A stretch of DNA of 47,414 nt from Actinomycetota bacterium (GTDB lineage: Bacteria > Actinomycetota > Acidimicrobiia > IMCC26256 > PALSA-610). The notes beneath the pieces were generated by a model that saw nothing but the letters and a program-made list of their open reading frames with translations, ran no database searches and was not told the origin of the DNA. The DNA is taken from assembly GCA_003134555.1 (NCBI GenBank), contig PLBO01000152.1, positions 50,632 to 98,045 on the forward strand. Direction: 5' to 3'. This document shows positions 1 through 47,414 of this stretch, in pieces (the first letter of the stretch is position 1; every line of letters begins with the position of its first letter). Made by a program: the position numbers and the translations under genes.

Positions 1-2121
1 CACGCCGTCGGGCGCGACCACCGTTGCGCCCGCAGACAACCGGCCCGGCAACCACGCGACTGCGAACGACATCGCAGCCAGGACCCACGCGCGTGTCGCC
101 CACGCCAGGCGCGGGCCGGTAGCGATCGCGAGCGGGACGGCGGCCGCGGCGACGATGCCCCACGGCGCCAAGCCCGCGCCGGCGCGACCGGCATGGAAGT
201 GCATGACTGTGGCGAACGAGAACGACGACCGCGGCTGCGCGCCGAACACGGCCGCATCGGCCCCGAACAGCGAGAACGACCACGGTGCGAGCAACAGTGC
301 TCCGGCCGCGCTCGCGACGAGCGCGCCTCCCAGCGCGAATGCGGCCTTGTGCGCGCCCCCTACGAACGGCAGCGTGAGGCAGAAGGCGACCGCGATCGCC
401 GGCGCGAGCAGGAGGGCCGGCGGCCAGACCGAGCCGACGACGGCAACCAACAAGGCGACAGTGCACACGAGATGCACGCGGCTACCCCTCGGCGCGTCTT
501 CGTCAGTCGCGCGAACGAACGCGCCCAGGACGAACGGCGCGAGCGCGAAGCAGACGAGCGGACCGAGCTCGCCTTGCCAGATCGCGTTGCGGGCGATCGG
601 GTTGGCGGCGTACGCGGCGGCCGCCGCGATCCTCGGCAACGACGACGACGCGAACGGACGCACGAGCCGGTAAGCGCCGAACGCGCCGAGCGGGAGCGCG
701 CCGCCGATCACGAGCGACTGAGCCAGGCCCGGATGGTCGAAGAGCGCCGTGCTCAGCGCCGCCATGAGCGCGAACGCCGGCGTCGCGGGCCGCGGCGCCC
801 CCATCATGGTCGTGCGCCACGAGGCGGTGAACGTCGACCAGGCCGCGCCGACGCCCGGCCAGGCTTGGAACGAGCCGACCGCCGGAACCCGACCGGTCAG
901 CAACGAGCGGGAGCCGAACAGCACGAGCGCGGCGAGCAGAACGACGAACATCGCGGGCAGCCGGCGCATGCGCCGCCTGACCTCGTCCATGCGGACGCGC
1001 GTCAGCGTCGAGACTTCGGCGAGCCGCTCCCCCGCGTGGACGCGTTCGATCATGAACCTGCGCACCCGCGCGCTGCCGCGGATCATCAGGTCGCGTACGT
1101 CACTGTCGTCGATGCGCCGGAGCCGTTGGGTTCCGGAGCGCGCCCGGTGGAGCTCGCCGGGATGTGCGAACACCGAGATCCAGCCCGCCACCACCGCGCG
1201 CGCCCGCGCCGCCCGGCCCGTCATCAGCAGACCGACCGCTTCGAACAGGTTCAGCGCGAAGGCGACGGGCAGCACCCACAGGAGTGCGAGCGCCGAGTAC
1301 GACTTGAACAGGAGCCGCACGCGGGAGCGGATCTCGTCTCGGAGCTCGAGCGCAGGGCGGTCGCGGTCGCGAGGACGGCGGGCCGCGACCACGGTCGCGC
1401 GACCGTGCCGAACTCGCGCCGCGGGCGCGACGATCACCCGCGCGCCCGCGAGCCGGGCGCGCCAACAGAGATCGATGTCGTCGGCGCCCGGGAACGTCGC
1501 CGGGTCGAACCCGCCGAGCTCGTGGAACAGGTCGGCGCGAACGAGCATCGCCGCGTGCGACACGTAGAAGACGTCACGGACGCCGTCGTGCTGCTCTTGG
1601 TCGACCTCCCCGGGCTCGATTCCCGAGAACGGGACCCCGTAGTGGTCGACCGACATCCCGACCTCGAGGAGGATGTCGGGATTGGCGCGATCGACGACCT
1701 TCGGCCCGACGATGCCTGCATTCGATCGGTAGGCCTCCTCGACCAGCAGCCGGACCGCGTCCGGATCGAGAGCCACGTCGTCGTGGCAGAAGAGCAGGAA
1801 CACCGCCCCTTCGACCGACGCGAGCGCTTCGTTCGCCGCCGTGGGGAAGCCGCCTTCCCCGGTGCACCGCCGGACGAACGCGCCCGGCAACGAGCTCGCG
1901 ATCCGGTCGGTCGGGTCCTCGGCGGAGCCGTTGTCGAGCACGAGGACCGACAGGGCCGGGTAGTCCTGCGCCCCCAGCGCCGCCAGGCTCCCCTCGAACC
2001 ACGGCCCGGCGTCGTTCGTGACCATGACGGCGACCACGGGCGGGACGACCTGGACCGCTTCGGTCTCGTCGTCACGGTCGAACAGCTCGGCGCTGATCGA
2101 GTCGGGGTCGATCGTCTCCAT
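1..2121 (-). CDS. Family 2 glycosyltransferase with C-terminal membrane domain (3' end cut off)
   Basis: A continuous reading frame runs from an ATG at 2121 off the left edge of the window, giving 707 visible codons. The N-terminal 250 residues look like a GT-A family 2 glycosyltransferase: a beta-strand start (PPVVAVMVTNDAGPW), a CHDD motif near residues 112-115 in the DXD position, and DDIDLCWR near 212-219, the acid/acceptor-site motif. After about residue 290 the chain becomes hydrophobic, with several probable membrane spans (for example PAMFVVLLAALVLFG near 385), so the enzyme is probably anchored in the cytoplasmic membrane and adds sugars to an envelope polymer or lipid carrier. Large actinobacterial family 2 enzymes of about 1000 residues share this plan. 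The sugar and acceptor cannot be told. A very long frame on the opposite strand is a GC-rich shadow. Confidence 0.85.
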   Translation of the reverse strand, partial: METIDPDSISAELFDRDDETEAVQVVPPVVAVMVTNDAGPWFEGSLAALGAQDYPALSVLVLDNGSAEDPTDRIASSLPGAFVRRCTGEGGFPTAANEALASVEGAVFLLFCHDDVALDPDAVRLLVEEAYRSNAGIVGPKVVDRANPDILLEVGMSVDHYGVPFSGIEPGEVDQEQHDGVRDVFYVSHAAMLVRADLFHELGGFDPATFPGADDIDLCWRARLAGARVIVAPAARVRHGRATVVAARRPRDRDRPALELRDEIRSRVRLLFKSYSALALLWVLPVAFALNLFEAVGLLMTGRAARARAVVAGWISVFAHPGELHRARSGTQRLRRIDDSDVRDLMIRGSARVRRFMIERVHAGERLAEVSTLTRVRMDEVRRRMRRLPAMFVVLLAALVLFGSRSLLTGRVPAVGSFQAWPGVGAAWSTFTASWRTTMMGAPRPATPAFALMAALSTALFDHPGLAQSLVIGGALPLGAFGAYRLVRPFASSSLPRIAAAAAYAANPIARNAIWQGELGPLVCFALAPFVLGAFVRATDEDAPRGSRVHLVCTVALLVAVVGSVWPPALLLAPAIAVAFCLTLPFVGGAHKAAFALGGALVASAAGALLLAPWSFSLFGADAAVFGAQPRSSFSFATVMHFHAGRAGAGLAPWGIVAAAAVPLAIATGPRLAWATRAWVLAAMSFAVAWLPGRLSAGATVVAPDGV

Positions 2122-2180
2122 GAGGCCGGGAGAGGATAGCCCGGGGATGTCCACAGATTTGTGCGCGCGATCACGAATGC

Positions 2181-2209
2181 TTGCAGAAGTTAGCACTTAC
2201 TGCTATCGT
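2181..2209 (+). promoter_or_regulatory. Candidate sigma-70-like promoter with palindrome in the spacer
   Basis: TTGCAG at 2181-2186 and TATCGT at 2204-2209 are separated by exactly 17 bases, matching -35/-10 geometry for the small helical protein at 2280. The spacer carries TAGCACT-T-ACTGCTA (2191-2205), a near-perfect palindrome (6 of 7 positions), which could be an operator. Predicted from sequence only. Confidence 0.45.
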
Positions 2210-2279
2210 CGCGAGCAGTCGGCGCCCCCTCCGCGCCCGTTGTTCGTCCGACCCGTTTGCAGGAACTGAAGGAGTTGCA

Positions 2280-2660
2280 ATGCCCACCAACGCGAAGAAG
2301 ACACTGACCGACGTCGGCTACATCGCAATCGGCCTCGGCGTCATGGGCTTCCAGCAGGCCCAGGTCCGCGCCCGCGCCGCTCGCGATCGGGTGTCCGAAG
2401 CCGGAGACTGTCTCGCCGGTCGCGCCCGCGAGGCGCGTCACGCGCTCGACAACCAGACGCAGACCGCCCGCACCCAGGCCGAGACCCAGGTCCGCAATAC
2501 TGTCGCCCGTGCCGGCGCGCTGCGCGACGAGCTCGGCAAGCGCGTCGAGCCCGTCGTCGGTCAGGTCCAGGCGCAACTCGGCGAACTGCCCGAGCGTGTC
2601 GTCCAGGCAATGGAGCCGGTCGCCGCGCGCGTGCGCGAGCTGGCGGGCAACGCCGCCTGA
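2280..2660 (+). CDS. Small amphipathic helical (phasin/HBHA-like) protein
   Basis: A 126-residue protein starts at ATG 2280, chosen over upstream TTG/ATG codons because AAGGAG lies at 2269-2274, five bases before it. After a short segment that may touch membrane (VGYIAIGLGVMGFQQAQV, residues 11-28) it is almost entirely predicted helix, rich in Ala, Arg, Gln and Glu, with phased repeats such as QAQLGELPERVVQAMEPV. This composition resembles actinobacterial heparin-binding haemagglutinin-like and phasin-like coiled-coil proteins that coat lipid or membrane surfaces. That is a likeness of style, not a demonstrated homology. It stands alone with its own predicted promoter, just before the F420 genes. 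Real coding is well supported by codon bias and the ribosome binding site; function is uncertain. Confidence 0.75.
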   Translation: MPTNAKKTLTDVGYIAIGLGVMGFQQAQVRARAARDRVSEAGDCLAGRAREARHALDNQTQTARTQAETQVRNTVARAGALRDELGKRVEPVVGQVQAQLGELPERVVQAMEPVAARVRELAGNAA

Positions 2661-2682
2661 CCGAGCGCTCGATCGCCGGCGG

Positions 2683-2697
2683 TAGGGTCGCAGCGTG
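2683..2697 (+). promoter_or_regulatory. Leaderless-type -10 box before fbiA
   Basis: TAGGGT (2683-2688) is followed by six bases and then the GTG start at 2695. In Actinomycetota a TANNNT box six to nine bases before a start codon usually means transcription begins at the start codon itself. No Shine-Dalgarno sequence is visible. An identical TAGGGT-N6 arrangement precedes the crotonase gene that starts at 26913. Confidence 0.5.
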
Positions 2698-3633
2698 CTC
2701 GCGACTCTCGCCGGCGGTGTCGGTGCCGCCCGGTTCCTCGCCGGCCTGGTCCGTGTCGTTCCGCCCGTCGACGTCGTCGCGATCGTCAACACCGCGGACG
2801 ACGACGAGTTCCACGGGCTCTACGTCTCCCCCGACCTCGACTCGGTCACCTACACCCTCGCCGGCGCGTCGAACACCGCGCAGGGCTGGGGACTCGAAGG
2901 CGAGACGTTCGCCACGCTCGACGCACTCGCCCGCTACGACGTTCCCACCTGGTTCCGGCTGGGCGACCAGGACCTCGCGACCCATCTCTTCCGCACCGCC
3001 CGCTTGCGGGCGGGCGTCCCGCTCTCGGCGGTGACGGCCGAGATCACGCGGGCCTGGTCGGTCGACACCCGATTGCTGCCGATGACCGACGATCCGGTTC
3101 GGACGCGCATCACCGTGCGGCGAGGTCCCGACCGGGTGGAAGAGCTCGCGATGCAGCAATGGTTCGTGGGCGAGCGGGCCGAGCCTCCGGTGATCGCGGT
3201 CCGCTTCGAAGGTGCCGGCCGGGCCCGGCCGGCGCCCGGCGTGCTCGAGGCGCTCACGCTCGCGGACACGATCGTGATCTGTCCGTCGAATCCCGTGATC
3301 TCGATCGGTCCGATCCTCGCGGTCCCCGGTGTGCGCGACGTGCTGGCGGCCCGGCGTGACCGTGTCGTGGCCGTGAGCCCGATCGTGGGCGGCGCCCCGG
3401 TGAAGGGCCCGGCCGACCGGCTCATGGCACCCCTCGGCATCGACGTGTCGTGCGTCGGCGTTGCCCGCGTCTACGCCGAGATCTGCAGCTCGTTGGTGAT
3501 CGACGCGGTCGACGCCGAGCGGGCCGCCGAGGTCGAGGCAATCGGCGTACACGCCGTGGTGACCGACACGATGATGCGCAGCCCCGAGATCGCGGCCGCG
3601 CTCGCCGCCAAGACGCTCGCGGCGGTGGCGTGA
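2695..3633 (+). CDS. fbiA: 2-phospho-L-lactate transferase type enzyme of F420 synthesis (CofD/FbiA)
   Basis: The 312-residue product joins the lactyl- or enolpyruvyl-phosphate moiety, carried as a GDP intermediate, to the deazaflavin Fo, giving F420-0 or dehydro-F420-0. Family signatures are clear: the N-terminal LAGGVGAARFLAGL loop, NTADDDEFHGLYVSPDLDS around residues 32-50, LGDQDLATHLFRT, and CPSNPVISIGPIL near 200. Length is usual for the family (about 310-330). The GTG start at 2695 is preceded by a leaderless-type -10 box. Its stop overlaps the GTG of cofE (GTGA), so the two are translationally coupled. In mycobacteria the homologue FbiA is thought to use phosphoenolpyruvate; which donor is used here cannot be read from sequence. 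Confidence 0.95.
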   Translation: MLATLAGGVGAARFLAGLVRVVPPVDVVAIVNTADDDEFHGLYVSPDLDSVTYTLAGASNTAQGWGLEGETFATLDALARYDVPTWFRLGDQDLATHLFRTARLRAGVPLSAVTAEITRAWSVDTRLLPMTDDPVRTRITVRRGPDRVEELAMQQWFVGERAEPPVIAVRFEGAGRARPAPGVLEALTLADTIVICPSNPVISIGPILAVPGVRDVLAARRDRVVAVSPIVGGAPVKGPADRLMAPLGIDVSCVGVARVYAEICSSLVIDAVDAERAAEVEAIGVHAVVTDTMMRSPEIAAALAAKTLAAVA

Positions 3634-4337
3634 CACTCTCCATCGTTCCGATCGAGGGCATCGGTGAGATCCGTCCCGGTGACGAGCTCGCGGTGCTCAT
3701 CGCCGACGCCGCGCGCGCCCAGGGCACACCGTTGAACGACGCCGATTGTCTGGTCGTCACCCAGAAGATCGTGTCGAAAGCCGAAGACCGCCTCGTGCCC
3801 CTCGACCCCGACGACCTCGACGCGCGGCGCGCGCTCGTCGAGTCGGAGTCGGTGCGCGTCGTCCGCCGTCGGGGCGACCTGATCATCAGCGAGACCCGCC
3901 ACGGTTTCGTGTGCGCCAACGCGGGGATCGACCTGTCGAACGTAGAACGGGGCTGGGCCGCGCTCCTCCCCGTCGACTCCGACCGTTCCGCCAAGCACGT
4001 GCGCGATGCGCTGCGCGCCCGCGAACACGTCGAGGTGGCGGTCATCGTGTCGGACACCTTCGGCCGGCCGTGGCGGCGCGGGCTCACCGACGTCGCGATC
4101 GGCGTGAGCGGCATCGCGGCCGTCGTCGACCTGCGCGACACCACCGACGCGCTCGGCCGGGTGTTGCAGGTGACGGAGGTGGCCGTCGCCGACGAGATCG
4201 CCTCCGCGGCGGAGCTGGTCATGGGCAAGGCGACGCACGTCCCGGCCGCGATCGTGCGCGGCGTCGATCCGACCTGGTTGCGCGAGGGTTCGGTGCGCGA
4301 GCTGATCCGGCCGACGAACGAGGACCTGTTCCGTTGA
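3630..4337 (+). CDS. cofE: Coenzyme F420-0:L-glutamate ligase (CofE; equals N-terminal half of FbiB)
   Basis: This 235-residue enzyme adds gamma-linked glutamates to F420-0 using GTP. Typical CofE elements are visible: IEGIGEIRPGDELAVLI at the N-terminus, DCLVVTQKIVSKAEDR near residues 33-48, ETRHGFVCANAGIDLSN near 88-104, and VIVSDTFGRPWRRGLTDVAIG near 139-159. The start is GTG 3630, overlapping the fbiA stop by four bases; the frame is open further upstream but that part is antisense-like shadow. In mycobacteria the same domain is fused to a nitroreductase domain in FbiB. Here it ends at a TGA (4335-4337) and the nitroreductase follows as a separate, overlapping gene. Confidence 0.95.
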   Translation: MTLSIVPIEGIGEIRPGDELAVLIADAARAQGTPLNDADCLVVTQKIVSKAEDRLVPLDPDDLDARRALVESESVRVVRRRGDLIISETRHGFVCANAGIDLSNVERGWAALLPVDSDRSAKHVRDALRAREHVEVAVIVSDTFGRPWRRGLTDVAIGVSGIAAVVDLRDTTDALGRVLQVTEVAVADEIASAAELVMGKATHVPAAIVRGVDPTWLREGSVRELIRPTNEDLFR

Positions 4338-4945
4338 GCGCCGTCCCCGCGTTCGTCGAAGCCCGACGGTCTATCCGCGCCTTCCTGCCCGGCCCCGTTC
4401 GGCGCGCCGACCTCGACGCGATCGTGGAGGCCGCGTGCCTCGCGCCCGCGCCCCATCACTCACGGCCCTGGCGGTTCGTCGTCGTCGACACCCACGCGGC
4501 CAAGCGCGCGCTCGCACTCGGCATGGGCGAGCGTTGGCGGCGCGACCTTCTCGCCGACGGCGTCGCGGCCGAGCGCGTCGAAGAGCTCGTCGAAACCTCG
4601 CACCAAAAGCTGGAGCGAGCGCCGGCGTTCGTCGTCGGCTGCCTCACGTGGACCGGACTCGACCGCTACCCCGACGAGCGCCGTCAGCGCGCGGAATGGG
4701 GAATGGCTCTGCTCTCGCTTGGCGCTGCGGTGGAGAACCTGATGCTCACCGCGACCGATCGTGGTCTCGCGTCGTGCTGGGTCGCGGCGCCCATCTTCTG
4801 TCCCGAGGAGGCACGCGACGCGCTCGAGCTCCCGGTCGAGTGGTTGCCGCACGCGCTCGTGCTCGTCGGCCGGCCCGATCCCGCCTACGTCGGCCGGGCG
4901 CGGCCGCCCGTACCGCTCGACGAGATACGGCGCTTCGCCCGCTGA
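4334..4945 (+). CDS. FbiB C-terminal-type nitroreductase (probable dehydro-F420 reductase)
   Basis: This 203-residue nitroreductase-fold protein probably starts at TTG 4334, whose bases overlap the cofE stop (TTGA). No other plausible start lies near the first conserved segment. Characteristic segments are EARRSIRAFLPGPV, APAPHHSRPWRFVVV (about residues 36-50) and RGLASCWVAAPIF (about 140-152), closely like what I recall of the C-terminal domain of mycobacterial FbiB. That domain binds FMN and F420 and is credited with reducing the enolpyruvyl form of dehydro-F420. The position directly after fbiA-cofE supports the same role here. The separation into its own gene is notable. An unrelated nitroreductase is unlikely given the PHHSRP match. 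Confidence 0.85.
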   Translation: MSAVPAFVEARRSIRAFLPGPVRRADLDAIVEAACLAPAPHHSRPWRFVVVDTHAAKRALALGMGERWRRDLLADGVAAERVEELVETSHQKLERAPAFVVGCLTWTGLDRYPDERRQRAEWGMALLSLGAAVENLMLTATDRGLASCWVAAPIFCPEEARDALELPVEWLPHALVLVGRPDPAYVGRARPPVPLDEIRRFAR

Positions 4946-4951
4946 ACGGCG

Positions 4952-5905
4952 TCAACGGGCGCCGGCGCGCTGACCCTTGAAGTACTCGAGCGTGCGAGCC
5001 AGGCCGTCTTCGATCATGGTGAACGGCTTCCAGCCCAGGTGCATCTCCGCGCGGCCCGCGTCGACGGCGCTGCGTTGCAACTCGCCCATGCGCGCCGGCT
5101 TGTAATCCGCCTTCTCGCGAAAGCCGGTGAGCTTCGCCATCCGGTTGTAGAGCTTCTGCACGCTCGTCTCGACGCCCGTGCCGATGTTCAACGTGAGCCC
5201 GCCGCCCTTCTCGACCGCGCGCACGAATGCGTCGGCTACGTCGTCGACGTAGACGAAGTCGCGGGTCTGTGAGCCGTCGCCGAAGATCAGCGGTCGCTCG
5301 CGGTCGAGCAACTTGGCCGAGAAGATCGCGACGACACCCGCCTCGCCGTGCGGGTTCTGACGCGGTCCGTACACGTTCGCGAGCGCGAGCACCGTGTATT
5401 CGAGCCCGCGTTGGTGCCGGTAGTAATAGAGGTATTCGCCTACGGCCTTCTTCGCGACTCCGTACGGCGACTCGGGGTGCTGCGCCGCCGTCTCCTTCGT
5501 CGGGATCTTCTCCGGGGTGCCGTAGAGCGTGCCGCCGGAGCCCGCGAACACCACCTTCTTCACTCCCGCCGCAACCGCACCCTCGAACACGTTCAGCGAA
5601 CCGAGCACGTTGACCGTCGCGTCGAACACGGGCCGGGCGACCGACACGCGCACGTCCATTTGCGCGGCGAGGTGGAAGATCACGTCGGGACGCCGGTGGG
5701 CGATCAGTTCGACGACGGCCGGCGACGCGAGGTCGAGCCGGTGGAACGAGAAGCGACGATCGGGAAGCGTCCGGGCCGTCGCCAGGTTCGCGAGCGAGCC
5801 GCTCGACAGATCGTCGATCACGTCGACGTGCCAGTCCTCGGCGAGAAGGCGGTCGACGAGAGTCGATCCGATGAACCCCGCCCCGCCCGTCACTAGTGCC
5901 TGCAC
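4952..5905 (-). CDS. NAD-dependent sugar epimerase (UDP-glucose 4-epimerase-like)
   Basis: This 317-residue extended SDR starts at GTG 5905, with AAGGGA about ten bases upstream. It has the N-terminal TGGAGFIGS dinucleotide loop (residues 6-14), DDLSSG after the second strand, HLAAQMDVRVSV, a catalytic segment AGSGGTLYG (near 121-129), YGVAKK (the YxxxK pair, near 148-153) and FGDGSQTRDFVYVDDVA. These are features of UDP-glucose/UDP-N-acetylglucosamine 4-epimerases and related NDP-sugar epimerases. It is the last gene of the polysaccharide block and follows the pyrophosphorylase gene after 12 bases. It probably supplies a galactose-type nucleotide sugar. The exact substrate is not determinable. 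Confidence 0.85.
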   Translation of the reverse strand: MQALVTGGAGFIGSTLVDRLLAEDWHVDVIDDLSSGSLANLATARTLPDRRFSFHRLDLASPAVVELIAHRRPDVIFHLAAQMDVRVSVARPVFDATVNVLGSLNVFEGAVAAGVKKVVFAGSGGTLYGTPEKIPTKETAAQHPESPYGVAKKAVGEYLYYYRHQRGLEYTVLALANVYGPRQNPHGEAGVVAIFSAKLLDRERPLIFGDGSQTRDFVYVDDVADAFVRAVEKGGGLTLNIGTGVETSVQKLYNRMAKLTGFREKADYKPARMGELQRSAVDAGRAEMHLGWKPFTMIEDGLARTLEYFKGQRAGAR

Positions 5906-5917
5906 CGTCGGTGTCCC

Positions 5918-7021
5918 TTACTCCCGCTCGGCGGGCACGCGCCCACCCGAGATGCGTGTCCCGGCCGGGATGGTCACTCCCGCGCCGACGATCGTCTCGG
6001 CCGCGAGAGAGACGTCGGGCTTGAGCACCGCGTAGGCGCCCACGACCGAGTCGCGCACGCTGCCGCCGTGCGACACGCGGGCGCCGGAGTGCAGCACCGC
6101 GCCGTCGAGCTCGGAGCGCGCCTCGACAACGGCGGCAGCTCCCAGTACGGACGAGCGCACGCGTGCTCCGGCCTCGATGCGGGCACCGTCGCCGATCAAC
6201 ACCGGCGCCTCGACGCGCGCTTCGGGCTCGATCGTCGCGTCACCCTGCATCCACACACCGGTCTCGACCTCGCGCGCGCCCGGGGCCGGCGGGTGCGAGA
6301 GTCGGCCGGCCAGCGCGTCGGCGTGCGCCTCGAGATACTTCTGCGGCGTACCGATGTCGAGCCAGTACGCGTCGCTCCGGTAGCCGAACAGGAGTCCGGG
6401 CTCGGCCAGCATCCGTGGGAACGTCTCGCGCTCGACGGACACGTTGAGCCGCGGCGGGATTCGCCGGAGGAACGCGGGTTCGAGCACGTACGTGCCGGCA
6501 TTGATCCAGTTGCTCGGCGCCTTGCCGGGCGGCGGCTTCTCGACGAACGCGATCACCCCGCCGTCGGCCTGCGTGGGCACCACACCGAAGGCGCTGGGAT
6601 CCTCGACCTGAGTCAGCGAGATTGTCGCCTCCGCACCGTGCTCGTCGTGGAAGCGCACCATCGCGCTGAGGTCGAGGCTCGTGAGCACGTCGCCGTTGCA
6701 CACGATGACGCGCTCGTCGATTCCTTCCGCCGCGAACCGGATGGCGCCGGCGGTTCCGAGCGGCTCGTCCTCGACGGCATAGCGCAGGACTACGTCACCG
6801 AAGACGTCGTGGCCGGAGCCGTCGCGGGCGAACTGCTGATGGAACGCGTCGGGTAGGTAGCCCATCGACAGCACGACCTCGTCGACTCCGTGCGAGTCCA
6901 GCCACGCGAGCTGACGCTCGAGGTGAGGCTGATTCGCGATCGGCAGCAGCGGTTTCGGCGTCGTGAACGTCAGCGGCCGCAGCCGCGTGCCCTCACCACC
7001 GACGAGGACGACCGCCTTCAC
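5918..7021 (-). CDS. NDP-sugar pyrophosphorylase (ManB/mannose-1-phosphate guanylyltransferase type)
   Basis: A 367-residue sugar-nucleotide synthase. The N-terminal nucleotidyltransferase domain has the signature VLVGGEGTRLRPLTFTTPKP (residues 5-24) with the conserved Lys, then VVLSMGYLPDAF, NGDVLTSLDLS (metal-binding Asp) and a VEKPPPG loop. The C-terminal 120 residues form left-handed beta-helix hexapeptide repeats (PVLIGDGARIEAGARV and similar). This two-domain layout at this length fits actinobacterial GDP-mannose or ADP/dTDP-glucose pyrophosphorylases. The GTG start at 7021 overlaps the stop of the upstream gene (GTGA), indicating coupling. The product sugar nucleotide feeds the glycosyltransferases encoded just upstream. 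GDP-mannose is my first guess; glucose-1-phosphate substrates are possible. Confidence 0.85.
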   Translation of the reverse strand: MKAVVLVGGEGTRLRPLTFTTPKPLLPIANQPHLERQLAWLDSHGVDEVVLSMGYLPDAFHQQFARDGSGHDVFGDVVLRYAVEDEPLGTAGAIRFAAEGIDERVIVCNGDVLTSLDLSAMVRFHDEHGAEATISLTQVEDPSAFGVVPTQADGGVIAFVEKPPPGKAPSNWINAGTYVLEPAFLRRIPPRLNVSVERETFPRMLAEPGLLFGYRSDAYWLDIGTPQKYLEAHADALAGRLSHPPAPGAREVETGVWMQGDATIEPEARVEAPVLIGDGARIEAGARVRSSVLGAAAVVEARSELDGAVLHSGARVSHGGSVRDSVVGAYAVLKPDVSLAAETIVGAGVTIPAGTRISGGRVPAERE

Positions 7022-7845
7022 GGCTTCGACGTCGCCGTCGGCTTCACCGTCGTCGGCGTCGCACCGCCGGTCGCGGCCTTGGTCGTGGGCGGTGCGACAG
7101 GCGGCGTCGTCGTCACGGTTCCGGGGGCGGCCTCGCTCACACCCAGCGCCTGGCCGAGGTTCGGCAGCGCCGGAGAATCTCCGATGCTCGCGATCGACTT
7201 GCCCGGCGGCAGGAACGCGATCACGACGATGTCGTCCTGGAACAGCTTGTAACCGGCGGGGTTACCGGATTGCACGGTGTACTTCTGCTTGCGGCTCGTC
7301 CCGTCCCACTTGCCGATCTCCCACTGCAGGGTGCCCGGCTTCCCGTCGCACAGGTCGCCGTTCTTCCTCGTTGTGCCCAGGAAGCTGAAGCCGGTCGACG
7401 AGATCTTCCAGCCTCCGTAGCTGAAGTAGAGACCGATCGTGGTGTTCTTGCCGGTCTCGGCCGTCACGAGCGGCTCCATGTGGATCACGCCGTCGTCGTG
7501 GCTGTGCATACCCGCGTAGACGCTCGGATTCTTGGCCTGAGAGGGGTTGCCACCGGCGTTCGCGGTCGGCCAATTCCAGGCGCCCGGCTTGGTGCCGTCG
7601 CTCATCCAGCGATTGCAGTCGTAGACGCCGAGGGACGCGTGCCAGTGGGTGTCCTTCTTCGTCCCGGTCGAATCCTGGAGGAACGGACCGACCGGCGCGG
7701 CCTTGGTCGCCTGGGTGTACACGATGCCCGCGATGCCGGCGATGACCACGATCGCCGTCAACGCGTACCACCAGCTGTTCTGGCGGGAGCGCTTCGCGGA
7801 CCGTACGGCGGCGCGCTTGCGCTTCGCTCGGGAGGCGTTTGTCAC
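7018..7845 (-). CDS. Membrane-anchored His-rich extracytoplasmic protein of unknown function
   Basis: A 275-residue protein with a very basic N-terminus (MTNASRAKRKRAAVRSAKRS), one membrane span (WYALTAIVVIAGIAGIVYT, about residues 26-44) and an outside domain. The outside domain carries two His-rich motifs, THWHASLGVYDC (about 66-77) and GMHSHDDGVIHMEP (about 111-124), and two cysteines (about 77 and 163) that could pair. The last 35 residues are a Thr/Pro/Ala-rich tail. The HWHA...HxHDDGxIH pattern recalls small extracellular domains that may bind metal; this is recollection and inference. It lies in the middle of a polysaccharide operon, overlapping the pyrophosphorylase gene by four bases and nine bases after a glycosyltransferase, so it may take part in polymer assembly or attachment. 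GTG start at 7845. Confidence 0.7.
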   Translation of the reverse strand: MTNASRAKRKRAAVRSAKRSRQNSWWYALTAIVVIAGIAGIVYTQATKAAPVGPFLQDSTGTKKDTHWHASLGVYDCNRWMSDGTKPGAWNWPTANAGGNPSQAKNPSVYAGMHSHDDGVIHMEPLVTAETGKNTTIGLYFSYGGWKISSTGFSFLGTTRKNGDLCDGKPGTLQWEIGKWDGTSRKQKYTVQSGNPAGYKLFQDDIVVIAFLPPGKSIASIGDSPALPNLGQALGVSEAAPGTVTTTPPVAPPTTKAATGGATPTTVKPTATSKP

Positions 7846-7854
7846 CCCGGCAGG

Positions 7855-8736
7855 CTAGCCGCGGGCGGGACTCGCCCTCGACGCACGCCAGGCGTGCTCG
7901 GCGATGGCCAGGAGGCAACGAGCAGTGAGATACAGCGCGGCAAAGGGGAGTAAAACCGCAGCCGCGCCGGTGAGGCGCCGCCGGGCAAATCGCCACGCGG
8001 ACCGATGGTGCTGGACGAGCATCCGGTACGGACTCCGTGCGGTGCTCGCGCCCTGTACGTGCGTGACGACACCGGCCGGCTCGTACCCGACATCGAAGCC
8101 TGCGCGCCGGAGCCGCCAGCAGAGATCGAGGTCCTCCACGTACATGAAGTAGCGCTCGTCCCAACCACCGACCGTGTCGAGCGCGCCGCGCCGCAACCAC
8201 ACGGCCGCACCCGAGACCCAGTCGACCGAGCGGGGCTGTGCCGGATCGGCGTCGAGCTCCCGGTACCGGGCGGTGAACGGATTGGTCGGCCACCACAGAC
8301 CGAGGAGCCCGTGCGCGACGGCGAGCGGGACCGAAGGCGAACGCCGGGCCGACGGATAGTCGGAGCCGTCGACATTGCGGATCCGCGGACCGCACGCGCC
8401 CAGCCCCGGCTCCTCGTCGAATCGCGCAAGCATCGCCTTCGCCGTACCGGGTTCCATCGTCAGGTCGGGGTTGAAGACCGCGACGATCGGCGCCCGCGTC
8501 GCGGCGATCCCGAGATTCGCGGCGCGCGCGTAACCGACGTTGCCCGGCGCCGTGATCACCCGCGCGCCGGGCACCGCACTCTGCAGAGCCTCGACGGAAC
8601 CGTCGCTCGATCCGTTGTCGACGACGACGAGCTCGACCTCGCCCGCGCTCGAGTCGGCGAGAATCGACCGGACGCAGTCAGTGAGCAGCGATGCTGCCCG
8701 GTAATTGACGACGACGGCAGCCCAGGCGCGGCTCAC
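7855..8736 (-). CDS. Family 2 glycosyltransferase (rhamnosyltransferase-like)
   Basis: A 293-residue protein from GTG 8736, the first start before the conserved AAVVVNYRAASLLTDCV strand; the frame runs on upstream but overlaps the preceding gene. GT-A motifs are VVVDNGSSDGSVEAL (about residues 36-50), GNVGYARAANLGI, AVFNPDLTME (DXD-equivalent NPD, about 95), and YFMYVEDLDLCWRLRRAGF (catalytic ED, about 195). The C-terminus holds a hydrophobic segment (AAAVLLPFAALYLTARCLLAI), probably membrane association. The pattern is that of WbbL/rhamnosyl-type enzymes acting on lipid-linked acceptors. It begins seven bases after the upstream glycosyltransferase stop. Donor sugar unknown; the operon offers UDP-xylose, UDP-glucuronate and the pyrophosphorylase product. 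Confidence 0.88.
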   Translation of the reverse strand: MSRAWAAVVVNYRAASLLTDCVRSILADSSAGEVELVVVDNGSSDGSVEALQSAVPGARVITAPGNVGYARAANLGIAATRAPIVAVFNPDLTMEPGTAKAMLARFDEEPGLGACGPRIRNVDGSDYPSARRSPSVPLAVAHGLLGLWWPTNPFTARYRELDADPAQPRSVDWVSGAAVWLRRGALDTVGGWDERYFMYVEDLDLCWRLRRAGFDVGYEPAGVVTHVQGASTARSPYRMLVQHHRSAWRFARRRLTGAAAVLLPFAALYLTARCLLAIAEHAWRASRASPARG

Positions 8737-8743
8737 GCGACCG

Positions 8744-9469
8744 TCAGTCCCGGAAGCGGTACTTGACGAGCGTCCACAGCGCGGAGAACCCGTCGCGCCA
8801 CGTGATCTTCTTACCCTCGTCGAACTCACGACCGGAGTAGGAGATCGGCACCTCGTAGATCCGGATTCCGCGCTTCAGAATCTTCGCGGTGATCTCGGGC
8901 TCGATGTCGAAACGACTGGAATGGAGGTTCATGCTGTCGACGAGATCGCGCTCGATCAGCTTGTAACACGTCTCCATGTCGGACAGCGTCGTGTTGAAGA
9001 GCACGTTGGTGGTCATCGAGAGGAACCGGTTCCCGATCCAGTGCAGCAGCAGCATGTTCCGCCGCTCGCCCGTGAAGCGCGATCCGTACACGACCCGTGC
9101 CTTGCCGCGCAGCACCGGACTGAGCATCCGCGGCCAGTCCTCGGGGTCGTACTCCAGATCGGCATCCTGCACCAGCACGTATTCGCCGGTCGCGTGTGCG
9201 AAGCCCGTGCGCAACGCCGCGCCCTTGCCGCGGTTCACCTCGTGCATCACGACGCGCACGGTGCTGTCGCCGAGCTGGTTGAGCACGTCGCGGGTGCCGT
9301 CGCTACTCCCGTCGTCGACGACGATGATCTCGCGCTCGATCCCGTCGGGCAGCTCGACCGCGCGCATACGACGCAGGATCTCGACGAGCGTGTTCCGCTC
9401 GTTGAACACCGGTACGACGATCGAGAGCTTGCGCAGCTTCTGCGGCGCAGCATCGTCACTCGCGGCCAT
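8744..9469 (-). CDS. Family 2 glycosyltransferase (polyprenyl-phosphate sugar synthase-like)
   Basis: A 241-residue protein starting at ATG 9469, chosen because GGAGGAG lies about eight bases upstream; the frame extends to 9508 inside the previous gene. Motifs are LSIVVPVFNERNTLVEIL, IIVVDDGSSDGTRDVL (about residues 48-63), NRGKGAALRTGF, VLVQDADLEYDPED (DAD metal site, about 101) and YGSRFTGERR. The FNTTLSDMETCYKLI segment and IEPEITAKI are typical of dolichyl/undecaprenyl-phosphate mannose or glucose synthase relatives. There is no C-terminal GtrA or membrane domain. It probably makes a lipid-phosphate sugar donor for extracytoplasmic glycosyltransfer, or extends a lipid-linked chain. It overlaps the upstream decarboxylase gene by 14 bases. 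Confidence 0.88.
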   Translation of the reverse strand: MAASDDAAPQKLRKLSIVVPVFNERNTLVEILRRMRAVELPDGIEREIIVVDDGSSDGTRDVLNQLGDSTVRVVMHEVNRGKGAALRTGFAHATGEYVLVQDADLEYDPEDWPRMLSPVLRGKARVVYGSRFTGERRNMLLLHWIGNRFLSMTTNVLFNTTLSDMETCYKLIERDLVDSMNLHSSRFDIEPEITAKILKRGIRIYEVPISYSGREFDEGKKITWRDGFSALWTLVKYRFRD

Positions 9470-10403
9470 GGCGTCGCTCCTCCAGATACCAGTCGCGCAT
9501 GCGCGCAAGACCGTTGGGCAACGTTACCGTCGGCTCCCAGCCGAGGAGCGTGCGTGCTCGAGTGATGTCGGGCCGGCGGCGCGTCGGGTCGCCGACCGGC
9601 AGCGGCTCGAAGACGACCTCGGAGCTCGAGCCCGTGACCTCGCGCACGACGTCGACGAGCTCGAGCATCGTGATCTCGTTCGGATTGCCGATGTTCACGG
9701 GATCGGAGACGCCGGAGTCGAACAGCGCGACGATCCCGCGCACCTCGTCGTCGACGTAGCAAAACGATCGCGTCTGACCGCCGCTGCCGTACACCGTCAA
9801 CGGCTTGCCGTCGATCGCCTGGATCATGAAGTTCGACACCACGCGCCCGTCGGCCGGCCGCAGCCGCGGACCGTAGGTGTTGAAGATGCGCACGATCGCC
9901 GCCGGCAGGTCGTACAGACGTCGGTACGTAGCGGTCAGCGTCTCCGCGAACCGCTTCGCCTCGTCGTACACCGCGCGCGGCGCGCCCGGGTCGACGTTGC
10001 CGTTGTACGACTCGGACTGCGGATGCACGACGGGATCGCCGTAGATCTCACTCGTCGACGCGAGCAGGAACCGCGCGTCGTTCGCGAGCGCGAGGTCGAG
10101 GGCGCGGCGCGTTCCAATCGAGCTGACGTCGAGGGTCTCGAGCGGGACCGCGAGATACTCCGGCGGGCTCGCGGGGCTCGCGAAGTGCAACACGCCGTCG
10201 ACCCGGCCCTCGACGGGGATCGCTTCGCAGACGTCGGCGCGGACGAACGAGAACGCGGGATGTTCGGCGAGATGGGCGAGGCTCTGGAGCCGGCCGGTCG
10301 ACAGGTTGTCGACCGCGACGACCTCGTCGCCCCGCGCGAGGAACACGTCGCAGAGATGTGATCCGACGAACCCGGATCCGCCGGTGACGACGATGCGCGC
10401 CAT
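9456..10403 (-). CDS. UDP-glucuronate decarboxylase-like (UDP-xylose synthase family) SDR
   Basis: A 315-residue extended SDR with TGGSGFVGSHL (residues 7-17), DNLSTGRLQSL, HFASPASPPEYLAVPLETLDV (about 73-93), STSEIYGDP (catalytic Ser/Thr region), YDEAKRFAETL (YxxxK), RIFNTYGPR, DGRVVSNFMIQAI and RSFCYVDDEVRGI. The ASPASPP, RVVSNF and SFCYVDD motifs are hallmarks of UDP-glucuronic acid decarboxylases (UXS), which convert UDP-glucuronate to UDP-xylose with bound NAD. The gene directly follows ugd, which makes UDP-glucuronate, with zero intergenic bases (ATG at 10401-10403, ugd stop at 10404). That context makes UDP-xylose synthesis the most likely role. Confidence 0.9.
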   Translation of the reverse strand: MARIVVTGGSGFVGSHLCDVFLARGDEVVAVDNLSTGRLQSLAHLAEHPAFSFVRADVCEAIPVEGRVDGVLHFASPASPPEYLAVPLETLDVSSIGTRRALDLALANDARFLLASTSEIYGDPVVHPQSESYNGNVDPGAPRAVYDEAKRFAETLTATYRRLYDLPAAIVRIFNTYGPRLRPADGRVVSNFMIQAIDGKPLTVYGSGGQTRSFCYVDDEVRGIVALFDSGVSDPVNIGNPNEITMLELVDVVREVTGSSSEVVFEPLPVGDPTRRRPDITRARTLLGWEPTVTLPNGLARMRDWYLEERRHGRE

Positions 10404-11699
10404 CTACCTTCGCCCGACGCCCTGATACGCGAAGCCCCGGCGCCGCATGGCGGCAGGATCGAGCAGGTTGCGGGCGTCGACGATCGCGCGCCCGCGCATC
10501 GTGTCGCGTACGCGGTCGAAGTCGAGCCAACGGAACTCGTCCCACTCGGTCAACAGGGCGACCACGTCGGCACTCGCCGCGGCGTCGTAGGCATCGCCGC
10601 AGAGCTCGATCCCGGGGGCCAGCTGCCGGGGGCGGTCGCCGGCGCCCCGGTCGTACGCCCGCACGATCGCCCCCTCCTCGAGGAGGCGGCGGGCGATGTA
10701 GATCGCCGGGGAATCGCGCAGATCGTCGGTGTCGGCCTTGAACGTCAGACCCCAGAGCCCGACCGTCACCTCGGAGACGCTTCCGCCGACGGCGGCGCGC
10801 ACCTTGTCGATCATCCGCTCGTGCTGGGCCGCGTTGACATCGACGACGCCGGCGAGGAGCTCGAAGTCGTAACCGGCGGCAGTCGACATATGCAGCAGCG
10901 CGGCGACGTCCTTGGGGAAGCAGGAACCGCCGTAGCCGGGACCCGGGTGGAGGAACTGGAACCCGATGCGCGTGTCGTAGCCCATCCCGATCGCGACCTC
11001 GCGCGCGTCCGCGTCGACCGCCTCGCAGAGGTTCGCGATCGCGTTGATGAACGAGACCTTCGTCGCGAGGAACGCGTTCGATGCGTACTTGATCATCTCG
11101 GCCGACGCGGGATCGGTGACGAGCACCGGCGCGTCAACCCGCTTGTACAGCTCGCTGACCCGAACGGCCGACTCGTGATCCTCGCATCCGATGACGATGC
11201 GATCGGGGTTCAGGAAGTCGCGGACAGCCTGGCCCTCGCGTAGAAACTCGGGATTCGACGCCACGGTCACGCCCTCGGCGCCCGCGCCTGCCTCCGACAG
11301 CACGCGCTGGACGAAACGCGTCGCGCCGACCGGGACGGTCGACTTGTTGACGACCACGGTGTTCGGTGCCAGGACCGGCGCGATCTCCTGGGCGACGGTC
11401 TCGACGAACGAGAGATCGGCCGAGCCGTCGGATCCCTGAGGCGTCTGCACGCACAGGAACACGATCTCGGCGCGCTGGGCGGCGGTGGCCGCCCCGACCA
11501 CGAATTCGAGCCGGCGCGCCGCGAGGCCTTCCTTGATCAGCCCGGCCAGTCCGAGCTCGAGGATCGGCACCTCGCCTTTTTTCAGGCGCGCGACCCGCTC
11601 GGCGTCGATGTCGGCGCAGACGACGTCGTGACCGAGGTGGGCGAAGCACGCCGCGGTGGTCAAGCCGACGTATCCGGCCCCGATGACCGCGACCCTCAT
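10404..11699 (-). CDS. ugd: UDP-glucose 6-dehydrogenase
   Basis: A 431-residue enzyme that oxidises UDP-glucose twice with NAD to UDP-glucuronate. It shows the Rossmann start VAVIGAGYVGLTTAACFAHL, the mid-domain KSTVPVGATRFV (about residues 119-130), SNPEFLREGQAV (about 148-159), NAFLATKVSFINAIANLCE and the catalytic-cysteine motif GYGGSCFPKD with Cys260. Length and order are standard for the bacterial family. The ATG at 11699 overlaps the TGA of a possible nine-codon leader ORF (11696-11725). The product feeds the UDP-xylose synthase encoded next and probably the UDP-glucuronate epimerase encoded at 21479-22423. Confidence 0.96.
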   Translation of the reverse strand: MRVAVIGAGYVGLTTAACFAHLGHDVVCADIDAERVARLKKGEVPILELGLAGLIKEGLAARRLEFVVGAATAAQRAEIVFLCVQTPQGSDGSADLSFVETVAQEIAPVLAPNTVVVNKSTVPVGATRFVQRVLSEAGAGAEGVTVASNPEFLREGQAVRDFLNPDRIVIGCEDHESAVRVSELYKRVDAPVLVTDPASAEMIKYASNAFLATKVSFINAIANLCEAVDADAREVAIGMGYDTRIGFQFLHPGPGYGGSCFPKDVAALLHMSTAAGYDFELLAGVVDVNAAQHERMIDKVRAAVGGSVSEVTVGLWGLTFKADTDDLRDSPAIYIARRLLEEGAIVRAYDRGAGDRPRQLAPGIELCGDAYDAAASADVVALLTEWDEFRWLDFDRVRDTMRGRAIVDARNLLDPAAMRRRGFAYQGVGRR

Positions 11700-11725
11700 G
11701 ACACGCCGCGTCCGAGACCTGACAT
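11696..11725 (-). CDS. Possible nine-codon leader ORF overlapping the ugd start
   Basis: An ATG at 11725 opens the short frame MSGLGRGVS, whose TGA (11696-11698) overlaps the ugd ATG (11697-11699) in an ATGA arrangement. TAGACT (11734-11739, minus strand) lies eight bases before this ATG, so the mRNA may start at or next to it. Translation of the tiny frame could load ribosomes onto ugd, which has no Shine-Dalgarno of its own. This is geometry only; the peptide has no recognisable run of a regulatory amino acid. Confidence 0.3.
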   Translation of the reverse strand: MSGLGRGVS

Positions 11726-11733
11726 GACGGGCG

Positions 11734-11739
11734 AGTCTA
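11734..11739 (-). promoter_or_regulatory. Candidate -10 box upstream of ugd
   Basis: TAGACT on the minus strand, eight bases before the ATG at 11725 of the mini-ORF that precedes ugd. It sits in the 65-base gap between ugd and the LCP gene ending at 11765, suggesting the ugd operon has its own promoter. Confidence 0.4.
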
Positions 11740-11764
11740 GGGCGGGAGGGGCGTTCTCAGCAGC

Positions 11765-13171
11765 TCAACAGCCCGCCGCAGGCAGCGATGTGGCGGTCGA
11801 CGCGCTGGGGGCCGCCGCGCCGCTCGTCGGCCCGCTCGTCGGCGGGGTCGATGCCGCCTTCGGTGCGGGGCGGCTGAGGCCGTTGTAGTCGCGTCCCAAT
11901 ACCAGGACGATGTCCGTTCCCGCCGCTGCACCTCCGCTGAGCGCCACGACCTTGCCCGCGCCGCCGAGCTCGGAGAGCAGGAACCGCGCTTTGGCCGCGC
12001 TGTCCGGCGCGTACCGAACCTCGGTGACCGTGTAGTCACTGCGGTCGGCGTTCGTCGCCGTGCCGACCACCGAGAAGCCGAGACCGCCGAGCGCGGCGTC
12101 GGCGCGCGCACCGAGTCCCGTGCGACCGCTTCCGTTCTCGACGGACACGTGAACGGTGTGCGGATCGACCGATTCCGCCGCGCTCTGCGCGTTCGCCGGG
12201 TTTCCGATGCCGCGCAGGCGTGCGAGCAGCTCGGCCGCCTTGGCGCTGTCGAGCACGAGCGCATCCTGCCCGTTGATGAACTGCCGGTTCACGGGCAGCG
12301 TCTGGGCCTCGATGCCACCGGCGCGGTGGAACGCGTACGCGAGCGCCCGCAACGACGACAAGCCGAGCTTCGGGTCGCGCTGGAGGTTCGTGAGCATCGA
12401 GTCGAGCAGGTTGTTGGCGTTCCAGGGAGCCGAAGCCGCGGCGTGCAGCGTCTGCTGGGCGAGCGTGCGCAGGAAATACTGCTGGCGCTGGATCCGGCCG
12501 AGGTCCGAGGTCGGGTCGGATTTCCACTGTCCGTTGACGAGCGACTCGTAATAGCGGGAGCGCACGTACGCGAGCGCCTGGTCGCCGTCGAGATGTTGGC
12601 AGCCGGCCTTGTTGACGGACAGCCCGCTCTTCGTGTCGCGGGCGGGTGCGGGGAAGTAGATCGGAATCGTCCCGATCGCGTTCACCATCTTGCGGAAGCC
12701 CGCGAAATCGACCTCCAGGTAGTGGCTGATCGGGATGTCGAAGTCGTTCTCGATCGTCTCGATCATCCGCTGCGGTCCGGCGTTGAAGGCGGCATTGATC
12801 TTCGCGTGCCCGATCCCGGGGATGGCGACCCAAAGGTCGCGCGGGAACGAGACGAGCAACGCGGTTCCGTTCCGATCGTCGATGTGGGCGACCATGATCG
12901 TGTCGGAGCGTTGCCCGGTCTGCTGTTGCGCGCTGCCGAAATGCTGTGCATCCTGTGCGCCGTTCACGAACGCGCGGGAATCGGAACCGATGAGCAGATA
13001 GTTGCCGCCCGATTGGAGCACCGAGGTGTCGATCGGCACCCGCGCGACCTTGGAGACCTTGCGCGCGGCCTCCGCGTAGGCGCCGACGATGAGGACCGTC
13101 GTCAGCACGACCGCGATGACGAACGCGGTGATCAGACGATGCAGGAACGTCCGCGGCGACAGGGCGCTCAT
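11765..13171 (-). CDS. LytR-CpsA-Psr (LCP) family glycopolymer ligase with LytR C-terminal domain
   Basis: A 468-residue membrane protein. A single N-terminal span (LITAFVIAVVLTTVLIVGAYAEAA, about residues 13-36) leads to the extracellular LCP domain: NYLLIGSDSR (about 57-66), RSDTIMVAHID, ALLVSFPRDLWVAIPG (PRD arginine, about 110), HYLEVDFAGFRKMVNAIG, and LDGDQALAYVRSRY (about 193-206). Near residues 340-430 a LytR_C-like domain follows (VHVSVENGSGRTGLGARA, SDYTVTEVRYAP, VLVLGRDY), then a Ser/Thr/Pro/Ala tail. LCP enzymes transfer wall glycopolymers from lipid carriers to peptidoglycan or arabinogalactan. It lies four bases after a second LCP gene and just ahead of ugd, in keeping with a wall polysaccharide locus. 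Confidence 0.92.
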   Translation of the reverse strand: MSALSPRTFLHRLITAFVIAVVLTTVLIVGAYAEAARKVSKVARVPIDTSVLQSGGNYLLIGSDSRAFVNGAQDAQHFGSAQQQTGQRSDTIMVAHIDDRNGTALLVSFPRDLWVAIPGIGHAKINAAFNAGPQRMIETIENDFDIPISHYLEVDFAGFRKMVNAIGTIPIYFPAPARDTKSGLSVNKAGCQHLDGDQALAYVRSRYYESLVNGQWKSDPTSDLGRIQRQQYFLRTLAQQTLHAAASAPWNANNLLDSMLTNLQRDPKLGLSSLRALAYAFHRAGGIEAQTLPVNRQFINGQDALVLDSAKAAELLARLRGIGNPANAQSAAESVDPHTVHVSVENGSGRTGLGARADAALGGLGFSVVGTATNADRSDYTVTEVRYAPDSAAKARFLLSELGGAGKVVALSGGAAAGTDIVLVLGRDYNGLSRPAPKAASTPPTSGPTSGAAAPSASTATSLPAAGC

Positions 13172-13175
13172 GGAC

Positions 13176-14786
13176 TCACTTCGTCGGGCAACCGACCAAC
13201 GCGGCGCCCGTCTTCGGATCGACCGGCACGAAACGCGTGTCGACGGTCCGGCGGGGTGCGCTCGTCGTGGTCGTGGTGGGTAGCGTCGGTCCGGGCGTCG
13301 TCGTCGTCGTGACCGACGGGAGCGTGCCGGCCGCGCGTGGGATGAGATCGAAGCGATGCTCGAGCGCCGTGTAGTCGCGGCCGACGATCACGAGCACGTC
13401 GCCGCCGAGCGTGAACTTCGTCGACGCGGCCTCGACGAGGTTCGCGGTTCCCACGGCGACCGCCACCGTGTAGCCCTCGTTGAACTTGCCGGGCGCGTAG
13501 CGCACCGAGGTCTGGTAGTCGCTGCGATCCGCGTCTTGCGCCGGGCCGGCCGACTGGAACCCCGCGGCGACGAACGCGTCGAGCGCCAGGCTGCCGGCGC
13601 CCTTCAAACCCGAGCCGTTGACGACGCGCACTTTCACCTTGTCGGCCGCGAGCGGCTTCACGACCGGCTTCGGCGGCGGCGCGGTGAACTTCGAGAGCAG
13701 GCCGATGACTCCCGCTGCGTCGGGAAACTTGGCCAGGACGCGATTGCGGTTGGTGGGGTCGGGCAACGTCGGCAGTGTCGACATCTGGACCTTCGCCGGA
13801 TTGAGACCGCGGAAGGTGAGCGCGAGCGAGTACAACTCGCTCTGCTTGAGGGTCTGGTCGTGCCCGAGGCTCCCGAAGACCTTGTCGAGCAACGACACGA
13901 CCTTGAGCGGGTCGTTCCCCAGCTTGTCGATCGCGGCTTGGCTCACCGTGCGCAGGAAGTACTGCTGGCGCGGGATGCGGTCGATGTCACTTCCGGTCGC
14001 GATCCAGCCGTCTCCGCCGGTCTGCGACGGGTAGTCCCAGACCCAGGGCGCGGGGTTCTTCAGGTCTTTGGGAACGAAGTAGTGCCGCGAGCGGGCATAG
14101 GCAAGCGCCTGGTCGCCGTCGAGACTCACGCAACCCGGCTGGTTGACTTCGAGTCCCGTGAACGGATCGTGCGCCGGTGTGGAGAACCAGATGTGGATGT
14201 GGCCGATCTCGTTGATGATGTTCTTGAAGCCGCGGAAGTCGACCTCGAGGTAATGGTTGATCTTCAGCGGCGTGAAGTCCTGCTGCAGCGTCTGGATCAC
14301 CAGGCTCGCTCCGCCGAAGGCGAAAGCTGAATTCAGAAGATTGCGTCCGTGGCCCGGAATCTCCACCATCAGGTCACGCGGAAACGACACCAGCATACCC
14401 GTGTGGGCAACGGGATCGACGTGCAGAACCATCATCACGTCCGAGTGTTGGCCGCCGACGACCTTGCTGCTGCCGTACGCCTGAGCCTCTTGCGGCGTTT
14501 CGTCGGCCGGACGCACGTCGGAGCCGATGAGCAGGTAGTTCGCCGGCTCTCCCGGTTTCACGGTCGCAAGGATGCCCTCGTTGATGTGAATGACGCGGCT
14601 CTTCGCGAATTCCCGTTTCCCGTACGCCTGGGCGGAGACGAAGCCGACCGTGGCCAGGACGGCGACCGCGAGCAATGCGATCGCGAACCGGCGAATGAAT
14701 GAGAACGCGGAGGGAGTGAGGAGCACGCGACGCAGGATTGTACTGACGCGAAGCGCACGGATCGGACGCGCACATATCGTTTTCAC
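13176..14786 (-). CDS. LytR-CpsA-Psr (LCP) family glycopolymer ligase with LytR C-terminal domain
   Basis: A 536-residue paralogue of the next gene. N-terminal membrane span FIRRFAIALLAVAVLATVGFVSA (about residues 30-52); LCP domain with NYLLIGSDVRPADET (about 82-96), HSDVMMVLHVD, GMLVSFPRDLMVEIPGHG (about 128-145), HYLEVDFRGFKNIINEIG and LDGDQALAYARSRHY (about 216-230). A LytR_C-like segment follows (VKVRVVNGSGLKGAGSLALD, about 396-415), then a Thr-rich linker (TTTTTPGPTLPTTTTT) and an end with PKTGAALVGCPTK. The GTG at 14786 is preceded by AAGGGCG. It starts 18 bases after the acyl-CoA dehydrogenase stop and may be co-transcribed with it. Duplicated LCP genes may serve different polymers or acceptors. 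Confidence 0.92.
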   Translation of the reverse strand: MKTICARPIRALRVSTILRRVLLTPSAFSFIRRFAIALLAVAVLATVGFVSAQAYGKREFAKSRVIHINEGILATVKPGEPANYLLIGSDVRPADETPQEAQAYGSSKVVGGQHSDVMMVLHVDPVAHTGMLVSFPRDLMVEIPGHGRNLLNSAFAFGGASLVIQTLQQDFTPLKINHYLEVDFRGFKNIINEIGHIHIWFSTPAHDPFTGLEVNQPGCVSLDGDQALAYARSRHYFVPKDLKNPAPWVWDYPSQTGGDGWIATGSDIDRIPRQQYFLRTVSQAAIDKLGNDPLKVVSLLDKVFGSLGHDQTLKQSELYSLALTFRGLNPAKVQMSTLPTLPDPTNRNRVLAKFPDAAGVIGLLSKFTAPPPKPVVKPLAADKVKVRVVNGSGLKGAGSLALDAFVAAGFQSAGPAQDADRSDYQTSVRYAPGKFNEGYTVAVAVGTANLVEAASTKFTLGGDVLVIVGRDYTALEHRFDLIPRAAGTLPSVTTTTTPGPTLPTTTTTSAPRRTVDTRFVPVDPKTGAALVGCPTK

Positions 14787-14804
14787 GCGCCCTTCACGCC
14801 ACGC

Positions 14805-15953
14805 TCACTCCACAGGAAGCCCCAAGCCCCGCGCGAGGATCAGGCGCTGGATCTCACTCGTTCCCTCGCCGATCTCGAGGATCTTCGCGTCGCGGTAGAA
14901 GCGGCTCACGAGCGTCTCGTCGATGTAGCCGTAGCCGCCGTGGATCTGGACCGCCTCGCGGGTCGCGTCGACCGCGATCTCGCTCGCATACAGCTTCGCC
15001 ATCGCGGCGGCTTCCCGAATCGGCCGGCCCTGCTCGCGCAGCCACGCCGCTTTGTACACGAGGTTGCGCGCGTTCTCGACCGCGACGGCCATGTCGGCGC
15101 ACTTGAACGCGATCGACTGGTAGCGACCGATCGGTCCGCCGAATGCCTGCCGCTGGTTCGCGTATGCGACCGACGCGTCGAGACACGCGCTTGCCATTCC
15201 GAGCGCGAGCGCGGCGATCGCGATACGCCCGTCGTCGAGGATCCGCAGGAACGTCTTGAACCCTTCGCCCCGCACGCCGAGCACGTGGTCTTCGGGAACG
15301 CGACAGCCGTCGAACACGAGCTCGTGCGTGTCGGACGCGTGCCAACCCATCTTGCGGTAGGGCGGTTGCACGACGAAGCCGGTCGTGCCCGAGTCGACGA
15401 CGATGTTCGTGATCTCGTTCGGCGCGGTCCGCGCCGTGATCGTGACGCACTTGGTGATCTCGGTACCCGAGTTGGTGATGAAGGTCTTCTGGCCGTCGAT
15501 GACCCACTCACTCGTCGATTCGTCGAGCGTGGCGCGGGTGCGCGTCGCGCCCGCGTCGGAACCGGCCTCGGCTTCGGTGAGCCCGAACGCGCCGAGCACC
15601 TCACCCGCGATCATTGGAACGAGATACTCCTGCTTCTGCTCCTCGGTACCGCTGTAGAAGAACGGCGCCGCGCCGAGGCTGACCCCGGCCTCCAAGGTGA
15701 TCGCCATCGACGCATCGGCCCGTGCGATCTCCTCGATCGCGATGCAATACGTGAGATAGTCGGCACCGCCGCCGCCGTACTCCTCGGGGAACGGCAGCCC
15801 GAAGAGACCGAGCTTGCCCATCGCGCGCACGGCATCGACGGGAAATACGTGGTCCCGGTCCCAGGCCGCGGCGTTCGGCGCGATCTCGCCCTCGGCGAAG
15901 TCTCGTACGACGGCTCGGAACTGCTCCTGCTCGGGTGTCGGGTCGAACTCCAC
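14805..15953 (-). CDS. Acyl-CoA dehydrogenase
   Basis: A FAD-dependent acyl-CoA dehydrogenase of 382 residues from GTG 15953 (a GTG at 15959 would add two). Family motifs: PFPEEYGGGGADYLTYCIAIEE, AFGLTEAEAGSDAGATRTRA (FAD/substrate signature, about residues 120-139), WVIDGQKTFITNSG, RQAFGGPIGRYQSIAFKCADM, QIHGGYGYIDE and EIGEGTSEIQRLILARG with the likely catalytic Glu near 363. Length is that of short/branched-chain enzymes. Substrate is not certain; butyryl-, isovaleryl- or 2-methyl-branched-CoA are all possible. The start at 15953 is preferred because TACCGT lies exactly seven bases before it, mirroring the pabB promoter on the other strand. Two LCP genes follow on the same strand. Confidence 0.93.
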   Translation of the reverse strand: MEFDPTPEQEQFRAVVRDFAEGEIAPNAAAWDRDHVFPVDAVRAMGKLGLFGLPFPEEYGGGGADYLTYCIAIEEIARADASMAITLEAGVSLGAAPFFYSGTEEQKQEYLVPMIAGEVLGAFGLTEAEAGSDAGATRTRATLDESTSEWVIDGQKTFITNSGTEITKCVTITARTAPNEITNIVVDSGTTGFVVQPPYRKMGWHASDTHELVFDGCRVPEDHVLGVRGEGFKTFLRILDDGRIAIAALALGMASACLDASVAYANQRQAFGGPIGRYQSIAFKCADMAVAVENARNLVYKAAWLREQGRPIREAAAMAKLYASEIAVDATREAVQIHGGYGYIDETLVSRFYRDAKILEIGEGTSEIQRLILARGLGLPVE

Positions 15954-15992
15954 GATCACGACGGTAGTCGCAGCGGTACCGTTCGTCCCGTG
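15951..15992. promoter_or_regulatory. Mirror-symmetric divergent leaderless promoter pair
   Basis: On the plus strand the order is CAC (start GTG of the dehydrogenase), seven bases, ACGGTA (15961-15966), ten bases, TACCGT (15977-15982), seven bases, GTG (15990). Each gene thus has TACCGT-N7-GTG. The two boxes also form a 6-bp inverted repeat with a 10-base spacer, which could be a single operator. No Shine-Dalgarno is visible on either side. Confidence 0.5.
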
Positions 15993-17135
15993 GATGCGCG
16001 ACAGGGCTACGCCGTGGTGCGCGACGGCGACCGATGGATCATCTGCGAGCGACCGGCTCGCGTGGTCACCGCCCGCGGTACCGATACGTTCGCCGCGCTC
16101 GACGAGGTCGCGGGCGACGGCTTCTGGGTCGGGTTCGTCGCGTACGACGCCGGCCGCGCCATCGAGAACATCCAGCCTCGTATCGACGACGACCTCGGCC
16201 TCCCCGACCTCGCGTTCGTCCGCTTCGACGACGTGCGCGTGGCGGACGAGTTGCCAACCGCCGAGGCCGTGGCAGGGAACGTCGAACCGTCGTCGATCGA
16301 CCTCGGCCGGGGTACGTCGAGTCTCACGCCCGACGAGCACGCGGGGCTGGTCGCTCGAATACACGCGCTCCTCTTGGCCGGCGAGTGCTACCAGGTGAAC
16401 CTCACCCGCCGGCTCACGTTCGACGCCGCGCCCGATCCTTACGCGCTCTTCACCGCCCTTACTCGCCTCAACCCGTCACCACACGCGGGCGTGTGCGTCT
16501 TCGGTGAAGCGTTACCCGGGGTCGCGATCGTGTCGGCGTCGCCCGAACTGTTTCTGCGGGTCGACGGGCGCGAGGTCGAGACGAGACCCATCAAGGGCAC
16601 GGCCGCCGACGCCGAGACGTTGCGCGCCAGCGAGAAGGACCGGGCCGAGAACCTGATGATCGTCGACCTGGCGCGCAACGATCTCGGACGCGTCTGCGAG
16701 TTCGGTTCGATCCACGTTCCAGCGCTGTTCGCGATCGAAGCACACCCCGGGCTCGCACACCTCGTGAGTACCGTGCGCGGCCGGCTCCGGCCCGACGTCG
16801 GTCTCGACGACCTCGTGCGCGCGACTTTTCCTCCGGCGTCGGTCACCGGCGCGCCCAAGCCGCGCGTGTTGCAGGCCATCGAAGATCTGGAACCCGTCCG
16901 CCGCGGCGTGTACTGCGGCACGTTCGGATGGGTCGACGCGGCTCGGGGTCGCGTCGAGCTTGCGGTCGCGATCCGAACGTTCGTGCTCGCGGGCGGCCGA
17001 ACCCACCTGGGGATCGGTGGCGGCATCGTCGCCGATTCGTGCGCGCACGACGAGTGGGTGGAGACCGAGCTCAAAGGAGCGCGGTTGCTGCAGGCGGCGG
17101 GTGCGCGCACCGGTCGACCGGTCGACGTGCGATGA
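15990..17135 (+). CDS. pabB: Aminodeoxychorismate synthase component I (PabB)
   Basis: A 381-residue chorismate-utilising enzyme. The C-terminal catalytic half shows GECYQVNLTRRLTFD (about residues 130-144), SASPELFLRVDGREVETRPIKGTA (PIKGT near 204-208), ENLMIVDLARNDLGRVC, HLVSTVRGRL, FPPASVTGAPK and GGGIVADS. The lysine in PIKGT separates PabB (aminodeoxychorismate synthase) from anthranilate synthase TrpE, which has PIAGT. The enzyme adds ammonia to chorismate for folate p-aminobenzoate. The N-terminus is shorter than in E. coli PabB. The start GTG 15990 is chosen for its TACCGT box seven bases upstream. Its TGA overlaps the pabC ATG (ATGA). No pabA glutaminase gene is visible in the window. 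Confidence 0.92.
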   Translation: MDARQGYAVVRDGDRWIICERPARVVTARGTDTFAALDEVAGDGFWVGFVAYDAGRAIENIQPRIDDDLGLPDLAFVRFDDVRVADELPTAEAVAGNVEPSSIDLGRGTSSLTPDEHAGLVARIHALLLAGECYQVNLTRRLTFDAAPDPYALFTALTRLNPSPHAGVCVFGEALPGVAIVSASPELFLRVDGREVETRPIKGTAADAETLRASEKDRAENLMIVDLARNDLGRVCEFGSIHVPALFAIEAHPGLAHLVSTVRGRLRPDVGLDDLVRATFPPASVTGAPKPRVLQAIEDLEPVRRGVYCGTFGWVDAARGRVELAVAIRTFVLAGGRTHLGIGGGIVADSCAHDEWVETELKGARLLQAAGARTGRPVDVR

Positions 17136-17968
17136 CCGCCTGGGTGGACGGCCGCCTCGTGGCGCTGGCCGACGCCAAGATCTCGGTGCTCGACCACGGA
17201 CTCGTCGTCGGCGACGGGGTCTTCGAGACGCTCCGCGTGTACCGCGGCGTGCCCTTCGCGTGGACGCGTCACCTCGCGCGGTTGCGCACCTCCGCCGAGG
17301 GTCTTGGTCTCGAGCTACCTGACGTCGCCGAGCTGCGCGACGCGGCCGAAGCCGTCCTTCGGGCCAACGAGCTCACCGAGGCCCGCCTGCGCATCACCGT
17401 GACGGGCGGCGTCGCGCCACCCGGTTCCGGGCGCGGCGACGGTCCGCCGAGCGCGTTCGTGCTCGCGTTCCCGATCGAACCCGCGGCACCGAGCGTCGAC
17501 GTCGTGATCGCGCCGTGGACCCGCAACGAGAACGGCGCGCTCGCCGGTCTGAAGACGATCTCCTACGCGGCCAACGTGCGCGCACTCGCATACGCGCGCG
17601 AGAAGGGTGCCGGGGAGGCGATATTCGCGAACACGAAGGGCAATCTCTGCGAGGCGACGGGCTCGAACGTCTTCCTCGTGCGCGACGGAACGCTGATCAC
17701 TCCGCCGCCGAGCGCCGGATCCCTGTTGGGTGTGACCCGCGCACTACTGCTGGAGCTCGGGAATCAGTCGGGCATACCGACCGAGGAGCGCGACGTGCCC
17801 GTCGGCGCGCTCGCGCAAAGCGACGAAGCATTCCTTTCGTCGACGACCCGCGAGGTCCAGCCGATCGCGTGTGTCGACGGAGCGCGGTTGCGTGAGGTGA
17901 GCGGCGCCGTGAGCGAACGCCTCGCGGCCGCGTTTCGACATCTCGTCGCGCGCGACCTCGATCCCTAG
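17132..17968 (+). CDS. pabC: Aminodeoxychorismate lyase (PabC), class IV PLP enzyme
   Basis: A 278-residue class IV aminotransferase-fold protein. It has VDGRLVALADAKISVLDHGLVVGDGVFET (typical N-terminal block), GLKTISYAANVRAL with the PLP lysine at about 141, NTKGNLCEATGSNVFLV near 175-191, and a C-terminal DEAFLSSTTREVQPI. Because it directly follows pabB with a 4-base overlap, release of p-aminobenzoate and pyruvate from aminodeoxychorismate is the best assignment; branched-chain or D-amino acid aminotransferases share the fold. Its TAG stop (17966-17968) shares bases with the birA stop on the opposite strand (CTAG at 17965-17968). Confidence 0.9.
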   Translation: MTAWVDGRLVALADAKISVLDHGLVVGDGVFETLRVYRGVPFAWTRHLARLRTSAEGLGLELPDVAELRDAAEAVLRANELTEARLRITVTGGVAPPGSGRGDGPPSAFVLAFPIEPAAPSVDVVIAPWTRNENGALAGLKTISYAANVRALAYAREKGAGEAIFANTKGNLCEATGSNVFLVRDGTLITPPPSAGSLLGVTRALLLELGNQSGIPTEERDVPVGALAQSDEAFLSSTTREVQPIACVDGARLREVSGAVSERLAAAFRHLVARDLDP

Positions 17969-18708
17969 GACGAGCCCGCCTCGTGGCGTAGGTGCACGAC
18001 ATCGCCCGCACTCACCACCCGGCCGTCGACGACCAGGAATCCTTCGTCGGTGAGCGCGCTCGCGGTGCCGACGAAGGTTTCGTGCGCAAGCTCGACGCGT
18101 ACTCGACGGCCGAGCGTCGCCGAACGGTCGATCGCGTCGGCGATCACGGCGTCGAGCGCGGCGAGCCGCTCGTCGTAGGCCCGAAGCCATTCGACGAGCA
18201 GCTCCGCGCGATCGACCGCCACCGCGGTCGCGATGTCGTGCAGCTCGGCGGGCAACGCCGTCGGCTGCACGTTGCAACCCATCCCGACGACCACCGCGCC
18301 CGGGCCGTCGGCCTCGGCGAGGATCCCCGCGAGCTTGCGATCGTCGACGACGACGTCGTTCGGCCACTTCAGCCCCGCGCGCACCGAGGTGAGCGCGTCG
18401 ATCGCATCGAGGGCCGCGAGCCCGGCCGCCAAAGTGACGAGGTGGGTTTGCCGGACGGGCAGCGCCGGCCGCAACAACACCGATACGAGGAGCGCCGAGC
18501 CCGCGGGCGCGATCCACGCGCGCCCGAGCCGGCCCCGGCCGGCGGTCTGTTCGTCGGCGACTGCGACCACGCCCTCGGACGAACCTTCGGACGCGCATTG
18601 GAGCAGGTACCGGTTGGTGGAATCGATGCGCTCGAACCACCGGACGTCGCGAAAGCGCGTGCCGGCGAGGCGCGGATCGCTCCAAACCGCGGGCTCGCGC
18701 GGTATCAC
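17965..18708 (-). CDS. birA: Biotin--[acetyl-CoA carboxylase] ligase (BirA/BPL, no HTH domain)
   Basis: A 247-residue biotin protein ligase. Key motifs are RIDSTNRYLLQCA, DEQTAGRGRLGRAWIAP (biotin/AMP loop, about residues 47-63), GLKWPNDVVVDDRKLAGIL (about 100-118, with the conserved Lys), and VVVGMGCNVQPTALP. A short C-terminal SH3-like domain follows (GRRVRVELAHETFVGTASAL). There is no N-terminal helix-turn-helix, so it is a monofunctional ligase and not a repressor. The start at GTG 18708 is supported by GAAGGAG about nine bases upstream. It is divergent from the carboxylase alpha-subunit gene, whose biotin carrier domain is its natural substrate. Confidence 0.93.
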   Translation of the reverse strand: MIPREPAVWSDPRLAGTRFRDVRWFERIDSTNRYLLQCASEGSSEGVVAVADEQTAGRGRLGRAWIAPAGSALLVSVLLRPALPVRQTHLVTLAAGLAALDAIDALTSVRAGLKWPNDVVVDDRKLAGILAEADGPGAVVVGMGCNVQPTALPAELHDIATAVAVDRAELLVEWLRAYDERLAALDAVIADAIDRSATLGRRVRVELAHETFVGTASALTDEGFLVVDGRVVSAGDVVHLRHEAGSS

Positions 18709-18782
18709 CGGGGCTCCTTCGCGCCGTACCGCGGCTCGGCTCGACGATCGGCGACACTTCGCTGCGTCCGCACGCTCACCCT

Positions 18783-18799
18783 TAGGATACGCAGCCGTG
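18783..18799 (+). promoter_or_regulatory. Leaderless-type -10 box before the carboxylase gene
   Basis: TAGGAT (18783-18788), then eight bases, then the GTG start at 18797. No Shine-Dalgarno is present. The divergent birA gene starts 88 bases away and instead has a clear ribosome binding site. Confidence 0.45.
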
Positions 18800-20578
18800 C
18801 TCTCGAAGATCCTGATCGCCAACCGAGGCGAGATCGCGATTCGCGTGATGCGGACCTGTCGCGAGCTCGGCATCGCGAGCGTCGCCGTGTACTCCGAGCT
18901 CGACCGCGATGCCGCCCACGTGCGCTACGCCGACGAGGCCTACGCCCTCGGCGGTCAGACCGCGGCCGAGAGTTATCTCAACATCGAGGCGATCCTCGAC
19001 GCGATCCGCAAGAGCGGCGCCGACGGAGTGCACCCCGGTTACGGGTTCTTCTCCGAGAACGCCGACTTCGCGCGGGCCGTCACGAACGCGGGCGTCGCCT
19101 GGATCGGACCTCCGCCCGAGGCGATCGAGGTCATGGGCGACAAGATCTCCTCGCGCCTCGCGGCCCAACGAGCCGACGTCGTGAGCGTGCCCGGCACCAC
19201 GACCCCGATCACCGACGCGAGCGAGATCGTCGCGTTCGGCGAGGAGCACGGCTACCCGATCGCGATCAAGGCCGCGTACGGCGGTGGCGGACGCGGTATG
19301 AAGGTCGTCGAGCGCGCCGACGATGCGCAGAGCGCGTTCGACTCGGCGAAGCGAGAGGCCCAGGCGTACTTCGGCCGGCCCGAGTGCTATCTCGAGCGGT
19401 ACCTCACCCGGCCGCGCCACGTCGAGCTCCAGATCTTCTGCGACACCCAGGGCAACGGCGCGTTCCTGAGCGATCGCGACTGCTCGACCCAGCGCCGGCA
19501 CCAGAAGCTGATCGAGGAGGCCCCGGCACCGAGCATTCCCGACGACACTCGTCGAGCCATGGGCGACGCCGCGGTGAAGGTCGCGCTCGCGTGCGGATAC
19601 GTCAACGCCGGTACGGTCGAGATGCTCTTCCAGGACGGCGAGTTCTTCTTCCTCGAGATGAACACGCGTCTGCAGGTCGAGCATTGCGTCACGGAAGAGA
19701 TCACCGGCCTCGACCTCGTCGCCGAGCAACTGCGGGTTGCGTCGGGCGAACCGTTGTCGTTCAGCCAGGACTCGATCGAGCGGCGCGGTCACTCGATCGA
19801 GTGCCGGATCAACGCCGAGGACCCGACGAAGAATTTCCTGCCGTCGCCGGGCACGATCTCCCGGCTGCGCGTGCCTTCGGGTCCCGGGGTGCGCTGGGAC
19901 GGCGGCTACGACGAGGGCGACGCGATCTCGCAGTACTACGACAACCTCGTCGGCAAACTCATCGTGTGGGCGCCCGATCGCGATCGCGCCATCGACCGCA
20001 TGGTGCGCGCACTGTCCGAGTTCGAGGTCACCGGCATCAAGACCACGATCCCCGCTCATCTCACCCTCCTGCAGACCCCGGCCTTCCGTGAGGTCACTCA
20101 CTCGACGAAGTGGGTCGAGGAGGAAGTCGACCAGTCGCAGTTCGCGGCGCACACGCGTGACGCGACCGCGTTGAAGGTGCCGCCCGCGGAAGGCGACCCG
20201 GCCGCGCCGCTCGTCGAGCAGACGGTGCCCGTCGAGGTCGACGGACGTCGCTACCGCGTGACGGTCTGGCTTCCCGAGGCACCGGCGCGCACGGCTTCGT
20301 CGGGCGCGCGGCCTCGTAGCCGGCCGAAGCCTGCGGTAACCGGTGGCAGCGGTGGCAGCGGCGGGAGCGGCACCGTCACCGCACCCATGCAGGGCACGAT
20401 CGTGAAGGTGCTCGTCGAGCTGGGTGCAGAGGTCGTCCTGGGCGAGGCGCTGGTCGTGCTCGAGGCGATGAAGATGGAGAACCACATCAACGCCGAGACG
20501 TCGGGCACCGTGAAGGAGATCCGGGTTTCAGCCGGCGACTCCGTCGGCACCGGCGACGTCCTCGCCGTCATCGAATAA
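18797..20578 (+). CDS. Acetyl/propionyl-CoA carboxylase alpha subunit (biotin carboxylase + BCCP)
   Basis: A 593-residue two-domain protein. Residues 1-450 form biotin carboxylase: KILIANRGEIAIRVMRTCRELG, HPGYGFFSENADFA, the ATP-grasp glycine loop AAYGGGGRGMKVV (near 158-170), FLEMNTRLQVEHCVTEEITG and RINAEDPTKNFLPSPG. A linker with a Gly-Ser repeat (about 515-525) leads to a C-terminal biotin carrier domain, with APMQGTIVKVLVELG and EAMKMEN; the biotinylated lysine is near 559. The enzyme carboxylates biotin with ATP and bicarbonate and then acts with a separate carboxyltransferase beta subunit, which is not in this window. Acetyl-, propionyl- or 3-methylcrotonyl-CoA are all possible. The birA gene is divergent and adjacent. 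Confidence 0.93.
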   Translation: MLSKILIANRGEIAIRVMRTCRELGIASVAVYSELDRDAAHVRYADEAYALGGQTAAESYLNIEAILDAIRKSGADGVHPGYGFFSENADFARAVTNAGVAWIGPPPEAIEVMGDKISSRLAAQRADVVSVPGTTTPITDASEIVAFGEEHGYPIAIKAAYGGGGRGMKVVERADDAQSAFDSAKREAQAYFGRPECYLERYLTRPRHVELQIFCDTQGNGAFLSDRDCSTQRRHQKLIEEAPAPSIPDDTRRAMGDAAVKVALACGYVNAGTVEMLFQDGEFFFLEMNTRLQVEHCVTEEITGLDLVAEQLRVASGEPLSFSQDSIERRGHSIECRINAEDPTKNFLPSPGTISRLRVPSGPGVRWDGGYDEGDAISQYYDNLVGKLIVWAPDRDRAIDRMVRALSEFEVTGIKTTIPAHLTLLQTPAFREVTHSTKWVEEEVDQSQFAAHTRDATALKVPPAEGDPAAPLVEQTVPVEVDGRRYRVTVWLPEAPARTASSGARPRSRPKPAVTGGSGGSGGSGTVTAPMQGTIVKVLVELGAEVVLGEALVVLEAMKMENHINAETSGTVKEIRVSAGDSVGTGDVLAVIE

Positions 20579-20586
20579 CCCCAACG

Positions 20587-20649
20587 TTGCCAACTGTTCG
20601 CAAGAAATCCGACGCGTCACGCGCAGAAATCTTGCGGACTGTTGGCAAG
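20587..20649. promoter_or_regulatory. Two copies of a palindromic operator-like site upstream of the phzF-like gene
   Basis: Copy 1 (20587-20604) reads TTGCCAACTGTTCGCAAG and copy 2 (20632-20649) reads TTGCGGACTGTTGGCAAG. Both fit TTGCNNACTGTTNGCAAG, each is itself an inverted repeat (TTGC-N9-GCAA), and both are followed by AAA. Their centres (20595 and 20640) are 45 bases apart. As a pair they are also complementary, so an RNA hairpin that could terminate the carboxylase transcript is the alternative reading. Confidence 0.5.
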
Positions 20650-20680
20650 AAAAGCGCACTCGGGTCGCGGTCGGGCGTGG

Positions 20681-20695
20681 CAGCATCTGGCGATG
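20681..20695 (+). promoter_or_regulatory. Weak leaderless-type -10 before the phzF-like gene
   Basis: CAGCAT (20681-20686) is six bases before the ATG at 20693. It keeps A at position 2 and T at position 6 of TANNNT but lacks the first T. A weak -10 of this kind would suit a promoter that needs an activator at the two upstream palindromes. Confidence 0.25.
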
Positions 20696-21490
20696 AGCCC
20701 GCCGATCTTCGTTGTCGACGCCTTCACGTCGGAGCCATTCCGCGGCAATCCCGCGGCGGTCGTGCTCGATCACGGCGAAGCCGGGTGGATGCAGCGCGTC
20801 GCCGCGGAGATGCGCCATTCGGAGACGGCATTCGTCCGGGCGCGAGACGACGGCGAGGGATACGACCTGCGGTGGTTCTCGCCCGAGGTCGAGGTCGACC
20901 TCTGCGGTCACGCGACGCTCGCGAGCGCACACGTGCTCTTCGAGACCGGACGGGTCGCGCCCGATACGACCGCTCGGTTCCAGACCCGCAGCGGCGAGTT
21001 GCGAGCAGAGCACGCCGGAGCGCGGGGCATCACGCTCGACTTCCCGATTGCCGAGCCGGTGCCGGCACCGGCGATTCCCGAGCTCTTCGACGCGCTCGGG
21101 CTCCCGGCCGGTGAGATGTTGCGTACCGACGGCGACTTCTTCATGTGTGTCGTCGACACCGCGTCGACGGTGCGCGCGCTCACACCCGACTTCGGCAAGC
21201 TCCGGGCGCTGCGCAACGTGCGCGGCGTCTATGTCACCGCGCCCGGCGACGACGGTTACGACATCGTGTCGCGGTGCTTCGCACCCCGCATCGGGATCGA
21301 CGAAGACCCCGTCACTGGGTCGATGTACTGCGTGCTCGTCGCGTACTGGGGCCCGAGTCTCGGCAAGGAGGAGCTGCGCGCCTTCCAGGCTTCGCAACGC
21401 GGCGGCGAGGTCACGGTCGTGCAGAAAGGTGACCGCGCGTTGCTCACAGGCGAGGCCGTGACCGTGCTCGCCGGAGAGTTACGCGCGTGA
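20693..21490 (+). CDS. PhzF family isomerase/epimerase-like protein
   Basis: A 265-residue protein of the PhzF (diaminopimelate epimerase-fold) family, starting at ATG 20693. Motifs are FVVDAFTSEPFRGNPAAVVL, the catalytic-Glu segment HSETAFV (Glu44), LRWFSPEVEVDLCGHATLASAHVL (about residues 62-86) and DEDPVTGSMYCVLVAYW. In PhzF of phenazine synthesis the Glu moves a proton on dihydrohydroxyanthranilate; most family members occur outside phenazine clusters and their substrates are unknown, and no phenazine genes occur here. It lies after the palindrome pair and overlaps the convergent epimerase gene by 12 bases. The frame is open upstream to 20642, but that part crosses the second palindrome and lacks conserved sequence. 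Confidence 0.88.
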   Translation: MSPPIFVVDAFTSEPFRGNPAAVVLDHGEAGWMQRVAAEMRHSETAFVRARDDGEGYDLRWFSPEVEVDLCGHATLASAHVLFETGRVAPDTTARFQTRSGELRAEHAGARGITLDFPIAEPVPAPAIPELFDALGLPAGEMLRTDGDFFMCVVDTASTVRALTPDFGKLRALRNVRGVYVTAPGDDGYDIVSRCFAPRIGIDEDPVTGSMYCVLVAYWGPSLGKEELRAFQASQRGGEVTVVQKGDRALLTGEAVTVLAGELRA

Positions 21491-22423
21491 CCGGTGCCAC
21501 GCGAGCTGCGCGACCAACCCTTCGCGCAACGACACCTCAGGCACCCAACCGAGCAGCTCGCCCGCGCGGCTGATCGAACCCCCGTTGCGCGGCGCGTCAC
21601 CCGCCTGGCGCGGCTGCGGGTCGATCTTCACCGGCGCGCCGGCGAGCTCGCCGACGAGCTCGATCAGCTCCGACAGCGCGATCTCTCCCCCACCGGCGAG
21701 ATTGCAGTACGAGCCGGGCGCGATGTCGCGCTCGGCGCCGAGGACATTGCCGCGCACGATGTCGTCGACGAAGGTGAACTCACGAACCTGCGCGCCGTCG
21801 CCGTAGCGCGGGAACGCGATGCCGTGAATCGCCGCCTCACACAGGCGATGGATCGACATGTCGGGTCGCTGGCGGGGACCGAACACGGTGAAGTAGCGCA
21901 AGGCCACGGTGGACACGCCCCAGTTCTCCGCGTAGAGACCGCACAGGTGCTCGGCGGCGAGCTTGGTGACGCCGTACGGGCTGAACGGTCTCGGGAGGTC
22001 GTCCTCGCGAACCGGGTAGCGCGGTTGATTGCCGTACACAGAAGAGGACGACGCGTAGACGACGCGGGCTCCGGGCCGCGCCGCGACGACGGCTTCGAGT
22101 AGTCGCTGCGTCGCGAGCACGTTGTGACCCACGTAGTCGCCGAACCCGTCCGACCACGAGAGGCGCACGCCCGCCTGCGCGGCCTGATGGAACACGACGT
22201 CGACGCCGTCGAGCAACGGCTCGATCGCGATCGACCGCAGGTCGGCGTCGGCGAACTCGAACTGGGCGTTGCTCCGCGCCGTCGCGAGGTTCCGCTGCTT
22301 TTCCGCCACGGCGTAGTACGGCGTGAAGCAGTCGACGCCGAGTACCGCGTCGCCGCGCGCCAGCAACGTGTCCGCCAGATGGCTCCCGACGAATCCGGCG
22401 ACACCCGTTACCAACGCGCGCAT
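21479..22423 (-). CDS. NAD-dependent UDP-sugar epimerase (UDP-glucuronate 4-epimerase-like)
   Basis: A 314-residue extended SDR: TGVAGFVGSHLADTLL (residues 6-21), VDCFTPYYAVAEKQRN (about 30-45), HQAAQAGVRLSW (about 79-90), YASSSSVYGNQP with the catalytic Ser, YGVTKLAAEHLC (YxxxK), RYFTVFGPRQRPDMSIHRL and YGDGAQVREFTFVDDIV. The FTPYY plus HxAAQAGVRxS combination is typical of UDP-glucuronate 4-epimerases (UDP-galacturonate synthesis), although 4,6-type and UDP-glucose epimerases are close. UDP-glucuronate would come from ugd. It begins one base after the stop of lpdA, so both are probably one transcript, and it overlaps the phzF-like gene tail to tail. Confidence 0.85.
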   Translation of the reverse strand: MRALVTGVAGFVGSHLADTLLARGDAVLGVDCFTPYYAVAEKQRNLATARSNAQFEFADADLRSIAIEPLLDGVDVVFHQAAQAGVRLSWSDGFGDYVGHNVLATQRLLEAVVAARPGARVVYASSSSVYGNQPRYPVREDDLPRPFSPYGVTKLAAEHLCGLYAENWGVSTVALRYFTVFGPRQRPDMSIHRLCEAAIHGIAFPRYGDGAQVREFTFVDDIVRGNVLGAERDIAPGSYCNLAGGGEIALSELIELVGELAGAPVKIDPQPRQAGDAPRNGGSISRAGELLGWVPEVSLREGLVAQLAWHRSRA

Positions 22424-22424
22424 A

Positions 22425-23783
22425 TCAGGATGCCGCGTCGGCGAGCGACTCCGAGAGCGCAGGGTGGACGAGCAACGAATCGACGATGTCGACGACCTTC
22501 AAGTGGTTGGTGACCGCGACGGCGATGACCGAGATCAGTTCCGCCGCGTTGCGACCGACGATGGCGCCTCCGAGAACCACGCCGGTCGCGGGATCGGAGA
22601 GGATCTTCACGAACCCGCGTGTGTCGCCGTTGATCAACGCCTTCGGGTTCGCCGAGAACGGCACCTTCGTCACCCGCAGCTTGCGGCCGGCCGCGAAAGC
22701 CTCGGCTTCGGCGACACCGACCTCCGCGATCTCGGGGTCGGTGAAGATCGCCTGCGCGGCCTTGTCGTAATCGAGATGGCGATGCGCGCGCGCCGTCAGC
22801 CCCATCACGTGCTCGGCGATCTTGCGGCCCTGCATCGCGGCGACCGACGACAACGGCAAACGTCCGGACACGTCGCCGGCGGAGTAGATGTGCGGAAGGT
22901 TGGTCTGGCAGTGCCGGTTGCCGGGGATGTAGCCGACATCGTCGACGTCGACCCCGACCTCCTCGCAACCGAGGCCTTCGCTGTTGGGAACGGATCCGAT
23001 GCAAAGCAACGCGTGCGAGCCGTCGACCGCGCGGCCGTCGTCGCACGCGATGAAGACCTTCTCGCCCTCGCGACCGCTCGAGATCGCACGCGCACCCTTG
23101 AGCAGCTTCACCCCGCGGCGGAGGAACTCGTCCTCGAGCACCGCCGCGACCTCCGGGTCTTTGTACGGCAACACCTGTTGGCGCGAGACGATCAGCGTCA
23201 CCTGCGCGCCGAGCGCGCTGAACATGTGCGTGAACTCGACGCCGGTGACCCCTGAACCAATTACCACGAGATGATCGGGGATCTCGGGCGGCGGGTACGC
23301 CTGGCGGGTCGTCAAGATGCGTTCACCGTCGATCACCGCCCAGTCGGGCACCCGCGGGCGCGACCCGGTCGACAGCAGGATCGCGTCGGCTTCCAGCTCC
23401 AGGGTGCCGTCGGCGGTATCGGCGGCGACGGTGTACGCACCGGTCAGCCGGCCCGTGCCGCGAATGAGCCGCACGCCCTGCGACTCGAGCAGGCTCGTGA
23501 CCCCCGTACACAGCTTGTCCTCCATCCCCGAGATGCGATCGCGCAAGGCGTCGACGTCGAGGCGGCCCGAAGCCTCGAGACCCATCGTCCGCGCGTGCGC
23601 GAGCTCGGTGAGCTCGTTGCCGGTCGCAACCATCGCCTTGCTCGGGATGCAGTCCCAGAGATGCGCGGCACCGCCCACGATGTCGCGTTCGATCATCGTC
23701 ACGTCGGCACCGATCGACGCCGCGACCGTCGCCGCGGTATTCCCCGCGGGACCGCCTCCGATGATCACGAACCGCACGGCCAT
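22425..23783 (-). CDS. lpdA: Flavoprotein disulfide reductase family NAD(P)H:quinone reductase (LpdA-like), lacking the redox disulfide
   Basis: A 452-residue two-dinucleotide-domain flavoprotein: VIIGGGPAGNTAATVAASIGADV (FAD, residues 6-28), VVIGSGVTGVEFTHMFSALG (NAD(P), about 172-191), and HIYSAGDVSGRLPLSSVAAMQGR (about 302-324). At the site where dihydrolipoamide dehydrogenase has CxxxxC, it reads GGAAHLWDCIPSK: Ala40 replaces the first cysteine, leaving only Cys45. The C-terminal end also lacks the HxxxE catalytic pair in usual form (HPALSESL). This matches the mycobacterial LpdA (Rv3303c) type, described as an NAD(P)H quinone reductase and not a lipoamide dehydrogenase. Start ATG 23783 with TAGCCT seven bases upstream. 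Downstream partner is a sugar epimerase. Confidence 0.9.
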   Translation of the reverse strand: MAVRFVIIGGGPAGNTAATVAASIGADVTMIERDIVGGAAHLWDCIPSKAMVATGNELTELAHARTMGLEASGRLDVDALRDRISGMEDKLCTGVTSLLESQGVRLIRGTGRLTGAYTVAADTADGTLELEADAILLSTGSRPRVPDWAVIDGERILTTRQAYPPPEIPDHLVVIGSGVTGVEFTHMFSALGAQVTLIVSRQQVLPYKDPEVAAVLEDEFLRRGVKLLKGARAISSGREGEKVFIACDDGRAVDGSHALLCIGSVPNSEGLGCEEVGVDVDDVGYIPGNRHCQTNLPHIYSAGDVSGRLPLSSVAAMQGRKIAEHVMGLTARAHRHLDYDKAAQAIFTDPEIAEVGVAEAEAFAAGRKLRVTKVPFSANPKALINGDTRGFVKILSDPATGVVLGGAIVGRNAAELISVIAVAVTNHLKVVDIVDSLLVHPALSESLADAAS

Positions 23784-23796
23784 GCGGTCCAGGCTA
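23781..23796 (-). promoter_or_regulatory. Leaderless-type -10 box before lpdA
   Basis: On the minus strand TAGCCT (23791-23796), then seven bases, then the ATG at 23783. It is back-to-back with the galT box, with 16 bases between the two hexamers. Confidence 0.5.
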
Positions 23797-23812
23797 CGCG
23801 GCGCGGGCCGCC

Positions 23813-23830
23813 TACCCTGACCGTTCGATG
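23813..23830 (+). promoter_or_regulatory. Leaderless-type -10 box before the galT-like gene
   Basis: TACCCT (23813-23818), nine bases, then ATG 23828. No ribosome binding site is visible. Divergent from the lpdA promoter. Confidence 0.4.
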
Positions 23831-24724
23831 CAACAACTCCTCGTAGACGAGCTGACCGGCGATCGCGTCATTCTCGCTCCCGCGCGCGCTCTGCGGCCCG
23901 ACACGTTCCGCGTTCATGCCGAACCGCTACCGGCGAGCGTCGCGACCTGTCCGTTCTGCCGCGGCAACGAGCACGAGACACCGCCCGAGGTTGCGCGCCT
24001 CGGTGGGGGTGAGCCGGAGACGCCGGGTTGGTCGCTGCGGGTGGTCCCGAACAAGTACCCGATCGTCGGCGACGGCGTTCCGGGCGCGCACGAGGTCGTG
24101 ATCTTCTCCCCCGCGCACGATGCCGATCTGGGCGCGCTCTCGGAGCACGCGGCGGCCGACGTGCTGCTCGCGCTGCGCGACCGCGCCCGCTTCCATCTCG
24201 CGCACGGCTGTCGATACCCGCAGGCGTTCGTCAACCAGGGCAAGGCCGCGGGCGCGTCGATCGAGCATCCGCACGCCCAGCTCGTCGCGCTCGATCTCGT
24301 GCCGCCGCGCGCGCAGGTACGCCTCGATCGGTTCGCGCCGGCCGCGTTCGCGGACGACCAGGAACACCGGGTCGTCGACGGCGCCGTCGTCGTGTGGTGC
24401 CCGCGCGCGTCTCCAACACCGTTCACGATGCGGCTCGCGCTCGCCGACGGCGGTTCCCGGTTCGACGAAGCCGCCGACGACGACACGCGCGCCGCGGGTG
24501 TCGCCTTGCGCGACGCGATTGCACGGGTACAGCTGGTGCTCGGCGACGTCGCCTACAACGTCATGATCGAGACCGCACCACGCGACCACGCCGGGCCGTT
24601 CCGGTGGTGGATCGACGTGGTTCCCCGCATAACGGTGTACGCAGGTTTCGAGCTGGCCACGGGCCTCTCTGTGAACGTCGTCGCGCCCGCCGACGCGGCC
24701 GGAGCCTTGCGGGCGGCTCGGTGA
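23828..24724 (+). CDS. galT: Galactose-1-phosphate uridylyltransferase-like protein (HIT superfamily)
   Basis: A 298-residue HIT-fold nucleotidyltransferase. The zinc-type CPFC (residues 41-44), RVVPNKYPI (about 71-79), HEVVIFSPAHD, VNQGKAAGASIEHPHAQLVAL with the active-site HPH at 147-149, and a C-terminal WWIDVVPRITVYAGFELATGLSVN match short actinobacterial GalT proteins. The second His of HPH normally forms the uridylyl intermediate. It would move UMP between UDP-glucose and galactose-1-phosphate, but some short relatives act as ADP- or other sugar-1-phosphate transferases. The neighbours are not a Leloir pathway: an SRPBCC gene overlaps it by GTGA and an F420 oxidoreductase follows, so the specificity is open. 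Confidence 0.83.
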   Translation: MQQLLVDELTGDRVILAPARALRPDTFRVHAEPLPASVATCPFCRGNEHETPPEVARLGGGEPETPGWSLRVVPNKYPIVGDGVPGAHEVVIFSPAHDADLGALSEHAAADVLLALRDRARFHLAHGCRYPQAFVNQGKAAGASIEHPHAQLVALDLVPPRAQVRLDRFAPAAFADDQEHRVVDGAVVVWCPRASPTPFTMRLALADGGSRFDEAADDDTRAAGVALRDAIARVQLVLGDVAYNVMIETAPRDHAGPFRWWIDVVPRITVYAGFELATGLSVNVVAPADAAGALRAAR

Positions 24725-25158
24725 AGATCACGGTCGGCATCACCATCGACGCGCCGCCCGACGTCACCTGGAGAGCGGTAGAGCCGATCGAACACCACGT
24801 CCACTGGATGGCCGAAGCCGAGACGATCCGCTTCACCGGCACGAGGACACGCGGTGTCGGGACGACTTTCGACTGCGTCACGAAGGTCGGACCGATTCGG
24901 ATGACCGATCGCATGACGATCACCGAATGGGAGCCGGGCCGGATGATGGGCATCGAGCACACCGGCGTCGTGACCGGTCGGGGCCGGTTCACCTTGCGGC
25001 GCCGGCGCGGCCGCCGGACCCGCTTCACCTGGAAAGAACGCCTGACCTTTCCGTGGTGGATGGGGGGCGCCGTCGGCGCGTTCGCGGCGAAGCCGGTGCT
25101 GCGCGCGATCTGGCGCCGTAACCTGCGCCGGCTGAAGGCGATCGTGGAGGCGGCATGA
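24721..25158 (+). CDS. SRPBCC (START/polyketide cyclase-like) family protein
   Basis: A 145-residue protein of the SRPBCC helix-grip fold, which encloses hydrophobic ligands. It has the usual opening (ITVGITIDAPPDVTWRAVEPIEHHVHWM), a mid region ITEWEPGRMMGIEHTGVV and a long C-terminal helix (VLRAIWRRNLRRLKAIVEAA). A basic stretch (RRRRGRRTRFTWKE, about residues 97-110) is unusual for the fold. Ligand unknown. The GTG start overlaps the galT stop by four bases and its TGA overlaps the next ATG (ATGA), so the three genes are tightly coupled. Confidence 0.8.
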   Translation: MKITVGITIDAPPDVTWRAVEPIEHHVHWMAEAETIRFTGTRTRGVGTTFDCVTKVGPIRMTDRMTITEWEPGRMMGIEHTGVVTGRGRFTLRRRRGRRTRFTWKERLTFPWWMGGAVGAFAAKPVLRAIWRRNLRRLKAIVEAA

Positions 25159-26126
25159 CCAATCGAGCGGTGAGCGTCGCAGGGTTGCAGACGTTGGGCG
25201 CCGGTCTGTCGCTCGACGTCGCGCGCGAGGCCGACGGGCTCGGATACGCGGCGGTGTGGGTCGCCGAGGCAAACGCCGCGGAAGGCATGTCGCTGCTCGG
25301 CGCGATCAGCCAGGTCGCGCCCCACGTCGGCATCGGAACCGGCGTGCTCGCATTGCAACTGCGCACGCCTCCGTTGCACACGATGGCGGCCGCCACGCTC
25401 CAGCAGCTCGCCGGCGACCGCGACGTGTTCCTCGGCGTCGGCATCTCGTCACCGGCGGTGGCGGCCCAGTGGCACGGCGCGGGGTACACCGACCGCCCGA
25501 TCGCCCAGGTGCGCGAATTCCTCACCCTGCTGCGCGAGTGCCTCACGGGCGAGACGGTCACCTTCGAAGGCGACTTCTACACGGTCAAGCGTTTCCGCCT
25601 CGGCCTGAAGCTCGGAGACCGGCGCCCGAAGATCGCTCTCGCGGCTTTGAACAAGCAGATGCTGCGCCTGGGCGGCGAGCTGGCCGACGTCGTGCTGCTG
25701 AATTATCTACCCGCGTCGATTGTTCCGTGGTGCGTCGAGCGTGTGCGCGCCGGCGGCGACGCGCAGATCCACGCGTACGTGCACTGCGCCGTCACCGACC
25801 GCGATCGCTACGCCGACCTCGCCCGCAAAGATCTCCTCAACTACGCAGTCGTTCCCGCGTACGCCGCGCAGTTCGAGCGGGCGGGCTTCATCGACGAGGT
25901 TCGGCACTTCCAGAATCGCTGGGCCGTCCGCGATCGCGACGGCGCGCTCGAGGCGATCAGCGACGACTGGGTCGACGCGATCCAGATCATGGGCGACGAA
26001 CAGCACGTGCGCGACGCGGTGCAGGCCTACGCCGACCAGGGCGTCGACGTCCCGATCGTGTTCGTGTTGCCATGGGGCGAAGACCGCAGGGCGACGGTCA
26101 GCGCCACGCTCCGCGCCCTCGCCTGA
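25155..26126 (+). CDS. LLM class F420-dependent oxidoreductase
   Basis: A 323-residue luciferase-like TIM-barrel flavin/F420 oxidoreductase. Evidence: VSVAGLQTLGAGLSLDVAREADGLGYAAVWVAEAN (typical first strands and helix), IGTGVLALQLRTPPLHTMAAATLQQLAGDRDVFLGVGISSP (about residues 57-97), and RPKIALAALNKQMLRLGGELADVVLLNYLP (about 155-185). These match actinobacterial F420-dependent LLM reductases, a group that includes hydride-transfer enzymes acting on varied lipids and aromatics. The window also encodes the F420 biosynthetic enzymes FbiA and CofE. Substrate unknown. It is the last gene of the galT-SRPBCC operon and ends seven bases from a convergent crotonase. Confidence 0.88.
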   Translation: MTNRAVSVAGLQTLGAGLSLDVAREADGLGYAAVWVAEANAAEGMSLLGAISQVAPHVGIGTGVLALQLRTPPLHTMAAATLQQLAGDRDVFLGVGISSPAVAAQWHGAGYTDRPIAQVREFLTLLRECLTGETVTFEGDFYTVKRFRLGLKLGDRRPKIALAALNKQMLRLGGELADVVLLNYLPASIVPWCVERVRAGGDAQIHAYVHCAVTDRDRYADLARKDLLNYAVVPAYAAQFERAGFIDEVRHFQNRWAVRDRDGALEAISDDWVDAIQIMGDEQHVRDAVQAYADQGVDVPIVFVLPWGEDRRATVSATLRALA

Positions 26127-26133
26127 ATCAACT

Positions 26134-26913
26134 TCAGCGACCGGCGAACTTCGCCTTGCCGGGTCCATCGGCCAGGAACGACTGCACACCGGTGCGCGCG
26201 TCGTCGGTGCCGAACACCTCGACGAACGCGTCCCGCTCGAGGTCGAGGCCGTCCGCGAGCGGTCGGCCGAGGCCGTCATCGATTGCCCGCTTCGCGAGAC
26301 CCATGGCCGCAACCGCGCCCTTCGCGAGCTCCGCAGCCCAACGGAGCGCGGTGTGCTCCTCTTCACCGGGTGCGACCAGGCGGTCGACGAGACCGATCGC
26401 GTGCGCTTCGGCGGCGCGTACTTGCCGGCCGCTCCAGATCATGTCCTTCGCGCGCGCGGGGCCGACGAGGCGCGTCAATCGCTGCGTCCCGCCCGCGCCC
26501 GGGATGATGCCGAGCAGGATCTCCGGCTGCCCGACCCGCGCCGACTCCCCCGCGACCCGCAGGTCGCACGCGCACGCGAGCTCGAGCCCGCCGCCCAGCG
26601 CGTACCCCCGGATCGCCGCGATCACCGGACGCGGGATCGCGGCGACTGCGTCGAACGCGTCGCGGAACGCGTCCGCGATCGCCCGTGCCGCCTCCTGACC
26701 CGAGAACTCGGAGATGTCGGCGCCGGCCGCGAACGCCTTCTCGCCACCCGCGACCACGACCGCTTTCACCGCCGCGTCGTTACCGACCGCGCGCGCGACA
26801 TCGCGCAGGCGTTCGAGCAACGCCCGCGAAAGCGGGTTCATCGGCGGGTTGTTCAGGCGCACGACGACGACACCGTCGGCGTGCGGCTCGGTCAGGACGA
26901 GATCGTCGGCCAT
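26134..26913 (-). CDS. Enoyl-CoA hydratase (crotonase family), both catalytic Glu present
   Basis: A 259-residue crotonase. Oxyanion-hole segments FAAGADISEF (about residues 61-70) and GYALGGGLELACACDLRV (about 103-120) are intact. Both catalytic glutamates of classical hydratases are present, Glu111 (in GGLELA) and Glu131 (in VGQPEILLGIIPGAGGTQRL), so syn-hydration of trans-2-enoyl-CoA is expected. ATG 26913 has TAGGGT six bases upstream (26920-26925), the same arrangement as fbiA. It probably works with the acyl-CoA dehydrogenase and carboxylase of this region in fatty-acid or branched-chain amino-acid breakdown. Confidence 0.93.
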   Translation of the reverse strand: MADDLVLTEPHADGVVVVRLNNPPMNPLSRALLERLRDVARAVGNDAAVKAVVVAGGEKAFAAGADISEFSGQEAARAIADAFRDAFDAVAAIPRPVIAAIRGYALGGGLELACACDLRVAGESARVGQPEILLGIIPGAGGTQRLTRLVGPARAKDMIWSGRQVRAAEAHAIGLVDRLVAPGEEEHTALRWAAELAKGAVAAMGLAKRAIDDGLGRPLADGLDLERDAFVEVFGTDDARTGVQSFLADGPGKAKFAGR

Positions 26914-26925
26914 GTCGGGACCCTA
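26911..26925 (-). promoter_or_regulatory. Leaderless-type -10 box before the crotonase gene
   Basis: On the minus strand TAGGGT (26920-26925), six bases, then ATG 26913. The hexamer is within TATAGGGT. Identical hexamer and spacing to the fbiA promoter. Confidence 0.5.
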
Positions 26926-26933
26926 TAACCGAC

Positions 26934-27581
26934 TCACGCGCGCGAGCGCGGGAACAGCACCTCCGCGGCAACGGGCACGAAGCCGGCCGCGCCCAGCGCC
27001 CGCAACGACGCCGCGTTCCCCGGCGCCACTTGCGCCCACAGTGGCTCGCCCGCGGGGACGAGACCGGCGGCGGCCCGTGCCACCTTCCGGCCGAACCCGT
27101 GCCCTTGCGCGCCCGGCAGCACTTCGAATCCGAACTCCCAGCGATCACACACCCCGCGCCCGACGACGAGCACCGCGGCATCGTCGTCGGTGACGAAGAC
27201 GCGCATCTCCTGTCGATACCGCGACGCGCGTTCGACGCGTGGATGATCGTGACCGTCGACCTCGCGCAGCCAATCGGGCGCGCCCTCGCCACCACCGATG
27301 CGACACAACAGCGCGTCGAAGGTGGCGGGTATCGACCCGAGGCGTTGGCCCAGCCACGTCAGCGTCGCGGGCGACATCGGGACCGAGAAATCGCCGGGTG
27401 ACACTCGCGCCGCGACCTCCTCGGCATCGATATCCGCGGCCAACATGAAATGACCCGTCAGCCCGATGATCGCATCGGCCCGCCCACCCGGCGACGGCAC
27501 GACTTCGACCAATCCGTCGGCCGGCGGGAACTTCCCGGCCGCCACATCGTCGAGCAGCGCGCGCAGTGGGTGCGTGCTCAC
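26934..27581 (-). CDS. GNAT family N-acetyltransferase
   Basis: A 215-residue protein whose C-terminal half carries a GNAT fold. FEVLPGAQGHGFGRKVARAAAGLV (about residues 153-176) is motif A with the Q-x-x-G-x-G acetyl-CoA loop, and VAPGNAASLRALGAAGFVPV (about 185-204) is motif B. The N-terminal half (LTGHFMLAADIDAEEVAARV and onward) is not a known GNAT part and may form a substrate-facing domain. The acceptor is unknown. Its GTG (27581) overlaps the meaB stop by four bases (GTGA), so it is co-translated with meaB. Confidence 0.82.
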   Translation of the reverse strand: MSTHPLRALLDDVAAGKFPPADGLVEVVPSPGGRADAIIGLTGHFMLAADIDAEEVAARVSPGDFSVPMSPATLTWLGQRLGSIPATFDALLCRIGGGEGAPDWLREVDGHDHPRVERASRYRQEMRVFVTDDDAAVLVVGRGVCDRWEFGFEVLPGAQGHGFGRKVARAAAGLVPAGEPLWAQVAPGNAASLRALGAAGFVPVAAEVLFPRSRA

Positions 27582-28516
27582 GCCTTCCGCAGCTCCTCCG
27601 CGGCTGTATACGGATCGCGCGTGCGATCCGCGACCTCGTCGACGATCGTCTCGAAGCGCGGCCCGCTGCAGAGCGTCGACGCACGCTCCGCCATGTCGGC
27701 GGCGACCAAGCCGCGCAACTCCTCGCGCAGGCGATCCCGGCGCCGCGCCTCCGCGTCGCCCGTCGCTTCCAGGTGAGCCCGATGCGCGACGACCGCGTCG
27801 AACAGCTCGTCGACACCCTCACCCGTCGTCGCGACGGTGCGCACGATGGGTGGTCGCCACGCCTGCCGGCTCGACAACTCGAGCATTCCGACGAGATCGC
27901 TCTCGGTCTCGGCCGCACCCGGCCGGTCGGCCTTGTTCACGACGAACACATCGGCGATCTCCATCAGCCCCGCCTTCGCGGTCTGCACCGAGTCGCCCCA
28001 ACCCGGGTTCACCACGACGACCGTGGTGTCGGCGTGCCCGGCGATCTCGACCTCGACCTGCCCGACGCCGACGGTCTCGATCACGATCCAGGCTTTGCCG
28101 ACCGCGTCGAGCACGCGCGCTGCTTGCGGTGTGGCCAACGACAGGCCGCCGAGATGTCCGCGCGTGGCCATCGACCGGATGAAGACCCCCGGGTCGGTCG
28201 TGTGACTCTGCATGCGCACCCGGTCGCCGAGGATCGCGCCCCCGCTGAACGGGCTCGTCGGATCGACCGCGAGTACGCCGACCTCTTCGCCGTCGGCGCG
28301 CAGCCGGCCGACGAGTTGGTCGGTCAGTGTCGACTTTCCCGCGCCGGGCGCGCCCGTGATCCCGATCGACCACGCGTTGCCCGTGCGCGGGTGCAGCATC
28401 TGGATCGCGACACGCGCGCCCTCGCCACCCCGTTCGACCAATGAGATGACCTTGGCGATCGAACGCCGGTCACCCTCGAGCGCGCGCTCGACGAGCGCGA
28501 CCGTGGCGTCTCCCAT
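27578..28516 (-). CDS. meaB: MeaB/ArgK-type G protein (acyl-CoA mutase chaperone)
   Basis: A 312-residue SIMIBI-class GTPase. Walker A GAPGAGKS at about 55-62, VLAVDPTSPFSGGAILGDRVRM (about 80-101, switch and Asp), SMATRGHLGGLS, ETVGVGQVEVEIAGHADTTVVVVNPGWGD (about 147-175) and NKAD base-recognition motif. MeaB proteins guard B12-dependent acyl-CoA mutases: they gate cobalamin loading and eject damaged cofactor. A mutase large subunit is encoded at 39848-41461, some 11 kb away, so the two probably cooperate. The ATG at 28516 lies 12 bases after the NifU-domain gene. Confidence 0.95.
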   Translation of the reverse strand: MGDATVALVERALEGDRRSIAKVISLVERGGEGARVAIQMLHPRTGNAWSIGITGAPGAGKSTLTDQLVGRLRADGEEVGVLAVDPTSPFSGGAILGDRVRMQSHTTDPGVFIRSMATRGHLGGLSLATPQAARVLDAVGKAWIVIETVGVGQVEVEIAGHADTTVVVVNPGWGDSVQTAKAGLMEIADVFVVNKADRPGAAETESDLVGMLELSSRQAWRPPIVRTVATTGEGVDELFDAVVAHRAHLEATGDAEARRRDRLREELRGLVAADMAERASTLCSGPRFETIVDEVADRTRDPYTAAEELRKA

Positions 28517-28528
28517 GGAGCGCCGACG

Positions 28529-28774
28529 CTACTCGTCGGCAACGACCTCGGTGATGCCGGGAACGCGGTCCATGATGATCCGCTCGACGCCGGCCTTGAG
28601 CGTCATCATCGACACCGGGCAGGTCCCGCACGCGCCTACGAGCGACACGTGCACCACCGCGTCCTCGTCGATGCCGTTGAAGACGATGTCGCCCCCGTCG
28701 CTCTGGAGCGCGGGGCGGATCGCCTCGATCGCCTCGAGGACACCTGGTTCCATCTCGGCGACATCGAGCGCCAT
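28529..28774 (-). CDS. NifU-like Fe-S scaffold domain protein
   Basis: An 81-residue single-domain protein with IEAIRPALQSDGGDIVFNGID and VSLVGACGTCPVSMMTLKAGVERIIMDRVPG. The CGTC motif binds an iron-sulfur cluster for delivery to client proteins. The start is ATG 28774, with TTTGGAG about six bases upstream; an ATG at 28807 in the same frame would add 11 residues that are not conserved in the family. It lies between murA and meaB on the same strand. Confidence 0.9.
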   Translation of the reverse strand: MALDVAEMEPGVLEAIEAIRPALQSDGGDIVFNGIDEDAVVHVSLVGACGTCPVSMMTLKAGVERIIMDRVPGITEVVADE

Positions 28775-28864
28775 CAGTTCTCCAAACCGTCGGGACTTGC
28801 CGGGCACAACCGTTCCAGTATCGCGCTTGTTCCCCGAGGCCCTCGACCCGGGCCGTTTCGTCGC

Positions 28865-30124
28865 TCAGTCGTCGAGGCGCTCGACGTCGGCACCCAGGGA
28901 CCGGAGCCGACCGGCGAGGTCGGAATAACCGCGCTCGATGTGCTCGCCGCCGTGCACGACGGTCTCGCCGTCGGCAACCAGCCCGGCGAGAACGAGCGCG
29001 GCGCCGGCCCGGACGTCGGACGCCTGCACCGGAGCGCCCGACAGCCGGCGCACGCCGCGCACGATGGCGTGCCGGCCCTCGGTCCGGACGTCGGCGCCCA
29101 TACGCGCGAGCTCGTCGACGAACTGGAAGCGGCCGTCGTACACGTTCTCGGTGACGATCGCGCTGCCCTCGGAGACGGTCATCACCGCGACCGCGAGCGG
29201 CATGAAGTCGGTCGCGAAACCGGGATGGGGCAACGTCGCGACGTCGACCGCGCGTAGCCGCCGAGAGGCGAACGCCCAGAGTCCGTCGCTCGTCGGCGAG
29301 ATGCGCATACCCATCTCGCACAACTTCATCGAGACGATCTCGACGTGCTCCGGCAGCACACCCACGAGCTCGATCTCGCCGCCCGCGATGCCGCACGCCA
29401 TGAGCAGCGTTCCGGCCTCGACCCGGTCGGCCATGATCTCGCTGTCGACGGCGTGCAACTCCTCGACGCCTTCGATCTCGATCGTCGACGTGCCGGCACC
29501 CAACAGGTGGCCACCCATGCGGTTGAGGAACGTGGCTAACGCGGTGACTTCGGGCTCGCGCGCGGCGTTCTCGATCACCGTGGTGCCCTTGGCGAGTACT
29601 GCCGCGCACATGAGGTTCTCGGTCGCGCCGACACTCGGGAACTCGAGAACGGTGCGCGCCCCGTGCAACAGCTCCGCGCGCGCGACGACGTAGCCGTGCG
29701 CGACCTCGACCTCGGCGCCCATTGCCGCGAGACCGCGCAGGTGCATGTCGACCTTACGGCTGCCGATGTTGTCGCCGCCCGGGAGCGCAACCCGCGCCTG
29801 GCCGCAGCGCGCGAGCAGCGGACCGAGCACGTTGAACGAGGCGCGCATGCGCGCGACGAGCTCGTACGGCGCCTCGGGTGTCAGCTCACCGCTCGCGTCG
29901 ACCCGAACGACGTCGGGCGCGGGCTGGTCGACGCGCGCACCTGTGGCGCGCAGGAGGTCGATCATCACGTCGAGGTCGCGCACCGTCGGCACGTTTCGCA
30001 AGGTGGTGACACCGGGCGCCAGGAGCGCGGCCGCCATCTGTTTCAGGCCGGCGTTCTTGGTTGCGCCCGAGGGCTGCACGCGGCCGGCGAGCGGTCCGCT
30101 CGCGCGCACACGGAATCGAGTCAC
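28865..30124 (-). CDS. murA: UDP-N-acetylglucosamine 1-carboxyvinyltransferase (MurA) with Cys-to-Asp active site
   Basis: A 419-residue enolpyruvyl transferase catalysing the first committed step of peptidoglycan synthesis. Typical segments: SGATKNAGLKQMAAALL (residues 19-35, with conserved Lys-Asn), NVPTVRDLDVMIDLLRATGA, RASFNVLGPLLAR, ALPGGDNIGSRKVDMHL (about 113-129), EFPSVGATENLMCAAVLAKG, PEPEVTALATFLNRMGG-like helix and GIEELHAV-like strands. The active-site loop has Asp118 where E. coli MurA has Cys115, as in Mycobacterium, so the enzyme should be insensitive to fosfomycin. GTG start 30124. It lies 11 bases after a crotonase gene. Confidence 0.95.
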   Translation of the reverse strand: MTRFRVRASGPLAGRVQPSGATKNAGLKQMAAALLAPGVTTLRNVPTVRDLDVMIDLLRATGARVDQPAPDVVRVDASGELTPEAPYELVARMRASFNVLGPLLARCGQARVALPGGDNIGSRKVDMHLRGLAAMGAEVEVAHGYVVARAELLHGARTVLEFPSVGATENLMCAAVLAKGTTVIENAAREPEVTALATFLNRMGGHLLGAGTSTIEIEGVEELHAVDSEIMADRVEAGTLLMACGIAGGEIELVGVLPEHVEIVSMKLCEMGMRISPTSDGLWAFASRRLRAVDVATLPHPGFATDFMPLAVAVMTVSEGSAIVTENVYDGRFQFVDELARMGADVRTEGRHAIVRGVRRLSGAPVQASDVRAGAALVLAGLVADGETVVHGGEHIERGYSDLAGRLRSLGADVERLDD

Positions 30125-30135
30125 GCCGGAGAAGA

Positions 30136-30960
30136 CTACTTTCCGGAGTAGTCGGGTTGGCGTTGTTCGACGAAAGCCTGGATCGCTTCGCGCATGTCGT
30201 CCGACCGCAGGCAGACGGCCTGGGCCTCGGCTTCGACGACCAGCCCTTCCGCGACCGGGAGACGTCCGGCCGCTTCGACTGCGCGCTTCGCGCCCTGCAC
30301 CGCGAGCGGCGGTTGCGCGGCGATTGCCGCCGCGAGCGCGCCGGCATCTTCTTCGAGCGCGTCGTCGTCGACGAGCCGCTCACACAGCCCGATGCGATAC
30401 GCCTCGTCGGCGTCGATGCGGGCGGCGGTCCAGATCAGCTCCTTGGCCTTGCCCGGACCGACGACGCGCGGCAGCCGTTGCGTTCCGCCGAGGTCGGGCA
30501 GGATTCCGTACTTGTGCTCGAGCAGACCCACCGACGTGCCGCGCGCGAACACGCGAATGTCGCACGCGAGCGCCATCTGCAAACCCGCGCCGAGCGCGAA
30601 CCCGCGCACCGCGGCGATCGTCGGGTAGCGCGCCTCCTCGAGCCAGGAGTACGCCTCCTGGGTACGCAAGATGCCGTCGACCGTCGGGTCGAGATGACGC
30701 GTCCCCGCGTCGTCGCCTTCTTCGATCGAGTCGGTCGAGCTTCCGGTGAACACCGAGGTGTCGATGCCCGACGAGAACGCGCGTCCGTTGCCGATCACTA
30801 CCAGCGCGCGCAATTCCGGGTCGTCGCGCAACTCCTTGCCCAGCGCGCGCAATTCCTGCCACATCAAGATCGTGAACGAGTTCAGCTTGTCGGGGCGATT
30901 CAGCCGCAGCCACCCGATGCGACCGTCGCGCGTGAGCTCGACGGTTTCGTAGTCGGTCAT
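30136..30960 (-). CDS. Crotonase family protein (enoyl-CoA hydratase/isomerase), one catalytic Glu replaced by Gln
   Basis: A 274-residue crotonase from ATG 30960, overlapping the cyclase stop (ATGA). Oxyanion-hole motifs FSSGIDTSVF (about residues 62-71) and GFALGAGLQMALACDIRV (about 120-137) are present. Where classical hydratases have two Glu, this has Gln128 and Glu148 (GLLEHKYGILPDLGGTQRL). Loss of the first Glu with retention of the second occurs in crotonases that isomerise or otherwise process CoA thioesters, so hydratase activity should not be assumed. An insertion with acidic residues (SSTDSIEEGDDAGTRHL, about 74-90) follows the first oxyanion loop. Confidence 0.88.
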   Translation of the reverse strand: MTDYETVELTRDGRIGWLRLNRPDKLNSFTILMWQELRALGKELRDDPELRALVVIGNGRAFSSGIDTSVFTGSSTDSIEEGDDAGTRHLDPTVDGILRTQEAYSWLEEARYPTIAAVRGFALGAGLQMALACDIRVFARGTSVGLLEHKYGILPDLGGTQRLPRVVGPGKAKELIWTAARIDADEAYRIGLCERLVDDDALEEDAGALAAAIAAQPPLAVQGAKRAVEAAGRLPVAEGLVVEAEAQAVCLRSDDMREAIQAFVEQRQPDYSGK

Positions 30961-31472
30961 GTGCGAACGGTATCGCCGGCCGCCGCGCAGCCGAAACGGA
31001 CGACCTCGACCGGCTCTTGTATGCCCGCGACGGAAATCATCCCCGCGGGTTCGATCGGCGTACCGTCGGGCGCATGCTCGGCCAGCTCGACGGTCGCGAG
31101 GATCTCGTGCGGCTGCGCCACCACGGCGAGCCGCGCCGCGAGATTCACCGATCGGCCGGTGTAGTCGTCGCCCTCGAGCAGGATCACGGCGCCACCGGCA
31201 CATCCCGCGTGCATCGAGAGCGGCAGCTCGAGCTCGTGTGTGAGCGTTTCGAGCTTCGACACCGCGGCAATGAGCTGGGTGGGCTCGACCGACACCAGCA
31301 TGCAGCCGTCACCGAGCCACTTCGCGATGCGGACGCCGAACTCGGTCGCAACCTGGCGGACCGCGCCCCGGAACACGGTCAGGACTCGCACCGACTCGTC
31401 GTCACCGAACTGGTCACCGAATGACGTGAAGCCGGAGAGGTCGACGAACGAGAACCACCGGTCGACTCGCAC
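30957..31472 (-). CDS. Stand-alone class III adenylate/guanylate cyclase domain protein
   Basis: A 171-residue protein comprising essentially one class III nucleotidyl cyclase homology domain. The two metal aspartates (Asp11 in FVDLSGFTSF and Asp55 in KWLGDGCML), the substrate Lys51, Asp103 in GDDYTGRSVNLAARL, the transition-state Asn110 and Arg114 are all present, so it looks catalytically competent; the Lys/Asp pair favours ATP. There are no membrane, receiver, GAF or HAMP domains. Class III enzymes act as dimers with shared active sites. GTG start at 31472, 12 bases after the hydrolase gene, and overlapping the crotonase gene by four bases, so it sits inside a metabolic operon. No cAMP-binding regulator is visible nearby. 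Confidence 0.85.
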   Translation of the reverse strand: MRVDRWFSFVDLSGFTSFGDQFGDDESVRVLTVFRGAVRQVATEFGVRIAKWLGDGCMLVSVEPTQLIAAVSKLETLTHELELPLSMHAGCAGGAVILLEGDDYTGRSVNLAARLAVVAQPHEILATVELAEHAPDGTPIEPAGMISVAGIQEPVEVVRFGCAAAGDTVRT

Positions 31473-31484
31473 GACCAGAGTCTC

Positions 31485-32129
31485 TCACCTCTCGTTCGCA
31501 ATTCCCGTAACGAATTCGACCACTGCACCGGCCACGTCGGCGAGCACGGCATCGACGGTCAACCCGCTCGACTTCAAAGGTTTGAAACCGTGGTCGCCCG
31601 TCTCGACCCAGTGGAACGACACGGGGCCCTTCAGCTTCTTTGCGTGCCGTTTCAGCTCCGCCCGCGTCGCGAACGCGTCGCGCGTCCCGCTCACGAAGAG
31701 TGTCGGCATGCGCAATCGCGCAAAGTGCTCGACGCGGAGTTGCGTGGCCTTGCCGGGCGGGTGCAGCGGGTAGCCCAACAGCACGAGCCCGAGCGCGCCC
31801 GTGTCGGCGGCGACCATCGAACAGATCCGGCCGCCCATCGAGCGACCGCCCAACACGAGCCGCTCCGGCGGCAGCTTGGTGCGGCGCGCCAGCTCGGCCA
31901 CGGCCTCGCGCACCGCGGCCTCGAGCACGGGCGCGCGATCGGGTCCGCGGCGCCCGGCGGCGCGGTACGGGAAGTTGAAGCGGAGCGAAGGCACCTTGGC
32001 GTCGGCCAGCGCGTCGGCGACCGTTGTGAGCGTCGCCGCATGCATGTCGGCACCCGCACCATGCGCGAGCAGCACCGCGCGGTCGGCTCCGCGCTTGGGA
32101 CCTTGGTACGCGAGATCGGTCAGCACCAT
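31485..32129 (-). CDS. Alpha/beta hydrolase (dienelactone hydrolase/KANL3-Tex30-like)
   Basis: A 214-residue single-domain alpha/beta hydrolase. AVLLAHGAGADMHAATL (about residues 19-35, oxyanion HGAG), LVLGGRSMGGRICSMVA (nucleophile elbow GRSMGG, Ser near 96), FVSGTRDAFATRAEL (acid Asp) and WVETGDHGFKPL (His) form a complete triad. The length and HGAG/GRSMGG pattern fit the Tex30/KANL3-like branch of small hydrolases, whose substrates are mostly unknown. The start ATG 32129 overlaps the end of the S9 peptidase gene by ten bases. Confidence 0.87.
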   Translation of the reverse strand: MVLTDLAYQGPKRGADRAVLLAHGAGADMHAATLTTVADALADAKVPSLRFNFPYRAAGRRGPDRAPVLEAAVREAVAELARRTKLPPERLVLGGRSMGGRICSMVAADTGALGLVLLGYPLHPPGKATQLRVEHFARLRMPTLFVSGTRDAFATRAELKRHAKKLKGPVSFHWVETGDHGFKPLKSSGLTVDAVLADVAGAVVEFVTGIANER

Positions 32130-33859
32130 CGCGAGAGAAACGTTCCGATCCGGGCGAGCTCGTCGGCAACGGTCGCCGCGCGACGCCACCCGTGTCCTTC
32201 GCCGGCGTAAAGGCGATAGTCGACGACGACGCCCGCGTCGCGCAACGCGCCCGCGAACGCTGCGGTCCGCTCGGCGTTGACGACGCGGTCCTCGTCGCCC
32301 TGCAACAACAACACGGGGGCGCGTACGCGGGACGCGTGCGTGATCGGCGATCGGGCGACGTACGAAGCACGACCGTCGGGCAACGGGCCCACCAACCGCG
32401 ACAGGTCGCTCGACTCGAACCGGTGCGTCGTTGCCGCGAGGTCGAGCAGGTCGGTCACCGGATACAGCGCGATCACCGCGGCGACGAGATCGGGATGCTG
32501 CGCGGCGACGTTCAGCGCCGTGAAACCACCGGCGCTCGCGCCCATCAGCGCCACCCGGCCCGGTACGGCCCAGTCTTCCTTGATCGCATGCTTGATGCCG
32601 GCGACGACGTCGGCGACGTCGAGCTCGCCCCAGCGGCCGTCGAGGGCGTTCCGGTAGGCGACGCCGTAACCCGACGAGCCGCGGTAGTTCGGCTGCAGGA
32701 CGGCATACCCCCGCTGCACAAGCCACTGCACCCGCGGGGTCCAATCGGCCAACGCCTGGTGGGTCGGGCCGCCGTGCACATGGACGACGACGGGCAACGC
32801 TCCACGTGATTCGGGAGCGCGCCACAACAAACCGTGCACGGTCGCGCTCCCCGACTTCCACATCACGGGCCGCGGCTCGACGAGACCGGTTCGCTCGAAG
32901 CCGGCCACGGGCCCGCGCGCGATCACGCGGCGGCCGGAGCCGTTCGCCGCGAGTACGACGACTTGCGCGGGCGTGACCGCACCCGACCGCACGCACGCGA
33001 TCCCGGCCTCACCCCACGAGAGATCACGGTGCCAACCGCGCGAGAGCTCACGTGCCGACTTGCGGCCCGGCGCGCCGATCACGAGGCGGCCGAAACCGGA
33101 CTCGTTGCGGCACCACGCAAGCTCGCTGCCGTCGGGTGACCACGCGAACGAACGTTGCCCGGGCGACCACGCCGGCTCCGCGCACTCTTGGTGCTCTTGC
33201 CCGCCGGGCAGTGACTCACCGTCGACCACCAGCTCGCCGTCGCGGATCCACGCGAGGCGCACGCCGTCGGGCGAGAAGCGCGCCTGACTGCAGGCGCCGT
33301 CTCCCGCGAGGAGATACGGCGGGGCATCGCGGGCGTCGCGACGCATGATCCGCGACGCGTGCCAAGGCATGTTCGGGATATCCCATTCCTGCCAGACCAG
33401 GGCGCCACCGTCGGGCGACCACGCCGGGTCCCACGCGTAGTCGGCATGCGAGACCCGCTCGGGCCAAGCCGAACCGTCGAGCGGGACCGTCGCGATGTCA
33501 CACGTGTCGTCGCGCTCGATCGCGCAGGCCACTTCGCCGCGAACCGACACGGCCGGAGCGAGGGCCCGACCGTCATGGGTCAGCACCCGCTCGATACCAC
33601 CGTTGGCGTGCACCAGGACGAGGCGCCCGTCGCTTCCCGCGACCACGAGGGCGTCGTCGTCGACCCACGCGTAGCCGCTGCCGGCGCCGCATTCGGCCGT
33701 GACGACGACGGGGGGTCCCTGATCGGACGGCGCGACCACCACGTCGGCCCGGCCGTCGTAGGTGTCGATCCACGCGAGCCGGGCGCCCGACGGCGACCAC
33801 CGCGGGCTACTCACGCTCCGTGACCGACTGATCATCGTAGGTACGATCGAGGGCGTCAC
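32120..33859 (-). CDS. S9 family (prolyl oligopeptidase/acylaminoacyl peptidase-like) serine peptidase
   Basis: A 579-residue protein with an N-terminal beta-propeller of TolB/WD-like repeats (SPRWSPSGARLAWID, PAWSPDGGALVWQEW, RFSPDGVRLAWIRDG, FAWSPDGSELAWCRN) and a C-terminal peptidase domain from about residue 340. The catalytic triad is in GASAGGFTALN (Ser near 450), LQGDEDRVVNAERT (Asp) and GEGHGW (His); HVHGGP is the oxyanion motif. No signal peptide is seen, so it is probably a cytoplasmic peptidase cleaving short peptides. GTG 33859 has TAGCGT nine bases upstream; ATG 33835 is an alternative start that would remove eight residues. The gene heads the directon that continues to the cyclase and murA. 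Confidence 0.9.
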   Translation of the reverse strand: MTPSIVPTMISRSRSVSSPRWSPSGARLAWIDTYDGRADVVVAPSDQGPPVVVTAECGAGSGYAWVDDDALVVAGSDGRLVLVHANGGIERVLTHDGRALAPAVSVRGEVACAIERDDTCDIATVPLDGSAWPERVSHADYAWDPAWSPDGGALVWQEWDIPNMPWHASRIMRRDARDAPPYLLAGDGACSQARFSPDGVRLAWIRDGELVVDGESLPGGQEHQECAEPAWSPGQRSFAWSPDGSELAWCRNESGFGRLVIGAPGRKSARELSRGWHRDLSWGEAGIACVRSGAVTPAQVVVLAANGSGRRVIARGPVAGFERTGLVEPRPVMWKSGSATVHGLLWRAPESRGALPVVVHVHGGPTHQALADWTPRVQWLVQRGYAVLQPNYRGSSGYGVAYRNALDGRWGELDVADVVAGIKHAIKEDWAVPGRVALMGASAGGFTALNVAAQHPDLVAAVIALYPVTDLLDLAATTHRFESSDLSRLVGPLPDGRASYVARSPITHASRVRAPVLLLQGDEDRVVNAERTAAFAGALRDAGVVVDYRLYAGEGHGWRRAATVADELARIGTFLSRWC

Positions 33860-33874
33860 CGCCCGGCGACGCTA
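33857..33874 (-). promoter_or_regulatory. Leaderless-type -10 box before the S9 peptidase gene
   Basis: On the minus strand TAGCGT (33869-33874), nine bases, then GTG 33859. Spacing is at the long end of the leaderless range, and an ATG 24 bases further in is also possible. Confidence 0.3.
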
Positions 33875-33922
33875 GTGCGCGGCTTGCCTTTCGGGTCGCC
33901 CGGCCTCCATCCTGGTTTCCAC

Positions 33923-35248
33923 ATGCCCACCCCCCGATCTGCCCTTTCGCGCACGCGCACGCCCGAACCCGGTGATCCGCTCCGCGTCGCGTTCCTCATC
34001 TACCGGGGCAACCCCCACTGCGGCGGTCAGGGCGTCTACAGCCGTCACCTCACCCGTGAGCTCGCGGAGCTCGGCCACACGGTGACGATGCTCGCGGGGC
34101 CGCCGTGGCCGGTCGCCGACCCGCCCGTGACCCTCGAGCACATCGAGAGCCTCGACCTGTACAAGCGCGAGAACCCGTTTCGTGTCCCGTGGCCCCACGA
34201 GTTCCGCACCCGGGTCGACGTCGAGGAGTTCGCCATCATGGCCGGCGCGGGCTTTCCCGAGCCCTACGCATTCAGCCGGCGCGTCTACGCGCACCTGCGC
34301 GACCGTCGCGACGAGTTCGATCTGGTCCACGACAACCAGTGCCTGGGTCGCGGCCTGCTCGGTTTGGTGCGCGATGGCTGGCCGTTCGTGAACACGCTCC
34401 ACCACCCGATCACCGTCGACCGCGACCTCGATCTCGCGGCGGCGACGTCGCCGCTGCGCAAGCTGACCCTGCGACGCTGGTACGGCTTCTTGGGCATGCA
34501 GATGGACGTCGCGCGACAGCTTCCCCGGCACATCACGGTGTCGCACAACTCGAAGAAGGACATCGTCGCCCAGATGCGCGTCGACCCCGACACCTTGCAC
34601 GTCGTGCCGGTGGGTGTCGACCAGAAGCAGTTCCGTCCGCTGCCGCACGTGCAACGCGTTCCCGGCCGCCTGATGACGACCGCGAGCGCCGACGTGCCGT
34701 TGAAAGGTCTGACGTACCTGATCGAGGCATTGGCGAAGGTGCGTACCGAGCGCGACGACGCGCATCTGGTCGTCATCGGCCAACCGCGCCACAAGTCGGC
34801 GGTGCCGGCGCAGATCGAACGGCTCGGATTGCAGGGCGCGATCGAGTTCGTGAGCGGCGTGAGCGACGAGCGCATCGTCGAGCTCTACGCCGAGGCGCAG
34901 ATCGCCGTCGTCCCGTCGCTCTACGAGGGCTTTTCGCTCCCCGCCATCGAGGCCATGGCGTGCGGGTTACCGCTGGTCACGACCACCGGAGGCGCACTCC
35001 CCGAGGTCGTCGGCCCGCACGGCGAAAGCGCGATGACGGTCCCGCCCGGCGACCCGGGCGCCCTCGCGCAGCAGCTCATCGACGTGCTGAACGACGCCGA
35101 GTTGCGGGCCCGCCTCGCCGCAGGAGGCCGACGCCGTGTGCTCGACCGGTTCACGTGGCGCAAGACCGCGGAAGGCACGGCCGAGCACTATTACCTCGAG
35201 CTCGAAGCACACGCGCGGCGACGCCGCGACGCGGGATTCGCGGCCTGA
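33923..35248 (+). CDS. Family 4 glycosyltransferase
   Basis: A GT-B fold glycosyltransferase of 441 residues from ATG 33923; a GTG at 33875 in frame would add 16 non-conserved residues. The N-terminus has RVAFLIYRGNPHCGGQGVYSRHLTREL (donor-site glycine loop and helix), then LVHDNQCLGRGLLGL and TLHHPITVDRDLDL. The C-terminal domain has VPVGVDQKQFRPLP (about residues 230-243), TTASADVPLKGLTYLIEAL and ALYEGFSLPAIEAMACGLPLVTTTGGALPEVVG-type segments, with the EGFSLPAIE ribose-phosphate contact near 334-342. It is a retaining enzyme using a nucleotide sugar. The ATG of the following methyltransferase overlaps its stop (TGATG), making a coupled pair. Confidence 0.9.
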   Translation: MPTPRSALSRTRTPEPGDPLRVAFLIYRGNPHCGGQGVYSRHLTRELAELGHTVTMLAGPPWPVADPPVTLEHIESLDLYKRENPFRVPWPHEFRTRVDVEEFAIMAGAGFPEPYAFSRRVYAHLRDRRDEFDLVHDNQCLGRGLLGLVRDGWPFVNTLHHPITVDRDLDLAAATSPLRKLTLRRWYGFLGMQMDVARQLPRHITVSHNSKKDIVAQMRVDPDTLHVVPVGVDQKQFRPLPHVQRVPGRLMTTASADVPLKGLTYLIEALAKVRTERDDAHLVVIGQPRHKSAVPAQIERLGLQGAIEFVSGVSDERIVELYAEAQIAVVPSLYEGFSLPAIEAMACGLPLVTTTGGALPEVVGPHGESAMTVPPGDPGALAQQLIDVLNDAELRARLAAGGRRRVLDRFTWRKTAEGTAEHYYLELEAHARRRRDAGFAA

Positions 35249-35997
35249 TGCTGACGGTCGACTTCGATCGGCTCGGGTTGGTGCGCGGCGAACGGCTGCT
35301 CGACCTCGGGTCCGGCGGCGGCCGTCACGCGTTCGAGGCCATGCGCCGCGGCGCGCGCGTCACCGCGCTCGACTATTCCGCTTCCGACCTGAAGGACGTC
35401 GCCGCCGTCGCCGGCGCGATGATCACATCCGGCGAAGCCGCGTTCGAGCAGTGGGCCGGGGTGGTCAACGCCGATGCGCTCGACCTGCCGTTCCCGTCGA
35501 ACGCATTCGACCGCGTCATCGTGTCCGAGGTGCTCGAGCATGTGTGGGACGACGAGCGCGCGCTCACCGAGATCGCGCGGGTGCTCCGCCCGGGCGGCCG
35601 GATCGCGGCGACGGTACCCACGCGCTGGCCCGAGCGAGTTTCTTGGGCGCTCAACTGGCACTACCACGACACGCCCGGTGGTCACGTCCGCGTGTACCGC
35701 CAGCACGAGCTCGAGCTGAAGCTCGAACGCGCGGGCTTCTTCCTGCGCGGATCGCACCACGCCCACGCGTTCCACTCGCCGTACTGGTGGCTGAAGTGCG
35801 CGTACGGACTCGACAACACCGAAGCCGCACCGGTTCGCCGCTATCACGACTTCCTGTGCACGCTCATCGAGCACAACCCGCGCTGGGCTCGGGTCACGGA
35901 GCGCGCGTTGAACCCAGTGCTCGGCAAGAGCGTCGTGCTCTATGGCGAGAAGGTTGCACCAACAATGGCGAAGTGGGGGAAGCGAAGCCTTGGCTGA
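35248..35997 (+). CDS. Class I SAM-dependent methyltransferase
   Basis: A 249-residue methyltransferase starting at ATG 35248, overlapping the GT4 stop by one base. Motif I RLLDLGSGGGRHAFEAMRRGARVTALDYS (about residues 16-44), NADALDLPFPSNAFDRVIVSEVLEHVWDDERALTEIARVLRPGG (motifs II and III, about 74-117) are classical for the UbiE/Methyltransf_11 branch. The second half is rich in aromatic residues (WHYHDTPGGHVRVYR, FHSPYWWLKCAYGL), which may bind a sugar or lipid. Coupling to the glycosyltransferase and the next gene suggests methylation of a glycan or glycolipid. Confidence 0.9.
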   Translation: MLTVDFDRLGLVRGERLLDLGSGGGRHAFEAMRRGARVTALDYSASDLKDVAAVAGAMITSGEAAFEQWAGVVNADALDLPFPSNAFDRVIVSEVLEHVWDDERALTEIARVLRPGGRIAATVPTRWPERVSWALNWHYHDTPGGHVRVYRQHELELKLERAGFFLRGSHHAHAFHSPYWWLKCAYGLDNTEAAPVRRYHDFLCTLIEHNPRWARVTERALNPVLGKSVVLYGEKVAPTMAKWGKRSLG

Positions 35998-37108
35998 TCA
36001 CGAGCTCCCCGAAGTCGACGGACTCCTGACGCGCGCCCAAGTCGCGCAGACGATCGACGCGATCGCTTCGGTGCAGCTGCGCGACGGAAACATTCCGTGG
36101 GGGCCGGGACACCACACCGACCCGTGGAACCTGGTCGAGGCGGCGATGGCACTCGACGTCGGCGCCCGTTTTGCCGAGGCCGAGCGCGCGTACGAATGGC
36201 TGACGCGCCGGCAACACGATTCGGGCTCCTGGTACGCGTACTACTCGGGCAACGATGTGAAGGAGCACACGCTCGACACGAACGTCACCTGCTACGTGGC
36301 CAACGGTGTGTGGCACCACTATCTGTGCACGCTCGACGCGGGATTCCTCGAAGCGATGTTCCCGGTCGTAGAGCGCGCGATCGACTTCGCCCTCGACAAT
36401 CAACACCCGACCGGCGAGATCGAGTGGGACGCCGATCCGGAGCGCGTCGAAGGCAAGGGCGCGCTCCTGACCGGATCATCGAGCATCTACTCGTCGTTGC
36501 GCTGCGCGATCGCCGCCGCGGAACGCCTCGGTCGCGAACGACCCGACTGGGAGTTGTCGTTGGGTTCACTCGCCATCGCGATCGCGCACCGACCCGATCG
36601 GTTCCTCGACAAGGACCGCTGGGCGATGGACTGGTACTACCCGATCCTCGTCGGCGTCCTGCGGGGCAGTGCCGCCGAAGCGCGCCTCGCCGCGAAGTGG
36701 GACACGTTCGTCGCGCCCGGACGCGGCGTGCGCTGCGTCTCCGACCAACCGTGGGTCACCGCCGCGGAAACCTGCGAGCTCGTCATGGCACTCGACGCGA
36801 TCGGCCTGCACGAACGCGCGCACACGTTGTTCGAATGGGTGCAATTCCTCCGGCACGACGACGGCTCCTACTGGACCGGCATGAACTTCGACGGTGACCG
36901 TTACGACGCCTGGGGCGAGTACTTCACCGCCGAGCAGCCGACCTGGAACAGCGCCGCAGTGGTCCTCGCCGCGAATGCGCTCGGTGGATCGGGCCCGACC
37001 GCGGGGTTGTTCCGCGGCGAGGGTCTGCCGGGCGGCCTGAGCGCCCAGGAGCTGATCGAAGCGGGCGCCGAGATCGAAGCCGACCGCGCCGCCCGCGACC
37101 GTCACTGA
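35990..37108 (+). CDS. Alpha/alpha-barrel protein with squalene-cyclase/prenyltransferase-type repeats
   Basis: A 372-residue protein that probably starts at TTG 35990 (MADHELPEV...), with GGGGGAAG about nine bases upstream and an 8-base overlap with the methyltransferase gene. QW-like repeats typical of terpene cyclase/prenyltransferase alpha-alpha barrels occur at QLRDGNIPW (about residues 29-37), RRQHDSGSWYAYY (about 73-85) and RHDDGSYWTGMNF (about 295-307). It lacks the DXDD or DCTAE catalytic motif of squalene-hopene cyclases, so terpene cyclisation is not supported; barrel proteins with this surface also include glycan hydrolases. It is encoded right behind a glycosyltransferase and a methyltransferase, so a role with a lipid-linked glycan is my inference. 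Confidence 0.75.
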   Translation: MADHELPEVDGLLTRAQVAQTIDAIASVQLRDGNIPWGPGHHTDPWNLVEAAMALDVGARFAEAERAYEWLTRRQHDSGSWYAYYSGNDVKEHTLDTNVTCYVANGVWHHYLCTLDAGFLEAMFPVVERAIDFALDNQHPTGEIEWDADPERVEGKGALLTGSSSIYSSLRCAIAAAERLGRERPDWELSLGSLAIAIAHRPDRFLDKDRWAMDWYYPILVGVLRGSAAEARLAAKWDTFVAPGRGVRCVSDQPWVTAAETCELVMALDAIGLHERAHTLFEWVQFLRHDDGSYWTGMNFDGDRYDAWGEYFTAEQPTWNSAAVVLAANALGGSGPTAGLFRGEGLPGGLSAQELIEAGAEIEADRAARDRH

Positions 37109-37158
37109 CCTGTCGGGACGGTGGCGAGAGTATGCGACGCGAACGGCCGCGTTCGTCG

Positions 37159-37176
37159 TACGCTTCGCGTCGAATG
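37159..37176 (+). promoter_or_regulatory. Leaderless-type -10 box before an unknown gene
   Basis: TACGCT (37159-37164), nine bases, then ATG 37174. It supports 37174 as the start over the in-frame ATG at 37132. Confidence 0.3.
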
Positions 37177-37959
37177 CGGGGTTGGCAGAGCGCACGATCG
37201 AAGGCGAAAGCACGCGACGCAGCTTGGCGCGACGCGTCCGCTCGAGGACCGTCCTGGCCGCTCGCCGTACAACCCGCGGCACCGACGGCGCCGGTCGTCG
37301 AAACACCCGTCGAAGCCGTCGCCTCGGCCGTCGAAACGCCCGTGGTCAGTCAGCTCGACATCCAGCCGGAGGTCCTGCGCCTGCTCGAGGTCGTGACGGG
37401 CATGTGCGATCACGTCATCGAGTACATCGAGGCCGATCGGGCCGAGCGCCGGTTGATGATCGAGACGCTCGCCCAACTCGGCCGGGTGATCACCGACGGC
37501 GCGGCGGTGGCGGTGGCGGCCCGTGCGTCGGCCCCGCTCGAATCGCCACTCGAGGCGCCGTTCGAAAGGGAGCTCGAAGCTCCGGGCGAATCGCGGCCCG
37601 AACAGCTCGACGTGCGCGAGCGGGTGATCGGCGGTTCGATGCCGGCCGGGCCCGATCCGGTCATCGACCTGCGCGAGCCGGAACCGGTTGCCCAACCGCA
37701 GTTCGCGGACGCCACCGCGACCACGACGGAGATCGCCGTCGAGGTTCGGGGGCGCTTCGGTGATCGCTGGGTGGGCGGCTTCGAGATCTGCGAGGTCATG
37801 ACGACACCCGACGGTCCGCGGTACCGGCTCCGGCGTCATCGTGACGGTGTCGTGCTCCCCGAGCTCTTCGACGCGACCAGCATCCGGCACATCGAGACCT
37901 TCGAGCAACTCAACGGCGATCAGCTCAACGACTCGACGGGTTACTGGTCTCGTTCCTGA
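37174..37959 (+). CDS. Hypothetical protein with Pro/Glu-rich middle and compact C-terminal domain
   Basis: I do not recognise this 261-residue protein. The N-terminus is basic (MRGWQSARSKAKARDAAWRD), followed by an Ala/Pro/Val/Glu-rich stretch (PVVETPVEAVASAVETPVVS), a predicted helix with a regular acidic/basic pattern (VLRLLEVVTGMCDHVIEYIEADRAERRLMIETL, about residues 70-102) and a second low-complexity segment. The last 70 residues form a compact beta-rich region (VEVRGRFGDRWVGGFEICEV, YRLRRHRDGVVLPELFDATSIRHIETFEQL) that resembles small beta-barrel domains. There is no signal peptide or membrane span. Its end overlaps the convergent methyltransferase gene by 35 bases. An in-frame ATG at 37132 is an alternative start. 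Confidence 0.6.
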   Translation: MRGWQSARSKAKARDAAWRDASARGPSWPLAVQPAAPTAPVVETPVEAVASAVETPVVSQLDIQPEVLRLLEVVTGMCDHVIEYIEADRAERRLMIETLAQLGRVITDGAAVAVAARASAPLESPLEAPFERELEAPGESRPEQLDVRERVIGGSMPAGPDPVIDLREPEPVAQPQFADATATTTEIAVEVRGRFGDRWVGGFEICEVMTTPDGPRYRLRRHRDGVVLPELFDATSIRHIETFEQLNGDQLNDSTGYWSRS

Positions 37960-38563
37960 GCACGCGTAGGGAGCCCGTCGTCGCCACGGGCTGAAAGCCG
38001 TCGGCGACCGCGCGTTGCCAAACGCGAAACGGCGCCTGCCCTCCGGCCGAGGGATCCTCGAAGACGTCGTGGATCGCCAGGGTTCCGCCGGCCATCACAT
38101 GCGGTGCCCAGTGCGTGTAATCCGCGCGGGCGACGTCTTCGGCGTGGCCGCCGTCGATGAACAAGAAGCCGAGCGGCGTGCGCCAAGCCCGGGCGATCGG
38201 CGTCGAGAAACCGACGACGCCGATCACGACGTCTTCCAGCTCGGCGGACCGGATCGTCCGCCGGAAGAACGGCAGCGTGTCCATTCGACCCGTCTCGGGG
38301 TCGACGACCTCGCGATCGTGATGCTCCCAGCCGGCCTGGTTCTCCTCCGAGCCGCGGTGGTGGTCGACGGTGAACAATACGGTTCCCGCTTGCCGCGCCG
38401 CCGCGCCCAGGTACACGGCCGACTTCCCGCAATAGGTACCGACCTCCAGCAGCGGACCGAGACGACCGGCGAGCCGCGCCGCGTCGTGCAGCGCCAGCCC
38501 TTCGTCGTCCGGCATGAAGCCCTTCGCGGCGCGTGCGACCTCGAGCAGGCGATCGTCCATCAC
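37925..38563 (-). CDS. Class I SAM-dependent methyltransferase (Methyltransf_24-like)
   Basis: A 212-residue methyltransferase: GPLLEVGTYCGKSAVYLGAAARQAG (motif I, about residues 36-60), VLFTVDHHRGSEENQAGWEHHD, PLGFLFIDGGHAEDVARADYTHWAPHVMAGGTLAIHDVFED (about 130-170). The IDGGH and HDVFED patterns mark the group of class I enzymes found in glycan and glycopeptide loci (often O-methyltransferases or related hydroxylase-like proteins). GTG 38563 is preferred because TAGTCT lies eight bases before it; an ATG follows immediately at 38560. It shares the divergent promoter region with the GT87 gene, so both are likely to serve the same pathway. Confidence 0.85.
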   Translation of the reverse strand: MMDDRLLEVARAAKGFMPDDEGLALHDAARLAGRLGPLLEVGTYCGKSAVYLGAAARQAGTVLFTVDHHRGSEENQAGWEHHDREVVDPETGRMDTLPFFRRTIRSAELEDVVIGVVGFSTPIARAWRTPLGFLFIDGGHAEDVARADYTHWAPHVMAGGTLAIHDVFEDPSAGGQAPFRVWQRAVADGFQPVATTGSLRVLRNETSNPSSR

Positions 38564-38577
38564 GGGCGCGCAGACTA
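38561..38577 (-). promoter_or_regulatory. Leaderless-type -10 box before the methyltransferase gene
   Basis: On the minus strand TAGTCT (38572-38577), eight bases, then GTG 38563. Divergent from the GT87 gene. Confidence 0.4.
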
Positions 38578-38620
38578 GGGCGACCCGCGCCGGATCGTGA
38601 CCCGGGAGTGATCCGGGCGC

Positions 38621-38637
38621 GATACTGCCCCGACGTG
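38621..38637 (+). promoter_or_regulatory. Leaderless-type -10 box before the GT87 gene
   Basis: GATACT (38621-38626), eight bases, then GTG 38635. The hexamer lacks the first T of TANNNT but keeps A at 2 and T at 6. The geometry mirrors the divergent methyltransferase promoter. Confidence 0.3.
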
Positions 38638-39822
38638 AGGATGGCCGGCGCGCGGGCGCTCGACGCGAACCATTTGCGTGCGCCGGCGTTCGCGATCGCG
38701 ACCATCGGCTTCGTCTTCGGCGTGATCCGCCTCGTCGGGCCGTTCGACTACGGCTACGACTTCGCGGTCTACCGCGTCGCCGGGAGTGCCGTCGTCCACC
38801 ACGAATCGCTGTTCGGACCGTGGATCGGCCAACACCTCGACCATCCGCTCCCCTTCACGTATCCGCCGCTCGCCGCGGTGTTCGCGGTGCCGTTCGCGCT
38901 CGTCGGCAACCACGTCGGCTATGCGCTGTGGAACATCGTTTCGATCGTCGCGCTCGTCCTCGTCGTCAACGCCGCTACGAAGCCTCTCGCACGACGCTTC
39001 GCGAGCCCGCGCCTCGCACTCGTCGTCGTCTGCGCGATCGCGCTCGCGCTCACGCCCGTGCAGGACGAGATCGGCTTCGGGCAGGTCGGCATCGTCTTGA
39101 TGGCGATGTGCTTCTTCGACTGCACCCAGGAGACGACGCGCGGGCCCCGCGGCCTGCTCGTCGGCACGGCAACCGCGATCAAGCTCATTCCCGGAGTCTT
39201 CATCCCGTACCTGTGGCTGAGTGGGCGTCGCCGCGCCGCCGTCGTCGCGACCGCAACGTTCGCCGTGCTCTCCCTCGCCGGCAGCGCGCTGATGCCCGCC
39301 GACTCGAAGACCTTCTGGACCTCGCGCGTGTTCGACAACAGTCGCGTCGGCAACTCCGCCTACGTCAGCAACCAATCCCTGAACGGCATGCTCGAACGAG
39401 CGTTGGGGCCGCACGTCCACGTCGTCTGGTTCGTGCTCGCGGCGACGGTCGCGGTGTTCGGTCTGCGGCGCGCGGCGGTCGCAAGTCGCCGCGGGCAAGA
39501 ACTGCTAGGCGTCGCGCTCGCCGCGCTCGTGGGCCTGCTCGTCTCGCCGGTGTCGTGGATTCACCACCTGGTGTGGATCGTCCCCGTGCTCGCAGTGCTC
39601 GTCGGCAACGCCGCCGACCGGCGCCGGGTCACTCTCGCGGTCTCGATCGCCACATTGTTCGCGCTCCGGCTTCCCTACCTGGGCGACAACATCCCACCGG
39701 GTTGGCATCTCGGCTGGATCGCCGCGGTGCTGCGCGACTCCTACGGGCTCTTGTGCGTGTTCCTGCTGTTCGCGCTCGCGCAGCTCGTCTCCGTGCCGCG
39801 ACCGGCTACGCAGCCTGCGTGA
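38635..39822 (+). CDS. GT87-type polyprenyl-phosphate-sugar glycosyltransferase (membrane)
   Basis: A 395-residue polytopic membrane protein with about nine to ten predicted spans. The first large loop has GPFDYGYDFAVYRVAGSAVVHHESLF (acidic residues that in GT-C enzymes include the catalytic Asp) and the family's TYPPLAAVFAVPFAL motif (about residues 80-94). Later hydrophobic segments include LVLVVNAATKP, IVLMAMCFFDC, GVFIPYLWLSG and WIHHLVWIVPVLAVLVGN. This is the pattern of the DUF2029/GT87 family, exemplified by mycobacterial PimE and alpha-1,2-mannosyltransferases, which use polyprenyl-phosphate sugars on the outer face of the membrane. Start is GTG 38635 or ATG 38641. Neighbouring GT4 and methyltransferase genes point to one glycoconjugate locus. 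Confidence 0.87.
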   Translation: MRMAGARALDANHLRAPAFAIATIGFVFGVIRLVGPFDYGYDFAVYRVAGSAVVHHESLFGPWIGQHLDHPLPFTYPPLAAVFAVPFALVGNHVGYALWNIVSIVALVLVVNAATKPLARRFASPRLALVVVCAIALALTPVQDEIGFGQVGIVLMAMCFFDCTQETTRGPRGLLVGTATAIKLIPGVFIPYLWLSGRRRAAVVATATFAVLSLAGSALMPADSKTFWTSRVFDNSRVGNSAYVSNQSLNGMLERALGPHVHVVWFVLAATVAVFGLRRAAVASRRGQELLGVALAALVGLLVSPVSWIHHLVWIVPVLAVLVGNAADRRRVTLAVSIATLFALRLPYLGDNIPPGWHLGWIAAVLRDSYGLLCVFLLFALAQLVSVPRPATQPA

Positions 39823-39847
39823 CCCACGCACACGGCGGATCCGACCG

Positions 39848-41461
39848 TCAAATCCGCGCGGCCTCGACCCAGCGGCCGAACACGTCGGCGAGGGCGTCGA
39901 CGATCTCTCCGAGGGTCGCATAGACGCCCACCGCATCGACGAACGCGGGCATCAGGTTGACCTCGGGGTCGGCGGCCTCGGCCCGGACCCGCGCGAGGGC
40001 GGAGTCGACCGCGGTGGTGTCGCGCTCCCGTCGTACCTTCTCGAGCCGGCGCCGCTGTTCCTCTTCGACCTCGGGCCCGATGCGCAGGATCGGCGGCGGC
40101 GGTTCGTCGCTGCCCTCGAGGAAACCGTTCACGCCGACGACGATGTGCCGGCCCGTGTTCACCTTCCGCTCGAGCTCGTACGCGGAGTCGGCGATCTCGC
40201 CCTGGTACCAGCCCTCCTCGACGCCGCGGATCGCACCCTCGAGCATCGAACCGTCGCCCATCTCCGCGATCTCCGTGAACAGAACTTCGGCTTGCCGTTC
40301 CATCTCGTCGGTCAGTTCCTCGACGTACCACGAACCGCCGAGCGGATCGGCGACGTTCGTCACGCGCGTCTCGTGCGCGATGACCTGCTGGGTCCGTAAG
40401 GCGATGCGGGCCGCCTTCTCCGACGGCAACGCGAGGGTCTCGTCCATCGAATTCGTATGCAGGCTCTGGGTTCCGCCGAGCACGCCGGCGAGCGCCTCGA
40501 TCGCCGTGCGGACGATGTTCACCTCGGGCTGTTGCGCGGTGAGCGAAACTCCCGCCGTCTGCGTGTGGAAGCGCATCTGCAACGACCGCTCCAACTTCGC
40601 GCCGTAACGGTCGCGCATCCAGCGCGCCCAGATCCGGCGCGCGGCGCGGTACTTGGCGATTTCCTCGAAGAAGTCGACGTGCGCGTTGAAAAAGAACGAG
40701 AGCCGGGGCGCGAACGCGTCGACGGGCAGTCCGGCACGCAACGCGAGCTCGACGTACGCGAACCCGTTGGCAACGGTGAACGCGAGCTCCTGCGCGGCCG
40801 TCGAACCTGCCTCGCGGATGTGATACCCGGAGATCGAGATCGGATGCCACCGCGGCATCTCCGCGGTACAGAACCCGATGGTGTCGCGCACGAGCCGCAG
40901 CGACGGACGCGGCGGGAAGATGAATTCCTTTTGCGCCTGGTACTCCTTGAGGATGTCGTTCTGTAGCGTGCCGCCCAGACGCGCCCGCGCGACGCCGTTC
41001 GCTTCCGCGTGGGCGACGAACATCGCGAAGATCACCGCGGCCGGACCGTTGATCGTCATCGAGGTCGTGACCGCGCCGAGGTCGATGCCGCGGTAGAGGT
41101 CGTGCATGTCGGCCAGCGTGTCGACCGCGACGCCGCACTTGCCGACTTCGCCGAGCGCGAGCTCGTCGTCGGAGTCGCGGCCCATCAACGTGGGCAGATC
41201 GAACGCAGTCGACAGTCCGTCTCCGCCCGCGGCGAGGAGCTCGTGGAAACGACGGTTGGTGTCGATCGCGGTGCCGAATCCGGCGAACATCCGCATCGTC
41301 CAGAGCTTCGAGCGGTACATGTCGGTGTACGGGCCGCGCGTGTAGGGGTAGCGGCCGGGGCGCTCGGCGTCGGCCGGCCCGTATACGGGTTCGACCGGAA
41401 CACCGGACATGGTCTCGAAGCGGCTGGCCGAGCCGGAATCGGGTTCGGACTCGTTCGTCAC
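39848..41461 (-). CDS. B12-dependent acyl-CoA mutase large subunit (isobutyryl-CoA mutase-like pocket)
   Basis: A 537-residue catalytic subunit of the methylmalonyl-CoA mutase family without the C-terminal cobalamin-binding domain, so it needs a separate small subunit, not seen in the window. It aligns by eye throughout: [12 protein letters not shown] (about 38-49), [54 protein letters not shown] (conserved His), [42 protein letters not shown]. At the two positions that set specificity (Tyr89 and Arg207 in propionibacterial methylmalonyl-CoA mutase) it has Phe59 and Gln177, the pair known for isobutyryl-CoA mutase. The length is near IcmA (about 566). GTG start at 41461, nine bases after the SDR gene. 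Confidence 0.88.
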
Positions 41462-41470
41462 CGCTACATG

Positions 41471-42271
41471 CTAGATCCCGAACATGTCGGTGACGCCGTG
41501 GTCGCGGCCGGCCGTGTAGCCACCGTCGACCGCGATTGCCTGTCCGGTCACGAACGAGGCGTCGCGCGACATGAGAAACAGCGCCACCGCGGCGATCTCG
41601 TCGGGGCGGCCGAGCCGGCGCAGCTTGTGTTCGTGCCGGATCTGCTCGCGCACGTGCTCCATGCCCGGCATCCCGAAGACACCTTCGAGCATCGGCGTCT
41701 CGATGAACCCCGGACAGATTGCGTTCGCGCGTATACCGGCGCGTCCGTAGTCGATCGCGAGATTCTTGGTGAAGATGACGACCCCGCCCTTGGACGCGTT
41801 GTACGAGCTGCCGCCCGCGGTGCCTTCGAGGCCTTCGACGCTCGCAATCGTCACGACGCTGCCGCGCTCGCCTTCGACCGGCTCCTGGCCGAGCATGTGC
41901 GCGACCGCGTGCTTCGCGCACAAGAAGGTGCCGGTGAGGTTCACGTCGAGCACCCGTTGCCATTCGTCTCGATCGAGGAGGTGGGCCGGTCCACCACCTG
42001 CGACTCCGGCCGCGGTGACGATCGCGTCGATGCGCCCGTGCTCGGTGACCATGGCGTCGATCACGCCCGCGATCGCGTCCTCGTCGCGCACGTCGGCCTG
42101 CGCGAACGCAACGTCGGCCGCATCCTCCGGAAGGTCGAGCCCCGAGTTCGGCTCGGTCACGTCGACGCCCACGACGCGTGCGCCCTCGGCCGCGAAGCGC
42201 GCCACACATGCGAGCCCGATGCCGGATGCCGCGCCGGTGACCAGTGCGGACTTTCCGTCGAGTCGACCCAC
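41471..42271 (-). CDS. SDR family NAD(P)-dependent oxidoreductase
   Basis: A 266-residue classical short-chain dehydrogenase. The nucleotide motif TGAASGIGLACV (residues 13-24), DVTEPNSGLDLPEDA (Asp after strand 2 suggests NAD), NLTGTF, the catalytic Ser in VVTIASVEGLEG (about 140-151), YNASK (Tyr-Lys pair near 156-160) and ICPGFIETPM are all present. Related enzymes act as 3-hydroxyacyl-CoA or alcohol dehydrogenases. It is directly upstream of the acyl-CoA mutase gene on the same strand, so a CoA-linked hydroxyacyl substrate is plausible but unproven. GTG start at 42271. Confidence 0.9.
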   Translation of the reverse strand: MGRLDGKSALVTGAASGIGLACVARFAAEGARVVGVDVTEPNSGLDLPEDAADVAFAQADVRDEDAIAGVIDAMVTEHGRIDAIVTAAGVAGGGPAHLLDRDEWQRVLDVNLTGTFLCAKHAVAHMLGQEPVEGERGSVVTIASVEGLEGTAGGSSYNASKGGVVIFTKNLAIDYGRAGIRANAICPGFIETPMLEGVFGMPGMEHVREQIRHEHKLRRLGRPDEIAAVALFLMSRDASFVTGQAIAVDGGYTAGRDHGVTDMFGI

Positions 42272-42325
42272 GTAGACGTTCTAGTACGAGTCGATCGGCC
42301 GATGGAATCCGGAGCACCCTCGACT

Positions 42326-42341
42326 ATGGTCCATCGACCAT
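42326..42341. promoter_or_regulatory. Short inverted repeat in the glpX leader region
   Basis: ATGGTC-CATC-GACCAT is a perfect 6-bp inverted repeat with a 4-base loop. It overlaps a TANNNT-type hexamer (TATGGT, 42325-42330) and lies about 21 bases before the glpX start. It could be an operator or a small hairpin. Confidence 0.35.
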
Positions 42342-42362
42342 CCGAAGAGCGGGAGAGGCGAC

Positions 42363-43355
42363 ATGGAAGCGGAGCAGCAGCCCGATCGCAACCTCGCCAT
42401 GGAGCTCATGCGCGCCACCGAGGCCGCCGCGCTCGCCGCCGGTCGATGGATGGGCCGAGGCGACAAGAACGCAGCCGACGGCGCCGCGGTAGAGGCGATG
42501 CGCGTCGTGCTCAGCAGCGTGCGGATGGAAGGCATCGTGGTCATCGGCGAGGGCGAGAAGGACGAAGCCCCGATGCTCTACAACGGCGAGCAGATCGGCG
42601 ACGGTTCCCCGCCGAGCATGGACATCGCGGTCGACCCGGTCGACGGTACGACGCTCACCGCGCTCGGGCGGGGCGGCGCGATCGCGGTCATCGCGATGAG
42701 CGACCGGGGCACGATGTTCGATCCCGGTCCGTGCGTCTATATGGAGAAGATCGCGGCGGGTCCGGCCGCGGCCGACGTCATCGACATCGACGCGCCCGTG
42801 AAGGCCAATCTCGAGGCGGTGGCCAAGGCGCTCGGCGAGAAGGTGAGCGACGTCACCGCGGTCGTGCTCGACCGCGACCGTCACGCCGACATCATCCGCG
42901 AGTGTCGCGAAGCCGGCGCCCGCATCCGCTTGATCCCCGACGGCGACGTGGCCGGCGCGATCTCGGTCGCGTGGCGAAACTCCGGCAACGACATCCTCTT
43001 CGGCGTCGGCGGCACCCCCGAAGGTGTCATCGCGGCGTGCGCGCTCAAGGCACTCGGCGGCTCGATTCAGGGCAAGCTGTGGCCGCGCAACGACGAGGAG
43101 CGCAAGACCGCCGTCGACGCGGGTTACGACCTCGACAAGGTGCTGATGCTCGACGATCTCGTCTCGGGCGACGACGTCTTCTTCGCGGCAACCGGCATCA
43201 CCGACGGTGAGCTCCTGCGCGGCGTCCGTTACTGGGGCGAGGGCGCCGGCACCCAGAGCCTCGTCATGCGCTCCAAATCCGGGACGATCCGCATCATCGA
43301 AGCCCAGCACCACTGGACGAAGCTGAACTCGTACTCGGCCGTCAAGTACAGCTGA
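42363..43355 (+). CDS. glpX: Class II fructose-1,6-bisphosphatase (GlpX)
   Basis: A 330-residue gluconeogenic phosphatase. Metal/phosphate motifs [15 protein letters not shown] (residues 62-76) and [17 protein letters not shown] (about 89-105) are intact, as are [19 protein letters not shown] and [20 protein letters not shown] (about 217-236). The start ATG 42363 has GGGAGAGG about six bases upstream. It removes the 1-phosphate from fructose-1,6-bisphosphate and is the usual gluconeogenic FBPase of actinobacteria. It stands alone, divergent from the SDR-mutase pair, and is followed by the repeat-bearing gap before atpC. Confidence 0.96.
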
Positions 43356-43360
43356 CGCCG

Positions 43361-43435
43361 GCTACCGCAGTCCGGGAACAGCTTCAGCGTCGGCGAAGGC
43401 TTCCGCGCGGGGGTTGGGCGGCTGCCGCAGTCCGG
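43361..43435. repeat. Two 15-bp near-identical repeats 60 bp apart
   Basis: GCTACCGCAGTCCGG (43361-43375) and GCTGCCGCAGTCCGG (43421-43435) differ at one base. They lie in the 223-base gap between glpX and atpC (43356-43578), just before the 12-bp repeat array. No gene is seen in this gap. Confidence 0.6.
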
Positions 43436-43472
43436 ACGCTCCGCGCAACGGTGTGCCTCGGAAAGCTCGCGC

Positions 43473-43544
43473 TATCACCCGCACTATCACCCGCGCTATC
43501 ACCGGTGATATCACCGGTGATATCACCGGTGATATCACCTCGTA
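43473..43544. repeat. Six-unit 12-bp tandem repeat with palindromic core
   Basis: TATCACC recurs at 43473, 43485, 43497, 43509, 43521 and 43533, giving six 12-bp units. The first two end CGCAC and CGCGC, three read TATCACCGGTGA, and the last drifts (TATCACCTCGTA). The centre units form overlapping perfect palindromes TATCACCGGTGATA. The tract is in the convergent gap between glpX and atpC. Possible roles are a bidirectional terminator/hairpin tract, a binding array, or a slippage-prone minisatellite. Because the period is a multiple of three, frames through it stay open on both strands; I do not regard them as genes. Confidence 0.85.
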
Positions 43545-43578
43545 ATTCAGGGGTATTGCTCGGCGGGAGGCCGTCGAG

Positions 43579-43968
43579 TCAGGCGGCGCCGGCGACTTCG
43601 AGGCGGACGTCGGCACGCAACAACGCGGCGGCGGCGAGCTCGTCGTCGGGATTGACGCGCAGCGCTTCCTCGGCGCGCGTCTTGGCCTCGGTGGCGCGCG
43701 CGACGTCGATGTCGGCGGCGGGCTCGGCCACGTCGGAAAGGATTATCACCTGGTTGTGGCTGACCTCGACGAAGCCGCCGTGTACCGCGAACGACGCCTC
43801 GGTGCCGTCCTCGAACTTCACCCGGGCCGGCCAGTCGGCGAGCGCGCCGAGAAACGGTGCGTGATTGTCCTGGAACGCGATGTCGCCGCCGCCGAGGGTC
43901 CGCACGACGACCATGGGACCGGCGCCCTGATAGAGGACCTGTTCGGGCGAGACCAACTGCACATCCAT
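43579..43968 (-). CDS. atpC: ATP synthase F1 epsilon subunit
   Basis: A 129-residue epsilon subunit with the beta-sandwich N-terminal domain (MDVQLVSPEQVLYQGAGPMVVVRTLGGGDIAFQDNHAPFLGAL, containing the conserved DNHAPF-type turn), VHGGFVEVSHNQVIILSDVAE, and a C-terminal helical hairpin (VARATEAKTRAEEALR and DDELAAAALLRADVRLEV). Epsilon couples the rotor and can inhibit ATP hydrolysis. It is the last gene of the operon, eight bases after atpD, and its end faces the glpX gene across the repeat tract. Confidence 0.95.
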   Translation of the reverse strand: MDVQLVSPEQVLYQGAGPMVVVRTLGGGDIAFQDNHAPFLGALADWPARVKFEDGTEASFAVHGGFVEVSHNQVIILSDVAEPAADIDVARATEAKTRAEEALRVNPDDELAAAALLRADVRLEVAGAA

Positions 43969-43976
43969 GGAAGCGC

Positions 43977-46386
<2,410 letters not shown>

Positions 46387-46388
46387 GC

Positions 46389-47414
46389 TTATGCGCTCTC
46401 TGCCGCCGCGGTGGGGACGAACTGGGCCTTGAAGTCACCGACCGCCGTGGCCAGCGTGTCGCCCTCGGGCATCGCGCCGGTGTCGCGGACCTTGTTCAGG
46501 AGATCCGCGTGACGCGTGCGGATGAAGTCGAGCAGCTCGGTCTCGAACCGCTTCACGTCGGAGGTGGGAATGTCGTCGAGATAGCCGTTCGTGCCCGCGA
46601 AGATCGAGACGATCTGCTCCTGCACGGCCATCGGCTCGTGCAGACCCTGCTTCAAGAGCTCCACGAGGCGTGCACCGCGCTCGAGCTGCGCCTTCGATAC
46701 CGCGTCGAGCTCCGAACCGAACGTGGCGAAGGCCTCGAGCTCGCGGTACTGCGCGAGGTCGAGCTTCAGCGTTCCGGCCACCGCCTTCATCGCCTTGATC
46801 TGCGCGGCGCTTCCCACGCGCGACACCGAGATGCCCACGTCGACGGCCGGGCGCACACCCGACTTGAAGAGGTCGTCCTGCAGATAGATCTGACCGTCGG
46901 TGATCGAGATCACGTTGGTCGGGATGTACGCGGAGACGTCGCCGGCCTTGGTCTCGATGACCGGAAGCGCGGTCAGCGAACCCGCACCCCGCTCGTCGTT
47001 CAACTTCGCGGCGCGCTCCAGCAGACGGGAGTGCAGGTAGAAGACGTCGCCGGGGTACGCCTCGCGGCCCGGCGGGCGCCGGAGCAACAACGCCATCTGG
47101 CGGTACGCCTCCGCCTGCTTCGACAGGTCGTCGTACACGACCAGTGCGTGCTCGCCGTTCTCCATCCAGTGTTGACCCATCGCGCAACCGGTGTACGGCG
47201 CGAGGTACTTGAACACCGCTTCGTCGGAGGCCGGCGCGCTCACCACGACGGTGTACTCGAGCGCACCGTGCACGCGCAGGGTCTCGACAGTCTGCGCGAC
47301 CGTCGAGCCCTTCTGTCCGATGGCGACGTAGATGCATTTCACGCCCTGACCCTTTTGGTTCAGGATCGTGTCGACCGCGACGGTGGTCTTACCGGTCTTG
47401 CGGTCGCCGATGAT
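46389..47414 (-). CDS. atpA: ATP synthase F1 alpha subunit (5' end cut off by window)
   Basis: The frame enters at the right edge and runs 341 codons to TAA at 46389-46391; about 170 N-terminal residues are outside. The visible part begins at the nucleotide-binding loop [16 protein letters not shown] (usually GDRQTGKT; the Gln is Lys here), then [102 protein letters not shown] and [20 protein letters not shown]. These identify the non-catalytic nucleotide-binding alpha subunit. Gene order alpha-gamma-beta-epsilon is the common bacterial order. Confidence 0.97.

Follow-up and report, generated by a model that had tools for sequence, protein, structure and literature searches.

Proteins of the LytR-CpsA-Psr (LCP) type have their N-terminus inside the cell, a single transmembrane segment and an outer domain. 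Short histidine-containing metal motifs are found in cupins, M23/LAS metallopeptidases and CopC-type copper proteins, several of which are extracytoplasmic. Here we analyse a gene whose product shares the topology of the first group and carries short His motifs of its own. It lies at 7018..7845, on the minus strand, in a 47,414-nucleotide stretch of Actinomycetota DNA (the window), and FAM is the label used here both for this gene and for its family. FAM is an undescribed family but of a recognisable kind, that is, a small extracytoplasmic metal-type domain in an envelope locus. Among the titles listed and the opening lines of their abstracts, no publication was recognisable as describing it.

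FAM starts with GTG, encodes 275 residues and is supported as a gene by its open reading frame and by orthologues in the class. The initial annotation had pointed to HWHA and HSHDDGVIH motifs and to two cysteines in a membrane-anchored protein, and all of these proved to be real and conserved in most homologues. A basic, Lys/Arg-rich N-terminus is followed by a single hydrophobic segment, predicted from the sequence and from family hydropathy to be a transmembrane anchor (residues ~26-46, 7708..7770, minus strand like all features of the gene). A 19-residue stretch of mean hydropathy of at least 1.6 is present within the first 70 residues in 102/103 rows of the family. Then come HWHA (residues 67-70, 7636..7647, with H67 and H69), Cys77 (7615..7617), HSHDDGVIHME (residues 114-124, 7474..7506, with H114, H116, D118, H122 and E124), Cys166 (7348..7350) and a Thr/Pro-rich C-terminal tail (residues 245-275, 7021..7113). 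Threonine and proline make up at least 40% of the last 30 residues in 51 of 78 FAM loci. The two cysteines are invariant (81/81 rows, likewise 103/103) and a Cys77-Cys166 disulfide is probable. The sequence pattern prompted the idea of a beta-grasp-like C-terminal half; two AlphaFold2 models built on a 4-row alignment had mean pLDDT values of 39.2 (residues 48-240) and 40.6 (residues 62-226), too low to be informative.

A search with the single sequence finds one FAM copy in the genome of the window and relatives in 105 of 296 genomes from its class, which is probably Acidimicrobiia. Regions were taken from 84 of these (78 + 6), leaving aside 21 genomes, mostly weak matches, and some second matches. 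A 40-member profile (A3) matched 50 of 396 genomes of the phylum: a long match was obtained in 30 of 38 class genomes, with a 31st (G023) matching only near the membrane segment, three genomes of family f61, from another class, matched at E <1e-28, and the remaining 16 matches were weak (E 1e-7 to 0.01), some of them being the HTHD proteins described below. The counts given here refer either to an 81-row alignment (80 loci plus the query, which is also among the 80) or to 103 rows, made up of the 80 loci, 20 more (14 found only by profile and 6 weak single-sequence matches) and the three of f61. Neither Pfam nor NCBIfam returned a family for the FAM protein up to E 10, and nothing consistent was obtained with Pfam for 40 members (19 families, each in 1-2 members, best E 0.0028) or with the PDB by sequence and by profile (best E 0.38). 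FAM matches none of the known metallohydrolase families in Pfam, NCBIfam or the PDB.

The histidines of FAM are either kept together or lost together. Three homologues of the same genus keep every motif His and both cysteines. In the 81 rows, H67, H69, H114, H116 and H122 are found in 77, 79, 74, 76 and 78 rows, and D118 in 80; position 124 is H in 63 of 80 rows and E in 12, as in the window protein. Conservation of the histidines among homologues, a check set in the initial annotation, held for most of the family only: all five are kept in 81 of the 103 rows, four in none, and three or fewer in 22 (twelve have none at all), where they are lost as a set. These site-lost rows are probably under-represented, since it was mostly His-bearing members that supplied the query and the profile. 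Among the 80 loci, seven rows deviate at the five positions, each by at least two, and when losses were shuffled among rows, a procedure that ignores relatedness, as few affected rows were obtained in 0 of 20000 trials (mean 19.0). The five His thus behave as one functional unit, a conclusion supported by these counts.

Set-wise change occurred repeatedly. On the best tree, a quick one with SH-aLRT support only and built without the trait columns, the state of the site changed at least 8 times, and 6 changes are forced by well-supported branches. We read the changes as losses because the site is intact both in the HTHD outgroup and in the three f61 rows, whose retrieval by profile did not depend on the motif. 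The site-lost rows keep C77 and C166 (22/22), W175 (22/22) and the membrane segment (22/22). Well-supported branches gave only 6 independent pairs for comparing loss of the His set with the presence of LCP, Ugd, the glycosyltransferase GT2a or epimerase A, too few for significance. Replacement of a lost site by an HTHD copy elsewhere showed no link in 42 chosen genomes (21 site-lost and 21 intact, with intact G110 confirmed from L121): an HTHD match outside the locus at E <1e-20 occurs in three intact genomes (G000, G138, G071) and in three site-lost ones (G059, G286, G067), and the copies of the latter keep HTH but read HTHA or HTHT.

Further information about the site came from a wider family. 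A DNA pattern modelled on the 'HTHDxSGxIHxE' type of protein was found in 9 of 198 phylum genomes, in one of them (G363) at a place already matched by A3. The translations have the same order of parts as FAM. With the FAM profile, HTHD proteins are matched at E values from 3.7e-9 to 0.7, and hhalign of A3 against the HTHD profile (A5) gave a probability of 98.6 and E 7.6e-16. In a joint alignment the five His of the window protein align with those of 8/8 HTHD rows, in the order HxH, HxH, H, and A5 has them in 18/18 HTHD rows; these counts are partly due to selection, many rows having been picked by a pattern or regular expression holding the second motif, while the HxH of the first motif was not part of row selection. 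A5 leaves out the degenerate first domain of the Caballeronia protein mentioned below. FAM is homologous to these proteins over the His motifs and the C-terminal half, and the window protein has the five His and an acidic residue after the last one. The 'VxVPxxIGI'-like segment found between the His motifs in most A5 rows is absent in FAM, and for this reason we file FAM as a related branch and not as a typical HTHD protein. As judged by sequence comparison, the FAM domain is a divergent branch of this wider unnamed family. Most of the listed plasmid records annotate HTHD proteins as 'hypothetical protein', and seven sampled relatives (five HTHD, one of f61, and L173) had no Pfam or NCBIfam assignment above the curated cut-off.

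The genomic contexts of HTHD genes point to metals in one phylum. Relatives occur in 24 records of the plasmid collection, and 14 of their neighbourhoods were read. Genes for mercury, copper, cadmium or other heavy metals lie within 8 kb in 8 of these 14 (H6, H9, H13, H15, H16, H17, H19 and H20), all from Actinomycetota, several of them from related hosts. This amounts to 8 of the 9 actinobacterial neighbourhoods, the exception being H18. None of the five plasmids from other phyla has heavy-metal resistance genes nearby, although one (H8) has a bacterioferritin gene. As a small control, windows distant from the relative on five of these eight plasmids held no heavy-metal genes (0/5). Chromosomal contexts are mixed: among 39 neighbours there were two Cation_efflux, two arsR and one multicopper oxidase, in a tally that covers 39 of 60 called genes and shows 25 of 65 families. 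Neither viral contigs (profiles A3 and A5) nor phages (one HTHD protein queried) gave a relative. Metal binding by the HTHD domain is probable from these contexts and motifs. A metal site in FAM is likely too, because His conservation and set-wise loss are combined with the heavy-metal context of the actinobacterial relatives, and the arrangement of HxH, HxH, H and E/H resembles a set of metal ligands. The suggestion that the His residues look like a metal site is strengthened in this way: they act as one conserved site, common to a wider family that in actinobacterial plasmids often stands beside heavy-metal genes.

Several other HTHD or FAM-like proteins are worth recording. The genome of the window has a second, typical HTHD protein, a likely lipoprotein (L235:7871-8548; G000:C127:49313-50041), directly downstream of genes that we take to be glmU and prs. 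In family f62, of another class, the surroundings of an HTHD gene include CofD, CofE and a gene resembling a nucleotidyltransferase (L159, L166, L167, L169, L170); the loci scanned (L166, L169, L170) also have SpoIID/LGFP or DUF3105 genes next to it. This locus echoes the neighbourhood in the window, with the HTHD gene on the strand opposite to the nucleotidyltransferase. On an Anoxybacillus plasmid the HTHD domain is the C-terminal part of an annotated SkfF, a sporulation killing factor membrane protein (L179:6309-8429). A Caballeronia protein (L183:7173-8429) has tandem HTHD domains, the first without most of the histidines and the second intact, which resembles the losses in FAM. Genome G087 encodes a second FAM-like protein, lipoprotein-like and without the histidines, away from the glycan locus (L173:7830-8603).

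With such relatives, FAM could be an envelope protein that handles copper or a similar metal by sequestration, buffering or sensing, and that shares the glycan operon without taking part in making the glycan. The heavy-metal neighbours of HTHD genes in 8 of 14 plasmid neighbourhoods speak for this reading. Nevertheless, the gene and its position were retained where the site was lost, the plasmid relatives outside Actinomycetota are not accompanied by heavy-metal resistance genes, and FAM is coupled almost invariably to a nucleotidyltransferase gene, as described below. We consider metal handling as the sole role unlikely.

FAM could also be a metal-dependent enzyme, either a hydrolase, a lyase or a transferase, which modifies a polymer or attaches it outside the cell. 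The initial annotation had suggested that FAM might be a polymer-modifying factor or a metal-dependent hydrolytic or attachment factor. This would agree with the His/Asp set conserved in most rows and with the position of FAM in a sugar-polymer operon together with LCP proteins. Nonetheless, at least 6-8 lineages have lost the His set and still have the gene in place, no hydrolase family is matched in Pfam, NCBIfam or the PDB (the 40 members gave only scattered weak Pfam matches), and HTHD relatives are found mainly in other contexts. We consider an enzyme of this sort disfavoured and rather improbable. Since the gene, its cysteines and its place survive without the site, the role of FAM in the locus would not rest on metal alone. 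This survival makes a plain metalloenzyme less plausible and speaks instead for a scaffolding or accessory role in assembling glycan at the outer leaflet, the metal being structural or regulatory.

The locus itself gives reasons to link FAM with glycan synthesis. FAM belongs to a run of nine minus-strand genes (4952-14786), eight of them with Pfam assignments, which from strand and spacing would form one transcript. In order along the window these are NAD-dependent epimerase/dehydratase A (4952..5905, PF01370, E 1e-58), a nucleotidyltransferase of the NDP-sugar pyrophosphorylase type with an NTP_transferase domain and hexapeptide repeats (5918..7021, PF00483, E 6e-45), FAM, two family 2 glycosyltransferases (GT2a, 7855..8736, PF00535, E 1.7e-22; and b, 8744..9508, PF00535, E 6.9e-34), NAD-dependent epimerase/dehydratase B (9456..10403, PF01370, E 1.1e-49), a Ugd-like UDP-glucose/GDP-mannose dehydrogenase (10404..11699, PF03721, E 2.9e-62), and two LCP proteins (11765..13171, PF03816, E 3.4e-36; 13176..14786, PF03816, E 2.6e-29). 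Thus, sugar-nucleotide, glycosyltransferase and attachment genes lie together on one strand, as in an envelope glycan biosynthesis operon. FAM is separated by 9 bp from the upstream GT2a gene and overlaps the nucleotidyltransferase gene by 4 bp, in a GTGA stop/start (7018..7021, minus strand) where the latter starts with GTG. CofD, F420 ligase and nitroreductase genes, assigned through similarity to L170 and by eye, converge on the operon at 2695-4945.

The coupling to the pyrophosphorylase gene noted from the window alone is general in the family, and the surrounding unit can now be defined as the nine-gene run. By tblastn, a nucleotidyltransferase homologue lies directly downstream of FAM in 92 of 103 rows, with little regard to the state of the site (71/81 intact, 21/22 site-lost). 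Gene calls were available for 78 of the 80 loci (all but L051 and L076); in 73 of them FAM is followed by the nucleotidyltransferase, and in 64 epimerase A comes second downstream. The spacing measured in 73 loci was -4 in 36 and -1 in 11. The 11 rows that miss the neighbour include two in which the contig is short (53 bp remain beyond the gene in L055 and 1479 bp in L083), two second copies outside the locus in genomes that also have a normal copy (L041, L087), and the three f61 rows (L162-L164). L051 was also counted as a miss, its nucleotidyltransferase being present but run together with FAM; this apparent fusion in a single open frame (L051:7964-9874) was rejected as a likely assembly or sequencing artefact, the nucleotidyltransferase frame itself being broken. 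Adjacency is truly absent in three class loci (L068, L209 and L210), where a contig end is no excuse. In two of these, from family f49 (L209, L210), FAM has been relocated to a place flanked by CofE and CofD, on the opposite strand and away from the nucleotidyltransferase.

Other members of the operon are less regular. Upstream of FAM, the 78 loci have GT2a in 46 and a gene unassigned by group in 31; in one of the latter (L085) the first two upstream genes scan as group 1/4 glycosyltransferases. An association with LCP and Ugd genes had been suggested as a further check, and it is real in the window but not constant in the family, as LCP is present in 45/103 and Ugd in 44/103 FAM loci, counted in regions of up to ~8 kb on either side, some of them cut by contig ends. 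The constant partner of FAM is the nucleotidyltransferase. Epimerase A is the best epimerase match 300-2500 bp downstream of FAM in 76/103 rows; a looser count anywhere in the locus (91/103) was discarded, as it admits epimerase B-type paralogues. Regarding the idea that homologues belong to polysaccharide loci, class homologues do lie in the sugar locus, but the distant HTHD relatives examined mostly do not.

Conserved adjacency of this kind can reflect inherited gene order. FAM would then be a passenger, its position next to the nucleotidyltransferase and CofD/CofE being an old chromosomal order with no link to the glycan. CofD is present in 84/103 and CofE in 73/103 FAM loci, so that the wider region is also conserved, and no role in glycan synthesis is obvious for these two genes. 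The frequent 4-bp and 1-bp overlaps argue against a passenger, as does the fact that upstream genes vary while the FAM-nucleotidyltransferase pair stays; we hold this reading to be improbable. A metal-free site made up of the histidines, for catalysis or proton relay, is very improbable, given the heavy-metal neighbours of HTHD relatives and the likeness of the FAM set to metal ligands, although set-wise conservation and loss would fit any single site.

We hypothesize that FAM serves the envelope glycan as an accessory protein and that its metal site is ancestral but dispensable, a full reading to which we give slightly less than an even chance. FAM would be a membrane-anchored protein with a disulfide-held outer domain, working with the neighbouring sugar-nucleotide and glycosyltransferase enzymes that build or display a cell-envelope glycan. 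Its role would be accessory, either non-catalytic or in binding a substrate or partner. It would descend from the widespread unnamed extracytoplasmic HTHD domain, whose five His and acidic residue probably coordinate a transition metal, with copper and zinc as the likeliest candidates. The intact site in the lineage of the window probably serves to stabilise or regulate the domain. Elsewhere, in at least 6-8 lineages, the site was dismantled and the two cysteines and the operon position were kept, which suggests that the glycan role carries the metal as an optional addition. The lower, stricter epimerase A count and the partly selected His conservation of HTHD proteins weigh slightly against this reading and slightly in favour of a passenger role. 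Anatomy, homology, conserved gene order and set-wise loss are read directly from the sequences, while metal binding, the metal concerned, the disulfide and the glycan-assembly role of FAM are what we infer from them.

More tentatively, the envelope-glycan machinery of one class may have taken over an ancient extracytoplasmic domain that binds metal and used it as a metal-bearing assembly factor, after which many lineages stripped the whole site and kept the disulfide scaffold. Metal-dependent and metal-free versions of the glycan machinery could thus coexist, possibly tuned to metal supply or stress in the habitat. FAM is a conserved envelope family, unnamed in the Pfam and NCBIfam copies searched and tied to the glycan genes of a class, and together with its HTHD link it offers a concrete entry point to envelope assembly in that class. 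The repeated losses of the whole site provide natural mutants for probing the role of the metal.

FAM differs from the described systems closest to it. It has no Pfam, NCBIfam or PDB match to cupins, M23/LAS metallopeptidases or CopC-type proteins, and the spacing and order of its motifs presumably differ from theirs. DUF3105 (PF11303) adjoins HTHD genes in two actinobacterial loci (L166, L169), but FAM does not match it. LCP proteins are encoded in the same operon as FAM in the window, but FAM has no PF03816 match and this family is also unlisted for the 40 members. The HTHD family is the closest of all. Like FAM, its proteins have a basic N-terminus and a hydrophobic segment (in most rows), HxH and HTHDxSGxxHxE, followed by a 'tLGqFFdvWG' segment and by 'NG..gdP..I.L..H..I.l..G' towards the C-terminus. 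FAM differs in being one residue shorter between the last two His, in usually having H at position 124 (E in 12/80 rows, the window included), in its own invariant Cys pair and in its genomic context.
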